From assembly GCA_017395045.1 (NCBI GenBank), contig JAFPWG010000027.1, positions 113,637 to 177,636 on the forward strand: DNA of 64,000 nt, written 5' to 3'. A program made the translations under genes and the position numbers. Shown here one piece after another: positions 1 through 64,000 of the stretch (the stretch's first letter is position 1; each line of letters begins with the position of its first letter). The DNA comes from Bacteroidales bacterium (GTDB lineage Bacteria; Bacteroidota; Bacteroidia; Bacteroidales; UBA932). The notes beneath the pieces were generated by a model. The model saw only the letters and a list, made by a program, of their open reading frames with translations. It was not told where the DNA came from and searched no databases.

Positions 1-1045
1 CAAGCCCAAGGGGGTGATCAAGTTCCACCGTTATGAGGGTGGGGAAGTGCGCACCGCCATCGCAGAGCATCTCGTGGAGGCGGCCACCTATATGCGCAAT
101 GCCGACGGTACCTGCAATCTGGTCGTTACCATCTCCCCGGAGCACCGGGCGCTGTTCGAGGATGCCCTGGCCGAGGTCCAGCCCGTCTTCGAGGCGCGCT
201 ACGGCGTGAAATACAACGTGACCTTCACCTATCAGGACAAGGCCACCGATACCGTGGCCGTCGATGCGAAGAACCGTCCGTTCCGCACCGATGACGACGC
301 CCTCCTGTTCCGTCCCGCCGGGCACGGCGCCCTGATCTACAACCTGGACAAGGTGCAGGAGGAACTGGTTTCCATCAAGAACATCGACAACGTCGCCCAT
401 GAGAAGCTGCTGGGGACGACGGCCCGCTACAAGAAGGTCCTGATGGGTGAAGCCCTGAAGGTCCGCGACCGCATCTTCAGCTATCTCCGCCAATTGGACG
501 AGGAGCCTTCCGTGCAGCTCTGCAACGAAATCGAGAACTTCCTGGACAAGGAACTCTGCGTCCAGATCCCGCTGGCCCGCGGCGAAGCCGAAAGGGTGGA
601 GATGCTCCGCGCCAAGCTGAACCGTCCCGTCCGCGTCTGTGGCATGGTCCGCAACGAAGGCGAGCCCGGCGGCGGTCCGTACATCATCGCCGGCAAGGAC
701 GGCGCCACCTCGCTCCAGATCCTGGAAAGCGTCCAGATCAACAAGGATGATGCAGGTGCGATGGGTGCGATGTCCCGGGCGACGCACTTCAACCCGGTGG
801 ACCTCGTCTGCTGCCTGAAGGATTACAAGGGCCGCAAGTTCGACCTTCTTTCCCACGTGGACGAAGATGCCGGCTTCATCAGCTCCAAGAGTTTCCAGGG
901 CCGCGAGCTCAAGGCACTGGAACTGCCCGGACTGTGGAACGGTGCGATGAGCGACTGGAACACCCTGTTCGTGGAGGTGCCGCTTGAAACCTTCAACCCC
1001 GTCAAGGTCGTCCTGGACCTGCTCCGCCCGGCCCATCAGGCTTAA
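1..1045 (+). CDS. DUF4301 family protein (5' end outside window)
   Basis: The reading frame is open to the left edge, with Lys-Pro-Lys-Gly-Val encoded before the first in-window GTG. The true start therefore lies upstream and about 345 C-terminal residues are visible. The segment resembles the C-terminal two thirds of the Bacteroidetes DUF4301 family, whose full-length members are roughly 500 residues: a PKG-x-I-x-FH motif at the left edge and a GMVRNEGEPGGGP stretch near residue 215. The family is thought to have a nucleotidyltransferase-like fold, but I know of no demonstrated function. No signal peptide or membrane segment is visible in this part. The gene ends 16 bases before the citrate lyase promoter, so it is probably a separate transcription unit. 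Confidence 0.75.
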   Translation, partial: KPKGVIKFHRYEGGEVRTAIAEHLVEAATYMRNADGTCNLVVTISPEHRALFEDALAEVQPVFEARYGVKYNVTFTYQDKATDTVAVDAKNRPFRTDDDALLFRPAGHGALIYNLDKVQEELVSIKNIDNVAHEKLLGTTARYKKVLMGEALKVRDRIFSYLRQLDEEPSVQLCNEIENFLDKELCVQIPLARGEAERVEMLRAKLNRPVRVCGMVRNEGEPGGGPYIIAGKDGATSLQILESVQINKDDAGAMGAMSRATHFNPVDLVCCLKDYKGRKFDLLSHVDEDAGFISSKSFQGRELKALELPGLWNGAMSDWNTLFVEVPLETFNPVKVVLDLLRPAHQA

Positions 1046-1060
1046 AAAAGGCGAAATTAC

Positions 1061-1091
1061 TTTGAAATTGTCACGAAAATGCCTATTTTCG
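1061..1091 (+). promoter_or_regulatory. Promoter of the citrate lyase operon
   Basis: TTTG at 1061-1064 is followed after 19 bases by TATTTTCG at 1084-1091. This matches the Bacteroidetes -33/-7 pattern except for C in place of T at the seventh position of the -7 box. Transcription would start near 1097, giving a leader of about 27 bases before citD. Confidence 0.55.
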
Positions 1092-1123
1092 CGAACGATT
1101 TGTAATTGAATACCTAGATAAAC

Positions 1124-1399
1124 ATGGAAATCAAAAATGCTGTGGCCGGCACCCTGGAATCGGGGGACATCCTTGTCCAGATCGCTCCGGGGGAAGGCTT
1201 GCAGGTGGATCTTCAAAGTTCCGTATCGGCCCAGTTCGGGCGGCAGATCAAGGCGGTCATCACCGAGACCCTGGAGGGACTCGGCATCGCTGACGCCTAT
1301 GTTAAGGCTACGGATAAGGGCGCCCTGGACTGCACCATCCGTGCACGTGTAACCGCGGCGGCCGTCCGCGCAACCGGAAAGGACGTATGGAAAGACTGA
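1124..1399 (+). CDS. citD: Citrate lyase acyl carrier protein (gamma subunit)
   Basis: This 91-residue protein carries the 2'-(5''-triphosphoribosyl)-3'-dephospho-CoA prosthetic group of citrate lyase, on which acetyl and citryl groups are shuttled between CitF and CitE. The N-terminus has the conserved A-G-T-L-E-S-G-D motif; Ser13 is the expected attachment residue. Length matches the family (about 95-100). It is first in the citD-citE-citF-citX run, overlaps citE by 13 bases and has its own promoter 33 bases upstream. The prosthetic group would be made by the CitG half of the downstream fusion protein and transferred by CitX. Confidence 0.95.
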   Translation: MEIKNAVAGTLESGDILVQIAPGEGLQVDLQSSVSAQFGRQIKAVITETLEGLGIADAYVKATDKGALDCTIRARVTAAAVRATGKDVWKD

Positions 1400-2277
1400 G
1401 AAGGACGATGATGTTCGTTCCGGGCAACAATCCCGGAATGATGGCCGATGCCCATATCTACGGCCCCGATTCCATCATGCTGGATCTGGAAGACTCCGTG
1501 ACGATGGCCGAAAAGGACGCTGCGCGCCTGCTGGTGCACAACGCCTTGAAATCCATCGATTACGGTGATACCGAAATGGTGGTCCGCATCAATCCGCTGA
1601 ATACCCCGTACGGAAAGAAGGATGTCGAGGCCGTCGTCAAGGCCGGTGTCGACGTCATCCGCATGCCGAAGACGGAGACGGCCGACGAGGTCCGCGAACT
1701 CGAGGCCGAGATCATCAAGGTGGAAACCGAACTCGGCTGCGTGGGCCGTACCCTCATCATGGCGGCCATCGAGAGTGCCCTGGGCGTCGTGAACGCCTTC
1801 GAGATCGCGAGCGCCTCCAAGCGCATGATGGGCATCGCCCTCGGCGCGGAGGACTATTCCGCGAACCTCAAGACGCAGCGCACTCCGGGCGGCGCCGAAC
1901 TGCTGCTGGCCCGCGAGACCATCGTCGTAGCCGCCCGCGCCGCCGGCATCGCGTGCTTCGATACGGTCTATTCGAACCTGGACGACATGGAAACCTTCCG
2001 CAAAGAGGTCGAACTGATCAAGACGCTGGGCTTCGACGGAAAATCCATCATCAACCCGCGTCAGATCGAAGTCGTGAACGAAGTGTTCGCCCCTTCGCAG
2101 AAGGATATCGACAAGGCCCTCCGGATCATCGCCGCCATCAAGGAGGCGCAGGCCAAGGGTTCCGGCGTCATCGCCGTGAACGGCAAGATGGTGGACCGCC
2201 CGGTCGTGATCCGCGCCGAGCGCACCGTCGCCCTCGCCATCGCATCCGGCATTCTGGACAAGGAGGAAGTGCTATGA
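1387..2277 (+). CDS. citE: Citrate lyase beta subunit (citryl-ACP lyase)
   Basis: This 296-residue TIM-barrel enzyme of the HpcH/HpaI/CitE family cleaves citryl-ACP to oxaloacetate and acetyl-ACP. The start M-E-R-L-R-R-T-M-M-F-V-P-G-N-N-P and the D-L-E-D-S-V segment near residue 35 are typical of CitE; the acidic residues there bind Mg2+. Length is as expected (about 290-300). It overlaps citD by 13 bases and shares an ATGA junction with citF, consistent with a polycistronic mRNA and equimolar subunit synthesis. Confidence 0.95.
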   Translation: MERLRRTMMFVPGNNPGMMADAHIYGPDSIMLDLEDSVTMAEKDAARLLVHNALKSIDYGDTEMVVRINPLNTPYGKKDVEAVVKAGVDVIRMPKTETADEVRELEAEIIKVETELGCVGRTLIMAAIESALGVVNAFEIASASKRMMGIALGAEDYSANLKTQRTPGGAELLLARETIVVAARAAGIACFDTVYSNLDDMETFRKEVELIKTLGFDGKSIINPRQIEVVNEVFAPSQKDIDKALRIIAAIKEAQAKGSGVIAVNGKMVDRPVVIRAERTVALAIASGILDKEEVL

Positions 2278-3695
2278 GAAATACGAAAGTCGTCACCCTG
2301 GAAGAGGCCATCCGCCGGTCCGGCCTGAAGGACGGGATGACCGTCTCGTTCCACCACCATTTCCGTGGGGGAGACAAGGTCGTGAACCTGGTCGTCGGCA
2401 AGTTGGCCGAGATGGGTTTCAAGGATTTGCATCTGGCTGCTTCCAGCCTGTCCGATGTCCACACGCCGCTCATCGGGCACATCCGGAACGGCGTCATTAC
2501 GAAGATTTCCACCTCCGGCCTCCGCGGGGACCTGGCCAACGAGATTTCCCACGGCCTCCTGAAGGAACCGGTCGTTTTCCGTTCCCACGGCGGGCGCGGC
2601 AGCGCCATCGCTTCCGGTGAGCTCCATATCGACGTAGCCTTCCTCGGCGCTTCTTCCTGCGACGAGTTAGGCAACGCCTCCGGCTGTCCCCGTTCGGAGA
2701 ACGCCAAGTCCATCTGCGGCTCTCTCGGATATGCCCTTCCGGACGCCCGCTATGCAGACCATGTGGTCGTGATTACCGACGACCTGGTGGCCTATCCGAA
2801 CGTCCCGAAGTCCATCTCCGCCTGCGACGTCGAGTCCGTGGTAGTCGTGGATTCCGTGGGCGACAGTTCCAAGATTTCCTCCGGCGCTATCCGCGATTCC
2901 AAGAATCCCCGCGATATCCTCCTTGCCAAACAGGCTGCCAAAGTGATTATCAACAGCGGTTACTTCAAGGATGGCTTCAGCATTCAGACGGGTACCGGCG
3001 GCGCTTCCCTGGCCGCCGTGAAATACATCCGGGAGAGCATGCTGGAGAAGGGAATCAAAGCCTCGTTCGCCCTTGGCGGAATCACCGCCCATATGGTGAA
3101 ACTCCATCAGGAGGGACTCATCGGCCGGCTCATCGACGTCCAGTCCTTCGACAAGGTCGCGGCGGAATCCATCGCCACGGACCAGCTGCATCAGGAGGTG
3201 TCCGCCGTCGAATATGCGAGCGCGGACCATGTCGGATCGGCCGTACACGCCCTGGATATCGTAATCCTGTCGGCCCTGGAAGTCGATGTGGATTTCAATG
3301 TCAATGTTCTCGTGGGCTCCGATGGCATCATCCGCGGCGCCATCGGCGGCCATCCGGATACGGCGGAGGACAGCGCGCTGTCCATCATCGTCTGCCCGCT
3401 CCTGCGCGGCCGCATCCCTTGCGTCGTCCCGAAGGTCACGACCCTCATTACGCCCGGAAAGAGCGTGGACGTGGTGGTGACGGAATACGGCATCGCCGTG
3501 AACCCGGGACGTCCCGAGATTGCCCAGCGCCTGGTTGAAGCGGGACTGAAGGTAGTGGATATCAACGACCTGGCTGCCAAGGCCCGGAGTATTATCGGTG
3601 AACCCGATACGCTTCCGTTCGGCGACCGTGTCGTGGGCATCGTCATGGACCGTCACGGAAAGGTGCTGGACGAGATCCACAATATCCTGGACTGA
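2274..3695 (+). CDS. citF: Citrate lyase alpha subunit (citrate CoA-transferase)
   Basis: This 473-residue subunit exchanges the acetyl group on the acyl carrier protein for citrate, forming citryl-ACP. The sequence begins with the family segment containing S-G-L-K-D-G-M-T-V-S-F-H-H-H-F-R-G-G-D and keeps the CoA-transferase fold motifs through to the C-terminus. The ATG at 2274 overlaps the citE stop (ATGA). The frame stays open upstream as far as 1953, but that extension is only citE read out of frame. Starting here, the protein lacks about 35 N-terminal residues compared with enterobacterial CitF (about 508 residues), as I recall it. Confidence 0.93.
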   Translation: MRNTKVVTLEEAIRRSGLKDGMTVSFHHHFRGGDKVVNLVVGKLAEMGFKDLHLAASSLSDVHTPLIGHIRNGVITKISTSGLRGDLANEISHGLLKEPVVFRSHGGRGSAIASGELHIDVAFLGASSCDELGNASGCPRSENAKSICGSLGYALPDARYADHVVVITDDLVAYPNVPKSISACDVESVVVVDSVGDSSKISSGAIRDSKNPRDILLAKQAAKVIINSGYFKDGFSIQTGTGGASLAAVKYIRESMLEKGIKASFALGGITAHMVKLHQEGLIGRLIDVQSFDKVAAESIATDQLHQEVSAVEYASADHVGSAVHALDIVILSALEVDVDFNVNVLVGSDGIIRGAIGGHPDTAEDSALSIIVCPLLRGRIPCVVPKVTTLITPGKSVDVVVTEYGIAVNPGRPEIAQRLVEAGLKVVDINDLAAKARSIIGEPDTLPFGDRVVGIVMDRHGKVLDEIHNILD

Positions 3696-4204
3696 TGGAA
3701 ATCTCCCTGGAGCAGCTGCTTGAGGCCCGCGACAGGCGGTACGGAAAGCAGCTTGCGCTTGTGAAAGAGTGGCCCGACAAGACCCTGGTCTCGCTGACCG
3801 TAGTCTTGCCGGGCCCTGTCAAGCGTGACGCCCGTTCGCTGAAGGTGGCGGAGGCCGGCGTCAAGGCGGTCCAGGACATGTTTTCCCCGGTCTATCGGGA
3901 ACTTTTCGACCGGGAGACCGGTTTTGAAGGCTTCTTCATCGTGGATGCTCCGCTGCTGGATGTCAAGAAGTCCTGCTGCGAGATCGAGAATGAACATCCG
4001 TTCGGCCGTCTGATGGACCTGGACGTCCTGGAACCCGTCGGGGAGACGGTCGTTCCGGTGAGCCGCGAAAGGGTGGGGGAACCACCCCGCCGCTGCCTGC
4101 TTTGCGACCGCCCTGCCCGGGAGTGCATGCGGGCACATTCGCATCCGTATGGCGAGATTGTCCAAGTCATTGACAAAATCCTCGGATTTAGTATAAATCC
4201 GTAA
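3695..4204 (+). CDS. citX: Apo-citrate lyase phosphoribosyl-dephospho-CoA transferase
   Basis: This 169-residue protein attaches the phosphoribosyl-dephospho-CoA group to the serine of CitD, producing holo-citrate lyase. The G-R-L-M-D-L-D-V-L motif near residue 109 corresponds to the conserved G(R)LxDxDV signature. The Cys/His-rich end (C-L-L-C-D-R-P-A-R-E-C-M-R-A-H-S-H) is also typical of CitX. Length fits the family (about 170-185). The start codon overlaps the last base of the citF stop, so the two are translationally coupled. Confidence 0.9.
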   Translation: MEISLEQLLEARDRRYGKQLALVKEWPDKTLVSLTVVLPGPVKRDARSLKVAEAGVKAVQDMFSPVYRELFDRETGFEGFFIVDAPLLDVKKSCCEIENEHPFGRLMDLDVLEPVGETVVPVSRERVGEPPRRCLLCDRPARECMRAHSHPYGEIVQVIDKILGFSINP

Positions 4205-4210
4205 CAAAAC

Positions 4211-4242
4211 CTTGGGAAATCGGTTATAAATTCTTATCTTCG
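4211..4242 (+). promoter_or_regulatory. Possible internal promoter before citC-citG
   Basis: CTTG at 4211-4214, then 20 bases, then TATCTTCG at 4235-4242. The -7 box has the same TTCG ending as the promoter in front of citD. It lies in the only sizeable gap (89 bases) of the cluster, so citCG, aconitase and IDH may be expressed partly independently of citDEFX. Confidence 0.4.
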
Positions 4243-4293
4243 TTGCGTTAAATCAATCTGAGGTGGAACCGGGAGTATTGGAAAGCCTGCAGG

Positions 4294-6030
4294 ATGATGG
4301 AACCATTTGAAAGGATCGACATACAGGAACTGCCGTTGAGCGTTCCGGCTTTCCGCCGCCAGGTGGAGGACTTCCTCGGGAGAAACGGTCTCCGGCTCGA
4401 GGAGGTCGATTTGTATCTGGCCGTCCAGGACGCGGACGGAACCATCCTCGCCGGCGGCGGGTTGTACCGCGACATCATCAAGTGCATTGCCGTTTCGGAG
4501 GCGGCCCGCTCTATGGGCCTGTCCTCTCCGTTGATCTCCCGCCTCATCTCCGTGGCCGCTGACCGCGGTCATACCAATGTGAAGGTCTTCACCAAGCCGG
4601 AGAACCTCGCCATTTTCGAAAGCCTTGGCTTCCGCGTCCTCGCTTCGGCCCCCAAGGCCATCCTGATGGAGAACGGCAGGGGACTGGAAGAATACTGTTC
4701 CGGTCTGGGTTCTTATCGTGCCGAAGGCGTCATAGTCATGAACGCCAATCCTTTCACCCTGGGACACCGGTACCTGCTGGAACAGGCTGCCGGCCAGGTG
4801 AACGGTCTGACGGTCATCCCGGTGAAGGAGGATCGTTCCCGCTTCCCGTATGCCGAGCGGCTTGATATGATCCGAAAGGGGAGCGACGGCTTGGCCTCTG
4901 TTCCGGAAGGCAGTGACTATCAGATATCTGCTGCCACTTTCCCCACCTATTTCCTGAAAGACCTCTCCGATGCTTCCGAGACGCAGATGCGTCTGGACAT
5001 CGACCTTTTCGGCCGGCATGTCGCACCGGCCCTCGGGGCGTCTGTCCGCTTTGTGGGCAGCGAACCGGCCGATCCGCTGACCGCCCGCTACAATGATCTG
5101 ATGCGGGAGCTCCTTCCGTCTTACGGCGTCCGGGTCGTGGAGATTCCGCGCCTGCGGGATGCCGAAGGACCGGTCAGCGCTTCGCGGGTCCGTACCGTGC
5201 TGGATAGCGGCCGTCTGGCCGCTGCAGCGGCTCTGACTCCGTCATCGACCCGTCCTTACCTGTTGGCCGGTCTGGCAGAACGGGCTCTCCGGATGGAACT
5301 GGATACGCCGCTGAAGCCTGGTCTCGTGGGCCCCGGCTCCTCCGGCGCGCATCCGGACATGGATGATCGTCTGATGAGCCGGAGCATTGCCGCCATCCGT
5401 CCTTTCTTCCCCCGCATGGCGACGGCGGGCTCTCCCGAGGAATTGCGTCAGCTGGGCATCGACGCGGAAAAAGCCATGCTGGCGGCTACCGGCGGGGTGA
5501 ATTCCCACCGCGGCGCCATCTTCGCCCTCGGCCTTGTCCTCGCCGCTGCTGGCCGTCGAATGGAAGTGGTTGATTCTGAGGAGGATATGCATAATCGCCT
5601 AGTCCTTCTAGCCCAGGCATTATCGCGTAACAATGTGAAGCATAGCGAGTTGCATTCGACGCCCAAATACCATGGAACCGAGATTGCGAGGCAGTATGGC
5701 GTGAAAGGCGCCCGTGAGATGGCGCTGGAAGGTTATGGCGACCTGTTCGAAAGCTGGCTGCCTGCCTACCGGTCGATGGAAGGGGATACCTGGCGCGTCC
5801 AGAAGACCCTGCTTCGCATCATCTCCGAGTTGGACGATACCTGCATCATTCACCGGGTGGGATACGAACGCTCCCGGGAAGTCAAGAAAGAAGCCAAGTC
5901 CTTGTTGGATAGCTTCAATGAACCGGGCTTGAAAGACATGTGCACCCACTACGCCTCGGAGGGGATTTCTCCCGGGGGAGCGGCGGACATGCTGGCGTTG
6001 ACGATATTCATGGATTCAATACTCAACTAA
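4294..6030 (+). CDS. citCG: Fused citrate lyase ligase / triphosphoribosyl-dephospho-CoA synthase
   Basis: This 578-residue protein joins two citrate lyase maturation enzymes. Residues 1 to about 130 look like the GNAT-type N-terminal domain of CitC. The nucleotidylyltransferase domain follows, with N-A-N-P-F-T-L-G-H at 150-158 and V-S-A-S-R-V-R at 294-300 as its ATP-binding motifs; CitC acetylates the prosthetic thiol using acetate and ATP. From about residue 320 the sequence is CitG: T-P-L-K-P-G-L-V at 338-345, G-A-H-P-D-M, and T-G-G-V-N-S-H-R-G-A from 399. CitG condenses ATP with dephospho-CoA to make the prosthetic-group precursor. Separate enterobacterial proteins are about 350 and 290 residues, so both halves are slightly trimmed. 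No stop or frame shift occurs at the junction. Confidence 0.9.
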   Translation: MMEPFERIDIQELPLSVPAFRRQVEDFLGRNGLRLEEVDLYLAVQDADGTILAGGGLYRDIIKCIAVSEAARSMGLSSPLISRLISVAADRGHTNVKVFTKPENLAIFESLGFRVLASAPKAILMENGRGLEEYCSGLGSYRAEGVIVMNANPFTLGHRYLLEQAAGQVNGLTVIPVKEDRSRFPYAERLDMIRKGSDGLASVPEGSDYQISAATFPTYFLKDLSDASETQMRLDIDLFGRHVAPALGASVRFVGSEPADPLTARYNDLMRELLPSYGVRVVEIPRLRDAEGPVSASRVRTVLDSGRLAAAAALTPSSTRPYLLAGLAERALRMELDTPLKPGLVGPGSSGAHPDMDDRLMSRSIAAIRPFFPRMATAGSPEELRQLGIDAEKAMLAATGGVNSHRGAIFALGLVLAAAGRRMEVVDSEEDMHNRLVLLAQALSRNNVKHSELHSTPKYHGTEIARQYGVKGAREMALEGYGDLFESWLPAYRSMEGDTWRVQKTLLRIISELDDTCIIHRVGYERSREVKKEAKSLLDSFNEPGLKDMCTHYASEGISPGGAADMLALTIFMDSILN

Positions 6031-6060
6031 TACTTTAACTACTTAAACCAGACAAACATT

Positions 6061-8301
6061 ATGGTAGAACTGATTCCTCACGGTGTGTATCTCCTGGACG
6101 GGAAGACGATCGTCTCCGACCCGACAGGCCTGCCGTCTCCGGACGAGTCCCGCGAAAACACCATCACCTACGGAATCCTCCGCGCCCATGACGTCGATGG
6201 CGGCAAGGGCAAGAAGATGCGCATCCGCTTCGATGCGATGGTCTCCCACGACATCACCTACGTGGGCATCATCCAGACCGCCCGTGCGAGCGGACTCGAG
6301 AAGTTCCCGCTGCCGTATGCGATGACCAACTGCCACAATTCCCTGTGCGCGGTAGGCGGTACCATCAACGAGGACGACCACGTGTTCGGCCTCTCCGCCG
6401 CCAAGAAGTACGGCGGTATCTATGTTCCTGCCAATCAGGCGGTTATCCATCAGTATGCCCGTGAGGCCCTTACGGCCTGCGGCAACATGATCCTCGGTTC
6501 CGACTCCCACACGCGCTACGGTTCGCTGGGCAACATGGGCGTTGGCGAAGGAGGCGGCGAACTGGTGAAGCAGCTTCTCCGCAACACCTGGGACATCAAC
6601 GCGCCCGAGGTGGTCCTCGTATGGCTGGAAGGCAAGCCGCGCCACGGCGTAGGTCCGCACGATGTGGCCATTTCCCTCGTAAAGGCCGTGTTCGAGAGCG
6701 GTTTCGTGAAGAACAAGGTGCTCGAGTTCGCCGGCCCCGGCGTCAAGGAGCTCCCCATCGACTTCCGCAACGGCATCGACGTAATGACCACCGAGACCAC
6801 CTGCCTCTCTTCCATCTGGGTCACCGACGAGACGGTCAAGGAGTACTTCGAACTCCACGAACGTCCGGAAGCCTACAAGAAGCTCGAGCCCGGCAAGGTC
6901 GCCTATTACGACAGCATGATCCGCATCGACCTGTCCACCCAGGAGTGCATGATCGCCCTGCCGTTCCATCCGTCCCATGCCTACACCATCCATGAGCTCC
7001 AGGCCGATCCCGTCACCATCCTGAAGGGCATCGAGGACGACGCACGCAAGCGTTTCGGCGACAAGATCCAGATCGACCTCGTCTCCAAGGTGAAGGACGG
7101 CAAGCTCGTCGCCGACCAGGCCCTGATCGCCGGCTGCTCCGGAGGCACCTACGACAACCTCTCCGAGGCTGCGACCATCCTGAAAGGCAAATCCATTGGC
7201 AACGACTACTTTACGATGAGCTGCTACCCGCAGTCCACGCCGGTGTACCTTGCCACGACCCGTAACCATATCGCCGAAGAACTTCTGGAGGCCGGCGTCG
7301 TGATCAAGCCCGCCTTCTGCGGCCCTTGCTTCGGAGCCGGCGACGTGCCCGCCAACAACGGCTTCTCCATCCGCCACACCACCCGCAACTTCCCGAACCG
7401 CGAAGGTTCCAAGCCGGGTCAGGGCCAGATTTCCCTCGTGTCCCTGATGGATGCCCGTTCCATCGCCGCGACGGCCGCGAACGGCGGTGTCATTACCGCT
7501 GCGACGGACATCGAGTACGAAGACACCCACAAGCCTTACACCTTCGACGACCGCATCTACAAGAGCCGGATCTATAACGGATACGGGAAGGCCGACCTTT
7601 CCGTGGAACTCCGTTATGGCCCGAACATCAAGGACTGGCCCACGATGTATCCGATGGAGGAGAACATGCTCGTGGAACTTGCCGCGGTCATCCACGATCC
7701 GGTGACCACCACCGATGAGCTCATCCCTTCCGGAGAGACCTCCAGTTATCGTTCCAACCCGCTCAAGCTCAGCGAGTTTGCGTTGAGCCGCCGCGTCCCG
7801 GAGTATGTGGGTCTGTCCAAGCGGATCCAGTCGGAGGATCTGGAGCGTCGCGCCGGGAACGTGCCGGCGAACGTCGCCGGAGCCCTCGCGAAGGTCGGCG
7901 CTTCCGCTGCCGACACGTCCTTCGGCTCCTGCGTCTTCGCCAACAAGCCCGGCGACGGTTCCGCCCGCGAGCAGGCCGCTTCCTGCCAGAAGGTGCTCGG
8001 CGGCGACGCCAACATCTGCTACGAATACGCTACCAAGCGCTATCGTTCCAACTGCATCAACTGGGGTATCGTCCCGTTCACGATCGCTCCGGAGACTGCC
8101 TTCGACTATGAACCGGGCGACTTCGTGTTCGTTCCGGGCATTCGCAAGGCCATCCTCTCCGGCGCCGAGGAGATTGACGCCCAGGTAATTACGAAGGCTG
8201 GTGTGAAGCCCATCCACCTCTTCTTCCAGAACCTCACCGCCGCCGAGCGCGAAATCCTTGCCGACGGCTGCCTGATGAACTATTACAAAAACCGCAAATA
8301 A
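6061..8301 (+). CDS. acn: Aconitate hydratase
   Basis: This 746-residue aconitase-family [4Fe-4S] hydratase interconverts citrate and isocitrate. Cluster ligands are Cys359 (in G-C-S-G-G-T-Y-D-N), Cys420 and Cys423 (C-G-P-C). The active-site loop appears as G-D-G-S-A-R-E-Q-A-A in the C-terminal swivel domain. Size and sequence match the roughly 750-residue aconitase of Bacteroidetes rather than the 890-residue AcnA or 860-residue AcnB. It sits 30 bases after citCG and 6 bases before IDH. A very long open frame on the opposite strand is a GC-rich shadow. Confidence 0.92.
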   Translation: MVELIPHGVYLLDGKTIVSDPTGLPSPDESRENTITYGILRAHDVDGGKGKKMRIRFDAMVSHDITYVGIIQTARASGLEKFPLPYAMTNCHNSLCAVGGTINEDDHVFGLSAAKKYGGIYVPANQAVIHQYAREALTACGNMILGSDSHTRYGSLGNMGVGEGGGELVKQLLRNTWDINAPEVVLVWLEGKPRHGVGPHDVAISLVKAVFESGFVKNKVLEFAGPGVKELPIDFRNGIDVMTTETTCLSSIWVTDETVKEYFELHERPEAYKKLEPGKVAYYDSMIRIDLSTQECMIALPFHPSHAYTIHELQADPVTILKGIEDDARKRFGDKIQIDLVSKVKDGKLVADQALIAGCSGGTYDNLSEAATILKGKSIGNDYFTMSCYPQSTPVYLATTRNHIAEELLEAGVVIKPAFCGPCFGAGDVPANNGFSIRHTTRNFPNREGSKPGQGQISLVSLMDARSIAATAANGGVITAATDIEYEDTHKPYTFDDRIYKSRIYNGYGKADLSVELRYGPNIKDWPTMYPMEENMLVELAAVIHDPVTTTDELIPSGETSSYRSNPLKLSEFALSRRVPEYVGLSKRIQSEDLERRAGNVPANVAGALAKVGASAADTSFGSCVFANKPGDGSAREQAASCQKVLGGDANICYEYATKRYRSNCINWGIVPFTIAPETAFDYEPGDFVFVPGIRKAILSGAEEIDAQVITKAGVKPIHLFFQNLTAAEREILADGCLMNYYKNRK

Positions 8302-8307
8302 AAAGTC

Positions 8308-9519
8308 ATGGAAAGAATCAAAATGACCACCCCGCTCGTCGAAATGGACGGCGACGAAATGACCAGGATCCTGTGGAAGATGATCAAGGATGAACTCATC
8401 CTCCCGTTCGTGGACCTGAAAACCGAGTATTATGACCTGGGCCTGCCCAACCGCGACAAGACCAACGACCAGGTGACCGTCGACTCCGCAAACGCGACGA
8501 AGCGTCTCGGCGTCGCCGTGAAATGCGCCACCATCACCCCGAACGTGCAGCGCATGAGCGAGTACAACCTCCACGAGATGTGGAAGAGTCCGAACGGCAC
8601 CATCAGGGCCATGCTGGACGGCACCGTGTTCCGTACACCCATCACCATCCCTTCCATCCACCCGGCCGTGAAGTTCTGGAAGAAGCCTATCACCATTGCC
8701 CGTCACGCCTATGGCGACGTGTATCGTGATGTCGAGATCCAGACCACTGAGCCCGGCGTCGCGAAGCTAGTCTTCGAGGGCGTTTCCGGCAAGCGTGAGG
8801 AAATGGTCATCCACGAGTTCAAGGGCCCCGGCGTCATCGAGGGCATGCACAATACCGACGATTCCATCCGCAGCTTTGCCCACTCCTGCTTCAAATATGC
8901 GCTGGACGTGAAGCAGACCCTGTGGTTCGCGACCAAGGATACCATCTCCAAGAAGTACGACGGCCGTTTCAAGGCCATCTTCGAGGAAGTGTTCCAGGAG
9001 TACAAGGACCGTTTCGAGGCCGCCGGCATCGAGTATTTCTACACCCTGATCGACGATGCCGTCGCCCGTGTGATGCGTTCTGAGGGCGGTTTCATCTGGG
9101 CCTGCAAGAACTACGACGGCGACGTGATGTCCGACATGGTGTCCACCGCCTTCGGTTCCCTGGCCATGATGACCTCCGTCCTGGTGAGCCCGGACGGCAA
9201 GTATGAGTACGAGGCCGCCCACGGCACCGTGACCCGTCACTACTACAAGTACCTGAAGGGTGAAGAGACTTCCACCAACCCGATGGCGACCATCTTTGCC
9301 TGGAGCGGTGCATTCCGCAAGCGCGGCGAGATGGACAACCTCCCTGAACTGGTGAACTATGCGAACCAGCTCGAGGCTGCCTGCTTCGACACCCTGAACG
9401 AAGGCCTTACCTCCAAGGACCTCGTGAACCTCATGGAAGGCATCACGCCGAAGTCCCTGACTTCTCTCGAGTTCCTCCGTGCCATCCGGGAGCGCCTCGA
9501 AAAGCGCCTGGGTGCGTAA
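8308..9519 (+). CDS. icd: NADP-dependent isocitrate dehydrogenase
   Basis: This 403-residue protein oxidatively decarboxylates isocitrate to 2-oxoglutarate. The sequence is of the eukaryotic-like homodimeric class: V-E-M-D-G-D-E-M-T-R near the start, T-I-T-P-N-V-Q-R and G-T-I-R-A-M-L-D-G-T-V-F-R for substrate binding, and A-A-H-G-T-V-T-R-H for NADP binding. The length is typical (about 400). It is the last gene before a strong terminator. With aconitase it links citrate to 2-oxoglutarate and therefore to glutamate synthesis. Confidence 0.95.
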   Translation: MERIKMTTPLVEMDGDEMTRILWKMIKDELILPFVDLKTEYYDLGLPNRDKTNDQVTVDSANATKRLGVAVKCATITPNVQRMSEYNLHEMWKSPNGTIRAMLDGTVFRTPITIPSIHPAVKFWKKPITIARHAYGDVYRDVEIQTTEPGVAKLVFEGVSGKREEMVIHEFKGPGVIEGMHNTDDSIRSFAHSCFKYALDVKQTLWFATKDTISKKYDGRFKAIFEEVFQEYKDRFEAAGIEYFYTLIDDAVARVMRSEGGFIWACKNYDGDVMSDMVSTAFGSLAMMTSVLVSPDGKYEYEAAHGTVTRHYYKYLKGEETSTNPMATIFAWSGAFRKRGEMDNLPELVNYANQLEAACFDTLNEGLTSKDLVNLMEGITPKSLTSLEFLRAIRERLEKRLGA

Positions 9520-9536
9520 TTAACGGATTAACAATG

Positions 9537-9567
9537 AAAAAGGCTGGTTTTTTACCAGCCTTTTTTT
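9537..9567. terminator. Bidirectional intrinsic terminator after icd
   Basis: GGCTGGT (9542-9548) pairs with ACCAGCC (9554-9560) around a 5-T loop. A-run and T-run flanks make it usable in both directions. The opposite-strand dehydrogenase gene ends inside it. Confidence 0.9.
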
Positions 9568-10478
9568 ATGTTCTCCGCCATCTCGTGTGCGAGTCGCGCA
9601 CGCGCCTCCACGCTGTACCAGGCAATGTGGGGGGAGAGGAGGATCCTTTCGGGATGCTTCGCCTGCAGATAGGGATGGTCAAGCGGGATGGGCTCCTTCT
9701 GATAGACGTCGATGCCGATGCCGGCGATCTTCCCTTCGTCCACGGCGCGGACGAGGTCTGCTTCCACGGCGATGCCGCCGCGGCCTGTGTTGACCACGAA
9801 GGCCGTCGGTTTCATCTTGCAAAGGCCTTCATAGTCAATAAGTCCCGCTGTCTTTTGATTGTAAGGTGCGTGGATGCTGATGACATCCGAAGCTTTGAGC
9901 AGTTCGTCCAGGGACACGGAAGGGTAGTCCTTGCAATGGGATGTGCCGGATGTGGAGTAGTAGATGACCTTCATCCCGAAAGCCGTGCCGATGGCTGCGA
10001 CTTTCTGGCCGATGGCGCCCATGCCTACAATTCCGAGCGTCTTTCCGGCAATCTCGGTGAAGGGATGGCCGGCATCGACGTGGATGCTGCCGGCGCTGTA
10101 GCGGCCGTCCCGTGCGTACGCGTTATAGTGGAAGGCGAGCCCGGCGAGATTCAGGATGTGCATCCAGGCGGTCTGAGCGACGGAATCCGTGGAATAGCCG
10201 GCAACGTTCCGGACGATGACACCGCGTTCGGCGCACAGGTCCGTGTCGATGTTGTTGATGCCGGTTCCCGCCTCGCACACCAGCCTCACCTTCGGACAGG
10301 CGTCCAGGAAGGCCTTGTCCACGATGACCTTGTTCAAAAGTACGACATCGGCGTCCGCGGCGCGGACACGGGCTTCTTCCGCTGTGGAGGAGGGGTAGCA
10401 GGTGAATTCGCCCAGGGCGGCGATTTCGGCCATTGATGCGTCGCCCATCGTGGCGGCGTCCAGGAAAACGATCTTCAT
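9552..10478 (-). CDS. D-2-hydroxyacid dehydrogenase, NAD(P)-dependent
   Basis: This 308-residue member of the D-isomer-specific 2-hydroxyacid dehydrogenases is of the glycerate/hydroxypyruvate/lactate type. The Rossmann motif G-I-V-G-M-G-A-I-G lies in the middle. The catalytic Arg is in N-T-G-R-G-G, the Glu in D-V-Y-Q-K-E-P and the His in L-S-P-H-I-A-W. It probably interconverts a 2-oxoacid and a D-2-hydroxyacid; the exact substrate cannot be read from the sequence. It converges on icd and its stop codon lies within the shared terminator. A -7 box lies about 20 bases before its ATG. Confidence 0.88.
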   Translation of the reverse strand: MKIVFLDAATMGDASMAEIAALGEFTCYPSSTAEEARVRAADADVVLLNKVIVDKAFLDACPKVRLVCEAGTGINNIDTDLCAERGVIVRNVAGYSTDSVAQTAWMHILNLAGLAFHYNAYARDGRYSAGSIHVDAGHPFTEIAGKTLGIVGMGAIGQKVAAIGTAFGMKVIYYSTSGTSHCKDYPSVSLDELLKASDVISIHAPYNQKTAGLIDYEGLCKMKPTAFVVNTGRGGIAVEADLVRAVDEGKIAGIGIDVYQKEPIPLDHPYLQAKHPERILLSPHIAWYSVEARARLAHEMAENIKKGW

Positions 10479-10497
10479 ATCCGTTGGGTTGTTGGTA

Positions 10498-10505
10498 CAA
10501 ATTTA
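10498..10505 (-). promoter_or_regulatory. -7 promoter element for the hydroxyacid dehydrogenase
   Basis: TAAATTTG on the minus strand, 19 bases before the ATG. No convincing -33 TTTG at the right distance. It is divergent with the plus-strand box at 10518-10525. Confidence 0.4.
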
Positions 10506-10517
10506 GAATATAATTTG

Positions 10518-10525
10518 TATATTTG
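10518..10525 (+). promoter_or_regulatory. -7 promoter element for the 181-residue gene
   Basis: TATATTTG, 19 bases before the ATG at 10545, matches the Bacteroidetes -7 consensus. The -33 box is poor. Confidence 0.45.
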
Positions 10526-10544
10526 AAAAATCAACCACGTAGTA

Positions 10545-11090
10545 ATGGACACGAAACAGGCATATTCTGCTCTGATCCAGGAACTGAAACGGCAATTGGA
10601 TGCCGAACTGCCCCTTGCCAAGGAGGCGGACGACACCCTTGTCGCCAAGCGCCTGCTGTCGGCTCCGGGAGAAGCCGCCGCCCTTTTCGTCAGTCCCATC
10701 GATGGTTACGAGGAACGTATTTTCAAGGAAGTCGAAACGCAGTCCCGCAGGGGAGGCCGGTACACGGACGCCCTTTACCAGTGCGAGGATGAGGCCGCCC
10801 TGTGCGATGCCATTGCGGACCTTTCCTTCGCCCAGATCCAGCACAAGCCCGTCATCAAGAAGGCGAAGCCTGCCGGTGAATACGAGACGGCCGTTGCGTT
10901 CGTCCTGGGCCTGTACACCGTGTTCGCCATCCTTCGCAGCGGTCTTTCTGCCGAGGATTTCACCCGGCTCCATAAGCGGTCCGTGTACAACTATTATCTG
11001 AACCACGGCTCCCGTCAGATCCGCCACCTGTATGATACCGGCTGGGCCGGCAAATACGCCCTCCGTACGATTTTTTATCCGCTGGGGTGA
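10545..11090 (+). CDS. Hypothetical protein, 181 residues
   Basis: I do not recognise this family. The product is 181 residues, hydrophilic in its first 100 residues and with a short apolar stretch (A-V-A-F-V-L-G-L-Y-T-V-F-A-I-L) near 123-137 that is more likely a buried helix than a membrane anchor. There is no signal peptide. Codon use and GC match the neighbours and a -7 box precedes it, so it is probably a real gene. It is monocistronic, between a divergent dehydrogenase and a tRNA gene. Confidence 0.7.
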   Translation: MDTKQAYSALIQELKRQLDAELPLAKEADDTLVAKRLLSAPGEAAALFVSPIDGYEERIFKEVETQSRRGGRYTDALYQCEDEAALCDAIADLSFAQIQHKPVIKKAKPAGEYETAVAFVLGLYTVFAILRSGLSAEDFTRLHKRSVYNYYLNHGSRQIRHLYDTGWAGKYALRTIFYPLG

Positions 11091-11108
11091 TTATTTGAAA
11101 AATATTGT

Positions 11109-11116
11109 TACCTTTG
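11109..11116 (+). promoter_or_regulatory. -7 promoter element of tRNA-Ala
   Basis: TACCTTTG ends 19 bases before the first tRNA base. A TTTG at 11094-11097 is too close (11 bases) to be the -33 box. Confidence 0.45.
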
Positions 11117-11135
11117 CATTCCCAAACGGGAAAAC

Positions 11136-11208
11136 GGGGTATTAGCTCAGTTGGTAGAGCGATAGGTTCGCAATCTATAGGTCAGGGGTTCGAATCCCCT
11201 ATGCTCCA
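11136..11208 (+). tRNA. tRNA-Ala (anticodon CGC)
   Basis: A 73-base cloverleaf. The acceptor stem GGGGTAT/ATGCTCC contains a G3-U70 wobble, the alanine identity element. The D arm is GCTC-AGTTGGTA-GAGC. The anticodon arm is ATAGG-TTCGCAA-TCTAT with anticodon CGC, reading GCG. The T arm is AGGGG-TTCGAAT-CCCCT. The discriminator base is A and the 3' CCA is not encoded. The G3-U70 pair and the anticodon agree on alanine. Confidence 0.95.
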
Positions 11209-11214
11209 CGAAAT

Positions 11215-11257
11215 GAAGCTCGGCGTACTGCCGGGCTTCATTATTTTTGCGTTTTTT
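11215..11257 (+). terminator. Terminator of tRNA-Ala
   Basis: GAAGCTCGGC (11215-11224) pairs with GCCGGGCTTC (11230-11239), 10 pairs with one G-T, around a 5-base loop. A T-rich run follows to 11257. Confidence 0.85.
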
Positions 11258-11268
11258 TCAAAAAAAAA

Positions 11269-11299
11269 TTTGCAGGTTCCGATTTTGTTTGTACCTTTG
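11269..11299 (+). promoter_or_regulatory. Promoter of the ABC transporter operon
   Basis: TTTG at 11269-11272, 19 bases, TACCTTTG at 11292-11299: a full match to the Bacteroidetes pattern, 33 bases before the ATG. Confidence 0.75.
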
Positions 11300-11332
11300 C
11301 GGTGTACTAATAAACTAATACACACAAACGAT

Positions 11333-12160
11333 ATGATCGAAATCAACAACCTCGCGTTCAGCTACGGACCCAAACTGGTCCTGAAGAACATCTCGATGAA
11401 GGTGTCCGAAGGGAATATCTACGGACTCCTCGGTGAGAACGGGGTGGGGAAGACCACCCTGCTGACCCTCCTGTGCGGTTTGAAGAAGCCCCAGAGCGGG
11501 ACCATCCTCGTGGACGGTCGCAATCCTTTCGACCGCCAGCCCTCTCTCCTCTCCGACCAGTTCTACCTGCCGGACGAGGTTTCTCCCGTGCACGCCAAGG
11601 CCATCGACTTCGCGAAGGAGCACGGCGTGTTCTGGCCGAACTTCGACCTGGAGAAGTTCACGACCATCCTCGGCGAACTGGAGGTGGAGACAACGCAGCA
11701 CATGGACGCGATGTCCGCCGGCCAGCTCAAGAAGACCTGGATCGCTTTCGCGCTCGCGTGCAACGCGAAATACTATTATCTGGACGAGCCCACGAACGGC
11801 CTGGACATTCCGTCCAAGGCGCAGTTCCGTAAGGCCGTGACCCGGTATACGGCCGAGGATTCCACCCTCATTATCTCCACGCACCAGGTGCGCGACCTGG
11901 AGAACATCATCGACCCGATCATCATCCTGGACAACCAGGCTGTTCTGGTGAACGCCTCGATGGAGGAGATCTCCGAAAAGCTGTACTTCGATTACGGCAC
12001 CGAACTCAAGCCCGGCTCCCTCTACCTCGAGCAGACCCCCGGCGGCTGCATCCAGGTGTATCCCAACACTACCGGCGAGGAGAGCAAGGTCAATGTGGAG
12101 GCTTTCTTCAACACGATCCATGCCCACAAGGATCTGGTTAGCAATTTGTTCAACAAGTAA
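11333..12160 (+). CDS. ABC transporter ATP-binding protein
   Basis: This 275-residue nucleotide-binding subunit has Walker A in L-L-G-E-N-G-V-G-K-T-T, the signature M-S-A-G-Q-L-K-K, Walker B Y-Y-L-D-E-P-T-N-G-L-D and the switch histidine in I-S-T-H-Q. The ATG at 11333 is chosen because the frame upstream runs through the tRNA gene and the promoter. It would energise the membrane protein encoded 12 bases downstream. The co-encoded GntR protein resembles the YtrA group, which controls such ABC exporters in Firmicutes. The substrate is unknown. Confidence 0.93.
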   Translation: MIEINNLAFSYGPKLVLKNISMKVSEGNIYGLLGENGVGKTTLLTLLCGLKKPQSGTILVDGRNPFDRQPSLLSDQFYLPDEVSPVHAKAIDFAKEHGVFWPNFDLEKFTTILGELEVETTQHMDAMSAGQLKKTWIAFALACNAKYYYLDEPTNGLDIPSKAQFRKAVTRYTAEDSTLIISTHQVRDLENIIDPIIILDNQAVLVNASMEEISEKLYFDYGTELKPGSLYLEQTPGGCIQVYPNTTGEESKVNVEAFFNTIHAHKDLVSNLFNK

Positions 12161-12172
12161 AATCTGACGGCC

Positions 12173-12991
12173 ATGAACGAAATTTTCAACTTCAACCGCT
12201 TCTGGACCTATTTCAAATACGACCTCAAGCAGATGTGGCGGAACCACTCCAAGGCCGCCATCATGATCGGCGGAGCCAGCGCCATCTTCTATGTCATATG
12301 GGTGCTCGCGAGCCTGGTGTTCACGCAGCATTGGTCCTCCCCGGTCATCTATGCCCGGGTGGGGGTGTTCATCCTCGCTTTCGCCATCCTCGAGCTCTAC
12401 ATGGTCCGTTCCTATGGCTATCTGACCGAGAAAAAAGCCGGATCGAACTGGCTGATGGTTCCGGCCTCCAAGGCGGAAAAGTTCGTGTCGATGCTGCTGA
12501 TGGTGTGCATCGTCATCCCGCTCCTGTTCTTCGTTGTGTACTTCGTCATAGACGGTTTCCTCTCCCTGGTGGATCCCACCTATGGGCAGGCCCTGTTTAC
12601 CGGTTTCACGGCCGCTTACGGCAAGATGATTGATGCGCTTGCGAACGTTGGCGCCGAGTCTCCTATTGCTTTCACTCCCTCCAGTATGGTGTTCCCTGCC
12701 ATCGTCGGCGTGTTCTGCAACTTCCTTTACTTCCTCCTGTGCGGCATCTGCTTCAAGAAAAACAAGCTCGTGGGTGCGATCGCCATCCTGTTCGGCCTCT
12801 CTCTCGTACTGTCCCTTCTGACCGGACTCATCGTCCCGCATTTCGCCGCCAATCTCAATTACGACATGGACGAGATGCAGATTGCAGCCCTGATAACCCG
12901 CATCGCAAACGCCTCTGTTATTTTGACTTGCCTCTTTACCGTCGGCCTCGGCTGGGGTGTCTGGCGCCGCATCAAAACCATTCAGCACTAA
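12173..12991 (+). CDS. ABC-type membrane protein (permease)
   Basis: This 272-residue integral membrane protein has about six hydrophobic segments, for example around 25-45, 60-80, 105-130, 165-185, 195-220 and 240-262. The long extracytoplasmic loop between segments three and four fits ABC-2-type permeases. No catalytic motif is visible. It lies between its ATPase and a GntR regulator. The substrate cannot be inferred; lipids, peptides or antibiotics are usual for relatives. Confidence 0.8.
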   Translation: MNEIFNFNRFWTYFKYDLKQMWRNHSKAAIMIGGASAIFYVIWVLASLVFTQHWSSPVIYARVGVFILAFAILELYMVRSYGYLTEKKAGSNWLMVPASKAEKFVSMLLMVCIVIPLLFFVVYFVIDGFLSLVDPTYGQALFTGFTAAYGKMIDALANVGAESPIAFTPSSMVFPAIVGVFCNFLYFLLCGICFKKNKLVGAIAILFGLSLVLSLLTGLIVPHFAANLNYDMDEMQIAALITRIANASVILTCLFTVGLGWGVWRRIKTIQH

Positions 12992-12997
12992 TACACT

Positions 12998-13336
12998 ATG
13001 AACTTCAATACCGAAAAACCCATCTATCTCCAGATCGTGGATGTGATCTCCGACCGCATCCTCTCGGGAGAGCTCAAGGGGGGAGACCGCATCCCTTCCG
13101 TGAGAGAGTACGGTGCCGACATCGGGGTGAACCCGAACACGATGATGCGTTCCTACGAGAAGCTCACCGCCGACGGCATCATCTACAACAAGCGCGGGAT
13201 CGGGTATTTCGTCGCCGACGACGCCCGGGACACCGTGCTGGACACCCAGCGCAAGGACTTCATCGAGAAGGAAGTCCCGGCCATCAGGCAGCGCATGACC
13301 CTTCTCGGCCTCGATTCATCCATTTTCAACGATTAA
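12998..13336 (+). CDS. GntR family regulator, YtrA type
   Basis: This 112-residue protein has an N-terminal winged helix-turn-helix (P-I-Y-L-Q-I-V-D-V-I-S-D-R-I, G-D-R-I-P-S-V-R-E-Y, V-N-P-N-T-M-M-R-S-Y-E-K-L) and only a short C-terminal helical tail, as in YtrA-type GntR regulators. Such proteins usually repress their own ABC operon. Here the regulator is third in the operon and lies 6 bases after the permease gene. The probable operator is near the promoter at 11269-11299, but I cannot point to a palindrome. Confidence 0.9.
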   Translation: MNFNTEKPIYLQIVDVISDRILSGELKGGDRIPSVREYGADIGVNPNTMMRSYEKLTADGIIYNKRGIGYFVADDARDTVLDTQRKDFIEKEVPAIRQRMTLLGLDSSIFND

Positions 13337-13346
13337 ACGCCATACC

Positions 13347-14033
13347 ATGAAAAACATGCTCTATATTGCAGCGACGATGCTTCTGTGCTCTTCCTGCTTC
13401 CATGTCAATACCAACTGGACCGGCGGCAAGAACGCCGTCAAGGGTGAAGGCCCTGTCGTGACCAAGTCCTTCGACCTCAAGGATTTCGATGTCATCCGCG
13501 TCAACGGGAACGCCGATGTCGTCTTCACCCAGGCCGACGCCTGGGAAGTAACGGTCCGTACCCAGGAAAACGTCATCGACGAACTTGACTACAGGGTCGA
13601 AGGTGGCGAACTCGTCATCGAGGCGAAGGATCATCGGACGATTCGGGCCGAGGTATACGACCTTACGGTCAAGGCCCCCGACCTGAAGGAAATCGAAGTG
13701 AACGGCGCCGCCAATTTCGATATCCCCGCCGGCCTTCGCACTGAAGGCAATCTGAAGGTGGAGGTGAACGGGGCCGGCGACCTGTCTTTCAAAAGAATTA
13801 CCTGCGTTGGCCTGAAGATCGAAACCAACGGTGCCTCCGACATCGAGGCGCTGGACATCGATTCGAAGTCTCTGGTGATCCGGATCAACGGTGCCGGTGA
13901 CGTGGACGTGACCGGAAAGACGGGTGATGCGACCCTCGAGGTGAACGGTGCGGGCGACATCAACGCCAGCGGACTCAAAGTGGCCGGGGAAGTGAAGAAA
14001 CACACTTCCGGCCTGGCAAAGATCAATCTTTAG
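13347..14033 (+). CDS. DUF2807 (GIN domain) lipoprotein
   Basis: This 228-residue protein has a lipoprotein signal (M-K-N-M-L-Y-I-A-A-T-M-L-L-C-S-S-C) with the lipid-bearing Cys at 17. The rest is a right-handed beta-helix-like GIN domain with repeated V-N-G-A-x-D units, around residues 112, 133, 153, 171 and 190, as in the head domain of putative autotransporter adhesins (DUF2807). It probably sits at the outer membrane. It follows the GntR gene by 10 bases and ends before a strong hairpin, so it is the last gene of this operon. The role is unknown. Confidence 0.85.
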   Translation: MKNMLYIAATMLLCSSCFHVNTNWTGGKNAVKGEGPVVTKSFDLKDFDVIRVNGNADVVFTQADAWEVTVRTQENVIDELDYRVEGGELVIEAKDHRTIRAEVYDLTVKAPDLKEIEVNGAANFDIPAGLRTEGNLKVEVNGAGDLSFKRITCVGLKIETNGASDIEALDIDSKSLVIRINGAGDVDVTGKTGDATLEVNGAGDINASGLKVAGEVKKHTSGLAKINL

Positions 14034-14053
14034 TTAAACATTCATAATCGTTT

Positions 14054-14088
14054 GAGGCCAGGACGTCGGGAGACGTCCTGGCCTCTTT
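14054..14088. terminator. Terminator between convergent genes
   Basis: GAGGCCAGGACGTC (14054-14067) pairs perfectly with GACGTCCTGGCCTC (14072-14085) around a 4-base loop. Only a short T-run (TTT) follows on the plus strand. It separates the GIN lipoprotein from the aquaporin gene. Confidence 0.75.
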
Positions 14089-14110
14089 GCGATTCAGCCG
14101 AAGAAGGTTT

Positions 14111-14785
14111 CTATTTCTCCTTCGGAACCATTCCCTTCCAGACGAGGGCGCTGAGGGCGCCGCCCACAAGCGGGGCGCAGATAAAGACCCACAGGTTCTT
14201 GAGGGCCTCACCGCCGGCGAAGAGGGCCGGACCGATGGAACGGGCCGGGTTCACGGAAGTGCCGGTAAGGTTGATGCACATCAGGTGGATGAGAATGAGG
14301 GTGAGACCGATGGCGAGACCGGCAGGCTTGCCGGCACCGACCTTGGCGTCGGTCGTGCCCAAGACCACGAGTACGAAGAGGAAGGTGGCGATCACCTCCA
14401 CGAGGAACGCACCGCCCACTCCGCCGGCATTCGCCACGCCGTTGGAGCCGAGGCCGCCGGTCAGGTCGGGAGCCGCAACCACCTTCGTGAGCAGCAGGAG
14501 AACCGCACCGGCGAGGATACCGCCGATGACCTGTCCAACCCAGTAGCCGCAGGCGTCCTTCCAGGTCATGCGACCGGACAGGGCGACGCCGAAGGTGATG
14601 GCCGGATTGATGTGGCAGCCACTGATTTCGCCGATGGTATAGGCCATGGCGACGACGGCGAGACCGAAGGCGATGGCCGTTCCGACCACGCCGGCCGGCG
14701 TGTCGCAACCGAGGAACATCGCGGTTCCGCAGCCCAGGAATGTGAGGACGAAAGTGCCCACGCATTCAGCAATGTACTTCTTCAT
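14111..14785 (-). CDS. aqpZ: Aquaporin Z-like MIP channel
   Basis: This 224-residue, six-helix channel of the major intrinsic protein family has both pore motifs: N-P-A in H-I-N-P-A-I-T-F-G and N-P-A-R in S-V-N-P-A-R-S-I-G-P-A. The selectivity-filter His before the first motif region and the Arg of the second NPAR favour a water-selective aquaporin over a glycerol facilitator. The start M-K-K-Y-I-A-E-C-V-G-T-F is typical of AqpZ. It has its own consensus promoter and no linked glycerol genes. Confidence 0.9.
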   Translation of the reverse strand: MKKYIAECVGTFVLTFLGCGTAMFLGCDTPAGVVGTAIAFGLAVVAMAYTIGEISGCHINPAITFGVALSGRMTWKDACGYWVGQVIGGILAGAVLLLLTKVVAAPDLTGGLGSNGVANAGGVGGAFLVEVIATFLFVLVVLGTTDAKVGAGKPAGLAIGLTLILIHLMCINLTGTSVNPARSIGPALFAGGEALKNLWVFICAPLVGGALSALVWKGMVPKEK

Positions 14786-14814
14786 AAATTGATAAGGTTA
14801 TGGGTTCAGTGTCT

Positions 14815-14845
14815 CAAAGATAAATCATTTTCAGCGGATTTCAAA
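14815..14845 (-). promoter_or_regulatory. Promoter of aqpZ
   Basis: On the minus strand, TTTG (14845-14842), 19 bases, TATCTTTG (14822-14815): a full consensus match about 30 bases before the ATG. Confidence 0.75.
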
Positions 14846-14854
14846 AGAATTCGT

Positions 14855-14862
14855 TATTTTTG
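14855..14862 (+). promoter_or_regulatory. -7 promoter element of the AraC-type gene
   Basis: TATTTTTG, 32 bases before the ATG at 14895, divergent from the aqpZ promoter. No clear -33 box. Confidence 0.4.
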
Positions 14863-14894
14863 CATCTGGCGGCAGAGGCCGCCTTGAAAGCGAT

Positions 14895-15359
14895 ATGGAG
14901 AGTCTGGTATGGCGTTTCGTGCGCCGTTTTTCAAGAAAAGAAACAGCAGGGCTGCCCTCGGAACTTCCTCTCCGGGACACGGAGAAACTGGAAAAGGCCC
15001 TGGAAAAATGGGTCTCGGAGAAGGGATACCGGAGACCGCACCGCACCGTGAATGAGACCGCCCGGGAACTCGGGACGGACGGCGTAACCCTTCACCATTA
15101 TTTCCTGGAGAGGAAGCAGGTCGATTTCCGGACCTGGCGGACCAGGCTCCGGTTGGAAGAAGCCTGCAGGCTGCTGCTGGAGGAGCCCGGGACATGCGCC
15201 TCGGACATCGGCCTCCGGGTCGGCTTTTCGAACCGGTCCAACTTCGCGCGGCAGTTCCGCGACCGCATGGGCTGCACGCCGGGGGAATGGCGCAGCAATT
15301 GTCGGGAAAACTTATTATCTTTGCATGTTAATTCCAAAGGATTATGTTCGAGAACCTGA
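14895..15359 (+). CDS. Small AraC family DNA-binding protein
   Basis: This 154-residue protein consists mainly of an AraC/XylS helix-turn-helix region. The first helix pair includes N-E-T-A-R-E-L-G-T-D. The C-terminal signature I-G-L-R-V-G-F-S-N-R-S-N-F-A-R-Q-F-R-D-R-M-G-C-T-P-G-E-W is clear at about residues 107-136. There is no N-terminal sensor domain of normal size, only about 50 basic residues. The last 16 bases overlap ffh, and the ffh -7 box lies inside this coding region. The target is unknown. Confidence 0.85.
   Translation: MESLVWRFVRRFSRKETAGLPSELPLRDTEKLEKALEKWVSEKGYRRPHRTVNETARELGTDGVTLHHYFLERKQVDFRTWRTRLRLEEACRLLLEEPGTCASDIGLRVGFSNRSNFARQFRDRMGCTPGEWRSNCRENLLSLHVNSKGLCSRT
15316..15323 (+). 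promoter_or_regulatory. -7 promoter element of ffh
   Basis: TATCTTTG, 20 bases before the ffh ATG and inside the 3' end of the AraC-type gene. It gives ffh its own transcription start. Confidence 0.5.
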
Positions 15360-16681
15360 GCGAGAGACTGGAGCGGTCTTTCAAGATACTGAAGGGTGAA
15401 GGGAAAATCACCGAAATCAACGTGGCGGAAACCGTCAAGGACATCCGCAAGGCCCTGTTGGACGCCGACGTGAGCTACAAGGTGGCCAAGGACTTCTGCA
15501 ACCGCGTGAAGGACAAGGCCATCGGTGCCAACGTGCTGACGGCCGTGAAGCCGCAGCAGATGATGATCAAGATCATGCACGACGAGCTCGCCGAATTCAT
15601 GGGCTCCGAGGCGCAGGATATCAACATCAAAGGCAATCCGGGTGTAGTGCTGGTCGCGGGCCTGAACGGTTCCGGTAAGACCACCTTCTCGGGGAAGCTG
15701 GCCCTCCACATCAAGAGCAAGCGGGGAATGAAGGTTCTCCTTGCCGCCTGCGACACTTTCCGTCCGGCGGCCATCGAGCAGTTGAAGGTGCTCGGAGAGA
15801 GCATCCAGGTGCCTGTCTATACCGAAGAAGGGGAGAAGGATCCGATCAGGATCGCGAAGGCGGCCATCGCCAAGGCGAAGGCCGAGGGCTATAGCGTCGT
15901 GATCGTCGATACTGCCGGCCGTCTGGCCGTGGACCAGCAGCTGATGGATGAGATCTCCGCCCTGCATCAGGCCGTGAATCCCACGGAGACGCTCTTCGTC
16001 GTGGACGCCATGACCGGCCAGGATGCCGTGGAAACGGCGAAGGCCTTCAACGACCGCCTGGACTTCGACGGTGTGGTCCTTACCAAGATGGACGGCGACA
16101 CCCGCGGCGGTGCGGCCCTTTCCATCAAGGCTGTCGTGGGCAAACCCATCAAGTTCGTCTCTTCCGGCGAGAAGATGGAGGCGCTGGACGTTTTCCATCC
16201 CGCCCGTATCGCGGACCGTATCCTGGGCATGGGCGACGTGGTCACCCTCGTGGAGAAGGCGCAGGAACAGTTCGATGAAAAGGAAGCGCGCGCTTTGCGG
16301 AAAAAGATGGCGAAGGACCAGTTCACCCTCTGGGATTTCTACCAGCAGATCCAGCAGGTGAAGAAGATGGGTAACATCAAGGACCTCGCCGGGATGATTC
16401 CGGGAATGGGCAAGGTCATTAAGGATGTGGATATCGACAATGACACGGCTTTCAAGGCGACGGAGGCGATCATCCTGTCCATGACCCCGAAGGAGCGCGA
16501 GCATCCGGAGATCATCAACGGCTCCCGCCGCAAGCGCATCGCCGACGGTTCCGGTACCACCCTTCCCGAGGTGAACCGCCTCCTGAAGCAGTTCGAGGGC
16601 ACCCGGAAGGCCATGAAGGGCGCGATGACCGGGAACCTGATGCAGCGGATGGGCGCCTTGCAGGGAATGCGCAGACACTAA
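15344..16681 (+). CDS. ffh: Signal recognition particle protein Ffh
   Basis: This 445-residue SRP54 GTPase binds signal peptides of nascent membrane proteins together with SRP RNA and docks with FtsY. N domain: residues 1 to about 90. G domain: P-loop G-L-N-G-S-G-K-T-T, D-T-F-R-P-A-A, D-T-A-G-R and T-K-M-D-G-D-T-R-G-G-A-A-L. Methionine-rich M domain: from about 295, with M-G-N-I-K-D-L-A-G-M-I-P-G-M-G and the R-R-K-R-I-A-D-G-S-G RNA-binding helix. Full length. It overlaps the upstream regulator by 16 bases. Confidence 0.97.
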   Translation: MFENLSERLERSFKILKGEGKITEINVAETVKDIRKALLDADVSYKVAKDFCNRVKDKAIGANVLTAVKPQQMMIKIMHDELAEFMGSEAQDINIKGNPGVVLVAGLNGSGKTTFSGKLALHIKSKRGMKVLLAACDTFRPAAIEQLKVLGESIQVPVYTEEGEKDPIRIAKAAIAKAKAEGYSVVIVDTAGRLAVDQQLMDEISALHQAVNPTETLFVVDAMTGQDAVETAKAFNDRLDFDGVVLTKMDGDTRGGAALSIKAVVGKPIKFVSSGEKMEALDVFHPARIADRILGMGDVVTLVEKAQEQFDEKEARALRKKMAKDQFTLWDFYQQIQQVKKMGNIKDLAGMIPGMGKVIKDVDIDNDTAFKATEAIILSMTPKEREHPEIINGSRRKRIADGSGTTLPEVNRLLKQFEGTRKAMKGAMTGNLMQRMGALQGMRRH

Positions 16682-16694
16682 CCCTTACCAGCAT

Positions 16695-17192
16695 ATGAAA
16701 AAGTGGATCCTTCCGCTGCTTGCAGCACTCCTGACGGCCGTCTCCTGCGGCATCCTGGGTGAAACCCGGGAAGAGCGGGCGGCCCGTGAAGCCCGTGAGG
16801 CCCAGATGGTGTATGAAAACGTCCAGGCCGGCGACTTCATCATCGACATTGACCGGATGCTTCCGCTCCGGGGTCCTTCCCGCCATGTGGACAGCTATTC
16901 CGTGCGCGTGGAGGACGGTGTCCTGACTTCCTACCTGCCGTTTATCGGACGGGCCTGGCGCGTTCCCTACGGCGGCGGACATGCATTGAATTTCACGGCC
17001 GATATCGGCCGGTACAGCGTGGTTCCGCTGGCAAAGGGAGGATTCGAGGTACGGATTTATGTCAAGACCGACGAAGACGAGCATCTGTACCTGTTCACCA
17101 TCTTCGACAACGGCAGCACCTCGCTGGACGTCCAGTCCGGAAACCGGGACCGGATCTCCTTTACCGGCGAGATGGATTTCTATTCCGAGTAA
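16695..17192 (+). CDS. DUF4251 family lipoprotein
   Basis: This 165-residue protein has a lipoprotein signal (M-K-K-W-I-L-P-L-L-A-A-L-L-T-A-V-S-C, Cys18). A charged helix rich in Arg/Glu/Ala (20-40) precedes a beta-rich domain containing S-Y-L-P-F-I-G-R-A-W-R-V-P-Y-G-G-G, typical of the Bacteroidetes DUF4251 family. It is probably periplasmic or outer-membrane attached. It follows ffh by 13 bases and overlaps the 3' end of the opposite-strand GSCFA gene by 13 bases. No function is known to me. Confidence 0.8.
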   Translation: MKKWILPLLAALLTAVSCGILGETREERAAREAREAQMVYENVQAGDFIIDIDRMLPLRGPSRHVDSYSVRVEDGVLTSYLPFIGRAWRVPYGGGHALNFTADIGRYSVVPLAKGGFEVRIYVKTDEDEHLYLFTIFDNGSTSLDVQSGNRDRISFTGEMDFYSE

Positions 17193-18025
17193 AGCGGACG
17201 GTGCCGGGAACGGCGCCATTCCTTCATCCTGGATTCATACAGGTCCCATTCCCGGACGGGAAGGGCCCATTCGATGAAGCGGTCGCACAGGTAAGCGGCC
17301 GCTTGTTGCGTAGGATGGACCATGTCCTCCGCCCACCAGCGGTAATCGCGTAGTTCGTCCATCATGATTTCATAGGCGGGGAAATAGGGAAGTCCTTCGG
17401 TTGCAAGCAGTAAAGTGCTCTTGGACAATTGGCTCCCGTGGGCGCCGTCCGCCAGGTGCCGGATGGGACTCACGGTGAAGATGAACTGCTTGCCGGAATT
17501 CCGGTGCACGAGGCCCTGCAGGATGGCCGCGGTCTGTGCGACCGTGAGCCGGTAGCGGGTGAATTCAGCGGCCGGACGTTTCAGGCAGTTGGCAACGGTT
17601 TCGCCGGATGCATCGTTCCGGAAGGCCCAGGCGGTACCCAAGGTTACGATCACTTTATTGCAGTCCTTCCAGAAAGCGGCGGCTTCGTCCAGGGACTTGT
17701 TGGCATTCTCCAGGAAGGCCTCGGCCGTGTCCCTGGCAAAGGACGTATGGTGCCAGAAAGAGCACATCTTCCCGGCTCCTGCACCCATCTCCACGACATC
17801 CTCCTGCGTAAAGGGAACACCGCTGGAAAGCCTTGCGACGGCATTCCCGACGGAAACCGGATTGTACAGGGTGCCGAAGGGATTGGTGAGGACGCGGAAG
17901 CCGGCTCCGGCCAGCCGCTGCCCGATCTCGTCGGCGAAACAACTTCCGAGGACCAGGACGCAGTCGTCGTAGGAAACCGTGACCGGAGCGGGGTCCAGGG
18001 TGACGGGTGTCTGCAGTTTCATCAT
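17180..18025 (-). CDS. GSCFA domain protein
   Basis: This 281-residue protein begins with the family-naming motif G-S-C-F-A-D (residues 28-33), then F-G-T-L-Y-N-P, a V-T-L-G-T-A-W segment and an N-terminal-to-central TVSPIRH block with a C-terminal D-M-V-H-P. These correspond to the catalytic blocks of SGNH/GDSL-like hydrolases, so it is probably an esterase-type enzyme; the substrate is unknown. The ATG at 18025 is chosen because the open frame upstream runs through the divergent promoters and the next gene. Confidence 0.85.
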   Translation of the reverse strand: MMKLQTPVTLDPAPVTVSYDDCVLVLGSCFADEIGQRLAGAGFRVLTNPFGTLYNPVSVGNAVARLSSGVPFTQEDVVEMGAGAGKMCSFWHHTSFARDTAEAFLENANKSLDEAAAFWKDCNKVIVTLGTAWAFRNDASGETVANCLKRPAAEFTRYRLTVAQTAAILQGLVHRNSGKQFIFTVSPIRHLADGAHGSQLSKSTLLLATEGLPYFPAYEIMMDELRDYRWWAEDMVHPTQQAAAYLCDRFIEWALPVREWDLYESRMKEWRRSRHRPLYSE

Positions 18026-18029
18026 AACG

Positions 18030-18037
18030 CAAAAATA
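18030..18037 (-). promoter_or_regulatory. -7 promoter element of the GSCFA gene
   Basis: TATTTTTG on the minus strand, 4 bases from the first possible ATG (18025) and 7 from the second (18022). Divergent with the box at 18051-18058. The tight spacing makes it less certain. Confidence 0.3.
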
Positions 18038-18050
18038 CAACTTTTTTGCG

Positions 18051-18058
18051 TATCTTTG
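18051..18058 (+). promoter_or_regulatory. -7 promoter element of the nucleotidase gene
   Basis: TATCTTTG, 18 bases before the ATG at 18077. Confidence 0.5.
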
Positions 18059-18076
18059 CTTGACTAACCGACCATT

Positions 18077-19822
18077 ATGAAAGCCAGAACCCTTCTTCTT
18101 TCCGCTTGCGCGCTCCTTGCGCTTTCCTGCGGACGCACCCTGAAAGACGGCGACTATACGCTCACCATCCTCTCCACGAACGACGTGCACGGCACCTGGT
18201 TCGATTCCACGTATGTGGATGGCAATGTCCGGAAATCCCTGTTCGCGGTGAACCACTATGTGGACAGCGTCCGGACGGCGGACGGTGCGGACCATGTGGT
18301 CCTCATTGACGCCGGGGACTGCCTGCAGGGCGACAATGCGGCTTATTATTACAATTATGTGGACACGGTCACCCCGCACCTGTTCCCGCGCCTGGTCGGG
18401 TTTATGAAGTACGACGCCGTCATCGTGGGAAACCATGACATCGAGACCGGTCATCCGGTCTATGACCGCGTGGCGGAGGATCTGGCGAAGAACGGCGTGG
18501 ATTTCCTGGCCGCCAATGCTATCCGGAACGACAACGGGAAGCCGTATTTCAAGCCGTACAAGATCGTGAAGAAGGGTGGACTGAAGGTTGCCATCCTGGG
18601 CTATACGAACGCCAACATGAAGGCCTGGCTTACCGAAGGCCTCTGGAGCGGGATGCATTTCGAGCCGATCGTGGACGTTATCCAGCAGGATGTAGACCGG
18701 ATCCGGGCGAAGGAGCGTCCGGACGTGATGATCGTGGCGATGCATTCCGGTACGGGAACCGGGGACGGCAGCGTCCTGGAGTCCGAAGGCCTGGACGCTT
18801 TCCGGATGGTGAAGGGGGTCGACTGGGTCCTGTCCAGCCATGACCACAGATACCATGTGGAAGCGAACGATTCCAGCGGCTTCCTGAATTCCGGCAGCCA
18901 CAGCCGTTACCTCGCTGAAGGGAAGATGCATCTGAAAGTGGAGAATCACAAGGTTGTGTCCAAAACCTATGAAGCGAAGGTCATCCCTGTATGGGCGGAG
19001 AATGCCGACCCTCAGATGCGGGCGCATTTCCAGAAGGACTACGAAGCTGTCAAGGCCTTTACGCTCAAGGAAGTGGGCGTACTGAACACCGACCTCTGGA
19101 CACGCGACGCCTTCCGGGGGATGAGCGATTACATCAATCTGATCCACACCCTGGGCCTGGGATGCAAGCCAGCCCGGCTTTCCTTCGCCGCACCGCTGAC
19201 CTATAACGGCCACGTGGAGTCCGGTGTGCTGGTGTACAATGATCTTTTCACCATTTATCCCTTTGAGAACCAGCTGTTTGTAGTCAAGATGACCGGGGAG
19301 GAAGTCCAAAAGTATCTGGAGTGCTCCTATGACAAGTGGATCAACACGATGTCCGGTCCGGACGACCATATCCTGAAAATCGAGGGCCGTGACGATCCCC
19401 GTACCGGGCAGACCGGCTGGTCTTTCGTGAACCGTTCCTACAATTTCGATTCGGCCGGCGGCCTCAACTATACGGTGGATGTGACAAAGCCGTTTGGGGA
19501 ACGCGTGTCCATCAGCGGACTGGCCGACGGTTCCGCCTTCGACCCGGCCGGCGAATACGACGTGGCGATGACTTCCTACCGGGCCTCCGGCGGTGGCGGC
19601 CTGATGAAGGAAACCGGCATCGATACGGACCGCATTGACGAGCGCGTCGTGGAGCGTTATCCCGAAATCCGGAACGTCCTGTATGATTACCTGATGGCGA
19701 ACGGCTCCATCGATCCTGAGGTGATCGGGAATCCGGCCGTCATCGGATCGTGGAAGTTCGTGCCGGAGAATCTGGCCGGTCCGGCGATGGACCGGGACAT
19801 GGCCTTGCTGTTCAAGCGATGA
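18077..19822 (+). CDS. 5'-nucleotidase / cyclic phosphodiesterase family lipoprotein
   Basis: This 581-residue UshA-type enzyme has a lipoprotein signal ending in L-L-A-L-S-C-G (Cys18). The metallophosphatase domain shows N-D-V-H-G, D-A-G-D-C-L-Q-G, G-N-H-D-I-E, H-S-G-T-G and S-S-H-D-H, the two-metal ligands. The C-terminal nucleotidase domain contains Y-N-F-D-S-A-G-G-L-N-Y and M-T-S-Y-R-A-S-G-G-G-G-L, which bind the nucleobase. It probably dephosphorylates nucleotides outside the cytoplasm. The stop overlaps the next start (ATGA), so the two lipoproteins are coupled. Confidence 0.93.
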   Translation: MKARTLLLSACALLALSCGRTLKDGDYTLTILSTNDVHGTWFDSTYVDGNVRKSLFAVNHYVDSVRTADGADHVVLIDAGDCLQGDNAAYYYNYVDTVTPHLFPRLVGFMKYDAVIVGNHDIETGHPVYDRVAEDLAKNGVDFLAANAIRNDNGKPYFKPYKIVKKGGLKVAILGYTNANMKAWLTEGLWSGMHFEPIVDVIQQDVDRIRAKERPDVMIVAMHSGTGTGDGSVLESEGLDAFRMVKGVDWVLSSHDHRYHVEANDSSGFLNSGSHSRYLAEGKMHLKVENHKVVSKTYEAKVIPVWAENADPQMRAHFQKDYEAVKAFTLKEVGVLNTDLWTRDAFRGMSDYINLIHTLGLGCKPARLSFAAPLTYNGHVESGVLVYNDLFTIYPFENQLFVVKMTGEEVQKYLECSYDKWINTMSGPDDHILKIEGRDDPRTGQTGWSFVNRSYNFDSAGGLNYTVDVTKPFGERVSISGLADGSAFDPAGEYDVAMTSYRASGGGGLMKETGIDTDRIDERVVERYPEIRNVLYDYLMANGSIDPEVIGNPAVIGSWKFVPENLAGPAMDRDMALLFKR

Positions 19823-21276
19823 GAAGGCTCGTTTTCATACTGGCAGTCCTGTCGGCCGTCTGTTGTTCTAAAGCCCTCGATCCCGGTCTCTATCGAGTTC
19901 GCATGGGGACGGATGAAGCATTTCTGCGCGTAGGAATTGACTCTCTGGGAAAGGATACCGCCTTGTTCTACCGGAACTCCGGCCATTTGACGGCGGATAC
20001 CCTGCTGGTTGCGCTGAAGGCGGAACGGGGTAAGTATCAGCTCGCTTTTCCGGATTCGTCCGTCGTAAAAGTGGCCTTGACTCCCTATGAAGCCCCGGTA
20101 TTCCATCGTTTCCCCGACAGCGACCTGTATCTGGAACCGAGATACGCAATCGGGGAGTCGAAGGATGTCGTTTTCGGCCGTGTCCTTCGCAGCCAGGATG
20201 GAGAGAAGGATTATACCAACCTGTTGATGGACCTGTACTATCCCAGGAATGACGGGTCCGAGGCGCGTCCGCTCCTGATGACCTTCCACGGCGGTTCTTT
20301 CCTGGAAGGGGACAAGCGGGATTCCTCCCTGGTGGAATGGAACCGTTATTTCGCTTCGCTGGGATACGTCGTTTCCTGCGTGAATTACCGGTTGGGGTAC
20401 CGCCGGAACCGCGACGCGACGGATGAAGCGATGTATCGTGCCCTGAAAGACGCCAATGCGGCCGTCCGGTTCGTCCTCAAGCGGGATTCCCTCCGGATCC
20501 ATTCCGGCCGCATTTTCGCCTCCGGAGAGGATGCAGGTGCTATTACCGCCCTGAACCTGGCCTATTTCCGCGAAGAGAACTTCCCGGAGATCATCCAGGA
20601 AAGTGGCGATTCGATCCGGGTGATGCGTCCGCCGCTGGTGCGCGGTTTCGATATCCGTGCCGTGGCGAACCTGTGGGGCGCCGTTCCGGATACGGCCATC
20701 CTCCATAATGCCGATATCCCGGTCATTTCCTTCCAGGACCGGAACGATCCTGTGATTCCGTTCGAAACCGGTTTTCCTTTCGACGGACCCGTGGACGAGG
20801 AGACTAACTTCTTCAAGTCCCTCCTGGAAGAGATTATGTCCTGGTTCCTGCCGGATCCCCATCCCTTCCGTACCATGTACGGAGCAGGGGAGATTCACCG
20901 GATCCTGAAGGAACGCGGAGTCCAGTCGGAACTGATTACCTTCGACGAGCAGTGGCACGATATGTTCCAGGGGAAGGACGGGGACATCGATTATCCCCGT
21001 TTCGATATCATCAAGGAACAGGTGGCCCGTTTCTTCGCCTCGAAGATGGAAACGAGTCCCGTTTCCCTCCGGCAGGACCCTGAAGATGAGCAGCTTTTCA
21101 TCATCGACAAGTCGGAAGTGGATATCTGCCAATGGCAGGTGGAAGGAGGCGTCATCATCGGCAAGAGCGACGACACCATCCGCATCCTGCTGTTCCCGGA
21201 TGCGGAAGAGCACTCGGTTTCCGTAAGCGGAATCTATACTTCCGGATTGACTTTCTTCGAGACGATCGCGCTGTAA
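19819..21276 (+). CDS. Alpha/beta-hydrolase-fold lipoprotein with altered nucleophile
   Basis: This 485-residue protein has a lipoprotein signal (A-V-L-S-A-V-C-C) from the ATG at 19819. Residues about 130-415 are a carboxylesterase-like domain: oxyanion motif H157-G-G-S-F, a D307/D310 loop as likely acid, and H380 in Q-W-H-D. At the nucleophile elbow, however, the sequence is S-G-E-D-A-G-A with Asp238 where Ser is expected. About 65 C-terminal residues form a beta-rich module resembling a PKD/Ig-like domain. It could be a non-canonical hydrolase or a binding protein. It is translationally coupled to the nucleotidase. Confidence 0.8.
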   Translation: MRRLVFILAVLSAVCCSKALDPGLYRVRMGTDEAFLRVGIDSLGKDTALFYRNSGHLTADTLLVALKAERGKYQLAFPDSSVVKVALTPYEAPVFHRFPDSDLYLEPRYAIGESKDVVFGRVLRSQDGEKDYTNLLMDLYYPRNDGSEARPLLMTFHGGSFLEGDKRDSSLVEWNRYFASLGYVVSCVNYRLGYRRNRDATDEAMYRALKDANAAVRFVLKRDSLRIHSGRIFASGEDAGAITALNLAYFREENFPEIIQESGDSIRVMRPPLVRGFDIRAVANLWGAVPDTAILHNADIPVISFQDRNDPVIPFETGFPFDGPVDEETNFFKSLLEEIMSWFLPDPHPFRTMYGAGEIHRILKERGVQSELITFDEQWHDMFQGKDGDIDYPRFDIIKEQVARFFASKMETSPVSLRQDPEDEQLFIIDKSEVDICQWQVEGGVIIGKSDDTIRILLFPDAEEHSVSVSGIYTSGLTFFETIAL

Positions 21277-21277
21277 C

Positions 21278-23530
21278 TCAGGCGCCCATCACCTTTTCTA
21301 CGTCCTCTTTCTGGCCCACGATCCAGAGAACGTCGCCCACTTCGAAAGGAAGGGTGGGAAGGGGAGTGTGTAACTGGCCGTCGGGCTTCTCGATGCCGGC
21401 GACGAGGCAGTGGTACGTGTCCCGGATCCCCGCCTCGCGGATGGTCAGGCCCAGGAAGGGGGAGGTTGCGGTGACGGGAACGCACTTCAATACGGTCTCG
21501 CCGCTGTGATACCGCTCGTCTTCCAAGTTGATAGCGCTGGCTTTCAAGTGTTTCCCGAATTCTTCCAGGTCGCTGTCGGAGCCGATGACCTGGATGCGGT
21601 CCTGCGGGAAAATGCGGTTTCCAGCCTTGGGGATATTGATGCGCAGGCCGCCCCGGAGGATGGACACCACCTGGATGCCGAAGCGTTTGCCCAGATTCAG
21701 TTCGGACAGGGTCTTTCCGCCCCAGTCGATTTCGGCCGGAACGTCGAAGTCGGCGAGGTGCATGTCCTTGGAAAGCAGGCGGGAGGCATATTCGGGCTTT
21801 TTCTCGCCCAGATACTGGTCCCGGAGTTCGCGGGAACGGAAATTGTCCATGAAAGTGCGTTCGAGCCGTTGGGCATTCCGCTTGATGAAGCGGCTGGATA
21901 CCATGATGAACACGACGACCAGGGCAAGGATGACGATCAGTACCACGGAGATGTGGAACAGCCTGGCCAGTACGTAAAAGACGAATCCCAGAGCCAGCAG
22001 GTACCGAAGGACGACGGTTGCGACCAGGGGCGCCCGGTTTGCGCGGCTGGCGTTCCACAGCGCCTGGAAGGCTTCCGAATGGCTGTGCTTGATGACAATG
22101 GTCCGCAGGAACGGAGCCAGGACGACCAGGGTGACGACGGCGGATACGATATTCGCCCACGGCTCCGGTATCCATTTGCCCAGCAGCGGGACGAGCAGTC
22201 CGAAGGAGAGGCCGCAGATGGCCACGCAAAGGATGCCGTAGATGAGGATGACCCGGACGACGGAACCGATATACTTTCTCCAGTCGCTTTCCCGGCTGGT
22301 GGTAGGGGCGCTGGCTGCGGAATAATTGTCCAGGAAACTGCGGACCCGTCCCGGAAGATGCCTGTACACGAATCCATACGCAGGCTCCGCCAGGCGGATC
22401 ATATACGGCGTCAGGAAGATGGTGACTACCGAAACGGCGACGACGATCGGATACAGGAAACTGCCCGTAACCCCCAACGAGACGCCCAGGGTGGCGATGA
22501 TGAAGGCGAACTCGCCGATCTGCGTGAGGGAGAAGCCGCATTGCATCGCCGTTTTGAGCGACTGGCCGGACAGAAGGACGCCGGTGGTCGCGAAGAGGAG
22601 CTGGCCCACGATGACTGTCAGCGTGATGACCAGGATCGGAAGCCAGTACTGGCCGATCATCGCCGGATCCACCATCATGCCCACGGACACGAAGAAGATG
22701 GCTCCAAACAGGTCCTTGACCGGTTTGACAAGATGTTCAATCCGTTCTGCTTCAATTGTTTCCGCCAGGATTGATCCCATGATGAAGGCACCGAAGGCAG
22801 CGGAGAATCCGGTCTTGGCCGCCAGGACGACCATCCCGAAGCACAGGCCCAGCGAGACGACGAGGAGCGTTTCGTCGTTCATCAGCTTTTTCGCCTTCCG
22901 GAGGAACAGGGGGATCAGGTAGATGCCCACGACGATCCAGAGCACCAGGAAAAAGGCCAGCTTGCCGATGGAGAAAAGCAGTTCCTTCCCTTCGAAGTTG
23001 TTAGATACGGCCACCGTGGACAGGACGACCATCAGGACCACGGCCAGGATGTCCTCCAGGATGAGGATGGACATCACCAGACCGGCGAACTGTTTCTTCG
23101 CGATGCCCAGGTCTTCAAAGGCCTTGTAGATGATGGTCGTGGACGACATCGAGATCATGCCGCCCAGGAACAGGGCGTCCATCTTGCTCCAGCCGAAACT
23201 GGAGCCGACGGTGAAGCCCAGGAAGATCATCCCGAAGATGATCGTGAGGGCTGCGATGACGGCGGGTCCGCCCACTTTCACGATTTTCTTAAAGCTGAAT
23301 TCCAGTCCGAGGGCGAACAGCAGGAAGATGACGCCGATGTCCGACCACGTGTGGATGCTCGCCGTGTCGATGACCGAGGGTGTCAGCGCGAAATGCGGAC
23401 TGGCGATGAATCCGGCCACGATGTATCCCAGCACAAGCGGTTGCTTGAGCTTCTTGAATACGAGCGTCATCACACCGGCGCAGATGAGGATGAGCGCCAG
23501 GTCGGCTATCAGGGCTTCTATTTCTGCCAT
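21278..23530 (-). CDS. CPA2-type cation:proton antiporter with TrkA-C domains
   Basis: This 750-residue membrane protein has an N-terminal Na+/H+ exchanger domain of about 12 helices (residues 5-390; motif F-A-L-G-L-E-F-S near 72). Three to four further helices follow (about 415-545). The cytoplasmic end has two TrkA-C-type (RCK-C) modules at about 595-660 and 675-748. The layout resembles KefB/KefC/YbaL relatives, but no TrkA-N nucleotide-binding domain is seen. It is predicted to exchange K+ or Na+ for H+. The start overlaps the dsbD stop by 13 bases. Confidence 0.9.
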   Translation of the reverse strand: MAEIEALIADLALILICAGVMTLVFKKLKQPLVLGYIVAGFIASPHFALTPSVIDTASIHTWSDIGVIFLLFALGLEFSFKKIVKVGGPAVIAALTIIFGMIFLGFTVGSSFGWSKMDALFLGGMISMSSTTIIYKAFEDLGIAKKQFAGLVMSILILEDILAVVLMVVLSTVAVSNNFEGKELLFSIGKLAFFLVLWIVVGIYLIPLFLRKAKKLMNDETLLVVSLGLCFGMVVLAAKTGFSAAFGAFIMGSILAETIEAERIEHLVKPVKDLFGAIFFVSVGMMVDPAMIGQYWLPILVITLTVIVGQLLFATTGVLLSGQSLKTAMQCGFSLTQIGEFAFIIATLGVSLGVTGSFLYPIVVAVSVVTIFLTPYMIRLAEPAYGFVYRHLPGRVRSFLDNYSAASAPTTSRESDWRKYIGSVVRVILIYGILCVAICGLSFGLLVPLLGKWIPEPWANIVSAVVTLVVLAPFLRTIVIKHSHSEAFQALWNASRANRAPLVATVVLRYLLALGFVFYVLARLFHISVVLIVILALVVVFIMVSSRFIKRNAQRLERTFMDNFRSRELRDQYLGEKKPEYASRLLSKDMHLADFDVPAEIDWGGKTLSELNLGKRFGIQVVSILRGGLRINIPKAGNRIFPQDRIQVIGSDSDLEEFGKHLKASAINLEDERYHSGETVLKCVPVTATSPFLGLTIREAGIRDTYHCLVAGIEKPDGQLHTPLPTLPFEVGDVLWIVGQKEDVEKVMGA

Positions 23531-25422
23531 GAATCCAGGAAGTCGATGAATCCAGGGATGGACAGGTTGTAACCGCGGGGGCCGGCAAGGATCTCACCTT
23601 CGGGGGAAAGGATGAGATAGTTCGGCTGGGCGTTTACGTTGAAACGACTCCGGGCGATGTAGGAATTCACGCTGCCCAGGGTCTTGAGCGTTTTCCCGGC
23701 GGGTGTCGTGACCCACTCTTTCTCAGGGAGTTTCTGTTTGTCGTCGGTATAGAGGGCGACGATCTCGAAGTTGTCGCGCAGGCGGCGCATGACTTCCGGA
23801 TCGCTCCAAACCCTCGCTTCCATCTCGCGGCAGTTGGTGCAGCCATGGCCGGTGACATCGATGAATACGGGCTTTCCGGAAGCTTTCGCGGCGGACAGCC
23901 CTTCTTCCAGGGTGAAGTGTCCGGGAAGATTATGGGCGATCTTCAGGCCATAGGGATTGCCGGAGCCGGGTACTTCGGAGACCGTACCGGCCACCTGCCC
24001 TTCGGCATAGTTGGCAATGATGAAATCCTGTGTCTCGATGGGCGGCAGATAGCCGGACAGCGCTTTCAGCGGGGCGCCGAACATGCCCGGAATCATGTAG
24101 ACCACGAAGGAGAATACGGCGATAGCAAGCGAGAGCCGCGTGACACCGATCTTCTCCACCTTCTCATCGTGCGTGAACCGGATCTTTCCCAGCAGATAGA
24201 AGCCCAGCAGGGTGAAGACCACGATCCAAATGGCCAGGTACACTTCCCGGTCAAGGAGCCCCCAGTGGTAAGTCTGGTCGGCGACCGACAGGAACTTGAA
24301 GCCGAAGGCCACTTCAACAAAGCCCATCACGACCTTGACGGAGTTCAGCCAGGCGCCGCTCTTCATCTTCTTCAGCAGCTGCGGGAACAGGGCGAAGACG
24401 GTGAAGGGGAGGGCGAAGGCCACCGAGAAGGCCAGCATCGTGACCATCGGCGTCCAGAACTCGCCCTGGGTGGACTTGATGAGGACAGAGCCGACGATGG
24501 GACCTGTGCAGGAGAAGGACACCAGCACCAGGGTCAGGGCCATGAAAAACACGCCCGCAAGGCCTTTCCTGCCGGAATTCGCATCACTCTTGTTCTGCCA
24601 GGAAGACGGGAGGACAATCTCGAATGCCCCGAAAAAGGAAGCGGCGAAGACCATGAAGACGAGGAAGAAGATGATGTTCGGAAGCCAGTGCGTGGCCAGC
24701 CAGTTGAAGATGTCGGCCGTCACCGTTTCTCCGCCGAGCAGGCGCGTCAGGCCGATGATGATGCAGATCGGAACGGTGTACAGCAGGACGATGAAGAGGC
24801 CGTACATGAAGGCCTTGAATCGTCCCTGATGCACGTTGTCCGACCCTTTCAGGAAGAAGGATACGGTCATCGGGATCATCGGAAACACGCAGGGCGTGAG
24901 CAGCATCGCGAATCCCCAGAGGATGGCTTCGATGATGAGGGCCCACAGGCCGCCGTGCCCGGATTCGTCCTCCGGTTCGGCGATGGCCGTCTGGTGGGCC
25001 GGATCCTCCGTCAGGGAAACGGTGAATTCCTGTTCCTCCGGGAAACCGCACATGTCGTCGGTGCAAGCCTGCCAGGAGATGGTCCCTTCCACGGCGGAGA
25101 TGCCGGGACCGACCGTTATCTCCTGGGAGAATACCGCCTCCAGGAAGAACACAAGGTCGTCCTTAAAGGGCTGAGGTTTGGATACTTCCAGCAGCGGACC
25201 CGCCGTCACGGCCGTCCCGTATGTGACTTCCACGGGATTGCCGATGCCGGGATTGACCCCGTAGATATGCTTCCCGTCTTCGATCTCTCCGGTGAAGGAG
25301 AGCCGGAACGTCTGTTCTGAAACCTGTTCGGAAGCGACCGTCCAGGTAACGGAGGGCTTTTGTGCGAAAACGGCAGCGCTCGCAAGGAACGCTGCCACGG
25401 ATAACAGGAGTTTATTTCGCAT
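23518..25422 (-). CDS. dsbD: DsbD-like thiol:disulfide interchange protein
   Basis: This 634-residue transmembrane electron carrier passes reducing power from cytoplasmic thioredoxin to the periplasm. A signal peptide (residues 1-20) precedes an N-terminal alpha domain with a C-x5-C pair (A-C-T-D-D-M-C-G-F). An eight-helix core has redox cysteines in [10 protein letters not shown] and S-F-S-C-T-G-P. The C-terminal thioredoxin domain has G-C-T-N-C-R-E-M-E. All three cysteine pairs are present. It overlaps the rny stop by 11 bases and the antiporter start by 13. Confidence 0.93.
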
Positions 25423-26953
25423 AAGCCACCGATCTCGTTTCCCGGATTACGGTGATCTTCACCTGGCCCGGATAGGTCATTTCGTCCTGGATCTTCTTGG
25501 CGATTTCACCGGAGAGGACTTCCGCATCGTGGTCGGACACCTGCTCGGCGCCTACGATGACGCGGAGTTCGCGACCGGCCTGGATGGCGTAGGACTTGGT
25601 CACGCCCGGGTAGGCGGCGGCCAGGTCTTCCATGCCCTTGAGGCGCTTGATGTAGGATTCGATGACTTCGCGGCGGGCCCCCGGACGGGCTCCGGAGATG
25701 GCGTCGCCCACCAGTACGATCGGGGCGTAGAGGGAGGTCATCTCGGTTTCCTCGTGGTGCGCGCCCACGGCGTTGCAGATCTCGGGCTTTTCCTTGTACT
25801 GCTCGGCGAGCTTCATACCCAGGATGGCGTGCGGCAGGTCCGGCTCCTCTTCGGAGACCTTTCCGATATCGTGCAGGAGGCCGGCCCGCTTGGCGATCTT
25901 CGGATTCAGGCCCAGTTCCGAGGCCATGATGGCGCAGATGTTCGCCACTTCTCGGGAGTGCTGCAGGAGGTTCTGGCCGTAGGAGGAACGGTATTTCATG
26001 CGGCCGATCAGGCGGACCAGCTCCATGGACATCCCGTGGATGCCCAGGTCGATACAGGTGCGCTTGCCGGTCTCGAGGATTTCATCCTCCAGCTGTTTCT
26101 GTACTTTGGCGACGACCTCTTCGATGCGGGCGGGATGGATGCGGCCGTCGATCACGAGCTGGTGCAGGGCCAGGCGGGCGACTTCTCGGCGGACCGGGTC
26201 GAAGGCGGACAGCATGATGGCGTCCGGGGTGTCGTCCACGACGATTTCCACGCCGGTGGCGGCTTCCAGCGCGCGGATGTTGCGGCCTTCCCGGCCGATG
26301 ATGCGGCCCTTGATCTCGTCGTTGTCGATGGGGAAGGTGGTGACGGCATTCTCGATGGCCGTTTCCGTGGCAGTGCGCTGGATGGTGTTGATGACGATGC
26401 GCTTGGCTTCCTTCGCGGCGTTCAGGCGGGCTTCGTCGATGGTGTCGTTGATATAGGCCTGGGCTTCGGTGCGGGCTTCGGCTTTCATGTTCTCCATCAG
26501 CTGGTTCTTGGCTTCCTGGGCGGTCATGCCGGCGATGGATTCGATCTGGCGGTTGGCGAGTTCGATGCGGTGCTCGTACTCTTCCTCCTTCCGTTTGAGG
26601 GCGTCCTGCTGTCCCTTGAGGGAGGCTTTGACATTCTCCACTTCCTTGTTCTTGCGTTCCAGTTCGCCCAGCTTCTGGTTCACGGTGTTCTCCTTCTGCT
26701 TGACGCGGGATTCCGCTTCACGGACCTGGGCGTTCTTGCCGTTGACGTATTCCTCATGTTCCGCCTTCAGGGAGAGGAACTTCTCCTTGGCCTGGAGAAT
26801 CTTGTCGTTCTTGATCTTCTCCGCTTCGATCTCGGCTTTCTCGATGATCTCGTCGTGCTTTCCCTTCAGGATGCTCCTTCGGACGAGTATGTAGGCCGCC
26901 AGGGCCACGACGGCTCCGACGATGAATCCGATGAGTAGTGATACGATGTTCAT
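25412..26953 (-). CDS. rny: Ribonuclease Y
   Basis: This 513-residue membrane-anchored endoribonuclease initiates mRNA decay. One N-terminal transmembrane helix (residues 3-23) is followed by a long coiled coil (about 30-200), a KH domain ([14 protein letters not shown]) and an HD domain with H-D-I-G-K and G-A-H-H-E-E-T-E metal-binding motifs. The ATG at 26953 is preferred over one further upstream because that extension would run through the terminator at 26979-27011. That terminator sits only 25 bases before this start. Confidence 0.96.
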
Positions 26954-26978
26954 AATATATTGTGTTTCAAGTGTTTTC

Positions 26979-27011
26979 AAAAAAAAGCAGGCCTCCTTGC
27001 GGGAGACCTGC
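26979..27011 (-). terminator. Intrinsic terminator directly upstream of rny
   Basis: On the minus strand GCAGGTCTCC (27011-27002) pairs with GGAGGCCTGC (26996-26987), 10 pairs with one G-T, loop CGCAA, followed by eight T. It faces rny and ends 25 bases before the rny ATG. It either ends the 6S-like RNA or attenuates rny. Confidence 0.85.
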
Positions 27012-27029
27012 ATCCATGGTTTCTGAAAA

Positions 27030-27190
27030 AAAGCCGTCGCCATCGGTGTCAGAAAATCTTAATGGATAAGATTTGAGTTCCGACCAGTTCCTGATATCCC
27101 ACGTCCCGCCTCGCGGCGGAATCCCCGTTCGGGTCACCTGGGCCCGTCATCCCTGGTCTGAGTAAACTCGGTACGTTGGTACGCGTTGTT
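27030..27190 (-). ncRNA. ssrS: Probable 6S RNA
   Basis: The gap between zapA and rny has no open frame but folds on the minus strand into one long interrupted hairpin. GAGTT (27169-27165) pairs with AACTC (27079-27075). GACCAG (27158-27153) pairs with CTGGTC (27087-27082). A GC-rich apical stem, CCGCC/GGCGG (27119-27115 with 27110-27106), closes on GCGA. A rod of this length with bulges fits 6S RNA, the mimic of an open promoter that binds RNA polymerase. In Proteobacteria ssrS also adjoins zapA. Exact ends are uncertain; the RNA may extend to the terminator at 26979. Confidence 0.55.
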
Positions 27191-27214
27191 TTCAGCAGGT
27201 GATGCGCGGCGGCT

Positions 27215-27502
27215 CTATTTCTCTATGTTGGCCAGATAGTTCGCCATGTCACTGACGAGCTGCTGCGTTTCCGCTTTCTGTGCGTCGATGTCCCGCTGGA
27301 AGGAAATCCGGCAGGCGCACTCGTTGAGCGCCACCATCGACATGAGTTCGACCAGGGTCTTGCCCGGATTCTTCCGCGTATAGTTCTCCAGACGCTTGTT
27401 GATGGCGTCGGCAGCCAGCCGGATCACCTCCTCCTGCTCCGGGGAGGAGGCGGACAGGTTGAATGTCCGCTCGGCAATCTTGATGCTGATCTTCTGGTCC
27501 AT
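27215..27502 (-). CDS. zapA: Cell division protein ZapA
   Basis: This 95-residue FtsZ-associated protein promotes Z-ring bundling. The N-terminal segment K-I-S-I-K-I-A-E-R-T-F-N-L and the central A-A-D-A-I-N-K-R-L-E motif are ZapA-like, followed by a C-terminal coiled coil. Length matches the family (about 95-110). It is preceded 3 bases upstream by a small coiled-coil gene and followed by the RNA-rod region and rny, an arrangement I associate with Bacteroidales. Confidence 0.9.
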   Translation of the reverse strand: MDQKISIKIAERTFNLSASSPEQEEVIRLAADAINKRLENYTRKNPGKTLVELMSMVALNECACRISFQRDIDAQKAETQQLVSDMANYLANIEK

Positions 27503-27505
27503 ACA

Positions 27506-27775
27506 CTAACTTTCCAGGCAGGAGATGCACTTGTCGATCTCCCGTATCAGTCGGTCCATTTTTTCTTTGGCGGCGCGGTGGTCGCCGCCGGCGGTAAAGG
27601 CTTCAGTCAGTTTCAGGGTCTCTATCGTGGACTCAAGTTCCAAGATCTGTCTCCTGTAGGCCTCGCCGGTTTCCTTGCACGCATGTAACTCTGTGCGGAG
27701 ACGGTCGTTCTCCGCTTTCGCAGCCTCATAGCGGGCAATCAGCTTTTCGATCTGTTTCCTTACATCTTCCAGCAT
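27506..27775 (-). CDS. Small coiled-coil protein upstream of zapA
   Basis: This 89-residue protein is almost entirely a predicted coiled coil (heptad-like pattern from residue 5 to 60, then a Lys/Glu-rich helix). It has no signal peptide. By size and position it may play a ZapB-like role at the division ring, but that is inference from context; sequence alone does not identify it. It is co-transcribed with zapA, separated by 3 bases. Confidence 0.75.
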   Translation of the reverse strand: MLEDVRKQIEKLIARYEAAKAENDRLRTELHACKETGEAYRRQILELESTIETLKLTEAFTAGGDHRAAKEKMDRLIREIDKCISCLES

Positions 27776-27800
27776 AGCCGGTTCCGGTGCCTGTTTCGTG

Positions 27801-27808
27801 CAAATTTA
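27801..27808 (-). promoter_or_regulatory. -7 promoter element of the zapA operon
   Basis: TAAATTTG on the minus strand, 25 bases before the ATG at 27775. The nearest TTTG (27836-27833) is 24 bases upstream, longer than usual. Confidence 0.4.
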
Positions 27809-27859
27809 ATAAAATTCTTTTATTATCGTAAACAAATGCGCTTTTTTTGAGCGCAGCGC

Positions 27860-28684
27860 TTACAGGGAGGCGATCAGCCGTTTGAAGATGAGCGTCATCT
27901 TGTCCGCGGCGGCGTTGGCGGCCGCGACGATGGCCTCTCCGTCGGTGACGTAGTCTTCGTCGTCGGTGGCGTGGGCGACGTCGGTGATGACGGACATTCC
28001 GAAGACCGGAATGGCGCTGTGGCGGGCCACGATGACTTCGGGCGTCGTACTCATGCCCACCGCGTCGGCGCCGATCTGGCGGAAGAACCGGTATTCGGCC
28101 GGGGTTTCATAGCAGGGACCGGTGCAGGCGACATAGACGCCTTTCTGAAGGCGGATCCCTTCTTCGTCGGCGATGTCTTCCGCCCTTTTGATGAGGGCGG
28201 GGTCGTACGGGCGGGTCATGTCCGGGAAGCGGGGACCGAATTCATCCAGGTTGGGACCGATAAGGGGGTTCGGAATCATGTTGATATGGTCCCGGATGAT
28301 CATGAGGTCGCCTACGTGGAAGCTGAGGTTCGTACCGCCGGCCGCATTGGAGACGAACAGGCAGCGGATACCGATGCGGACCATCACCCGCACGGGGAGG
28401 ACGACCTGTGACATGGCGTAGCCTTCGTAGTAGTGGATACGGCCCTGCATGGCGATGACGGTCTTGCTGCCCAGGGTACCCACGATAAAGTTCCCTTTGT
28501 GGCCAATGGCGGTGGATACCGGGAATCCGGGGATATCGTGATAGGGGATGACGAGCGGGTCTTCGATCTCGTCGGCAAGTTTGCCCAGGCCGCTGCCCAG
28601 GATGATGCCGACTTCCGGCCGCCGTCCCTCCAGGTGCTCTTTCACATAGTCCGAAGCACGGTGGATGATGCTGAGGTTGTCCAT
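27860..28684 (-). CDS. Purine nucleoside phosphorylase paralog with Asp at the base-selecting site
   Basis: This 274-residue enzyme of the trimeric PNP/MTAP family cleaves purine nucleosides with phosphate. It has G-S-G-L-G-K (30-35), [19 protein letters not shown] and Glu193 in C-Y-E-T, equivalent to Glu201 of human PNP. The residue aligned with human Asn243 is Asp235 (S-V-I-T-D). Asp at this site is found in MTA phosphorylases and is reported to shift human PNP toward adenosine. I therefore predict a preference for 6-amino purines (adenosine or methylthioadenosine). It starts 1 base after the other paralog. Confidence 0.9.
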   Translation of the reverse strand: MDNLSIIHRASDYVKEHLEGRRPEVGIILGSGLGKLADEIEDPLVIPYHDIPGFPVSTAIGHKGNFIVGTLGSKTVIAMQGRIHYYEGYAMSQVVLPVRVMVRIGIRCLFVSNAAGGTNLSFHVGDLMIIRDHINMIPNPLIGPNLDEFGPRFPDMTRPYDPALIKRAEDIADEEGIRLQKGVYVACTGPCYETPAEYRFFRQIGADAVGMSTTPEVIVARHSAIPVFGMSVITDVAHATDDEDYVTDGEAIVAAANAAADKMTLIFKRLIASL

Positions 28685-28685
28685 C

Positions 28686-29513
28686 TTACAGGCGGATTAT
28701 CATTTCCCGGATCAGGGCGGTCATCCGGTCGGCGGCGGCGTTCGCGGCGACCACGACGTCGTGTCCGTCATTGACATAGTCCTCCGCATAGTCGTCGTGG
28801 GCCTCGTTCGTGATGACCGAGATGCCGAACACGGGAACGCTGGCGTGACGGGCTGCAATGACCTCCGGAACGGTGCTCATGCCCACGGCGTCGCCGCCGA
28901 TGAGACGGAAGTACTTGTACTCGGCCGGCGTCTCGTAGGACGGGCCGGTTCCGCCCACGTATACGCCTTCGTGAAGCACGACGCCCTGCTCTTCGGCGAT
29001 TTCCTTCGCCAGTTTGATGAGGGCGGGGTCGTACGGACGCGTCATGTCCGGGAAACGGGGTCCCAGGTCGTCCAGATTGGGGCCGATGAGCGGGTTCGGG
29101 AGGAGATTGATGTGGTCCTTGATGATCATCAGGTCACCCACGTGCAGGCTGAAATTCACGCCGCCGGCGGCGTTGGAGACGAAGAGCCTGCCGATTCCCA
29201 CGGACATCATCACGCGGATGGGGAGCACGACGAGCTCCATGCCGTAGCCCTCATAGTAGTGGATGCGGCCCTGCATGGCGATGACGGTCTTGCCGCCCAG
29301 GGTGCCCACGATGAAATTCCCCTTGTGGCCGATGGCGGTGGATACCGGGAAGCCCGGAATCTCCCGATAGGGGATGACGAGCGGGTTTTCGATGTGGTCG
29401 GCGAGTTTTCCCAGGCCGCTGCCCAGGACGATGCCGATTTCCGGCTGGATGCCGGCGAGTTGTTCCTTGACGTACGCGGAAGCGCGCTGTATTCGTTCAA
29501 TGCGAGGATCCAT
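28686..29513 (-). CDS. punA: Purine nucleoside phosphorylase (6-oxopurine type)
   Basis: This 275-residue trimeric PNP is about two thirds identical by eye to the gene that follows it. It has [16 protein letters not shown], Glu194 in S-Y-E-T and, at the base-selecting position, Asn236 (S-V-I-T-N), as in human PNP. That predicts inosine and guanosine as substrates. It is the middle gene of an operon with an amidohydrolase upstream (18 bases) and its paralog downstream (1 base). Confidence 0.93.
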
Positions 29514-29531
29514 ATGGGTGGAGTTTTAGTG

Positions 29532-30788
29532 TTATCGGATTTGACGGAGGACCTTGCGGGCTTCGGCGAGGATTTCGTCCTCGCCTTCCACCACGCGGTC
29601 CCGCATGACGAACCGTCCGGCGGCGATGACCGACGAGATCACGTCGCTGTGGGCGGTATAGACGAGATTGGCCAGGAAGGAACCGGGGGAAAGGAACCAG
29701 GAATTGTCGATATCGACGATGGAAAGGTCCGCGATGGCTCCTTCCCGGATCTCTCCCGTTTCCAGGTCCAGGGCGCGCGCGCCGTTGACGGTGGCGGCGT
29801 CCATCAGTTCGCCGAGGGGCATCTGGGAAGGGTCGTTCCGCCACGCCTTCTGGAAGAGGGCGGTCGTCTTCATCGTTTCCAGCATGTCCAGGTTGTTCGA
29901 GGAGGCGGCCCCGTCGGTTCCCAGGCACACGTTCGCTCCGGCGTCCCGGAGTTCGTTGTAGCGGAACCGGTAACCGGAGGAGAGCTTGGCGTTGGAGTTG
30001 ATGTTGTGGACGCAGTTCACCCGGTGCCTGCCCATGATTTCGACATCATGGTCGCTGAGCCACAGGGAATGGGCGGCGACCACGTGCGGTCCCAGGACGC
30101 CCAGCGAATCGAGGTATTCGGTCGGCGAGAGCCCGCCGTGGGCCTTCATGCAGTCCCGGTTTTCCTTCTCGGTCTCGGAAACGTGGATGTGCAGTTTCAT
30201 CCCGTGCTCGCGGGCGAAGTCGTTGGCCCAGAGGATCATTTCCTCGCTGACCGTATAAACCGAGTGGACGGACATCGCCAGGTGGGACGCTTCGCTCCAA
30301 TCGAGGGACCGTTCGAATAGCTTAAGACACTTCCGGCGCTGTTTCTCGGCCGTTTCCCGGGCGAAATTGTCCAGGATGACGAACGAGATATAGGGCCGGA
30401 TTCCCATCTCCACGGCGGCGTCGCGGGCGAAGGGGGCGAACCAGTACTGGTCGTTGAAGGTGGTCGTGCCGCTCTTGATCATCTCCAGGCAGGCGAGTTT
30501 GGTGCCCCAGTAGATGAACTGCTCGTCAATCTTGGCTTCCATGTCCCAGATCCGGGACAGCCAGTCGTGCAGGGGAACGTCTTCCGTGATGCCCCGCAGG
30601 AGGACCATCGCGGCGTGCGTGTGCATGTTGATGAAGCCTGGGATGACGGCTTTCCCGGAGCAATCGACCGTCTCGCCGGCGACCAGTCCTTCCGTTTCCG
30701 GATAGGGGAGGATGCGTCGGATGCGCTGCCCGTCGATAAAAATGTTCACCCGGGCGCCGTCGTGCAGGATATTCTGGAGGAGAAGCAT
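29532..30788 (-). CDS. mtaD: Amidohydrolase, MTA/S-adenosylhomocysteine deaminase-like
   Basis: This 418-residue metal-dependent hydrolase has an N-terminal beta sandwich, then a TIM barrel with N-M-H-T-H (metal ligands), a His in H-I-H-V-S-E-T, a His in V-A-A-H-S-L-W and the catalytic Asp in L-G-T-D-G-A-A-S-S-N-N. These are the TrzA/MtaD-type motifs. The family deaminates S-adenosylhomocysteine, methylthioadenosine or adenosine to the inosine analogue. Being first in an operon with two nucleoside phosphorylases supports nucleoside salvage. A terminator lies 14 bases before its start. Confidence 0.85.
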   Translation of the reverse strand: MLLLQNILHDGARVNIFIDGQRIRRILPYPETEGLVAGETVDCSGKAVIPGFINMHTHAAMVLLRGITEDVPLHDWLSRIWDMEAKIDEQFIYWGTKLACLEMIKSGTTTFNDQYWFAPFARDAAVEMGIRPYISFVILDNFARETAEKQRRKCLKLFERSLDWSEASHLAMSVHSVYTVSEEMILWANDFAREHGMKLHIHVSETEKENRDCMKAHGGLSPTEYLDSLGVLGPHVVAAHSLWLSDHDVEIMGRHRVNCVHNINSNAKLSSGYRFRYNELRDAGANVCLGTDGAASSNNLDMLETMKTTALFQKAWRNDPSQMPLGELMDAATVNGARALDLETGEIREGAIADLSIVDIDNSWFLSPGSFLANLVYTAHSDVISSVIAAGRFVMRDRVVEGEDEILAEARKVLRQIR

Positions 30789-30802
30789 CGTTTGGAAGGG
30801 CG

Positions 30803-30833
30803 AAAAAACCGGCTGCGCAGGGGCGCGGCCGGT
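30803..30833 (-). terminator. Terminator after the PUR-like gene, just before mtaD
   Basis: On the minus strand ACCGGC (30833-30828) and GCCGGT (30813-30808) close an inner GCGC/GCGC stem, followed by six T. It ends 14 bases upstream of the mtaD ATG, leaving no room for a separate promoter between. Confidence 0.75.
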
Positions 30834-30839
30834 CAGTTG

Positions 30840-31181
30840 TCAGAATTCGTCGAAGGTAACGTCGTTACCGGAATGACCGCTCTCTTCGGGCGCGTCCTTG
30901 AGCAGGCGGGCGCGGATGAAGGAAACCGCATCCTCAAGCCCTTCCGCGAATTTCTCGAAATCCTCCTTGTAAAGGAAAATCTTGTGCTTGTCGTAGGTGA
31001 AAGAACCGTCGCGCTCCTGACGGCGTTTGCTCTCCGTGATGGTCAGGTAGAAGTCGTTGTTGCCTTTTGTAGCCTTCACATCGAAGAAATACGTACGCTT
31101 GCCGGCGCGGACCGGCTTGGAGTATACGTCTTCGGTGTTTCTCTCCTGGGGATGTCCCCTTTCAAAATCTTCACTGTACAT
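30840..31181 (-). CDS. PUR-alpha-like protein (DUF3276)
   Basis: This 113-residue protein has the single PUR repeat typical of Bacteroidetes and spirochaetes: K-R-T-Y-F-F-D-V-K, F-Y-L-T-I-T-E-S-K, and K-H-K-I-F-L-Y-K-E-D-F-E-K-F. It is expected to bind single-stranded nucleic acid as a dimer; the Borrelia relative BpuR binds RNA and DNA. The tail (about 98-113) is acidic and likely disordered. A promoter faces it at 31218 and a terminator follows it. Confidence 0.88.
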   Translation of the reverse strand: MYSEDFERGHPQERNTEDVYSKPVRAGKRTYFFDVKATKGNNDFYLTITESKRRQERDGSFTYDKHKIFLYKEDFEKFAEGLEDAVSFIRARLLKDAPEESGHSGNDVTFDEF

Positions 31182-31210
31182 GGCTATGTGCTTTTTTCTA
31201 TTCTGTTTTA

Positions 31211-31218
31211 CAAATGTA
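31211..31218 (-). promoter_or_regulatory. -7 promoter element of the PUR-like gene
   Basis: TACATTTG on the minus strand, 29 bases before the ATG at 31181. Back to back with the nusB promoter. Confidence 0.5.
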
Positions 31219-31239
31219 GGGAATTTATTTAAAAAACAC

Positions 31240-31247
31240 TAACTTTG
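31240..31247 (+). promoter_or_regulatory. -7 promoter element of the nusB cluster
   Basis: TAACTTTG, 20 bases before the ATG at 31268. The -33 region is AT-rich without a clear TTTG. Confidence 0.5.
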
Positions 31248-31267
31248 TACAAATATTTTAAGTACGT

Positions 31268-32233
31268 ATGCTGAATCGAAGAATCCTGCGGATCAAGGCC
31301 TTCAAGGTCCTGTTTTCCTATGCTGAAAACCGGGATTTGACCCTGAAGGAAGCCCTGTCCGTCCTTGATATTTCCTGTGAGGCGACGCGGGACCTGTACC
31401 TGCTGATGCTGTCCATCGCCGGCCCGCTCACGGCCGAGGCCGCCCGCCGCACGGAAGCCGCCCGGACCAAGTTTAATCCCACCGAGGAGGAACTGCATCC
31501 GAACCTGAAGTTCGTGAACAATGCCCTGGCTCCCTTGCTGGCGTCCGACCCTGATTTCCAGAAGCTTCTTGAACGAAAGCACCTGTCCTGGGAGCAGGAC
31601 GACGCCCTGGTCCACCAGCTGTACGAGTCGGTCAGGACCCGTCCCTATTATGCGGCCTATATGGCCGACCCGGAGATTTCCCTTGCGCAGGACGTGAAAC
31701 TGTTCAAGAAGATTTTCGAATACGAGTTCGAGGATAACGACGCCCTCTGGCAGATCCTGGAAGACCGTTCGATCTACTGGACCGACGACCTTCCCTATGT
31801 ACTTGCCTTCCTCATCAAGAGTCTGGACGACGTGGCCCGCACCGGGCGCTGGACCCTTCCTCCGCTGTACCAGAGCGAGGTGCTGGAAGCACAGGGAAAG
31901 AAAGCCGACAGTGACCGCCAATTCGTCCAGAAGCTGTTGCAGGGCACTTTCGCCCGCTTTGGCGAATACTATGACAAGGTGGCCGGCTCCGTCCGGGGAT
32001 GGGACCGGGACCGCCTTTATGTCACCGACATCGTCTTGATTGCGATGGGCCTTTCGGAGGCGGAGAACTTCCCCGAGATCCCCGTCAAGGTGACCATCAA
32101 CGAATACGTGGAGATCTCCAAGTTCTTCTCCACGCCCAAGAGCCGCTCCTTCGTGAACGGCATCCTGGACCGACTGATCAAGGACAGCATCGCGGAAGGC
32201 CGCATCTGCAAGTCCGGTCGCGGACTCGAATAG
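31268..32233 (+). CDS. nusB: Transcription antitermination factor NusB (long form)
   Basis: At 321 residues this is the extended Bacteroidetes form of NusB, about twice the usual 140. The N-terminus L-N-R-R-I-L-R-I-K-A-F-K-V-L-F-S-Y matches the NusB opening helix. The C-terminal 130 residues contain the canonical all-helical core ending in E-Y-V-E-I-S-K-F-F-S-T-P-K-S-R-S-F-V-N-G-I-L-D. It acts with NusE in rRNA antitermination. It heads the conserved run nusB-yajC-ybbR-coaE. Confidence 0.92.
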   Translation: MLNRRILRIKAFKVLFSYAENRDLTLKEALSVLDISCEATRDLYLLMLSIAGPLTAEAARRTEAARTKFNPTEEELHPNLKFVNNALAPLLASDPDFQKLLERKHLSWEQDDALVHQLYESVRTRPYYAAYMADPEISLAQDVKLFKKIFEYEFEDNDALWQILEDRSIYWTDDLPYVLAFLIKSLDDVARTGRWTLPPLYQSEVLEAQGKKADSDRQFVQKLLQGTFARFGEYYDKVAGSVRGWDRDRLYVTDIVLIAMGLSEAENFPEIPVKVTINEYVEISKFFSTPKSRSFVNGILDRLIKDSIAEGRICKSGRGLE

Positions 32234-32254
32234 AACCATTTAAACCATTTTTAT

Positions 32255-32572
32255 ATGAAATCCCTTTTCTTCCTCCTCCAGGCCCAGGCTCAGCCCCAGG
32301 GCAGTTCCTGGTCCATGTGGATCATGCTCCTCCTGGTCTTCGTCGTGATGTGGCTCTTCATGATCCGCCCGCAGCGCAAGCAGCAGAAGGAACTCGAGGC
32401 CTTCCAGAACTCCCTCCAGAAGGGTGACAAGGTCATCATCGGCAACAGCGGCATCTTCGGCGAGATCGTCGAGGTCACCGACAAGACCGCCCTGGTGCGG
32501 GTGGACGGCGACACCAAGCTCCGCGTCGCGAAGCAGGTCCTCGTGAAGGATACCACCGATCTCCAGCGATAG
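32255..32572 (+). CDS. yajC: Preprotein translocase subunit YajC
   Basis: This 105-residue protein has one transmembrane helix (about 20-40) followed by the family motif M-I-R-P-Q-R-K-Q-Q-K-E-L and a small beta-rich cytoplasmic domain (G-D-K-V-I-I-G-N-S-G-I-F-G-E-I-V). It associates with SecDF in the Sec holotranslocon. It lies 21 bases after nusB and 4 bases before the ybbR-like gene. Confidence 0.95.
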   Translation: MKSLFFLLQAQAQPQGSSWSMWIMLLLVFVVMWLFMIRPQRKQQKELEAFQNSLQKGDKVIIGNSGIFGEIVEVTDKTALVRVDGDTKLRVAKQVLVKDTTDLQR

Positions 32573-32576
32573 TTCC

Positions 32577-33533
32577 GTGCCTCGGAAACACCGGAAGATA
32601 CTGGCCGGAAGGGAGTGGCTTTTCTTGCTGACTTCCTTCCTGCTTGCTTGTGTAACCTGGCTCCTGAGCAATCTCAGCCGGGATTATTCCGGGGTGATTA
32701 CCGTCCCGGTCGTTGCCGAGTGCAACATCCAGGGACACAGCAATGTATCCTCGAATTCGGCGACGGTTTCCGCCCGTTGCCGTACGTCCGGGTTCCGTCT
32801 GCTCCGGGAGAACACCCGCCGGTCCCGCCGTCCGGTCCGCGTCCATTTCCAGCGGGCCGACATCCGTTCGGGCGGAGGGGACCGCTTCTTCATCGCCGGC
32901 AACGCCAAGAACAATTACCTGGAGGAATTCTTCGGGGACGAAGCCTCCGTGGAGGCATTCGTTTCGGACACCCTTTTCTTCGTTTTCCCGTTCGAGAACA
33001 ACAAGACGGTTCCGGTGGAACTGTCCGGTGACATCCTGTACCGCAGCCAGTATATGCCTTCCGGTCCCATCCGGCTGGTACCGGACTCGGTGACGGTTTA
33101 CGGCGACAAGACCCGCCTGGACAACGTGGACCACGTGTCCACGGTCCCGGTCAACCTGGACGACGTCCATGAAAGCCAGCATGGCGCGCTCCGGCTCCGG
33201 AGCGTCAAGGGCGTCCGGATGTCGGAAGGGGAGGTGAGCTACGAAATCCCGGTCGCCCGTTTCGTGGAACTGAGGGCAACCCTGCCGGTTTCGGTGCTCA
33301 ATGCCCCGGCCGGCCACCAGTTGCAGGTTTTTCCCTCCCAGGCCGACGTGGTGCTCCACTGCACCTTCCCGGTGGTCCGGGATCCTTTCGACTCCATCCA
33401 GCTGTATGTCGATTACGGGGACTTCGCCTCCTCCCTTTCTGGACGCTGTATCCCGCGGATCCGGAACCTGCCTTCCGGCGTGCTGGATTTCCGGGTGGTT
33501 CCCGAAATCTTCGACTGCATCGAAACGGACTGA
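32577..33533 (+). CDS. YbbR-like (CdaR-related) membrane-anchored protein
   Basis: This 318-residue protein begins at a GTG, 4 bases after yajC. One N-terminal membrane helix (about 15-31) is followed by three or so YbbR-type beta modules outside the membrane (for example V-P-V-E-L-S-G-D-I near 147 and D-S-V-T-V-Y-G near 169). In Firmicutes the relative CdaR controls the c-di-AMP cyclase. In Bacteroidetes this position between yajC and coaE is conserved, but the role is not established. Confidence 0.8.
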   Translation: MPRKHRKILAGREWLFLLTSFLLACVTWLLSNLSRDYSGVITVPVVAECNIQGHSNVSSNSATVSARCRTSGFRLLRENTRRSRRPVRVHFQRADIRSGGGDRFFIAGNAKNNYLEEFFGDEASVEAFVSDTLFFVFPFENNKTVPVELSGDILYRSQYMPSGPIRLVPDSVTVYGDKTRLDNVDHVSTVPVNLDDVHESQHGALRLRSVKGVRMSEGEVSYEIPVARFVELRATLPVSVLNAPAGHQLQVFPSQADVVLHCTFPVVRDPFDSIQLYVDYGDFASSLSGRCIPRIRNLPSGVLDFRVVPEIFDCIETD

Positions 33534-33540
33534 CGCCGCG

Positions 33541-34170
33541 ATGAAGACCGTGATCCTGACCGGAGGGATGGGCAGCGGCAAGTCCGCCGTCTGCCGTTAT
33601 CTGAAGACGCGGGGCGTCCCCGTCTATGATTCGGATGCCCGGACCAAGACCCTGTACGACCGGGTTCCGTCCCTCGTGGACCGCATGCAGGAAATGCTCG
33701 GTATTTCGCTCCGGGATGCCCGGGGCGCATTCGACCGCAAGGCGCTCGCTTCCGTCATATTCTCCGATCCCGGGAAAAAGTCACAGGTAGAATCACTTGT
33801 CTATCCGGCAGTCCTGGACGATTTCAAGCGCTGGAAACGATGGCATCGCCCGAAGGGATGGTCCTATGGCCCGGTGCCGTTCGTCGTCCTGGAATCGGCC
33901 GTCATCCTGTCGCATCCGCTTTTTGACGGCATTGGGGACCGGGTTGTCCTGGTCGATGCCGATGAATCGATACGCGTCGCCCGCTCGGTGGCCCGCGACG
34001 GATCCGATCCCGATGCGGCGCTCCGGCGCATCCGTGCCCAGTCTTTCGACCGGGACCGCGTGGACGCCATCCTCCGGAACGATGGTCCGCTGGAGGCCCT
34101 TCCCGTCGAGACGGACCGGGTATTTCTGGATTTATTCCTATCTTTGCATAATAAATACAAGCAATACTGA
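33541..34170 (+). CDS. coaE: Dephospho-CoA kinase
   Basis: This 209-residue enzyme performs the last step of CoA synthesis, phosphorylating the 3'-hydroxyl of dephospho-CoA. The P-loop is G-G-M-G-S-G-K-S (residues 8-15), followed by Y-D-S-D-A-R-T-K, typical of CoaE. The ATG at 33541 starts exactly before the first strand; an open extension upstream is ybbR in another frame. It lies 7 bases after the ybbR-like gene and 3 bases before DUF5606. Its substrate is also the precursor of the citrate lyase prosthetic group made by CitG. Confidence 0.93.
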   Translation: MKTVILTGGMGSGKSAVCRYLKTRGVPVYDSDARTKTLYDRVPSLVDRMQEMLGISLRDARGAFDRKALASVIFSDPGKKSQVESLVYPAVLDDFKRWKRWHRPKGWSYGPVPFVVLESAVILSHPLFDGIGDRVVLVDADESIRVARSVARDGSDPDAALRRIRAQSFDRDRVDAILRNDGPLEALPVETDRVFLDLFLSLHNKYKQY

Positions 34171-34173
34171 AGT

Positions 34174-34602
34174 ATGAAAACCGATCTGACCAAAATCCTT
34201 TCCGTCCGTGGACAGCACGGACTGTACCGCTATATCGCCCAGTCCCGCAGCGGCGCCATCGCCGAGTCCCTCCGCGATGGGAAGCGTACGAACTTCGCCG
34301 CGACCAGCGGCATCACGACCCTGGCCGACATCTCCATCTTCACGATGGAAGGCGAAGTGAAGCTCAAGGAAGTCTTCCTCAAGCTCCAGTCCGTACTGGG
34401 CGAGGCCGATGCCCCCACTTCCAAGGCTTCTTCCACCGAGCTTACCGGCCTTTTTGAAAAGGCTCTTCCGGACTACGATGCCGACCGCTTCTATGTGTCC
34501 CACATGAAGAAAGTCGTCGATTGGTACAATGAACTGAAGAACTACGCCTCCCTCGATTTCGTGGAGGAGGACGAGGCTTCCGAAGAGCCCGCCGCCGAAT
34601 AA
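34174..34602 (+). CDS. DUF5606 family protein
   Basis: This 142-residue soluble protein opens with the family pattern L-T-K-I-L-S-V-R-G-Q-H-G-L-Y-R-Y-I-A-Q-S-R-S-G and ends in an acidic tail rich in Glu. It has no signal or membrane helix. DUF5606 proteins in Bacteroidetes are uncharacterised; the fixed location between coaE and rimO suggests a housekeeping role in translation or metabolism. The last base of the stop is the first of the rimO ATG. Confidence 0.82.
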   Translation: MKTDLTKILSVRGQHGLYRYIAQSRSGAIAESLRDGKRTNFAATSGITTLADISIFTMEGEVKLKEVFLKLQSVLGEADAPTSKASSTELTGLFEKALPDYDADRFYVSHMKKVVDWYNELKNYASLDFVEEDEASEEPAAE

Positions 34603-35921
34603 TGCCTACCCTGCAGGTCATCACCCTGGGCTGCTCCAAGAACACGGTCGATACGGAGCACCTCCTCTATCAGGTACGGAATGCCTATGACATCGTACCG
34701 GAAGGGGAGTCCCGTCCCGTGGACGTCCAACTGGTGAATACCTGCGGTTTCATCGGCGATGCCAAGGAAGAATCCATCCAGGCCATCCTGGCTTCCGCCG
34801 CCCGGAAGAAGGCGGGGGAGGTCGGGCGCCTGCTGGTGTTCGGCTGCCTTTCCCAGCGGTACCGCCGGGAACTGCCCGGGCTCATTCCTGAAGTGGACGG
34901 TTGGTTCGGCGCCCGCGACCTGGACCCGCTGGTCCGCGCCCTCGGCTGCGAGCCCGATCCCGCATCGGCCTATCGCCGCGTCCGCACGGACGGCATCCAT
35001 CCCTATGCCTACCTGAAGATCTCGGAGGGATGCGACCGGCGATGCTCCTACTGCGCCATTCCCCTGATTCGTGGGAACCATCGGTCCGTTCCGATGGAAA
35101 CGCTTGTCGCTGAGGCAGAAGCGTTGGCGGCCTCCGGTGTCCGGGAACTGATTGTCATTGCGCAGGACACGACCTATTACGGGTTGGACCTGTATGGGAA
35201 GCGCTGTCTGGCGGAGCTGCTCCGCCGGCTTTCCGCCGTGGAAGGAATCGAGTGGATCCGAATCCATTATTCCTACCCGGCCGATTTCCCGGAAGACGTC
35301 CTGGACGAGATGGCGGAGAATCCCAAGGTATGCCGGTACATGGACATTCCGCTCCAGCACATCGCCGACGGCGTCCTGAAACGGATGCGCCGGAACGTGG
35401 ACGGAGCGTGGACGCGGGAACTCATCCGCAGGATGCGCGGGAAGGTTCCCGGCGTGGTCCTCCGCACGACGATGATCGTCGGCCATCCCGGGGAAACGCC
35501 CTATGCGTTCCGGCAGCTCCTCCAATTCGTGGAAGAGGCCCGTTTCGAACGTCTGGGTGCATTCCCTTATTCTGAGGAAGAAGGAACGTACGGGGCCGGT
35601 CATTTCGAGGATTCGGTTACGCCCCGGACCAAAAAAATGAGGCTTTCCCGGCTGATGGAACTTCAGCGTGGCATTTCTCTTGCATATAACCTTTCGCGCG
35701 TGGGGACGGAAGTCCGTGTCCTGGTGGATGATTTCGTGGACGGAATCCTCGTATGCCGCAGCGAATTCGAAAGTCCGGAGGTGGACGGCGAGATATTAGT
35801 GAAGTACGATCCGGACCGGTTCGACGGTATCGAGCCCTATTCCCTGGTCGGAAGCTTCCTGCAGGTGAAGGTCGTCTCCGCGGATGAATATGATTTGACT
35901 GCAGAACTTGTCGAGCTATGA
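34602..35921 (+). CDS. rimO: Ribosomal protein S12 methylthiotransferase RimO
   Basis: This 439-residue radical-SAM enzyme adds a methylthio group to an aspartate of ribosomal protein S12. The N-terminal UPF0004 domain has cysteines in L-G-C-S-K-N-T-V-D, N-T-C-G-F and F-G-C-L-S-Q for one [4Fe-4S] cluster. The radical-SAM motif is C144-D-R-R-C148-S-Y-C151. The C-terminal TRAM domain runs from about 370. The G-C-S-K-N-x-V-D form and S-Y-C-A-I-P favour RimO over MiaB. Confidence 0.95.
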   Translation: MPTLQVITLGCSKNTVDTEHLLYQVRNAYDIVPEGESRPVDVQLVNTCGFIGDAKEESIQAILASAARKKAGEVGRLLVFGCLSQRYRRELPGLIPEVDGWFGARDLDPLVRALGCEPDPASAYRRVRTDGIHPYAYLKISEGCDRRCSYCAIPLIRGNHRSVPMETLVAEAEALAASGVRELIVIAQDTTYYGLDLYGKRCLAELLRRLSAVEGIEWIRIHYSYPADFPEDVLDEMAENPKVCRYMDIPLQHIADGVLKRMRRNVDGAWTRELIRRMRGKVPGVVLRTTMIVGHPGETPYAFRQLLQFVEEARFERLGAFPYSEEEGTYGAGHFEDSVTPRTKKMRLSRLMELQRGISLAYNLSRVGTEVRVLVDDFVDGILVCRSEFESPEVDGEILVKYDPDRFDGIEPYSLVGSFLQVKVVSADEYDLTAELVEL

Positions 35922-36844
35922 GAAGATCCCTTCTTTTTGCGGGTTGCGCCGCCCTTTTGCTGGCGTCCTGCTCGCCCCAGACCTTCACGATGAGCGTGGA
36001 GATGCGCCAACCGTCCAAATCCGGCATCGACCTTTCCCGGAAATCGATGTCCATCGTCTATATGGATGACGGTCAGGCTGATACCACCTTCAGCAACCGG
36101 GTGGCATCCGCCCTGGCCCGTAACCTGGAAGAGGATTATTTCAACGGGAACGAGGCCATCGGCGTGTACAAGATCCCGTCCGATTCGGTTACCCTCGACC
36201 TGATGCACAACCTTGTGATGGACAGCGGCGACGATGTCGTCTTCCTGCTGGGCAATCCTGTTTTCGGGGAGCCATCCGTTGCCAAGAGCGTGTCCGTGAA
36301 GAACGCCAGCAGCGTGGACTCCGCCTATGTGACGCATGTCCAGATTCCCTACAACGTGCGGCTCTATGTCTATGACAGCATGGACAAGTCCGACAACGTC
36401 AAGAATTTCCGCGGGAACAGCATCCTTCGCGTCCCGGTCTATAACAATGGCGTGACGGCGCAGGAATACATTGCCGACCAGGGGCTCAAGAACAAGGATG
36501 AAGGCGCTGAACTGGTCGGTGCCCAGATCTTCAACCGCTTTGCTCCGGTCTGGAAACCCGAAGGTTACTCCCTGTATTATTACGACGACTTCAAGGGAGA
36601 ATGGATCGATGCCATCAACTACGTATATAATTACGAGTGGAGGAAGGCGGCCGATATCTGGATGGGCATGATGAATGTTAAGAACGACGAGAAAAAGGCA
36701 TGCGCCTGCTATAACACGGCCGTTGCTTTCTACATGCTCGGTGACCTGAATATCGCCACCAAGTGGCTTGACCGGGCCGACAGCCTGTACTCCCTTACCC
36801 TTTCCCCGGGACTGAGAAAACGCATCGAAGCCCGGAAAAACTAA
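35918..36844 (+). CDS. Lipoprotein, possibly DUF6340, with TPR-like end
   Basis: This 308-residue protein has a lipoprotein signal (L-L-L-A-S-C-S, Cys18). The middle is a mixed alpha/beta domain of unknown function. The last 80 residues (W-I-D-A-I-N-Y-V-Y-N-Y-E-W-R-K-A-A-D-I-W, then A-C-A-C-Y-N-T-A-V-A-F-Y-M-L-G-D) look like two tetratricopeptide helices pairs. I recall similar Bacteroidetes proteins listed as DUF6340, without a function. It shares an ATGA junction with rimO. Its stop overlaps that of the opposite-strand glpC by 4 bases. Confidence 0.72.
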   Translation: MRRSLLFAGCAALLLASCSPQTFTMSVEMRQPSKSGIDLSRKSMSIVYMDDGQADTTFSNRVASALARNLEEDYFNGNEAIGVYKIPSDSVTLDLMHNLVMDSGDDVVFLLGNPVFGEPSVAKSVSVKNASSVDSAYVTHVQIPYNVRLYVYDSMDKSDNVKNFRGNSILRVPVYNNGVTAQEYIADQGLKNKDEGAELVGAQIFNRFAPVWKPEGYSLYYYDDFKGEWIDAINYVYNYEWRKAADIWMGMMNVKNDEKKACACYNTAVAFYMLGDLNIATKWLDRADSLYSLTLSPGLRKRIEARKN

Positions 36845-38058
36845 TCCTCAATCGCTTCGGCTAGGATAGATACGGGATGTTTCACCGTGAAACCGGTGGA
36901 CATCTCGATCTGCCATTTACAGGTCTCGCAGTCGCAGGCGACGAAGTCCGGGTTCAGGGACCGGATCTGGTCGAACAGCGGCTTCCCGATGGCCTGGGAA
37001 GCTTCGTAATTCTCTTTCTTGAAACCGTAAGTGCCTGAGATTCCGCAGCAGTTGGAATCCAGCAGCGTGAATTCCACGCCGGGGATCATCTTCAGCAGCT
37101 CGTAGGAGAAAATGCCCCAACCCAGTTTCTCCAAATGGCAGGGCGTATGGTAGGCGATACGTACGTGGTAGTTCTCCTTGAACTTAAGCTGGGCGGTACT
37201 GGCCTCCAGCAGTTGATAGATATACCGCGTCGCGAGCAGGAGCGAGTCCCGGATGCCGTCGTTTTCTTTCTGAAGAAGGTGCGGATATTCGTCCCGGATC
37301 GTGAAGGTGCAGGTCGACGAGGTCGTCAGGACGTTCAATCCCTTGTCCACGGCCGCCTGGATGGCCTTGATGTTCTTGTCCGCGTGCTTCGCAGCCTGCT
37401 TCGCCATTCCGTTGGCGATGAGGGCGACGCCGCAGCATTTTTCCTTGTCCAACAGCTGGACGCCTACGCCGAGGGCGTTCATCACCTTGACGAAATCCTT
37501 GCCCAACTGGGGATAGTTGTAATTGACATAGCAGCCGTGGAAGTAGGCGACCTGCCTTTCGAATTTGGCCTGCTCCTTGGTACGGCGTTTCAGCCAGCCC
37601 TCGAAACTGCGTCCGCTGTATTTCGGGAAAGTCCGGTGGCGGTCGATCGCGAGGGTGGCGTCCAGGACGGCCTTGCTCACGCCAAGACCCGTCATTCCGT
37701 TGACGATGGGTGCGAAAGGGCGGGCGAGCCGGCCCATGAAATCCGTGTTCGCGAGCATCCGGTCGCGGAGCTTGGGCGGCGTATGGTCGTAGCGGATCCG
37801 GGCGGCCTGGATAATGTCCGCGACATTGACGCCCGAGGGGCAGGCTACCTCGCACCGCTTGCAGTTCAGGCAATACTTGAGGGCCTGGTTGAAGAAATAG
37901 GGATCCTTCAGGCGGAGGCGCTCTCCGTCGGGTCCGGCCTGTTTCGGACCGGGGTAGCGCGGATTCACCGGCACGACCGGGCAGTAGGCCGTACAGACGG
38001 TGCATTTCATGCACTCTTCGAAGTTGTGCGCGCTGGCGGTGAATTCCTGGATTTTCAT
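36841..38058 (-). CDS. glpC: Anaerobic glycerol-3-phosphate dehydrogenase subunit C
   Basis: This 405-residue iron-sulfur subunit hands electrons from GlpAB to menaquinone. Two ferredoxin-like motifs, C-M-K-C-T-V-C-T-A-Y-C-P and C-L-N-C-K-R-C-E-V-A-C-P, lie in the first 80 residues. Two CCG domains follow (D-K-E-K-C-C-G and D-S-N-C-C-G-I-S-G-T-Y-G-F). Length matches E. coli GlpC (396). It is the last gene of the que-glp operon and overlaps glpB by 4 bases. Confidence 0.95.
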   Translation of the reverse strand: MKIQEFTASAHNFEECMKCTVCTAYCPVVPVNPRYPGPKQAGPDGERLRLKDPYFFNQALKYCLNCKRCEVACPSGVNVADIIQAARIRYDHTPPKLRDRMLANTDFMGRLARPFAPIVNGMTGLGVSKAVLDATLAIDRHRTFPKYSGRSFEGWLKRRTKEQAKFERQVAYFHGCYVNYNYPQLGKDFVKVMNALGVGVQLLDKEKCCGVALIANGMAKQAAKHADKNIKAIQAAVDKGLNVLTTSSTCTFTIRDEYPHLLQKENDGIRDSLLLATRYIYQLLEASTAQLKFKENYHVRIAYHTPCHLEKLGWGIFSYELLKMIPGVEFTLLDSNCCGISGTYGFKKENYEASQAIGKPLFDQIRSLNPDFVACDCETCKWQIEMSTGFTVKHPVSILAEAIED

Positions 38059-39188
38059 ACGTTTTCTCCCTTGATGTTGTCAACGACCGCGAATGCCGTC
38101 CGGATGGCCAGTCCGGCGGCGGTCCCGAAATCTTCCTTCCGGGTGTTGCCCAGGATGGATCCGATGGCGAAGAGATTCCGGACGGGTTCCCCGTCTTTCA
38201 GGGCGTGGAGCGCTTCGTCCGTCTTGACGCCGAAGTTCATGAAGGGCTGGTCGGCGAAGAAATCGGCCCGGTACCAGGCACTTCGGTTCTCCGGAAAGTC
38301 GAGGTCCAGTCCGAACAGGGGTTCGTGGACCTGCGTAGGCGTGGTGACGATTCCCTTGGAGAAATAACCTCCGGTGGCGAGGATGAAGTGGTCGGCAAAA
38401 AGCCGAACCGTATCCAGGTTCCGGGTGGTCACGCTGCTCACGATGCCATCGTGCAGGGCGGCGGAGGTTACTTCGTCTCCCATCAGGTATGTGCCTCCCA
38501 GGACCTCGAAACGCCGTTTCAACAGCATTTGGGTACGGATTCCTGGAACGGACGGGGGCATGGTCCCGATAAAGGCCACGCGGGCGGGAAGGGCCGTGCG
38601 GATCTTGTCCAGCACGGAGGCATCCTTCAACCCGAAGACCTGGGGGAGGAGGATGAGATCCTCGTCCTTATGCAGGATGCGGATGTCGGCCACCACCTTT
38701 TCCCAGTGTTCGTCCATGGCGCGGGCGATGTTGACGGATCGCATTTCACTGGGACTCAGCCGCAGATGCTCCATTTCCGGCAGGCGGACAAAGCGGATCC
38801 GGCAGGCGGTCCCGTCCTGTTCCAGCGCATCGGCGATGAAGGTGCTGAAGAAGTCGTGGAAACCCGTGAAATTGACGATGAGCGCCTTGTCCGCGACATG
38901 CCGGTCGGGGAATACCGTCACGTCTTCCAGCGTGAGGGAAGCGTCCCGGAACGTCCCCATGGGCATCAGCATCTGTCCGTCGATGGCATTCGTCCGGACG
39001 CCCGCCGCGGCGAACAGGGCGGCGATCCGGTCCCGGTCCGCCGACGGGGACTCGAAATTGCCGGAAAAGAAGTGCATCGCGTTCTGGCCGGAACTCACGA
39101 TCGCGGTCTTCCGGCCCGCTTCCTGGAGGCTAATTCCTGCGGTGAGCCCGGCGAGGCCGCCTCCGATGATGACAGTATCGAATCTCAT
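38055..39188 (-). CDS. glpB: Anaerobic glycerol-3-phosphate dehydrogenase subunit B
   Basis: This 377-residue flavoprotein subunit has an N-terminal dinucleotide-binding motif I-I-G-G-G-L-A-G-L-T-A-G and a C-terminal G-S-I-L-G-N region. It resembles GlpB (E. coli, 419 residues), somewhat shortened. It forms the catalytic GlpAB pair that oxidises sn-glycerol 3-phosphate to dihydroxyacetone phosphate under anaerobic conditions, probably coupled to fumarate reduction through menaquinone. It overlaps glpA and glpC by 4 bases each. Confidence 0.92.
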   Translation of the reverse strand: MRFDTVIIGGGLAGLTAGISLQEAGRKTAIVSSGQNAMHFFSGNFESPSADRDRIAALFAAAGVRTNAIDGQMLMPMGTFRDASLTLEDVTVFPDRHVADKALIVNFTGFHDFFSTFIADALEQDGTACRIRFVRLPEMEHLRLSPSEMRSVNIARAMDEHWEKVVADIRILHKDEDLILLPQVFGLKDASVLDKIRTALPARVAFIGTMPPSVPGIRTQMLLKRRFEVLGGTYLMGDEVTSAALHDGIVSSVTTRNLDTVRLFADHFILATGGYFSKGIVTTPTQVHEPLFGLDLDFPENRSAWYRADFFADQPFMNFGVKTDEALHALKDGEPVRNLFAIGSILGNTRKEDFGTAAGLAIRTAFAVVDNIKGENV

Positions 39189-40780
39189 ACGCCCAGAACG
39201 TGTTTATAGACCCACTGTGTATATTCCGCCTCCCGGAGGGCATCGCCCCAGCCGATCGGGTACATTCCCTTCCAGCGCTCCGTCAGGAAGTCCTTGAGGT
39301 CGTCCCGGGCCTTGTCGGCGCATCCGTGCGCTTTGGCGAGCATGCCGGCGGCACGGCAGCCGCAGAGTTCGCCCTGGCAGGTACCCATGCCCAGGCGCGT
39401 TCTCCGGCGAAGGTCCGTCAGTCCGCTGACATCCAGCCGCTCGATCGCCGAATTGATCTCACCCACAGATACTTCCTCGCATTCGCAGATCAGGGACTGA
39501 TCCAGGGAATCGGAGGTCTGTACGCGGTTCGCCGTCGTGCCCAGACGGGCAACGGCTGCTTTTTGGACGGTGGTCGGATTCTCCCAGATCTTCTCCGCCA
39601 CTTCGCGGAAATTCTTTCCGCCGGCGCCGGGAAGGGGCGTTTCGGCCGTCTCGCAGGCCTTGTCCACCGACAGCTTCCGGCACACCAGGTCGGTGACCAT
39701 TTCGGCCATCAGCCGGTAGGTCATCAGTTTTCCGCCCGTGATGGTGACGAATCCCTTCAGGCCGTCCCGCTCCTCGTGGTCCAGGCAGACGATTCCGCGG
39801 CTGATGTTGCGGCCGCTGGGGTCGTTGTCGGCGCTTACTAGCGGGCGGACACCGGCATAGGCGCGCAGGATGCGGGTGCTCGCCAGCGCCGGAGCGAGTT
39901 TGGCGCCTTCCTCCACGAGCAGGTTCACTTCGTCCGGCGTGACGCGCACCTCGTCGCATTCCTCGAACGGGATCTTCGTGGACGTCGTGCCGATGATGCA
40001 GACGGTGTCGCCGGGAACGAGGATGTCGGCATTGGCGGGCTTGCGGCAACGGTTGATGACGATTCCGTTCACCCGGTGGGCGAAGATGAGCAGGGCCCCC
40101 TTGGCGGGGAACATGCCGATCTTCACGCCCGCGAGGTCGGCGATGTGCTGACCCCAGATGCCGGCTGCATTGACCGTGATATTCGCGTAGTATTCGACCG
40201 CTTTATGCGTCTGATGGTTATAGGTGCGGACGCCCTTGATGGTATCTCCGTCCTTGATGAAGCCGGTCACTTCGGTGTACAGGAGGACCTGCGCCCCGTG
40301 GATCTTGGCGTCCACCATATTGGAGGCGCACAGGCGGAACGGGTCCACGCTGCCGTCCGGGACCTTGACGGCGCCGATCAGGTCGGGATTCAGCGCCGGT
40401 TCCATCCGGAGCGCCTCCTTCGGGTCGATGACTTCGGCGCTGATACCGGCGGCCAGGCAGGACTCGACGAATTTTGCCTGATAGTTCAAGTCGTCCTCGG
40501 GAAGCGTGATGAAGAAGCCGTCGGTCTCGTCCACGCAGTGCGAGGCGATCCGGCGGAGGATCATGTTCTCCCGGATGCATTCGTTCGCCGATTCCTGGTC
40601 GGTCACGGCGTAGCGCGCCCCGGAGTGCAGCAGGCCGTGGTTCCGGCCCGTTGCGCCCGTCGCGATGTCGTGGCGCTCGATGAGCAGCACGCGCAGCCCG
40701 CGCATCGCGCAGTCCCGCGCCGTTCCGGCACCCGTGATGCCTCCACCTACGATGATGACGTCGTATTCGTTCCTTTTCAT
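39185..40780 (-). CDS. glpA: Anaerobic glycerol-3-phosphate dehydrogenase subunit A
   Basis: This 531-residue FAD-dependent catalytic subunit has the FAD motif I-I-V-G-G-G-I-T-G-A-G-T-A at residues 9-21. The DAO-type domain is followed by a C-terminal BFD-like [2Fe-2S] region with C-E-C-E-E and C-Q-G-E-L-C, as in GlpA (542 residues in E. coli). The ATG overlaps the queE stop by 4 bases, so it is read from the queuosine operon mRNA. No glpF, glpK or glpT lies nearby. Confidence 0.94.
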   Translation of the reverse strand: MKRNEYDVIIVGGGITGAGTARDCAMRGLRVLLIERHDIATGATGRNHGLLHSGARYAVTDQESANECIRENMILRRIASHCVDETDGFFITLPEDDLNYQAKFVESCLAAGISAEVIDPKEALRMEPALNPDLIGAVKVPDGSVDPFRLCASNMVDAKIHGAQVLLYTEVTGFIKDGDTIKGVRTYNHQTHKAVEYYANITVNAAGIWGQHIADLAGVKIGMFPAKGALLIFAHRVNGIVINRCRKPANADILVPGDTVCIIGTTSTKIPFEECDEVRVTPDEVNLLVEEGAKLAPALASTRILRAYAGVRPLVSADNDPSGRNISRGIVCLDHEERDGLKGFVTITGGKLMTYRLMAEMVTDLVCRKLSVDKACETAETPLPGAGGKNFREVAEKIWENPTTVQKAAVARLGTTANRVQTSDSLDQSLICECEEVSVGEINSAIERLDVSGLTDLRRRTRLGMGTCQGELCGCRAAGMLAKAHGCADKARDDLKDFLTERWKGMYPIGWGDALREAEYTQWVYKHVLGV

Positions 40781-41349
40781 CGGATATTCAAGTATTTATG
40801 TGTCTGCAGCGACAACCGCCAATGCGGGTGGCGCCGGATGTAACCGACAGTTTCTGCCGTATTCTCGCAGGAACACGGCTGCAGGAAATGCCACGGGGCA
40901 GGGAAGGCGGCCCACTTCTCTACATCCTCGCCCAGATAGACGACCTTCACTTCGTCGGCTTTCTTCAGCACGACGGTTCCGTCGCCCTTCAATCCGGGGA
41001 CGTCGGCCTTCGGACTCACGGTTACCCAATCCACTCCCTGCGGCAGTATCCGCGTCCCGTTCGTTTCTACATGGATCCTGTATCCGGCGGCGTGAAGGGC
41101 ATCGACCAGGGCGGTATCCAGCTGGAGCGAAGGCTCTCCGCCCGTGATGCACACCCTGGCGCAACCGTTTCCAGCCTTGACGATCTCCGCTACGGTCTCC
41201 TCCGCTCCCATCTCCCGGTAGCCGCTGTGGTCCGTATCGCAGAAAGGGCACTTCAGGTTGCAGCCGCTCAGTCGCAGGAACACCATCGGCGTTCCCGTCC
41301 AGAACCCTTCTCCCTGAAGGCTGTAGAATATTTCGTTGATCCGGTACAC
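40777..41349 (-). CDS. queE: 7-carboxy-7-deazaguanine synthase
   Basis: This 190-residue radical-SAM enzyme converts carboxytetrahydropterin to 7-carboxy-7-deazaguanine in queuosine synthesis. The N-terminus has I-F-Y-S-L-Q-G-E-G and the cluster motif C-N-L-K-C-P-F-C. The S-adenosylmethionine motif T-G-G-E-P follows. Length is as expected. It shares its first base with the last base of queD and overlaps glpA by 4 bases. Confidence 0.94.
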   Translation of the reverse strand: MYRINEIFYSLQGEGFWTGTPMVFLRLSGCNLKCPFCDTDHSGYREMGAEETVAEIVKAGNGCARVCITGGEPSLQLDTALVDALHAAGYRIHVETNGTRILPQGVDWVTVSPKADVPGLKGDGTVVLKKADEVKVVYLGEDVEKWAAFPAPWHFLQPCSCENTAETVGYIRRHPHWRLSLQTHKYLNIR

Positions 41350-41681
41350 TAGTCCCTTTCGTATGCGGCCATGTTCATCTCGGACTCCCAGACTTCGACC
41401 TTGTAGGCGTTGGGGGTGTTGTCGCAGATCCAGCGGGCGATGTTCTCGGCCGTGGGGTTCATGGGCAGGACGTCGTTCAGGTTCTTGTGGTCCAGGGCTT
41501 TTTCGATGTTCCGCTTGATCAGGGTGAAGTCCGTGACCATGCCGTCTTCATTCAGCGTTTCGGACTTGCAGTAGATCTTCACGATCCAGTTGTGGCCGTG
41601 AAGGTCCTCGCACTTGCTCTCATAGGAGAGCATGAGGCTGTGCGCGGCCGATATTTCCAGTCTTTTGCAAACGTAGTACAT
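41349..41681 (-). CDS. queD: 6-carboxy-5,6,7,8-tetrahydropterin synthase
   Basis: This 110-residue PTPS-family enzyme turns dihydroneopterin triphosphate into carboxytetrahydropterin. Zinc ligands are the His in S-A-A-H-S-L and the two in D-L-H-G-H-N-W; the catalytic Cys precedes them in S-K-C-E-D. Length fits QueD (about 115). It starts 6 bases after queC. Confidence 0.94.
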   Translation of the reverse strand: MYYVCKRLEISAAHSLMLSYESKCEDLHGHNWIVKIYCKSETLNEDGMVTDFTLIKRNIEKALDHKNLNDVLPMNPTAENIARWICDNTPNAYKVEVWESEMNMAAYERD

Positions 41682-41687
41682 AGGCGT

Positions 41688-42329
41688 TCAAGCTTCGTAT
41701 TCGGTGGGATCGAAGCCTTCCAGGGCTTCTTTCCGTTCGGTGCAGGTGCCGCATCGTCCGCAGTGTTTCTCACCGCCCTTGTAGCAGGAATAGGTGCGGG
41801 AATAATCCACCCCGAGGGCGCGGCCGCGCAGGGCGATTTCGCGTTTGGTAATGCTGCAGTAAGGGGAGACGACGCGGACGCCGTTGTAGGTTCCGGCCTC
41901 GGCCGCCCTGTCGAAAGCGTCGATGAATTCCGGGCGGCAGTCGGGATAGATGGCGTGGTCGCCGCCGTGGTTGGCCAGGAGGACCGTGTCCAGGTCGTTG
42001 CTTTCCGCCAGGCCCGCCGCGATGGCGAGCATGATCCCGTTCCGGAAGGGAACCACGGTGGACTTCATGTTATCGTCGGCATAATGGCCTTCGGGGATGT
42101 CGCCGCCCGAAAGCAGGAGGTCGCTCCGGAAGTATTGGCCGATGAAGTCCAGCGGAATGACCAGATGCTTGATTCCTAGATGCTTGCAGTGCTCGGCCGC
42201 GAAGGCGATTTCCCGGGAGTTATGCTTGGATCCGTAGTCGAAACTGACCGCCAGCGCGATGCTGTCCCTGTATTCGTACAGGAGCGTCGTGCTGTCCAGC
42301 CCACCGGAATAGATCAGGACGGCTTTCAT
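41688..42329 (-). CDS. queC: 7-cyano-7-deazaguanine synthase
   Basis: This 213-residue ATP-dependent enzyme makes preQ0 from 7-carboxy-7-deazaguanine and ammonia. The PP-loop S-G-G-L-D-S-T-T is at residues 8-15. The zinc-binding C-terminus is H-C-G-R-C-G-T-C-T-E-R. The ATG at 42329 is chosen because the first strand starts right after it; the open frame upstream is the neighbouring oxidoreductase out of frame. It follows that gene by 2 bases. Confidence 0.95.
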   Translation of the reverse strand: MKAVLIYSGGLDSTTLLYEYRDSIALAVSFDYGSKHNSREIAFAAEHCKHLGIKHLVIPLDFIGQYFRSDLLLSGGDIPEGHYADDNMKSTVVPFRNGIMLAIAAGLAESNDLDTVLLANHGGDHAIYPDCRPEFIDAFDRAAEAGTYNGVRVVSPYCSITKREIALRGRALGVDYSRTYSCYKGGEKHCGRCGTCTERKEALEGFDPTEYEA

Positions 42330-42331
42330 TC

Positions 42332-43570
42332 TCAGTCCGATTTGCGCCCGTATCGGGCGATGATGGCATTGACGGCCGTACGGGCGGAGGCGACGGCTTC
42401 CACGACGGTTCTGGGGCCCTTGAGGAAGTCTCCGGCCGTAAAGACGTTGTCGACGTCGGCGATGCGTACCTGGCCGTCCTCGTTCACTTCCGGCCAGCCC
42501 CACTTGTCCCAGACGGGTTCGCAGCCCGCGAAGATGGAGAAATCGGGCTTCTCGCTGATGGCCGTGAGGAGGGTGTCGCAGACCTCTTCGTGCTCGGTGC
42601 CTTCGATGATGTGGGTGGAGACCTTGCCGGTTTCCGGATCGGTCACGTTCTCGCAGTCGCAGAACACGACGCTGCCTTTCCGGACTTCGACCGGCGCCTG
42701 GAAGACTCGGAAATGCACGCCGTCGCGCATCGCTTCCTCCACCTCGATCGGGTTTGCAGGCATGTTGCCGTAGTCCTTGCGGTAGTAGATCCAGGTTTCG
42801 GCGCCCTGGCGGATGGCCGTGCGGCTGGCGTCCATCGCGACGTTGCCGCCGCCGATGACGATGACTTTCCGGCCCAGGTCGAAGGCGGACGGATTCTTGA
42901 GGAAGGGGAGCGCCTGGAGCCCCTTGCCTTCACCCGGAATCTGGAGGACGGCGGGCTTTTCGGCGCCGGCCCCGAGGAGGACGGCGTCATACCGGGCCGC
43001 GACGCGGTCCAGCAGGATGTCCTTGCCGACTTCGATCCCGCCCTGGAATTCGATCCCGGCATCCTCGAACATGCGTTCGAAGGCATTGACATATTTGCGG
43101 TCCAGCCGGAAGGCGGGGATTCCGTAGCGGAGCACGCCGCCGATCCGGGGGTTCGCGTCGGCGATGGCGATGTCGGCGCCCGCCCGGTAAAGCCACACCG
43201 TGGCGGCGATGCCCACGGGACCGGCACCGACGACGGCGATCCGCTTGCCGGCGAGGATGTCGGATTCCCGCTTGAGCTTTGCGCCGAACAGATAGGCGTC
43301 GGAGATTTCCTGTTCGATTTCGTACCAGCGGACCGGGATCTTCTTCACGTTCAGGACGCAGTTGCCGTAGCAGAACTGCCGCCAGTCGCACACCCGGGAC
43401 GTAATGGCCGAGAGGGGGTTGTTGTCGAAGAGGAGTTTCCCGGCTTCATCCAGTTTTTCTTCCCGATAGAGCTGCATGCATTCCGGGACGGGGGTATGGA
43501 CGGGACAGCCCTGCAGGGAGCATTTGGGCTTCTTGCACAGGAGACAGCGTTTCGCTTCGTTGTTTTTCAT
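42332..43570 (-). CDS. GltD/NfnB-like FAD and iron-sulfur oxidoreductase
   Basis: This 412-residue protein has an N-terminal cysteine-rich domain (C-L-L-C-K-K-P-K-C, then C-D-W-R-Q-F-C-Y-G-N-C) of the kind that binds two [4Fe-4S] clusters in the glutamate synthase small subunit. The FAD motif V-V-G-A-G-P-V-G-I and the NAD(P) motif V-I-G-G-G-N-V-A-M-D follow. It could be a ferredoxin/NAD(P) oxidoreductase subunit or an electron partner of another enzyme. The ATG at 43570 is used; one at 43606 would lie upstream of the expected transcription start. It heads the que-glp operon. Confidence 0.85.
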   Translation of the reverse strand: MKNNEAKRCLLCKKPKCSLQGCPVHTPVPECMQLYREEKLDEAGKLLFDNNPLSAITSRVCDWRQFCYGNCVLNVKKIPVRWYEIEQEISDAYLFGAKLKRESDILAGKRIAVVGAGPVGIAATVWLYRAGADIAIADANPRIGGVLRYGIPAFRLDRKYVNAFERMFEDAGIEFQGGIEVGKDILLDRVAARYDAVLLGAGAEKPAVLQIPGEGKGLQALPFLKNPSAFDLGRKVIVIGGGNVAMDASRTAIRQGAETWIYYRKDYGNMPANPIEVEEAMRDGVHFRVFQAPVEVRKGSVVFCDCENVTDPETGKVSTHIIEGTEHEEVCDTLLTAISEKPDFSIFAGCEPVWDKWGWPEVNEDGQVRIADVDNVFTAGDFLKGPRTVVEAVASARTAVNAIIARYGRKSD

Positions 43571-43594
43571 GTTCTTCGTTTGATTGTAATCATA

Positions 43595-43602
43595 CAAAGA
43601 TA
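43595..43602 (-). promoter_or_regulatory. -7 promoter element of the oxidoreductase-que-glp operon
   Basis: TATCTTTG on the minus strand, 24 bases before the ATG at 43570. Confidence 0.55.
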
Positions 43603-43613
43603 ACAAAAAAGTG

Positions 43614-44081
43614 TCAGAGATACAGGGCGTGCGTGTTTTTTATTTCGTCCATCACGAAGGTGGACAGGATGCTTCCGATGGAGTCGATCGTCCCGAGGAC
43701 GTTCAGGATGAATTCATTGTAGTATTTCATGTCCGGAGCGTGGATTTTCAGGAGGTAATCGTACTCACCGGAAATGTTATAGCACTCCGCCACCTGGGGA
43801 ATGTCCTTGATGATGGATACGAAGGTCCGTGCGACCTCCCGGTTCATCTGTTTGAGCTTCACCTGGCAGAAAACGACGAATCCCATATGCAGTTTCTCGG
43901 CATCCAGGACGGCGACGTATTTCTTGATGAAACCGTTTCTTTCCAGGCGCTTGAGCCGTTCGAACACGGGAGTGGTGGAAAGGTGGACGCGGGCGGCCAG
44001 TTCCTTGGTGGTCAGGCGGGCGTTCTGTTGCAGGCAGCGCAGGATGTCAATGTCGGTGGAATCGAGGAGAATGTCATTCAT
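43614..44081 (-). CDS. Lrp/AsnC family transcriptional regulator
   Basis: This 155-residue protein has an N-terminal helix-turn-helix (D-I-D-I-L-R-C-L-Q-Q-N-A-R-L-T-T-K-E-L-A, V-F-E-R-L-K-R-L-E-R-N-G-F-I) and a C-terminal RAM ligand-binding domain (A-E-C-Y-N-I-S-G-E-Y-D-Y-L-L-K-I). It is divergent from metY-metX, which makes control of methionine synthesis plausible, though Lrp-type proteins often act on several amino acid operons. It ends only 11 bases before the next promoter on the same strand. Confidence 0.92.
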   Translation of the reverse strand: MNDILLDSTDIDILRCLQQNARLTTKELAARVHLSTTPVFERLKRLERNGFIKKYVAVLDAEKLHMGFVVFCQVKLKQMNREVARTFVSIIKDIPQVAECYNISGEYDYLLKIHAPDMKYYNEFILNVLGTIDSIGSILSTFVMDEIKNTHALYL

Positions 44082-44150
44082 GGCGAAGAATATTATTCCA
44101 AAGGATTTGATTCAGATGGGATGATTTTCTTTTGTTCAATCATTTGTTGG

Positions 44151-44158
44151 CAAAATTA
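44151..44158 (-). promoter_or_regulatory. Possible -7 element of the Lrp-type gene
   Basis: TAATTTTG on the minus strand, about 70 bases before the ATG. No -33 match, so weak. Confidence 0.3.
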
Positions 44159-44185
44159 GAAATATTTTCTGTTTTTGAAAAGAAT

Positions 44186-44217
44186 CTTGTAGGATTCTTC
44201 CAAATAATCTACCTTTG
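44186..44217 (+). promoter_or_regulatory. Promoter of metY-metX
   Basis: CTTG at 44186-44189, 20 bases, TACCTTTG at 44210-44217, 20 bases before the ATG. The imperfect repeat AGAATCTTGTAGGATTCTT around the -33 box (44181-44199) could be a binding site for the divergent Lrp-type regulator. Confidence 0.55.
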
Positions 44218-44237
44218 TCCGGAAAAAAGACTGAAGA

Positions 44238-45521
44238 ATGAGCAGGATCGACACCCTTTGCGTCCATGCGGGTTACGAGCCCGGACGCGGCGAACCCCGG
44301 CAGATGCCCCTCGTGCAGAGCACGACGTTCAAGTACGAGACTTCCGACCAGATGGGCCGGCTCTTCGACCTGGAAGACTCCGGCTATTTCTATACCCGGC
44401 TGCAGAATCCCACGTGCGACAGGGTCGCCGCCCGCATCAACGCCCTGGAAGGGGGAGTCGGCGCCATCCTGACCTCGTCCGGCCAGGCGGCCAATCTGTT
44501 CGCCTGCCTGAACATCTGCAGGGCGGGAGACCATATCGTGGCCCTGAACAACATCTACGGCGGGACCTTCAACCTGCTGGGAGTGACGCTGAAGCAGATG
44601 GGCATCGAAGTCACCTTCGTGGACCACAAGGCTTCGGATGGGGAAGTGGAAGCCTGCTTCCGTCCGGAAACGAAACTCCTCTTCGGGGAGACGATCTCCA
44701 ATCCGGGTGTAGAAGTGCTTGATATCGAGCGGTTTGCAAAGTTCGCACACGCCCACGGAGTACCGCTGGTCATTGACAATACCTTTGCGACGCCGGTCCA
44801 CTGCCGTCCTTTCGAGTGGGGGGCCGACATCGTTACGCATTCCACGACCAAGTATATCGACGGACACGGGACCACCGTGGGAGGCTGCGTGGTGGACAGC
44901 GGAAACTTCGATTGGGAGGCTCACGCCGAAAAGTTCCCCGGCCTGACCACGCCGGACGCTTCCTATCACGGCCTCACCTACACGAAGAAGTTCGGAAAAG
45001 CGGCCTTCATCACGAAGGCGGTCACCCACCTGATGCGCGACCTGGGTTCCTCCCAGAGCCCGCAGAATGCTTTTTACCTGAACCTGGGCCTGCAGACGCT
45101 GCACCTCCGCATCCGCCGCGTTTCCGAAAGCGCCCTGAAAGTGGCGAAGTTCCTGAAGGCGCATCCGGCCGTCGCGTGGGTCCGCTATCCGGACCTTCCG
45201 GACGACCCTGAGCACGAAAAGCAACTGAAATACCTGCCTGAAGGCTCTTGCGGGGTGATGTGCGTCGGCCTGAAGGGAGGCCGTGATTTCGACAACCGCT
45301 TCATGGACGCCCTGCGGCTCGTCACTATCGAGACGCACGTGGCGGACTGCTATTCCTGCATCCTCCATCCCGCCTCCCACACGCACCGGCAGCTTTCGGA
45401 CGAGCAGCTCCGCGCCGCCGGCATCGACCCGAGCCTCATGCGGCTGTCCATCGGCCTGGAAGACCCGGACGACATCATTTCAGACCTGTCCAATGCCCTG
45501 GAGGCCGCCGCTTCGGTATGA
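44238..45521 (+). CDS. metY: O-acetylhomoserine sulfhydrylase
   Basis: This 427-residue PLP-dependent enzyme of the Cys/Met metabolism family makes homocysteine from O-acetylhomoserine and sulfide. The PLP lysine is Lys205 in H-S-T-T-K-Y-I-D-G-H-G. The opening T-L-C-V-H-A-G-Y and L-T-S-S-G-Q-A-A-N are typical. The length of about 427 favours MetY over cystathionine gamma-synthase (about 385). It overlaps metX by 4 bases, the usual partner that supplies its substrate. Confidence 0.94.
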   Translation: MSRIDTLCVHAGYEPGRGEPRQMPLVQSTTFKYETSDQMGRLFDLEDSGYFYTRLQNPTCDRVAARINALEGGVGAILTSSGQAANLFACLNICRAGDHIVALNNIYGGTFNLLGVTLKQMGIEVTFVDHKASDGEVEACFRPETKLLFGETISNPGVEVLDIERFAKFAHAHGVPLVIDNTFATPVHCRPFEWGADIVTHSTTKYIDGHGTTVGGCVVDSGNFDWEAHAEKFPGLTTPDASYHGLTYTKKFGKAAFITKAVTHLMRDLGSSQSPQNAFYLNLGLQTLHLRIRRVSESALKVAKFLKAHPAVAWVRYPDLPDDPEHEKQLKYLPEGSCGVMCVGLKGGRDFDNRFMDALRLVTIETHVADCYSCILHPASHTHRQLSDEQLRAAGIDPSLMRLSIGLEDPDDIISDLSNALEAAASV

Positions 45522-46522
45522 TCCGTCATGAGCTCATAGCCCGTCTCGAGCTGGAAGCCGGAGGCGTCCTTCCGGAGGCCCATATCGTTTACCATACCTC
45601 GCAGGAGGCATGGGACGGCCGGCAGCCGGTCATCTGGATCTGCCACGCCCTTACGGCCAACAGCGATCCCGAGGACTGGTGGCCTGAAATGGTGGGCCCG
45701 GGCAAGGCAATCGACACGGAAAGGAACTTCGTCGCCTGTGTCAACATGCTCGGTTCCGCCTATGGCTCCGAAGGACCGGCCAGGCTGAATCCGGCGACGG
45801 GGAGGCTCTGGCTCCTGGACTTTCCCAAGGTGACCGTACGGGACATGGTGGCTTCTTCTATCCTGGTTCGGAAGGAATTGGGTATCAATGCTGTGGACTT
45901 AATCGTGGGCAGTTCCATCGGCGGCTTCCAGGCCATTGAATGGGCTATCACGGAGCCTGATCTGTTCCGCCGCTGCGTGTTCATCGCCACGGCTCCGCGC
46001 ATTTCCCCGTACGCTTCCGCGACGGTGGAAGCGCAGCGGATGGCCCTGGAAGCGGATCCGACTTTCCGGGAGGCCAGGGACCTCTCCGGAGGTGCCGCCG
46101 GCCTGAAATGCGCCCGCGCCCAGGCGCTCATCTCATACCGTTGTTTCGAAGGCTACGGTCTTACGCAGGCGGAAGAGGATCCGGATACCCTTTTTGCCGG
46201 CCGGGCGGCTTCGTACGAGCGGTATCAGGGCGAGAAACTGGTCCGCAGGAACTTCGATGCCTATTCCTACTATACCATCTGCAACGCCCTGGACAGCCAG
46301 AATGTCGGACGGGGGCGAGGGGGCGTAGCCGCAGCCTTGTCCCGGATCAATGCCCGCACCACCGTGGTCGCCATCGACTCCGACAACCTGTTCCCGGCCG
46401 TGGAATCCCGGGCCTGGGCACCACTCATCCCGGGGGCCGAATACATCGAGATTTCGTCCCGGTTCGGACACGATGGCTTCCTGCTGGAGACGGCGCGGCT
46501 GACGGCGATCCTGATGAAATAG
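45518..46522 (+). CDS. metX: Homoserine O-acetyltransferase
   Basis: This 334-residue alpha/beta-hydrolase-fold enzyme transfers an acyl group, usually acetyl from acetyl-CoA, to homoserine. The nucleophile is the serine in V-G-S-S-I-G-G-F-Q, the Asp lies in A-I-D-S-D-N-L-F and the His in R-F-G-H-D-G-F-L. The H-A-L-T-A-N-S oxyanion region is near residue 43. It is slightly shorter than most MetX proteins (about 350-380). Coupling to metY supports the acetyl rather than the succinyl route. Confidence 0.92.
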   Translation: MIRHELIARLELEAGGVLPEAHIVYHTSQEAWDGRQPVIWICHALTANSDPEDWWPEMVGPGKAIDTERNFVACVNMLGSAYGSEGPARLNPATGRLWLLDFPKVTVRDMVASSILVRKELGINAVDLIVGSSIGGFQAIEWAITEPDLFRRCVFIATAPRISPYASATVEAQRMALEADPTFREARDLSGGAAGLKCARAQALISYRCFEGYGLTQAEEDPDTLFAGRAASYERYQGEKLVRRNFDAYSYYTICNALDSQNVGRGRGGVAAALSRINARTTVVAIDSDNLFPAVESRAWAPLIPGAEYIEISSRFGHDGFLLETARLTAILMK

Positions 46523-46544
46523 CCCTTTTCCCCATAAGTTGGGA

Positions 46545-46575
46545 TTGCAGGGCTCGGGGATTTGCCGTACCTTTG
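46545..46575 (+). promoter_or_regulatory. Promoter of the Fur-type gene, very close to its start
   Basis: ATTG at 46545-46548, 19 bases, TACCTTTG at 46568-46575. The -7 box ends only 6 bases before the ATG at 46582. Confidence 0.55.
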
Positions 46576-46581
46576 CACCGT

Positions 46582-46995
46582 ATGGAAGAACAGCACCTGA
46601 TCGAACTGATGCAACGCCATGGCGTAAAGCCGACGGCGAACCGCATCGTCATCGCACGCGCCCTGGCGGAAGCCGGTCGCCCCATGTCGATGACGGAGCT
46701 GGAAACCGTGCTGGAAACCATCGACAAATCCAATGTCTTCCGTACGCTCCAGGCTTTCCGGGACGCCCGTCTGGTCCATATGCTGGACGATACCGGCGAT
46801 GGGGCGCGTTACGAGCTCTGCCACAGCCACCACGACGATGCGGACGACGACGTCCACGTCCATTTCTACTGTGAAAAGTGCCACCGTACCTTCTGTTTGG
46901 AAGATATTCCCGTCCCTCCCGTCAGCGTTCCCGACGGGTTTGACGTCCACACCGTAAATTATTTGCTGAAAGGCGTTTGCCCGAACTGCCGATAG
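46582..46995 (+). CDS. Fur family transcriptional regulator
   Basis: This 137-residue metal-responsive regulator has a winged-helix domain (H-G-V-K-P-T-A-N-R-I-V-I-A-R-A-L through S-N-V-F-R-T-L-Q-A-F) and a dimerisation domain with the His-rich loop C-H-S-H-H-D-D-A-D-D-D-V-H-V-H-F. Two CxxC zinc sites, C-E-K-C and C-P-N-C, follow. It could be Fur, Zur or PerR; the residues visible do not decide. The ATG at 46582 is nearly at the predicted transcription start; a downstream ATG at 46609 is the alternative. The 3' end overlaps tcdA by 37 bases. Confidence 0.9.
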   Translation: MEEQHLIELMQRHGVKPTANRIVIARALAEAGRPMSMTELETVLETIDKSNVFRTLQAFRDARLVHMLDDTGDGARYELCHSHHDDADDDVHVHFYCEKCHRTFCLEDIPVPPVSVPDGFDVHTVNYLLKGVCPNCR

Positions 46996-47726
46996 ACGTC
47001 CCCGATCACCAGCGAAGCAAGCGTAAACCCGAAGGCGGCGGTCACGGTGACCAGGGACCCGTTGTGGGCGGCCTTGTCGAATTTCAATTCTTCCGGAAGG
47101 GCCGTATCTTCGCCCAGGTTGGGGAGCAGTTCTTCGTCATAGACGCAAAGGAAGCCTTTCTCCGGAAGGGTTCCGGCCTTGCGGAGTTTCTTGCGGAGCA
47201 TGGCTCCGAGCGGGCAGCCGCGGACTTCCCAGAAAGGGGCTACGCGCACTTGGGTGGGGTCGATCTTGCAGGCGGCCCCCATCGAGGAGAAAAAGGTCGC
47301 CGGTGTCGCGCAGGCGTGCAGGATCAGGGAGGCCTTGTCCTTCAGCGCGTCGATCGCGTCGATGATATAGTCGTACCCGTCCAGTCCGAAAGAAGACGCA
47401 GATGCCTCGTTGAACCGGGCATGGAGGGTCTTGATGTCCGCTTCCGGGTTGATTTCCAGCAGCTGGTCGCGAAGGGCCTCCACCTTGGACCGGCCCACGG
47501 TGCGGATTGTGGCCATCCGCTGGCGGTTGATGTTGGAAGGAGCGACGCAGTCGGCATCGACCAGCGTCAGGTGGACGACGCCGGAGCGGATGAGTCCTTC
47601 CGCACACCAGCTGCCTACGCCGCCGACGCCGAACAGGATCACCCGCACGGCGGCGAGGCGTTCCAGGACGCCGGCGCCGAGCAGGAGTTCGGCGCGGTTG
47701 AAAATCTCTTTTCCGGAGGGATCCAT
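46959..47726 (-). CDS. tcdA: tRNA threonylcarbamoyladenosine dehydratase
   Basis: This 255-residue E1-like (ThiF/MoeB superfamily) enzyme cyclises the t6A modification of tRNA to ct6A using ATP. The nucleotide motif G-V-G-G-V-G-S-W is near residue 33, followed by D-A-D-x-V-x-x-S-N-x-N-R-Q, typical of the family. The opening R-A-E-L-L-L-G and length agree with TcdA (268 in E. coli). It is the last gene of a five-gene minus-strand run, and its end overlaps the convergent Fur-type gene. Confidence 0.92.
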   Translation of the reverse strand: MDPSGKEIFNRAELLLGAGVLERLAAVRVILFGVGGVGSWCAEGLIRSGVVHLTLVDADCVAPSNINRQRMATIRTVGRSKVEALRDQLLEINPEADIKTLHARFNEASASSFGLDGYDYIIDAIDALKDKASLILHACATPATFFSSMGAACKIDPTQVRVAPFWEVRGCPLGAMLRKKLRKAGTLPEKGFLCVYDEELLPNLGEDTALPEELKFDKAAHNGSLVTVTAAFGFTLASLVIGDVYRQFGQTPFSK

Positions 47727-48649
47727 CAGCGGGCGAGCCAGCCGTCCAGGCGGGTGCAGACATCGCGCCAGACGTTTTCCCGTCCGGTTTCGTTCAGGAT
47801 TTCGTGGCGCATCCCGGGATAGACCTGGCTGGTCACTTCACGGTAGCCGCGGGCGCGGAGGAAGCTCACCGCTTCGGAGAACTTCTTCAGGCTGATGATG
47901 CAGGGATCCTCGGCCCCGGCGATGAAGTGGACCGGCAGGTCCGGATGGGAGACGCTCCAGCCGTCTGGGGAGTAGATGTCCTTCATCAGGAGGAACAGGC
48001 CGTTGCGGTAGCCGTTGGCCGTGAAGACGAAACCGCAGAGCGGATCGTTGTTGTAGGCCTGTACGTTGGCGATATTCGTGGAAAGCCAGGCGTTGCGCAG
48101 GCCGTCGGCCTTGAACTTCTTGTCGTTGTTGCCGGTACACAGGTTCGCGAGGAATGCCGAGCGGTAGCGCTGTCCTTTGAACAGGCCGATGCAACCTGCG
48201 AGGAAACTGCCCAGCCCGGCCGCGGGATTGTTGCTGGGACTTCCGCAGACGATAAGTCCGGCGATGTCCCTGTCGAAACGCTTGATGTAGCTGCGGACGA
48301 TCATCGACCCCATGCTGTGCCCGAAGAGGAAGACGGGAAGGTCGGGGAAACGTTTCCTGACCCACTCCGTGACGTTGTGGACGTCATTGACCAGCCCGGC
48401 CCGACCATCCTTTCCCAGATAGCCCAGGTCCTCGGCCGAGGTTACCGAGGCGCCGTGGCCGCGCAGGTCGTTGATGACGCAGGCGTAGCCCTTTTCGGCC
48501 AGATAATTCATGAAGGGGTAATAGCGCTCCTTGTGCTCGGCCATTCCGTGGACGAACTGTACGACGGCCTTGGGGCTGTCGGGAGCGATGACGACGGTAC
48601 TCAGGCGGACCCCGTCGGAGGCACCGGGAACGAGATAGGTTTCCATCAT
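47726..48649 (-). CDS. Alpha/beta hydrolase, lysophospholipase-like
   Basis: This 307-residue protein of the Hydrolase_4/monoacylglycerol lipase type has the nucleophile elbow F-G-H-S-M-G-S, a V-H-G-M-A-E-H oxyanion region near residue 33, an Asp in A-G-A-E-D-P and a His in M-R-H-E-I-L-N-E. All triad residues are present. It has no signal peptide, so it is likely cytoplasmic and acts on lysophospholipids or acylglycerols, though the substrate is not certain. It shares a base with the tcdA start and overlaps the rluA-like gene by 4 bases. Confidence 0.88.
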   Translation of the reverse strand: MMETYLVPGASDGVRLSTVVIAPDSPKAVVQFVHGMAEHKERYYPFMNYLAEKGYACVINDLRGHGASVTSAEDLGYLGKDGRAGLVNDVHNVTEWVRKRFPDLPVFLFGHSMGSMIVRSYIKRFDRDIAGLIVCGSPSNNPAAGLGSFLAGCIGLFKGQRYRSAFLANLCTGNNDKKFKADGLRNAWLSTNIANVQAYNNDPLCGFVFTANGYRNGLFLLMKDIYSPDGWSVSHPDLPVHFIAGAEDPCIISLKKFSEAVSFLRARGYREVTSQVYPGMRHEILNETGRENVWRDVCTRLDGWLAR

Positions 48650-49641
48650 TTTTCGAATCTGTCGAATGCTTCGGGAAGCGGGGATTTCAGGCGGACGACT
48701 TCGCCCGACATCGGATTGCGGAACACGAGGGTGGCCGCGTGGAGGGCGAGGCGGTGGACCGGATCGGTCTGGGCGCCGTATTTCTTGTCGCCGGCGATGG
48801 GATGGCCGATGTCGGCGGCATGGACGCGGATCTGGTTCTTCCGGCCGCTCTCCAGGGAGAATTCGGCCTTGGTGTATTCGCCGCGGCCCTTCCGGACATA
48901 ACCGAGCACTTTGTAGTGGGTGATGGCCAGCTGGCCGTCCCGGACTTCTTCCGGATAGGAATGGACGATGAGGGATTTCGGATTCTCCACAAGCCAGCTC
49001 TGGATGGCGCCGGATTCCTTCTCCAGCCGGTCTTCCAGGAATGCGATGTAGCGGCGCTCGATCACGAGTTCCTTCCAGCGGCTCTGGAGGATTTCCTTGG
49101 CGCGTTCGTTCTTGGCGAAGACGACAAGGCCGGAGGTGCCTTTGTCCAGACGGTGGACGATCCAGATCTTGGCGGTGCTGCGGTCCGGCGTCCGGCCGCT
49201 GATCAGGTCCTCCTTGCGGCGGGAGCGGGCCTGCACCTTCACATATGCGTTCAGGATGGCGTACAAAGTGGCTTCCTTGTGCCCTGACTTGCTCTGGGAT
49301 CCTTTGGCCGTGGAGACGGTCAGGAGGCCCGAGGGCTTGTCCACGACAATGTAATCGGCGTCTTCGAAGACAATCTTCACGCCGGCCTTTTCCACGGCTT
49401 CCCGGGCGTTTTCCGTGTTCTCACGCGCCATGGAAATGCCCTTGGGCAGTATCAGGAGGGCGTCTCCGGCCAAAAGCGGATGGTCGAAGGCGGTACGCTG
49501 CTCTCCGTTTACCAGGACCTGGCCTTTGGAAAGCATGTTCTTCACGCCGGTCTTGGACTGGCCGGGGAATATTTCGTACAGGTATTTCAGGAGGGGACTG
49601 TCGTGTGCGACGGTGAATTTCTGTCCGGCGGTCTGGTTCAT
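48646..49641 (-). CDS. RluA family pseudouridine synthase
   Basis: This 331-residue enzyme isomerises uridine to pseudouridine in RNA. The N-terminal S4-like segment covers about 25-75. The catalytic domain has the signature V-H-R-L-D-K-G-T-S-G-L-V-V-F-A-K with the catalytic Asp, and R-K-N-Q-I-R-V-H later. An Arg/Lys-rich insert (Q-A-R-S-R-R-K-E-D) sits before the catalytic motif. It is RluD/RluC-like but the target uridine cannot be deduced. It overlaps genes on both sides by 4 bases. Confidence 0.9.
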   Translation of the reverse strand: MNQTAGQKFTVAHDSPLLKYLYEIFPGQSKTGVKNMLSKGQVLVNGEQRTAFDHPLLAGDALLILPKGISMARENTENAREAVEKAGVKIVFEDADYIVVDKPSGLLTVSTAKGSQSKSGHKEATLYAILNAYVKVQARSRRKEDLISGRTPDRSTAKIWIVHRLDKGTSGLVVFAKNERAKEILQSRWKELVIERRYIAFLEDRLEKESGAIQSWLVENPKSLIVHSYPEEVRDGQLAITHYKVLGYVRKGRGEYTKAEFSLESGRKNQIRVHAADIGHPIAGDKKYGAQTDPVHRLALHAATLVFRNPMSGEVVRLKSPLPEAFDRFEK

Positions 49642-50261
49642 GTCTCTTCGATTAGTTCGTGGCAGTTTTCGGGGATGATCCGGAGGAAACGGTCCCGGGT
49701 CCCGGAAGGGATGAGGATGGCCTCCAGGGACTCGCAGTCGTCGAAGGCGTCTTCGCCGATGGCTTCCAGCCCCTTGTTCAGGCGGATCTGGTACAGGTTG
49801 ATGCAGCCTTGGAAGGCCCTGGCGCCGATGGCCCTGGTCGATGCGGGAAGCGAGATCCTTTCCAGGTTCCAGCAGTCACAGAAGGCTTCTTCGCCGATAT
49901 ACAAAAGTCCTTTCGGCAGCTTGACGGACGAAAGGAAGCCGCATTCATTGAAGGCGGCACGTCCGATGTGGGTGAGGGTGGATGGCAAATGGACCTTTTC
50001 CAGGAAGGAATTGCGTTCGTCCAGGGGAATCTCTTCGCCCGACTTCCGGTCTTCGGCCATATAGTCCTGGAAGGCAAACACTTCGTCGCAAAGGATCCGG
50101 CAGCCTTCCCGGACGGTGACTTCCGAAGGAAAGTTCTCCGCATCCAGGAGGCGGGTCCCGTCGGCAGAATAGGAGACGCGGTTGTCGTCGTCCCAGATGT
50201 CATCGGCAAGTTCCTCGGGAGACGGCGCTGTGGGGACGAGGAGGATTTCTTCGAGGGTCAT
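49638..50261 (-). CDS. BspA-type leucine-rich repeat protein without signal
   Basis: This 207-residue protein has four LRR_5 units of about 23 residues in its second half (I-G-R-A-A-F-N-E-C, I-G-E-E-A-F-C-D-C, I-G-A-R-A-F-Q-G-C, I-G-E-D-A-F-D-D-C). BspA-type repeats are usually in secreted proteins, but there is no signal peptide, so it is probably cytoplasmic and mediates protein contacts. The ATG at 50261 is 5 bases after the preceding gene; the upstream extension is that gene in another frame. It overlaps the rluA-like gene by 4 bases. Confidence 0.8.
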   Translation of the reverse strand: MTLEEILLVPTAPSPEELADDIWDDDNRVSYSADGTRLLDAENFPSEVTVREGCRILCDEVFAFQDYMAEDRKSGEEIPLDERNSFLEKVHLPSTLTHIGRAAFNECGFLSSVKLPKGLLYIGEEAFCDCWNLERISLPASTRAIGARAFQGCINLYQIRLNKGLEAIGEDAFDDCESLEAILIPSGTRDRFLRIIPENCHELIEET

Positions 50262-50266
50262 CGGAA

Positions 50267-50728
50267 TCAGAAGTTCTTGACGAAATCGATATCCTTCTTG
50301 AGCATGATCTTCGGCTCCATCACCGAGACCTTCTGGAACAGCTTGAACTGGTAGGCGGGGGAGAGGTAAACGACGTGCTCGTGCTTGCCCTTGCGCCACC
50401 ACTTGTAGAAAGCGATCGGGTCCGTGTCGTAGGGGATCTTGGCGGGAATGTCGGAGGTGTAGCCGGGGAAGTCGATCATCATCTTGAGGCCGGTGATGCG
50501 CTTGTAGTACTCGTAGTCGGCCCGGCGGAGTTTGGAAACCAGCGGCGCGAACACTTCCATCTGGTCTACCAGCAGAACCTTTTCCTTCACGACCATCTTG
50601 TGGATCCGGACCGGGTCCACGTTGAGCCACTCGCCGATTTTCAGGGTTTTGGACCCCTCATCACAGTCAAGTGTCAGATAGTCCGAGGAATAGTAAATTT
50701 TCCCAGGTTCAAGCGGGTAGGTTTCCAT
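50267..50728 (-). CDS. Hypothetical protein, 153 residues
   Basis: I do not recognise the family. The protein is soluble and rich in aromatic and Lys residues, with Y-E-Y-Y-K-R-I-T-G-L-K and F-Y-K-W-W-R-K-G-K-H-E-H stretches that could form a basic surface. The ATG at 50728 is chosen because a consensus -7 box lies 20 bases upstream of it; the longer version would begin above the promoter. It heads the operon with the LRR protein, RluA-like synthase, hydrolase and tcdA. Confidence 0.7.
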   Translation of the reverse strand: METYPLEPGKIYYSSDYLTLDCDEGSKTLKIGEWLNVDPVRIHKMVVKEKVLLVDQMEVFAPLVSKLRRADYEYYKRITGLKMMIDFPGYTSDIPAKIPYDTDPIAFYKWWRKGKHEHVVYLSPAYQFKLFQKVSVMEPKIMLKKDIDFVKNF

Positions 50729-50748
50729 CCTGTTTTGTGTTTCAATGG

Positions 50749-50756
50749 CAAATATA
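50749..50756 (-). promoter_or_regulatory. -7 promoter element of the tcdA-rluA operon
   Basis: TATATTTG on the minus strand, 20 bases before the ATG at 50728. Confidence 0.5.
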
Positions 50757-50764
50757 TGAAAAAA

Positions 50765-50797
50765 TTTGCAGAATTCCACGAAAAATACCTATATTTG
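50765..50797 (+). promoter_or_regulatory. Promoter of the DUF4332-like gene
   Basis: TTTG at 50765-50768, 21 bases, TATATTTG at 50790-50797: full consensus, 45 bases before the ATG. Confidence 0.7.
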
Positions 50798-50842
50798 AGG
50801 GATTGAACACCGAAACAACAACCTTTTAAACACAAAATTGAT

Positions 50843-51250
50843 ATGACTTACAAGATTATCGACATCCAGGGTATCGGCCCTGTCTACGCAGAGAAACTCA
50901 TCGCTGCGGGTATCGAAACCGTGGACCAGCTGCTCGAGAAGGGCGCCGACCCGAAGGGCCGCCAGGCCATCGAAGAGGCCACCGGCATCGACCACGGCCG
51001 TGTCCTCACCTGGGTCAACCATGCCGACCTGTTCCGCGTCAAGGGCATCGGCCCCCAGTTCTCCGAGCTGCTCGAGGCCGCCGGTGTCGACACCGTGAAG
51101 GAGCTCCGCAACCGCAACGCCGCGAACCTCGCCGCCAAGATCCTGGAGGTCAACGAGGAGAAGCACCTCTGCCGCCGTACCCCGGTCGAGAAGGAGGTCG
51201 CGAAGTTCATCGAGCTCGCCAAGGCCCTCGAACCCGTCGTCACCTACTAG
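50843..51250 (+). CDS. DUF4332-like helix-hairpin-helix protein
   Basis: This 135-residue protein has two helix-hairpin-helix repeats, I-Q-G-I-G-P-V-Y-A-E-K-L (residues 8-19) and V-K-G-I-G-P-Q-F-S-E-L-L (about 65-76), each followed by an A-G-(I/V)-x-T-V-x-(Q/E)-L helix. This matches DUF4332 and suggests non-specific nucleic acid binding. It is monocistronic with its own promoter and terminator. The codons are strongly biased to GC-ending ones, which may indicate high expression. Confidence 0.85.
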   Translation: MTYKIIDIQGIGPVYAEKLIAAGIETVDQLLEKGADPKGRQAIEEATGIDHGRVLTWVNHADLFRVKGIGPQFSELLEAAGVDTVKELRNRNAANLAAKILEVNEEKHLCRRTPVEKEVAKFIELAKALEPVVTY

Positions 51251-51286
51251 GAACGTGCGCTCAGGGGAGCGCCATCAAACACATCG

Positions 51287-51317
51287 AACGGCATCCCGAC
51301 GGGGTGCCGTTTGTTTT
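51287..51317 (+). terminator. Terminator of the DUF4332-like gene
   Basis: AACGGCATCCC (51287-51297) pairs with GGGGTGCCGTT (51301-51311) with one G-T pair, followed by TTGTTTT. The T-run doubles as the -33 box of the next promoter. Confidence 0.75.
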
Positions 51318-51341
51318 CCAGGGAGATTATTCCTAAATTCG
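51310..51341 (+). promoter_or_regulatory. Promoter of the nitrilase-family gene, adjacent to its ATG
   Basis: TTTG at 51310-51313, 20 bases, TAAATTCG at 51334-51341. The -7 box ends 4 bases before the ATG at 51346, so transcription should start at or next to the start codon. Confidence 0.5.
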
Positions 51342-51345
51342 CCGT

Positions 51346-52116
51346 ATGAGAATCATTTTGCTGCAGACTTCCCCTACGTGGGGAGATCCCGAAAAGAGCC
51401 GGGAGGACGCCCGCCGGATGCTGATGGGCACGCCCAAGGCGGACCTGGTCGTCCTGCCTGAAATGTTCTCCACCGGTTTTGTCACCCAGCCGGAAGGGGT
51501 CGCCGAAAGCGAAGACGGCGAGTCCCTCCAGTGGATGAAGGACTATGCCCGGAACAAGGATTGCGCCGTCGCCGGCAGCGTTTCGGTCCGTCTCTCGGAC
51601 GGAACGTACAGGAACCGTTTCTATTTCGTCTTTCCGGACGGGCATTTCCAGTATTATGACAAGCACCATCTGTTCACATATGCCGGCGAACATGAGCACT
51701 ATACGGCCGGTGAGGAACGTGTGATTGTCGAACACGCCGGATTCCGGATCCTGCTTCAGGTTTGTTACGACCTCCGTTTCCCCGTATTTTCCCGGAACCG
51801 CCTCGTGGACGGGAAGCCGGAATACGACCTGATCCTGTATGTCGCCAGCTGGCCGCAGCAGCGCATGGATGCCTGGGACGGGCTTCTCAAGGCCCGCGCC
51901 ATTGAAAACGTATGCTTCGTGGCGGGAGTGAACCGGGTGGGAAAGGATCCCGGAAACCTTTATTCCGGACATACCAGTTTATATGGTCCTCGGGGGGAGT
52001 TGCTTTTAATTTGTAAGGAAAGTCGGATTGACATCATAGAATATGAAATAAAACATTCTGTTTTGGACAATTTCCGTCAAAATTTCCCCGCATTGGCGGA
52101 TGCAGATTATAAATAA
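51346..52116 (+). CDS. Omega-amidase-like nitrilase family protein
   Basis: This 256-residue carbon-nitrogen hydrolase has the Glu-Lys-Cys triad: Glu in V-L-P-E-M-F, Lys in Y-D-K-H-H-L-F and Cys in Q-V-C-Y-D-L-R-F-P. The M-F-S-T-G-F and H-L-F-x-x-A-G-E-H motifs are those of YafV/Nit2-type omega-amidases, which hydrolyse 2-oxoglutaramate or 2-oxosuccinamate to the oxoacid and ammonia. The first beta strand (R-I-I-L-L-Q-T) begins directly at the ATG, so the start is secure. Confidence 0.9.
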   Translation: MRIILLQTSPTWGDPEKSREDARRMLMGTPKADLVVLPEMFSTGFVTQPEGVAESEDGESLQWMKDYARNKDCAVAGSVSVRLSDGTYRNRFYFVFPDGHFQYYDKHHLFTYAGEHEHYTAGEERVIVEHAGFRILLQVCYDLRFPVFSRNRLVDGKPEYDLILYVASWPQQRMDAWDGLLKARAIENVCFVAGVNRVGKDPGNLYSGHTSLYGPRGELLLICKESRIDIIEYEIKHSVLDNFRQNFPALADADYK

Positions 52117-52131
52117 TTTTCCTAAATTTTT

Positions 52132-52163
52132 CTTGTTTTTTAAAAAGTAGTTTCTTAGATTTG
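52132..52163 (+). promoter_or_regulatory. Promoter of the ilv-leu operon
   Basis: CTTG at 52132-52135, 20 bases, TAGATTTG at 52156-52163. Transcription would begin near 52169, about 20 bases before the leader peptide ATG. Confidence 0.65.
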
Positions 52164-52188
52164 TCTCCGGTTAGTTAAAGAAACCGAG

Positions 52189-52242
52189 ATGAACAACGAA
52201 CTCGTCCTTGTCCTTGTCCTTATTATCCTCGTCCTTGTATAG
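52189..52242 (+). CDS. ilvL: ilv operon leader peptide
   Basis: The 17-codon frame reads MNNELVLVLVLIILVLV then TAG. From codon 5 to 17 all 13 codons are branched-chain: six Leu, five Val, two Ile. It lies between a promoter and a terminator in front of ilvD. The design is that of a classical attenuation leader, in which a ribosome pausing for lack of Leu-, Val- or Ile-tRNA changes the fold of the downstream RNA. No strong ribosome-binding sequence is visible, as is normal in Bacteroidetes. Confidence 0.88.
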   Translation: MNNELVLVLVLIILVLV

Positions 52243-52247
52243 GCGCG

Positions 52248-52319
52248 GACTGGAAAGGCATAAGGCGAGCCGATGAACCTCAACCCCTTCCCAGTCTTGT
52301 ACAGGGAAGGGGCTTTTTT
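52248..52319 (+). promoter_or_regulatory. Antiterminator/terminator attenuator of the ilv-leu operon
   Basis: Terminator: CCCCTTCCC (52284-52292) with GGGAAGGGG (52304-52312), nine perfect pairs, followed by C and six T. Antiterminator: GACTGGAAAGG (52248-52258) with CCTTCCCAGTC (52286-52296), ten of eleven pairs. The two structures share 52286-52292 and cannot form together. The antiterminator strand starts 5 bases after the leader stop codon, so a ribosome resting there covers it and permits termination, while one stalled earlier on the Leu/Val/Ile run leaves it free. Confidence 0.85.
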
Positions 52320-52339
52320 ATAGTTAGTTAGTAGTGTTT

Positions 52340-54172
52340 ATGAAGCATCCCTTCAGGAGCAGCGTCACGTTTGTCGGACGCAGGATGGCCGGAGCCCGTG
52401 CCTTATGGCGTGCGGCCGGAATGAAACCGGAGCAGGTCGGAAAGCCTGTCATCGCCGTCGTGAATTCCTTCACGCAATTCGTCCCGGGCCACACCCACTT
52501 GCACGACGCCGGTCAGCTGGTTAAGTTCGAAATTGAAAGGCTGGGCTGTTATGCGGCCGAATTCGACACCATCGCCGTGGACGACGGCATCGCCATGGGG
52601 CACGACGGGATGCTGTATTCCCTCCCTTCCCGCGAGATCATCGCCGACAGCGTGGAATACATGGTCAACGCACATAAGGCCGATGCGATGGTATGCATCA
52701 GCAACTGCGACAAGATCACCCCCGGGATGCTGATGGCCGCGATGCGGCTGAACATCCCCGCCGTGTTCGTATCCGGCGGCCCGATGGAAGCGGGCGTGGC
52801 GGGAGACCGGAAACTGGACCTCATCGACGCGATGGTCCAGTCGGCCGACAACTCCCTGACCGATGAAGAAGTCGCGCGCGTGGAAGCGGCTTCCTGTCCC
52901 GGATGCGGCTGCTGCTCCGGCATGTTTACCGCGAATTCGATGAACTGCCTTACCGAAGCCATCGGTTTGTCCCTGCCCGGTAACGGAACCGTCGTGGCGA
53001 CGCACCGGAACCGGACGGAACTATTCCGGAAGGCGGCGAAACTCATCGTGGAGAACGCCTGGAAGTATTATCGGGACGGAGACGAACGCGTCCTTCCCCG
53101 AAGCATTGCCAGCCGGGGGGCGTTCCTGAATGCCATGGCGCTGGATATCGCCATGGGCGGTTCCACCAATACCGTCCTGCACCTTCTGGCTGTCGCCCAG
53201 GAAGCCGGTGTGGACTTCACGATGGCCGACATCGACCGTCTTTCCCGCCAGGTGCCCTGCATCTGCAAGGTGGCCCCCAACACGGCCCGCTACCATGTGG
53301 AAGACGTGAACCGGGCCGGCGGCGTCGTTTCAATCATGAGGGAACTGGCCTTTACCGGCCTCGTCGACACCACCCTTTACCGGGTGGACGGGATGACCCT
53401 CGGAGAGGAGATCGAACGCTATGCCATCCTTTCGGACCACGTGACGGAAGACGCCCTGAACCTGTACCGGAGCGCCCCTGCAGGCCGATTCAGTACGGAA
53501 ATGGGCTCCCAGGCGACCTGCTATGGGGAACTGGATACGGACCGGGAGACCGGCTGCATCCGTTCCGTCGCCCACGCTTATACGAAGGATGGCGGACTGG
53601 CGGTTCTCCGCGGCAATGTCGCTGCGGACGGATGCGTCGTGAAAACCGCCGGCGTGGACGCTTCCATCTGGAAGTTCACCGGCCCGGCGAAGGTCTTTGA
53701 TTCCCAGGAAGCCGCCTGTGACGGCATCCTGGGGGGCAAGGTGAAAAGCGGGGACGTCGTGGTGATCACGTACGAGGGCCCCGCCGGAGGTCCCGGCATG
53801 CAGGAGATGCTGTATCCCACCTCCTACCTGAAATCCGTCCACCTGGGCAAGGAGTGCGCCCTCCTGACCGACGGCCGCTTCAGCGGCGGCACGTCCGGCC
53901 TCTCCATCGGCCATATCTCTCCGGAGGCGGCTGCCGGAGGCGCCATCGCCCTGGTCCGGGACGGGGACATCATTGAGATCGACATTCCCGCCCGTTCCAT
54001 CCGGGCCCTCCTGTCCGGGGAGGAACTGGACCGGCGCCGGAAGGAAGAACTGTCCCGGGGAAAGGAGGCCTTCACGCCGCCTTTCCGCAAGCGGACGGTA
54101 TCCAGGAGCCTGCAGGCGTATGCGAAAATGGTAAGCTCCGCAGACAAGGGAGCGGTGAGAGTGATTGAATAA
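52340..54172 (+). CDS. ilvD: Dihydroxy-acid dehydratase
   Basis: This 610-residue iron-sulfur enzyme dehydrates 2,3-dihydroxy-isovalerate and its isoleucine homologue to the oxoacids. Cluster cysteines are in [10 protein letters not shown] and [16 protein letters not shown]. The ATG at 52340 is preferred over a GTG two codons earlier. Full length (E. coli 616). It is the first structural gene after the attenuator, 20 bases past the T-run, and its end overlaps the region just before ilvB. Confidence 0.97.
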
Positions 54173-54185
54173 ACCGGAAACAGAA

Positions 54186-55886
54186 ATGATTACAGGATCG
54201 GAAGCACTTTGGCGCGCCCTCATCGAGGAGGGAGTGGATACCGTCTTCGGGTATCCCGGCGGGCAGATCATGCCCGTGTACGACAGCCTGTGCCAATATA
54301 GGGACCAGGTCCGCCACATCCTTGTCCGCCACGAGCAGGGAGCGATCCACGCAGCGGAAGGGTATGCCCGTGAGAAAGGGGACCCCGGCGTGGTGATCGT
54401 TACGTCCGGACCCGGGGCGACCAACGTCATCACCGGCGTCCACGACGCGATGACGGATTCCACCCCGGTGGTCGTGATCACCGGCCAGGTGCCTTCTGCC
54501 TCGTTGGGTACGGACGCTTTCCAGGAGGCCGATGTCATCGGCCTGACGGGCCCGATCAGCAAATGGAACTACCAGATCCGGACGGCGGACGAGGTGGCGT
54601 GGGCCGTCGCCCGGGCGTTCTATATCGCCCGGACCGGACGTCCCGGCCCCGTGGTCCTGGACTTCACGAAGGACGCACAGGTGGGGCTGACGGACTTCCA
54701 TTTCGAGAAATGCAACTTTATCCGCAGCTACGTGCCGGATCCGAAGATTTCGGACCAGGCCGTGCACAAGGCCGTCGCCCTGCTGGACGAGGCGGACCGT
54801 CCCTTCGTCGTTTTCGGTCAGGGCATCATCCTGGGCCATGCGGAGAAAGAACTGGAGGCTTTCCTGACGAAAGGCGACATCCCCGCCGGATCGACGCTCC
54901 TGGGACTCAGTGCCTTACCGTCGGATTTCCCGCTCTACCGGGGCATGCTGGGCATGCACGGGAACATCACGCCCAACATGATGACGAATGCCTGCGACGT
55001 GCTGGTCGCCGTCGGAATGCGGTTCGACGACCGCGTCACCGGGGCGGTGAGCGCCTATGCCCGGCAGGCGAAAGTGATCCACATCGACATCGACCCGTCC
55101 GAGATCGGGAAGATCATTCCCGTGGAAGTGGGCATCCGGGGCGATGCGAAGAAAGTGCTCTCCATCCTGACGGAACGGATGCAGGAACGCCGTCACCCCG
55201 GATGGTGCAATGGCTTCGTCCGTTGTGACGACGTCGAGAAGGAAAAGGTCATCGACCCCGAGGTGCATCCTGCGGAAGGCTTGCTCCGGATGGGGGAGGT
55301 GGTGGACCGGGTGGTCCGCGCCACCGGCGGAAAGGCCGTCGTGGTGACCGACGTGGGCCAGAACCAGATGATGGGGGCCCGTTATTCCCGCTTCACGCAG
55401 TCCCGCAGTTTCATCTCTTCGGGCGGACTGGGTACGATGGGGTACGGCCTTCCCGCCGCCATCGGCGCCAAGGTGGCCCGGCCGGACCGGACGGTGTGCC
55501 TGTTCGTCGGCGACGGCGGCATCCAGATGACGATGCAGGAATTCGGCACCGTCATGCAGGAGGGTATCGGCGTGAAAGTCATCCTCCTGAACAATAACTG
55601 GCTGGGAAACGTACGCCAGTGGCAGGAACTCTTCTTCGGGCGCCGCTACTCGGAGACCCGGATGCTCAATCCGGACTACGCGATGATTGCTCGCGCCTAT
55701 GGAATCAATTGTATTACAGTAGAAAACAGGGAATCACTTGAACCGGCACTGGAAGAAATGTTCTCCAATGACGCGCCCTGTCTCCTGGACGTCCATGTCC
55801 TGGAGGAGGGGATGGTGATGCCCATGGTGCCCCCCGGAAAGGGAATCCACGAAATCATGGTTACGGACAGCGAATGGTTCAGCTAG
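54186..55886 (+). CDS. ilvB: Acetolactate synthase large subunit
   Basis: This 566-residue thiamine-diphosphate enzyme makes acetolactate or acetohydroxybutyrate. The N-terminal domain has the catalytic Glu in V-R-H-E-Q-G-A-I-H-A-A-E-G. The ThDP-binding motif G-D-G-G-I-Q-M-T-M-Q-E-F through N-N-N-W-L-G is in the C-terminal domain. The ATG at 54186 is preferred to an in-frame TTG at 54165 that lies inside the end of ilvD. The gene is followed 2 bases later by its regulatory subunit. Confidence 0.96.
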   Translation: MITGSEALWRALIEEGVDTVFGYPGGQIMPVYDSLCQYRDQVRHILVRHEQGAIHAAEGYAREKGDPGVVIVTSGPGATNVITGVHDAMTDSTPVVVITGQVPSASLGTDAFQEADVIGLTGPISKWNYQIRTADEVAWAVARAFYIARTGRPGPVVLDFTKDAQVGLTDFHFEKCNFIRSYVPDPKISDQAVHKAVALLDEADRPFVVFGQGIILGHAEKELEAFLTKGDIPAGSTLLGLSALPSDFPLYRGMLGMHGNITPNMMTNACDVLVAVGMRFDDRVTGAVSAYARQAKVIHIDIDPSEIGKIIPVEVGIRGDAKKVLSILTERMQERRHPGWCNGFVRCDDVEKEKVIDPEVHPAEGLLRMGEVVDRVVRATGGKAVVVTDVGQNQMMGARYSRFTQSRSFISSGGLGTMGYGLPAAIGAKVARPDRTVCLFVGDGGIQMTMQEFGTVMQEGIGVKVILLNNNWLGNVRQWQELFFGRRYSETRMLNPDYAMIARAYGINCITVENRESLEPALEEMFSNDAPCLLDVHVLEEGMVMPMVPPGKGIHEIMVTDSEWFS

Positions 55887-55888
55887 CG

Positions 55889-56446
55889 ATGGAAAACGAA
55901 ATAAAAGAATATACGGTGACCATCTACACCGAAAACCAGATCGGCCTCCTGTCGCAGATCACGAACGTGTTCACGCGCCATGGCCTGAGCATCTGGAGCC
56001 TCTCCGCCGGCGCCACGTCCATGGAGGGCGTCCACAACATCACCATCGTGACCTGCGGGCTGGAGAAGAAGGTGAAGGAAAGCGTCCAGCAGATCGAGAA
56101 GCGCGTGGACGTGATCAAGGCCTTCTTCTATACGGCCGACAAGATCGTTTACCGGGAACTGTGCCTGTATAAGGTGCCTACGCTGGCCCTCCTGCAGCAT
56201 GGTGACATCGAGGACCTTCTGAACCGCTACCACGCCCGCATCGTGGAGATGAACAAAGTGTTCACGGTAATCCAGAAGACCGGTTATTCGGACGAGACCG
56301 CCCGTCTTCACGATGAGCTGAAACCCGTCGGGGTGCTCCAGTTCGTGCGTTCCGGACGGATCGCGGTGTCCCGGGCCGAACAGGAACCCGTGTTCAAGTT
56401 CCTGAGGAAGCGGGAAATGGAAAGGAAACAACAATCAAACAAATAA
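55889..56446 (+). CDS. ilvN: Acetolactate synthase small (regulatory) subunit
   Basis: This 185-residue subunit confers valine feedback control. The N-terminal ACT domain (Y-T-V-T-I-Y-T-E-N-Q-I-G-L-L-S-Q-I-T-N-V-F-T-R-H-G) spans about 8-80 and is followed by the C-terminal ACT-like domain. The usual N-R-G-V-L stretch is replaced by N-Q-I-G-L-L, as is common in Bacteroidetes. An in-frame ATG at 55874 overlapping ilvB is possible; 55889 gives the family-like start. Confidence 0.93.
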   Translation: MENEIKEYTVTIYTENQIGLLSQITNVFTRHGLSIWSLSAGATSMEGVHNITIVTCGLEKKVKESVQQIEKRVDVIKAFFYTADKIVYRELCLYKVPTLALLQHGDIEDLLNRYHARIVEMNKVFTVIQKTGYSDETARLHDELKPVGVLQFVRSGRIAVSRAEQEPVFKFLRKREMERKQQSNK

Positions 56447-56452
56447 CAGACT

Positions 56453-57502
56453 ATGGCAAAGATCAATTTCGGCGGCGTCGACGAGAATGTCGTGACCCGC
56501 GAAGAGTTCACCCTGGAAAAGGCGCGCGAAGTCCTCAAGGACGAAGTCATCGCCGTCATCGGTTACGGCGTGCAGGGTCCGGGACAGTCCCTGAACCTGA
56601 AGGACAACGGCTTCAACGTCATCGTGGGCCAGCGCAAGGGAAAGACCTACGACAAGGCCGTCGCGGACGGCTGGGTGCCGGGCGTGAACCTGTTCGAGAT
56701 CGAAGAGGCCTGCGAGAAGGGTACCATCATCCAATACCTGGTTTCCGATGCGGCCCAGATCGAGGTCTGGCCCACGGTCAAGAAGCACCTGACCGCCGGG
56801 AAGGCCCTGTATTTCTCCCACGGTTTCGGCATCACCTACAAGGATCGCACGGGTATCGTCCCGCCGGCCGACGTGGACGTGATCATGGTGGCTCCGAAAG
56901 GCTCCGGCACCTCCCTGAGAAGGCTGTTCCTGCAGGGACGCGGCGTGAATTCTTCCTATGCCGTGTACCAGGATGCGACCGGCCGTGCCCTGGAACGCAC
57001 CCTGGCTCTCGGAATCGGCGTGGGTTCCGGTTACCTGTTCGAGACCGATTTCAAGCGTGAGGTCTATTCCGACCTCACCGGTGAGCGCGGCACGCTGATG
57101 GGCGCCATCCAGGGCATCCTTTCCGCCCAGTATGAGGTGCTTCGCGAGCACGGCCACAGCCCGTCGGAGGCATTCAACGAGACGGTCGAGGAACTGACGC
57201 AGTCCCTGATGCCGCTCTTTGCGGAGAAAGGCATGGACTGGATGTATGCCAACTGCTCCACGACCGCCCAGCGCGGCGCCCTGGACTGGATGGGCCCGTT
57301 CCACGACGCTACGAAGCCTGTTTTCGAGAAGCTCTACCAGCGTGTAGCCAGCGGCGAGGAAGCCCAGGTTTCCATCGACGCGAACTCGAAGCCGGACTAC
57401 CGGAAAGGCCTTGAGGCTGAACTGAAAGCGCTCAGGGAGAGTGAACTCTGGCGCACCGGCGCCGCCGTACGTAAACTCCGTCCTGAAGAGATTGACCGAT
57501 GA
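56453..57502 (+). CDS. ilvC: Ketol-acid reductoisomerase
   Basis: This 349-residue NADPH-dependent enzyme isomerises and reduces acetolactate. The Rossmann motif is [10 protein letters not shown] at about residue 37-46, followed by G-Q-R-K-G-K-T. The knotted C-terminal domain has [14 protein letters not shown] and the S-x-T-A-Q-R-G-A segment. Length matches the class found in Bacteroidetes (about 347). It overlaps leuA by 4 bases. Confidence 0.96.
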
Positions 57503-58992
57503 GCGACCGCGTCTACATATTCGATACGACGCTCCGCGACGGGGAACAAGTCCCGGGTTGCCAGCTGAACACCGTGGAGAAGATCCAGGTGGCGAAGGCC
57601 CTGGAACTCCTTGGCGTGGATGTCATCGAGGCCGGTTTCCCCATCTCCAGCCCGGGTGATTTCAACTCGGTTGTGGAGATATCGAAGGCGGTGACCTGGC
57701 CCACCGTATGCGCCCTTTCACGTGCGGTGGAAAAGGATATCGACCTGGCTGCCGAAGCACTGAAATATGCGAAACGGGGGAGGATCCATACGGGCATCGG
57801 CACGTCCGACGAGCACATCCGCTACAAGTTCAATTCGAACCGGGAGGAGATCCTGGAGCGTGCCGTCCGGGCCGTCAAGTACGCCAAGAAGTATGTGGAA
57901 GACGTTGAATTCTACGCGGAAGACGCCGGCCGAACCGACAACGAGTACCTGGCCCGCGTCATCGAAGCGGTGATCAAGGCTGGGGCGACCGTGGTGAATA
58001 TCCCCGATACCACCGGCTACTGCCTGCCGGAAGAATACGGCGCCAAGATCAAGTACCTGACGGAGCACGTGGACGGTATCCATAAGGCCGTGATTTCCAC
58101 GCACTGCCACAACGACCTCGGGATGGCGACGGCCAACACGATGGCCGGCCTGCTGAACGGAGCCCGCCAGTGCGAGGTCACGATCAACGGCATCGGCGAA
58201 AGGGCCGGGAACACCGCCCTGGAGGAGATCGCCATGATCCTGAAGGCCCACAAGGGTATTCCGCTGGAGACGAATGTCAATACGAAGCGGATCTACCCGA
58301 CGAGCCGGATGGTTTCTTCCCTGATGAACATGCCGGTCCAGCCCAACAAGGCCATCGTGGGCAAGAATGCATTCGCTCATTCTTCCGGCATCCACCAGGA
58401 CGGCGTGCTCAAGAACGCCGGTACCTACGAGATCATCGACCCCTCCGACGTGGGTGTGGACACGAATTCCATCGTGCTGACCGCCCGCAGCGGCCGGGCT
58501 GCCCTCAAATACCGCCTGGAAGTGAACGGGGTGAAGCTGGACGACGAGAAGATGGACAAGGTCTATGAGGCCTTCCTCCGTCTGGCCGACAGCAAGAAGG
58601 AGATCCACGACGACGATATCCTGATGCTCGCCGGGGCCGACCGAGCCGCCGCCCGCCACATCAAGGTGGACTGGCTGCAGGCGACGAGCGGCATCGGGAT
58701 GAAGCCCGTGGCTTCCATCGGCCTGGACATTGCCGGGGAGAAGTTCGAGGCGGCCGCGACCGGAAACGGCCCCGTGGATGCCGCCATCAACGCCCTCCGG
58801 CAGATCGTCCGCCGGCAGATGACCATCAACGAATTCACCATCCAGGGTGTTACCAGGGGCTCCGACGACTGCTGCAAGGTGCATATGCAGGTGGAGCACG
58901 AGGGACGCATCTATTACGGGTTCGGCGCCAGCACCGACATTGTGACCGCCTCGATCGAGGCGTATGTGGACTGTATCAACAAAAGTGTATGA
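57499..58992 (+). CDS. leuA: 2-isopropylmalate synthase
   Basis: This 497-residue enzyme condenses acetyl-CoA with 2-oxoisovalerate, the first step of leucine synthesis. The DRE-TIM motif [12 protein letters not shown] is at residues 10-21, metal ligands are in S-T-H-C-H-N-D-L-G, and the C-terminal LeuA regulatory domain (about 370-497) is present. Overlaps of 4 bases with both ilvC and leuC indicate coupled translation. Confidence 0.96.
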
Positions 58993-60383
58993 ACACCCTC
59001 TTTGACAAGATCTGGGATGCGCATGTCGTCCAGCACGTGGACGGCGGCCCGGACCAGCTGTATATCGACCGCCTTTACTGCCACGAAGTGACGAGTCCCC
59101 AGGCCTTTGACGGTCTGCGCGCCCGCGGAATCAGGTGTTTCCGTCCGGAAAAGATTTTCTGCATGCCGGACCACAATACGCCGACGGAAGGGCAGGACAG
59201 GCCTATTGAGGACCCTGTTTCCAAAAAGCAGGTGGACGCCCTGGCGGCCAATGCGGCCGAATTCGGTCTCGTCCACTACGGGATGATGGACCCGGACAAC
59301 GGCATCATCCACGTCGTGGGACCGGAGAAAGGCCTGTCCCTGCCGGGAATGACCATCGTCTGCGGAGACTCCCACACTTCCACGCACGGAGCGGTGGGTG
59401 CGGTGGCGTTCGGCATCGGCACCAGCGAAGTGGAGATGGTGCTGGCCTCCCAGTGCATCCTCCAGCAGAAGCCCCGGTCCATGCGGATCCGGATTGAAGG
59501 AAAGCTCGGGAAAGGCGTGACAGCCAAGGACATGGCCTTGTACCTGATGAGCAAACTGACGACCAGCGGTGCTACCGGATACTTTGTCGAATACGCCGGC
59601 TCCGCGGTCCGTTCCCTGTCCATGGAAGGCCGCCTTACACTGTGCAATCTCTCCATCGAGATGGGCGCCCGCGGTGGTTTTATCGCCCCGGACGAGACGA
59701 CCTTCGCTTATCTGAAAGGACGCGATTACGCGCCGGAAGGGGAGGATTGGGACAAGGCCGTCGAGGCGTGGAAAAAGCTGAAGAGCGACGACGACGCCGT
59801 TTTCGACCGGGAGGTCGTCTATCATGCCGAAGACATCCGGCCGATGATTACCTACGGTACCAATCCGGGAATGGGGACGGCCGTGGACGGCACGGTTCCC
59901 ACACTGGCAGATATCCCTGCCGAAGGCCGGACTTCTTTCGGCAAAGCCTTGAACTATATGGGCTTCCAGCCGGGCGAGAAGCTGCTCGGGAAGCCGGTCG
60001 ACTATGTGTTCCTCGGCGCTTGCACGAACGGACGGATCGAGGATTTCCGGGCATTCGCCTCCGTTGTGGCGGGTCGAAGGAAAGCGCCCGGCATCGTTGC
60101 CTGGCTTGTTCCGGGTTCCTGGAAGGTCCGCCGCCAGATTGAGGAGGAGGGGTTGGACAAGGTCCTGGAAGCGGCCGGCTTCGAGATCCGCCAGCCGGGC
60201 TGCTCCGCGTGTCTGGCCATGAACCCGGATAAGGTTCCCGCCGGAAAGTACTGCGTATCTACCAGCAACCGTAATTTCGAAGGCCGTCAGGGCCCCGGGT
60301 CCAGGACGCTTCTCGCCAGTCCGCTCACGGCTGCCGCTGCCGCCGTCACCGGCGTCATCACCGATCCCAGAGAACTGCTATGA
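58989..60383 (+). CDS. leuC: 3-isopropylmalate dehydratase large subunit
   Basis: This 464-residue [4Fe-4S] protein isomerises 2- to 3-isopropylmalate with LeuD. Motifs: D-H-N-T-P-T near residue 58, [10 protein letters not shown], and cluster cysteines in L-G-A-C-T-N-G-R and [10 protein letters not shown]. It overlaps leuD by 4 bases. The same dehydratase would serve the citramalate branch if the downstream synthase is CimA. Confidence 0.97.
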
Positions 60384-60970
60384 AACAGAAATTCAACATC
60401 ATAGAAAGCACCTGTGTCCCGCTCCCGCTGGAGAACGTGGACACGGACCAGATCATCCCCGCCCGCTTCCTGAAGGCGACGACGCGGGACGAACGATTCT
60501 TCGGAGAGAACCTCTTCCGCGACTGGCGCTTCGGTCCGGACGGGACACCGGTAAAGGACTTTGTGCTGAACGACCCGCGCTACGGCGGGGAAATCCTTGT
60601 GGCCGGCCGGAACTTCGGTTCCGGTTCCAGTCGCGAGCACGCGGCGTGGGCGATTGCAGGCTATGGATTCAAAGTGGTGATTTCCAGTTTCTTCGCGGAT
60701 ATCCACAAGAACAACGAGTTGAACAATTTCGTCCTTCCCGTGGTGGTTTCCCCGGCATTCCTGCAGGAACTCTTCGACACGATCGCGGCGGACCCGTCCG
60801 CCAAGGTCCGGGTGGATGTCCCGAACCAGATGGTGACGAATCTCACTACCGGGGTGAGTGAACCCTTTGAACTGAATCCATACAAGAAATACTGTCTGGT
60901 GAACGCACTGGACGATATCGACTATCTGCTCCTGCAGAAGGAGAAGATCGAAGCCTACGAGCGGAAATGA
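60380..60970 (+). CDS. leuD: 3-isopropylmalate dehydratase small subunit
   Basis: This 196-residue swivel-domain subunit has [13 protein letters not shown], the active-site [12 protein letters not shown] and the [12 protein letters not shown] segment typical of LeuD. The length matches the enterobacterial form (201). Overlaps of 4 bases join it to leuC and to the next synthase gene. Confidence 0.97.
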
Positions 60971-62490
60971 TCGAAATCCTGGATACCACCCTCCGCGACG
61001 GCGAGCAGACCGCCGGCGTCTCGTTCAACCCGGACGAGAAGCTGGCCATTGCGCGCCTGCTGCTGGAAGAATTGAAAGTGAACCGGATCGAGGTGGCGTC
61101 GGCGCGGGTATCCCGCGGCGAACAGGAGGCATTTGCCAAAATCTGCGCCTGGGCGTCCACCTGCGGAAAACTGGATGCGGTGGAAGCCCTCGGGTTCGTG
61201 GATGGCGGCGTATCCGTGGACTGGATCGCCTCGGCGGGCGGACAGGTCCTGAACCTCCTGACGAAGGGATCGCTCCGTCACGTGACGGCCCAGCTCCGGA
61301 AAACCCCGGTGCAGCATCGGGACGACATACTCCGGGAAATCCAGCTGGCCGTCTCCAAAGGGTTGAAAGTCAATGTTTATCTGGAAGACTGGTCCAATGG
61401 GATGGCCGAGTCGCCGGACTATGTGTTCTTCCTGGTGGACGCCTTGAAGGACGCTCCGGTGGAGCGGATCATGTTGCCGGATACGCTGGGGATCCTGAAT
61501 CCATCGCTGGCCGGCGCCTACTGCAGGACCATGGTGGACCGCTACCCGGGTATCCGTTTCGACTTCCATCCGCACAATGACTACGACCTGGCGGCCGCCA
61601 ATGCCTTCGAGGCCGTGAAGGCTGGTGTCAGCGGCCTGCACGTCACCGTGAACGGGCTGGGGGAGCGGACGGGCAACCTGCCCGTTTCCAGCGCCCTGGG
61701 CATCCTGAACGACCACCTGAAGGCCGACAATACCCTGGTGGAAAGCCGCTTGATGCACGTGTGCCGGTATGTGGAAACGATTTCGGGCGTCCGGATTCCC
61801 GCGAACAAGCCTCTCGTCGGCGAATTCGCCTTTACCCAGACCAGCGGCATCCACGCCGACGGGGACCGGAAAGGCGGGCTGTACCAGAATGCGCTGATGC
61901 CCGAGCGTTTCGGACGCCATCGGCATTATGCCCTCGGGAAGACCAGCGGGAAGGCGAACATCGTCAAGAACCTGGAGAGCCTGGGAATTACCCTGTCGCC
62001 GGAACAGATGAAGCAGGTGACGGCGCGCGTGGTGGAGCTGGGGGACAAGAAGGAATCCCTGAGCCCCGCGGACCTGCCGTTTATCGTAGCGGATGTCCTG
62101 AAGGGCGATTTCTCCGCCGTCCCGGACCGGATCCACATCATCAATTACAGCCTGCAGCTGACCCGGGGGATGCGCCCGGTATCGAACCTGCGCATCGACA
62201 TGGACGGGACGGAATATGAGGAGACTTCGGCCGGCGACGGCCAGTATGACGCCTTCATGAAAGCGCTCTGGAAAATCTACGACCGGCTGGGACGCCGGCA
62301 TCCTAAGCTTACGGATTACGTGGTCAAGATTCCGCCCGGGGGCAAGACCGACGCCCTCGTGGAGACGACCATCTCCTGGGAGATGGACGGCCGCGGCTTC
62401 AAGACCCGGGGCGTGGATTCGGACCAGACCGAAGCCGCCATCAAGGCGACGGTCAAGATGTTGAACCTAATCGAAAACAATCGGATATGA
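60967..62490 (+). CDS. Second LeuA-like synthase, probably citramalate synthase
   Basis: This 507-residue DRE-TIM protein has [12 protein letters not shown] (residues 6-17), metal ligands in [11 protein letters not shown], and a C-terminal LeuA-type allosteric domain (about 385-507). It is only distantly similar to the leuA four genes upstream. By position between leuD and leuB, and by its CimA-like features, it probably condenses acetyl-CoA with pyruvate to citramalate, a route to 2-oxobutyrate and isoleucine. An alternative is a diverged isopropylmalate synthase. Confidence 0.75.
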
Positions 62491-63536
62491 AACTGAGAAT
62501 CGCGAAACTCCCCGGCGACGGCATCGGACCGGAAGTCGTGGAACAGGCCGTCAAGGCCGTGGATGCCGTCTGCGCCCGCTTCGGGCACGAGGCATCCTAT
62601 ACATACGGATATGTGGGCGCCTGCGCCATCGACCGGTTCGGGGACGCCTATCCGGCGGAAACCCACGCCCTTTGCCTGGACAGCGACGCCGTCCTCTTCG
62701 GAGCCGTCGGCGATCCCAGGTACGACAACGACCCCACTTCCAAGGTCCGTCCGGAGCAGGGCTTGCTGGCCATCCGCAAGCAGCTTGGCCTGTATGCCAA
62801 CCTTCGCCCGGTGGAAACCTTCAAGTCCCTCGTGGACAAGTCTCCGCTGAAGACGGAGCTGGTGGACGGGGCCGATTTCCTGTGTATCCGCGAGCTCACC
62901 GGAGGCATGTATTTCGGCGAAAAAGGCCGCAAGGACGGCGGAAACACCGCCTATGACACCTGCATCTATTCCCGCGCCGAGGTGGAACGGATCCTGAAGC
63001 TCGCGTTCGAATATGCTGGCCGGCGCCGGAAGCACCTTACGGTGGTGGACAAGGCCAACGTACTGGAATCGTCGCGCCTGTGGCGGCAGGTCGCCCAGGA
63101 GATGGAACCTTCGTATCCCTGCATCAAGGTGGATTACATGTTCGTGGACAATGCCGCCATGCAGCTCATCCGCTGGCCGAAATTCTTCGACGTGCTGGTA
63201 ACCGAAAACACCTTCGGGGACATCCTTACGGACGAAGCTAGCTGCATTTCCGGGTCGATGGGCCTGCTGGCGTCGGCCTCGGTCGGGGAGCATACCTCCC
63301 TGTTCGAACCCATCCACGGTTCCTATCCCCAGGCGGCCGGGAAGAACATTGCGAATCCTGTCGCGGCCATCCTGTCCGCCGCGATGATGTTCGAATACGC
63401 CTTCGGGCTGATGGAGGAAGGAAAGGCCATCCGCACGGCGGTGGCGGCTTCCCTCGAAGCCGGCGTGACCACCGAAGACCTCGGCGGGACCTGCTCCACT
63501 TCCGAAGTGGGCGACTGGATTGCATCAAAAATATAA
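62487..63536 (+). CDS. leuB: 3-isopropylmalate dehydrogenase
   Basis: This 349-residue NAD-dependent beta-decarboxylating dehydrogenase has [10 protein letters not shown] near the start, R-x-L-T-G-G-M-Y-F-G, the metal-binding D-I-L-T-D-E segment and the NAD site [14 protein letters not shown]. Length is typical (about 355). It overlaps the preceding synthase by 4 bases and precedes ilvE by 7 bases. Confidence 0.97.
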
Positions 63537-63543
63537 CGACGAT

Positions 63544-64000
63544 ATGAAACAGATTGATTGGAAAACCCTGGGCTTCGACGCCTACCGGACCCGTACGGTC
63601 GTCATTTCCCATTACAAGAACGGGAAATGGTCCACTCCCAAGATGACGGAGACTTTCTCCTTTACTTTCGACCCTTTCGCACAGGTATTCCACTATGCGA
63701 TTTCCTGTTTCGAAGGCCTGAAAGCCTTCCGGCAGAAGGACGGCCGCGTCGCGATGTTCCGTCCGGACCAGAACGCTGCCCGGATGCAGCGTACGGCCGA
63801 CTATCTGGGAATGCCCTGCCCGTCGGAAGAGATGTTCATGAAGATGTGCGAAGACTGTCTCCGGGGTAACACCGAGTTCCTTCCGCCGTATGGACAAGGC
63901 TGCTCGGTCTATCTTCGTCCGTTGCTGGTGGGAATGCATCCCCAGATGCAGTTGGTGCCATATCCGGAGGCCGTTTTCGCAGTCATGTGCGCTCCGGTGG
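63544..64000 (+). CDS. ilvE: Branched-chain amino acid aminotransferase (3' end outside window)
   Basis: The frame opens at the ATG at 63544 and is still open at the window edge, giving the first 152 residues of a protein expected to be about 340 long. The F-H-Y-A-I-S-C-F-E-G-L-K-A-F-R segment and V-Y-L-R-P-L-L-V-G are typical of the fold-type IV transaminase IlvE. The PLP lysine lies beyond the window. It would carry out the final amination to Leu, Val and Ile and completes the operon. Confidence 0.93.
   Translation, partial: MKQIDWKTLGFDAYRTRTVVISHYKNGKWSTPKMTETFSFTFDPFAQVFHYAISCFEGLKAFRQKDGRVAMFRPDQNAARMQRTADYLGMPCPSEEMFMKMCEDCLRGNTEFLPPYGQGCSVYLRPLLVGMHPQMQLVPYPEAVFAVMCAPV

Follow-up and report, generated by a model that had tools for sequence, protein, structure and literature searches.

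A predicted ribosome-mediated transcription attenuator upstream of the ilv-leu operon of a Bacteroidales bacterium

Introduction

The region between 52133 and 52340 of the window, by which the whole stretch of 64,000 nucleotides analysed here is meant, raises the question of whether the ilv-leu operon of a Bacteroidales bacterium is controlled by a transcription attenuator of the classical, ribosome-mediated kind. Bacteroidales are among the dominant gut bacteria. Lopatovskaya et al. (2010) are said to have possibly predicted attenuators in Bacteroidota.

Leader-peptide attenuation has already been suggested for this phylum and the idea is not new there, since the accessible part of PMC9723704 reports 'strong clues' for it in Flavobacterium psychrophilum. 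The same part names hisG and pheA among the structured 5' elements of F. psychrophilum, and it describes structures without known signal in some 5' regions of Bacteroidota. The attenuators suggested for F. psychrophilum resemble the one proposed here in phylum and in their association with amino-acid operons, but this part of the paper gives no ilv case and no detail of the mechanism. Small frames of B. thetaiotaomicron are described as reminiscent of leader peptides in the accessible part of PMC7366714, and such leaders in Bacteroidota are not mentioned in the accessible parts of PMC8305728 and PMC9026213. According to the accessible parts of PMC10272879, PMC11857589 and PMC1262725, attenuation for branched-chain and other amino acids is represented by Corynebacterium ilvBNC and by leader peptides of Actinobacteria, which likewise lie outside Proteobacteria, but in another phylum and before another first gene. 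No experimental case of attenuation in Bacteroidales was found in the accessible parts of the open-licence literature, which omits most subscription papers.

Organization of the locus

Direct reading of the + strand from 52133 to 52340 gives, in this order, a promoter, a leader, strand 2, a terminator, a T-run and ilvD, and the coordinates of the original prediction, in which an attenuator had been proposed for this locus, hold. The elements upstream of ilvD are as follows.

52133..52163, + strand: candidate promoter of the Bacteroidetes primary sigma factor type, with TTG at 52133-52135, a 20-nt gap and the -7 box TAGATTTG at 52156-52163
52189..52242, + strand: leader peptide frame MNNELVLVLVLIILVLV, 17 codons, with ATG at 52189 and TAG at 52240-52242
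52201..52273, + strand: protector fold predicted by folding, with strand 1 in the leader codons and its partner at about 52255-52273, within about 52246-52275
52248..52258, + strand: strand 2, the 5' arm of the antiterminator, GACTGGAAAGG, starting 6 nt past the leader stop codon
52284..52297, + strand: strand 3, common to the antiterminator (52286-52296) and the terminator (52284-52292)
52304..52312, + strand: strand 4, the 3' arm of the terminator, GGGAAGGGG, from sequence and folding
52314..52319, + strand: T-run and expected termination site, from sequence

The box TAGATTTG lies 5' of the leader and matches TAnnTTTG, which is given as the -7 consensus of Bacteroidetes in the accessible part of PMC7366714. 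It is the single match to this pattern on the + strand of the window beyond 50797. The promoter that had been proposed before the leader is located by sequence reading and pattern scan as a TTG and a TAnnTTTG match, and it is a candidate by consensus. Across both strands of the window, TAnnTTTG occurs 26 times against 9.2 expected, and none of 100 shuffles gets to 26, so that this box probably marks promoters in the genome of the window.

The box also accompanies the homologous leaders of relatives, which are described below. It is found at most 75 bases upstream in 66 of 77 leaders (6 of the 83 have too little upstream sequence) and in 141 of 1540 shuffles, and 60 of those 66 boxes are located 16-36 bases before the start codon. 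When four Shine-Dalgarno-like 5-mers were searched for, just one of the 83 homologous leaders was found to contain any of them. This near-absence suggests that translation of the leader begins, as it seems, without Shine-Dalgarno contact. Such a start is usual in Bacteroidota.

The 17-codon frame contains 13 consecutive Leu/Val/Ile codons (codons 5-17), exactly as had been described, and its Leu-Val codons double as strand 1 of the protector fold. Its Leu codons are four CTT and two CTC, and Leu usage in nine operon genes and two neighbouring frames is 56% CTG and 10% CTT. The choice of CTT and CTC in the leader may slow the ribosome or may serve the protector fold. The genes that follow the leader are listed below with their profile matches.

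52340..54172, + strand: ilvD, dihydroxy-acid dehydratase (TIGR00110, 772 bits, cut-off 618)
54165..55886, + strand: ilvB, acetolactate synthase large subunit (TIGR00118)
55874..56446, + strand: ilvN, acetolactate synthase small subunit (TIGR00119)
56453..57502, + strand: ilvC, ketol-acid reductoisomerase (TIGR00465)
57499..58992, + strand: leuA, 2-isopropylmalate synthase (TIGR00973)
58989..60383, + strand: leuC, 3-isopropylmalate dehydratase large subunit (TIGR00170)
60380..60970, + strand: leuD, 3-isopropylmalate dehydratase small subunit (TIGR00171)
60967..62490, + strand: citramalate-synthase-like gene (best match CimA of Leptospira type, NF042433, 616 bits, below the cut-off of 950)
62487..63536, + strand: leuB, 3-isopropylmalate dehydrogenase (TIGR00169)
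63520..64000, continuing past the window end, + strand: ilvE, branched-chain aminotransferase (TIGR01123, 307 bits, cut-off 250)

The proposed ten-gene ilv-leu operon is thus recovered as nine genes with profile matches and ilvE, which crosses the window end and stops at the equivalent of 64584, about 580 bases outside the window. Adjacent genes overlap or almost touch, which makes a single transcript likely. The ten genes include the citramalate-synthase-like gene (60967-62490) and no ilvA. This combination suggests that isoleucine is made from pyruvate.

Alternative folds of the leader transcript

Strand 2 (GACTGGAAAGG) forms Watson-Crick pairs with CCTTCCCAGTC (52286-52296) at 10 of 11 positions, the single exception being an A.C mismatch at 52254/52290. 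The terminator arms CCCCTTCCC (52284-52292) and GGGAAGGGG (52304-52312) form a perfect stem of 9 bp with a loop of 11 nt. Both pairings, together with the T-run between the terminator and ilvD, agree with the original prediction. The two folds had also been claimed to be mutually exclusive, and this is upheld by sequence, folding, covariation and a test on 87 regions described below, the antiterminator using the 5' arm of the terminator.

When the terminator stretch 52276-52320 is folded alone, its z is -3.48 and none of 200 shuffles is as stable. A terminator scan limited to loops of at most 8 nt calls none at 52284-52312, where the loop is 11 nt. The antiterminator stretch 52243-52297 is not unusually stable when folded alone (z = -1.00; 34 of 200 shuffles equally stable), and its support therefore comes from comparison with relatives. 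The protector region 52189-52285 folds with -28.7 kcal/mol (z = -2.57), and this strong protector fold is a feature absent from the original prediction. Of 300 synonymous recodings of the leader, 30 reproduce the three-state behaviour of the window, so that the protector fold is not established as a selected feature of the window.

Conservation upstream of ilvD

The ilvD genes of relatives were found by protein searches, and up to 350 bases upstream of each were scanned with one script. A full call requires three parts: a small frame rich in Leu/Val/Ile codons, a terminator, and a sequence complementary to the terminator 5' arm that starts -40 to +12 nt from where the frame ends. The regions were labelled as Bacteroidota or other phyla by the author from kinship labels and record titles. 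Two regions (L001, from the same place as L002, and L132, from the same gene as L012) and four partial or paralogous ilvD matches (L019, L021, L022 and L023) were left out before the 139 Bacteroidota-labelled regions were counted.

All three parts are called in 83 of these 139 regions, in 0 of 26 ilvD regions from other phyla and in 0 of 695 dinucleotide shuffles of the homologous regions. The expectation that the Leu/Val/Ile leader, strand 2 and the terminator recur in relatives, with both stems covarying, is thus borne out. The 83 aligned segments are all distinct, although the genomes and species records may overlap: 58 are from genomes of the order of the window, in 33 families according to kinship labels read by hand, and the other 25 are species records, including Bacteroides graminisolvens (L058) and Odoribacter laneus (L117). 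The two nearest relatives both have the complete set. One of them, L003 (IlvD 89% identical), keeps all parts and forms a 2:3 stem of its own with 13 of 14 pairs; the other, L019 (90% identical over an IlvD fragment and outside the 139), keeps all parts with the leader MNVHVLGLSLLILVE.

The sequence and length of the leader vary widely among relatives, and its Leu/Val/Ile codons persist. It is plausible that a single leader senses Leu, Val and Ile; 81 of the 83 leaders hold all three. In 58 of the 83, the start of strand 2 lies within 6 nt of the stop codon's end. A terminator-type hairpin with a T-run is kept, and its distance to ilvD varies.

No full call is made in 56 of the 139 Bacteroidota-labelled regions. 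These include several Prevotella records, in which no leader is visible, and some regions in which parts are seen by eye under the thresholds of the script, for example L009 with the leader MTNIVSASLIILVLVVLLVRL. In two members of the genus of the window (L007 and L008), neither a leader nor a terminator is called upstream of ilvD, which looks like a loss inside this genus.

The scan was extended to 40 ilvD regions of class- or phylum-level relatives in other families, which were drawn from 147 genomes of the phylum with an ilvD match and do not include the 29 loci L172-L200. A full call is made in 9 of these 40 regions (7 of the 20 labelled as the same class and 2 of the 20 labelled as the same phylum) and in 0 of 200 shuffles. 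The ilvD matches listed outside the order of the window are only about 33-58% identical. A different type of IlvD therefore seems to be used there, and 9 of the 40 still have a leader-type attenuator.

Modelled effect of ribosome position on the fold

The fold was modelled for a transcript that ends after strand 3, with the ribosome represented by keeping unpaired all bases from 15 upstream to 12 downstream of the first A-site base. In this model, the antiterminator of the window forms 8.8-9.8 of its 10 pairs when the A-site is at any of codons 5-16, which are the first 12 of the 13 Leu/Val/Ile codons. With the ribosome at codon 4 it forms 1.6 pairs; codons 1-3, the last Val codon, the stop codon and the ribosome-free transcript all give about 0. 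When strand 4 is included, 4.8-9.0 of the 9 terminator pairs form at equilibrium for every one of the 12 stall positions. This result indicates that the switch must be kinetic, being decided during transcription. In the standard attenuation model, the choice is likewise made during transcription.

A relative was scored as on when the antiterminator forms at 30% or more of its Leu/Val/Ile codons, and as off below 25%. By this measure 79 of the 83 relatives are on along the Leu/Val/Ile codons and off once the ribosome is at the stop codon; the off state is favoured in advance by the requirement of the caller that strand 2 start -40 to +12 nt from the end of the frame. The distance from the stop codon to strand 2 had been held to suit control by a ribosome, and this is supported by the switching of the window in the model and by the behaviour of these 79 relatives, the rows being preselected near the stop codon. 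A protector state, in which the antiterminator is off without a ribosome, is found in just 22 of the 83, and 19 show all three conditions.

These results bear on the possibility that the RNA switch is real but is sensed by a protein, a tRNA (T-box) or a metabolite, with no ribosome involved. The Bacteroidota 5' structures without known signal in the accessible part of PMC9723704 would be in keeping with such a sensor. We consider it very unlikely, because the Leu/Val/Ile codons are kept in a frame that ends near strand 2, because the fold in the model switches with the position of the ribosome, and because known elements do not account for the region. Rfam gives nothing above gathering in the window save a tRNA elsewhere in it, and nothing above gathering at 14 other loci (9 homologous ilvD loci and 5 hisG/trpE loci), the sub-threshold matches being far below the cut-off.

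Covariation of the two stems

The 83 called segments were aligned with MAFFT and compared with shuffled and slid versions. In the 3:4 terminator stem, 95.1% of cells are paired, 10 of 11 pairs are changed on both sides somewhere, and the covariation is 0.443, compared with 0.233 in shuffled and at most 0.236 in slid versions. In the 2:3 antiterminator stem, 83.8% of cells are paired, a figure inflated by the selection of the rows partly on strand-2 complementarity, 8 of 10 pairs are changed on both sides, and the covariation is 0.226, compared with 0.144 in shuffled and at most 0.119 in slid versions. Both stems exceed the shuffled and slid controls in cells paired, in cells changed on both sides and in covariation score. 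By two other measures the 2:3 stem is unremarkable: at least as many doubly changed pairs (8) are seen in one slid version and in 18 of 500 shuffles, and at least as many pair types (24) in two slid versions and in 3 of 500 shuffles. In the MAFFT alignment, strand 2 of the window is shifted by one base from its proper register, to the disadvantage of the 2:3 stem.

Because of the selection on strand-2 complementarity, the test was rerun on 87 regions for which only a leader and a terminator had been required. The median strand-2 score is 23.0 in these regions and 13.5 in shuffles. Strand 2 beats the shuffles at p <= 0.05 in 70 of the 87 regions and fails to do so in 17.

A plain or constitutive partial terminator behind the upstream gene, accompanied by a hydrophobic frame that arose by chance, would explain the terminator and its T-run, and an amidohydrolase-like gene on the same strand (51346-52116) does end at 52116. 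This explanation is scarcely credible, because the promoter box sits between that gene and the terminator, because leader, strand 2 and terminator recur jointly (in 83 of the 139 regions and in none of the 695 shuffles) and because strand 2 covaries with strand 3. Hardly any more room is left for the idea that the leader acts on translation of ilvD rather than on termination: the ilvD start is only 20 nt past the T-run, as translational attenuation might have it, but the terminator hairpin and T-run exclude this start, and relatives keep a terminator-type hairpin with a T-run at a variable distance from ilvD.

Proposed mechanism and comparison with known attenuators

We consider it highly probable that a classical ribosome-mediated transcription attenuator controls the ilv-leu operon of the window, as judged computationally from its parts, from their conservation and covariation and from the logic of the folds. 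It is assigned to the classical kind because the defining features that a sequence can reveal are present, namely the codon run, the terminator, an exclusive antiterminator, the geometry and a candidate promoter. The protector fold stands apart from these, since the window shows it but 30 of 300 recodings do so as well and only 22 of 83 relatives share it. A control mechanism of the E. coli type thus very probably operates in Bacteroidales too.

We infer the start site, translation of the leader, stalling, termination and the effect on the operon as follows. RNA polymerase would start near 52170, and a ribosome would translate the short leader at once. When Leu-, Val- or Ile-tRNA is scarce, the ribosome would stall inside the 13-codon run and open the protector fold, leaving strand 2 (52248-52258) free to pair with strand 3. 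The 2:3 pairing would block the terminator, and the ten ilv-leu genes would be transcribed. When all three are plentiful, the ribosome would reach the stop codon and cover or re-fold strand 2; strand 3 would then pair with strand 4, and the polymerase would terminate in the T-run at about 52314-52319.

The attenuators of E. coli hisL and thrL likewise combine a short leader containing consecutive control codons with an antiterminator near the leader end and a terminator with a T-run. In the same fold model, both behave much like the window. The hisL antiterminator forms at each of the 7 His codons and in no other state; that of thrL forms at 11 of 12 Thr/Ile codons but not at the stop codon, and reaches 0.37 without a ribosome. 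Unlike these two, the present leader has Leu/Val/Ile codons and a Bacteroidota-type promoter, and its homologues rarely have a Shine-Dalgarno-like 5-mer (1 of 83) and mostly have no protector state. The leader of E. coli ilvL is similar in that a single leader with Leu, Val and Ile codons precedes an ilv operon (ilvGMEDA), and its leader, terminator and strand 2 are also picked up by the same scan. It differs in having 32 codons and a strand 2 within the coding frame, and its fold profile is mixed (0.95 without a ribosome and 0.73 at the stop codon). The leu genes of E. coli form an operon separate from ilvGMEDA.

The two differences from textbook attenuators, the lack of Shine-Dalgarno sites and of a protector state in most members, are worth a test. 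Without a protector state, an untranslated leader would be on, as opposed to off in textbook E. coli. If a ribosome does steer termination here, the coupling of transcription to translation in this phylum would have to be tight enough to allow it, despite the absence of Shine-Dalgarno sites. The predicted attenuator, which is conserved, covaries and matches no Rfam family, also provides directly testable predictions for Bacteroides strains.

Predicted leaders of other amino-acid operons

Upstream of hisG in relatives, a His-run frame is found in 24 of 27 regions and the full set in 21 of 27, against 0 of 270 shuffles. The 21 include a region of the window's own genome (L251, G000:C31), in which the His-run leader MNLRINNKHHHHLVFTR is accompanied by a strand 2 at the leader stop, a terminator with a T-run and the box TACCTTTG. 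In the fold model this leader is on over 4 His codons and off without a ribosome and at the stop codon. This region is a second predicted attenuator in the genome of the window. That the small frame before ilvD is a functional hydrophobic (membrane) micropeptide with incidental hairpins, as its 13 hydrophobic residues in a row might suggest, is the least probable reading of all, because leader sequence and length vary widely while the Leu/Val/Ile codons stay, because the start of strand 2 is no more than 6 nt from the stop codon's end in 58 of 83 regions, and because a membrane role does not explain His-run leaders at the same place before hisG. Encoding the leader peptide of an attenuator is the most likely role of the small frames upstream of both ilvD and hisG.

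Upstream of trpE, WW frames occur in 8 of 13 regions and in 6 of 130 shuffles, and the full call is made in just 2 of 13 (L269 and L270), with 1 of 130 shuffles also called, so that the Trp test is overall weak and suggestive only. Inspection by eye of six trpE regions of relatives (L269, L270, L272, L275, L276 and L279) gives WWW or WW frames followed by a terminator, and these small frames are likely Trp leaders. We lean slightly towards a general use of attenuation in amino-acid operons of Bacteroidales, at least those for Ile/Val/Leu and His and partly that for Trp, with leaders that lack Shine-Dalgarno sites and mostly lack a protector state; in most members, a leader that is not translated would then be on.

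Leaders with Thr runs are rare. Such a run is found in just 2 of 20 regions upstream of aspartokinase-homoserine dehydrogenase genes, none being present upstream of this gene in the window's own genome, and L343 has no start motif. The frames of L333 and L334, which lie upstream of this gene, contain TTTTT or TTT and share PWGV near the end, and these two are possible Thr leaders.
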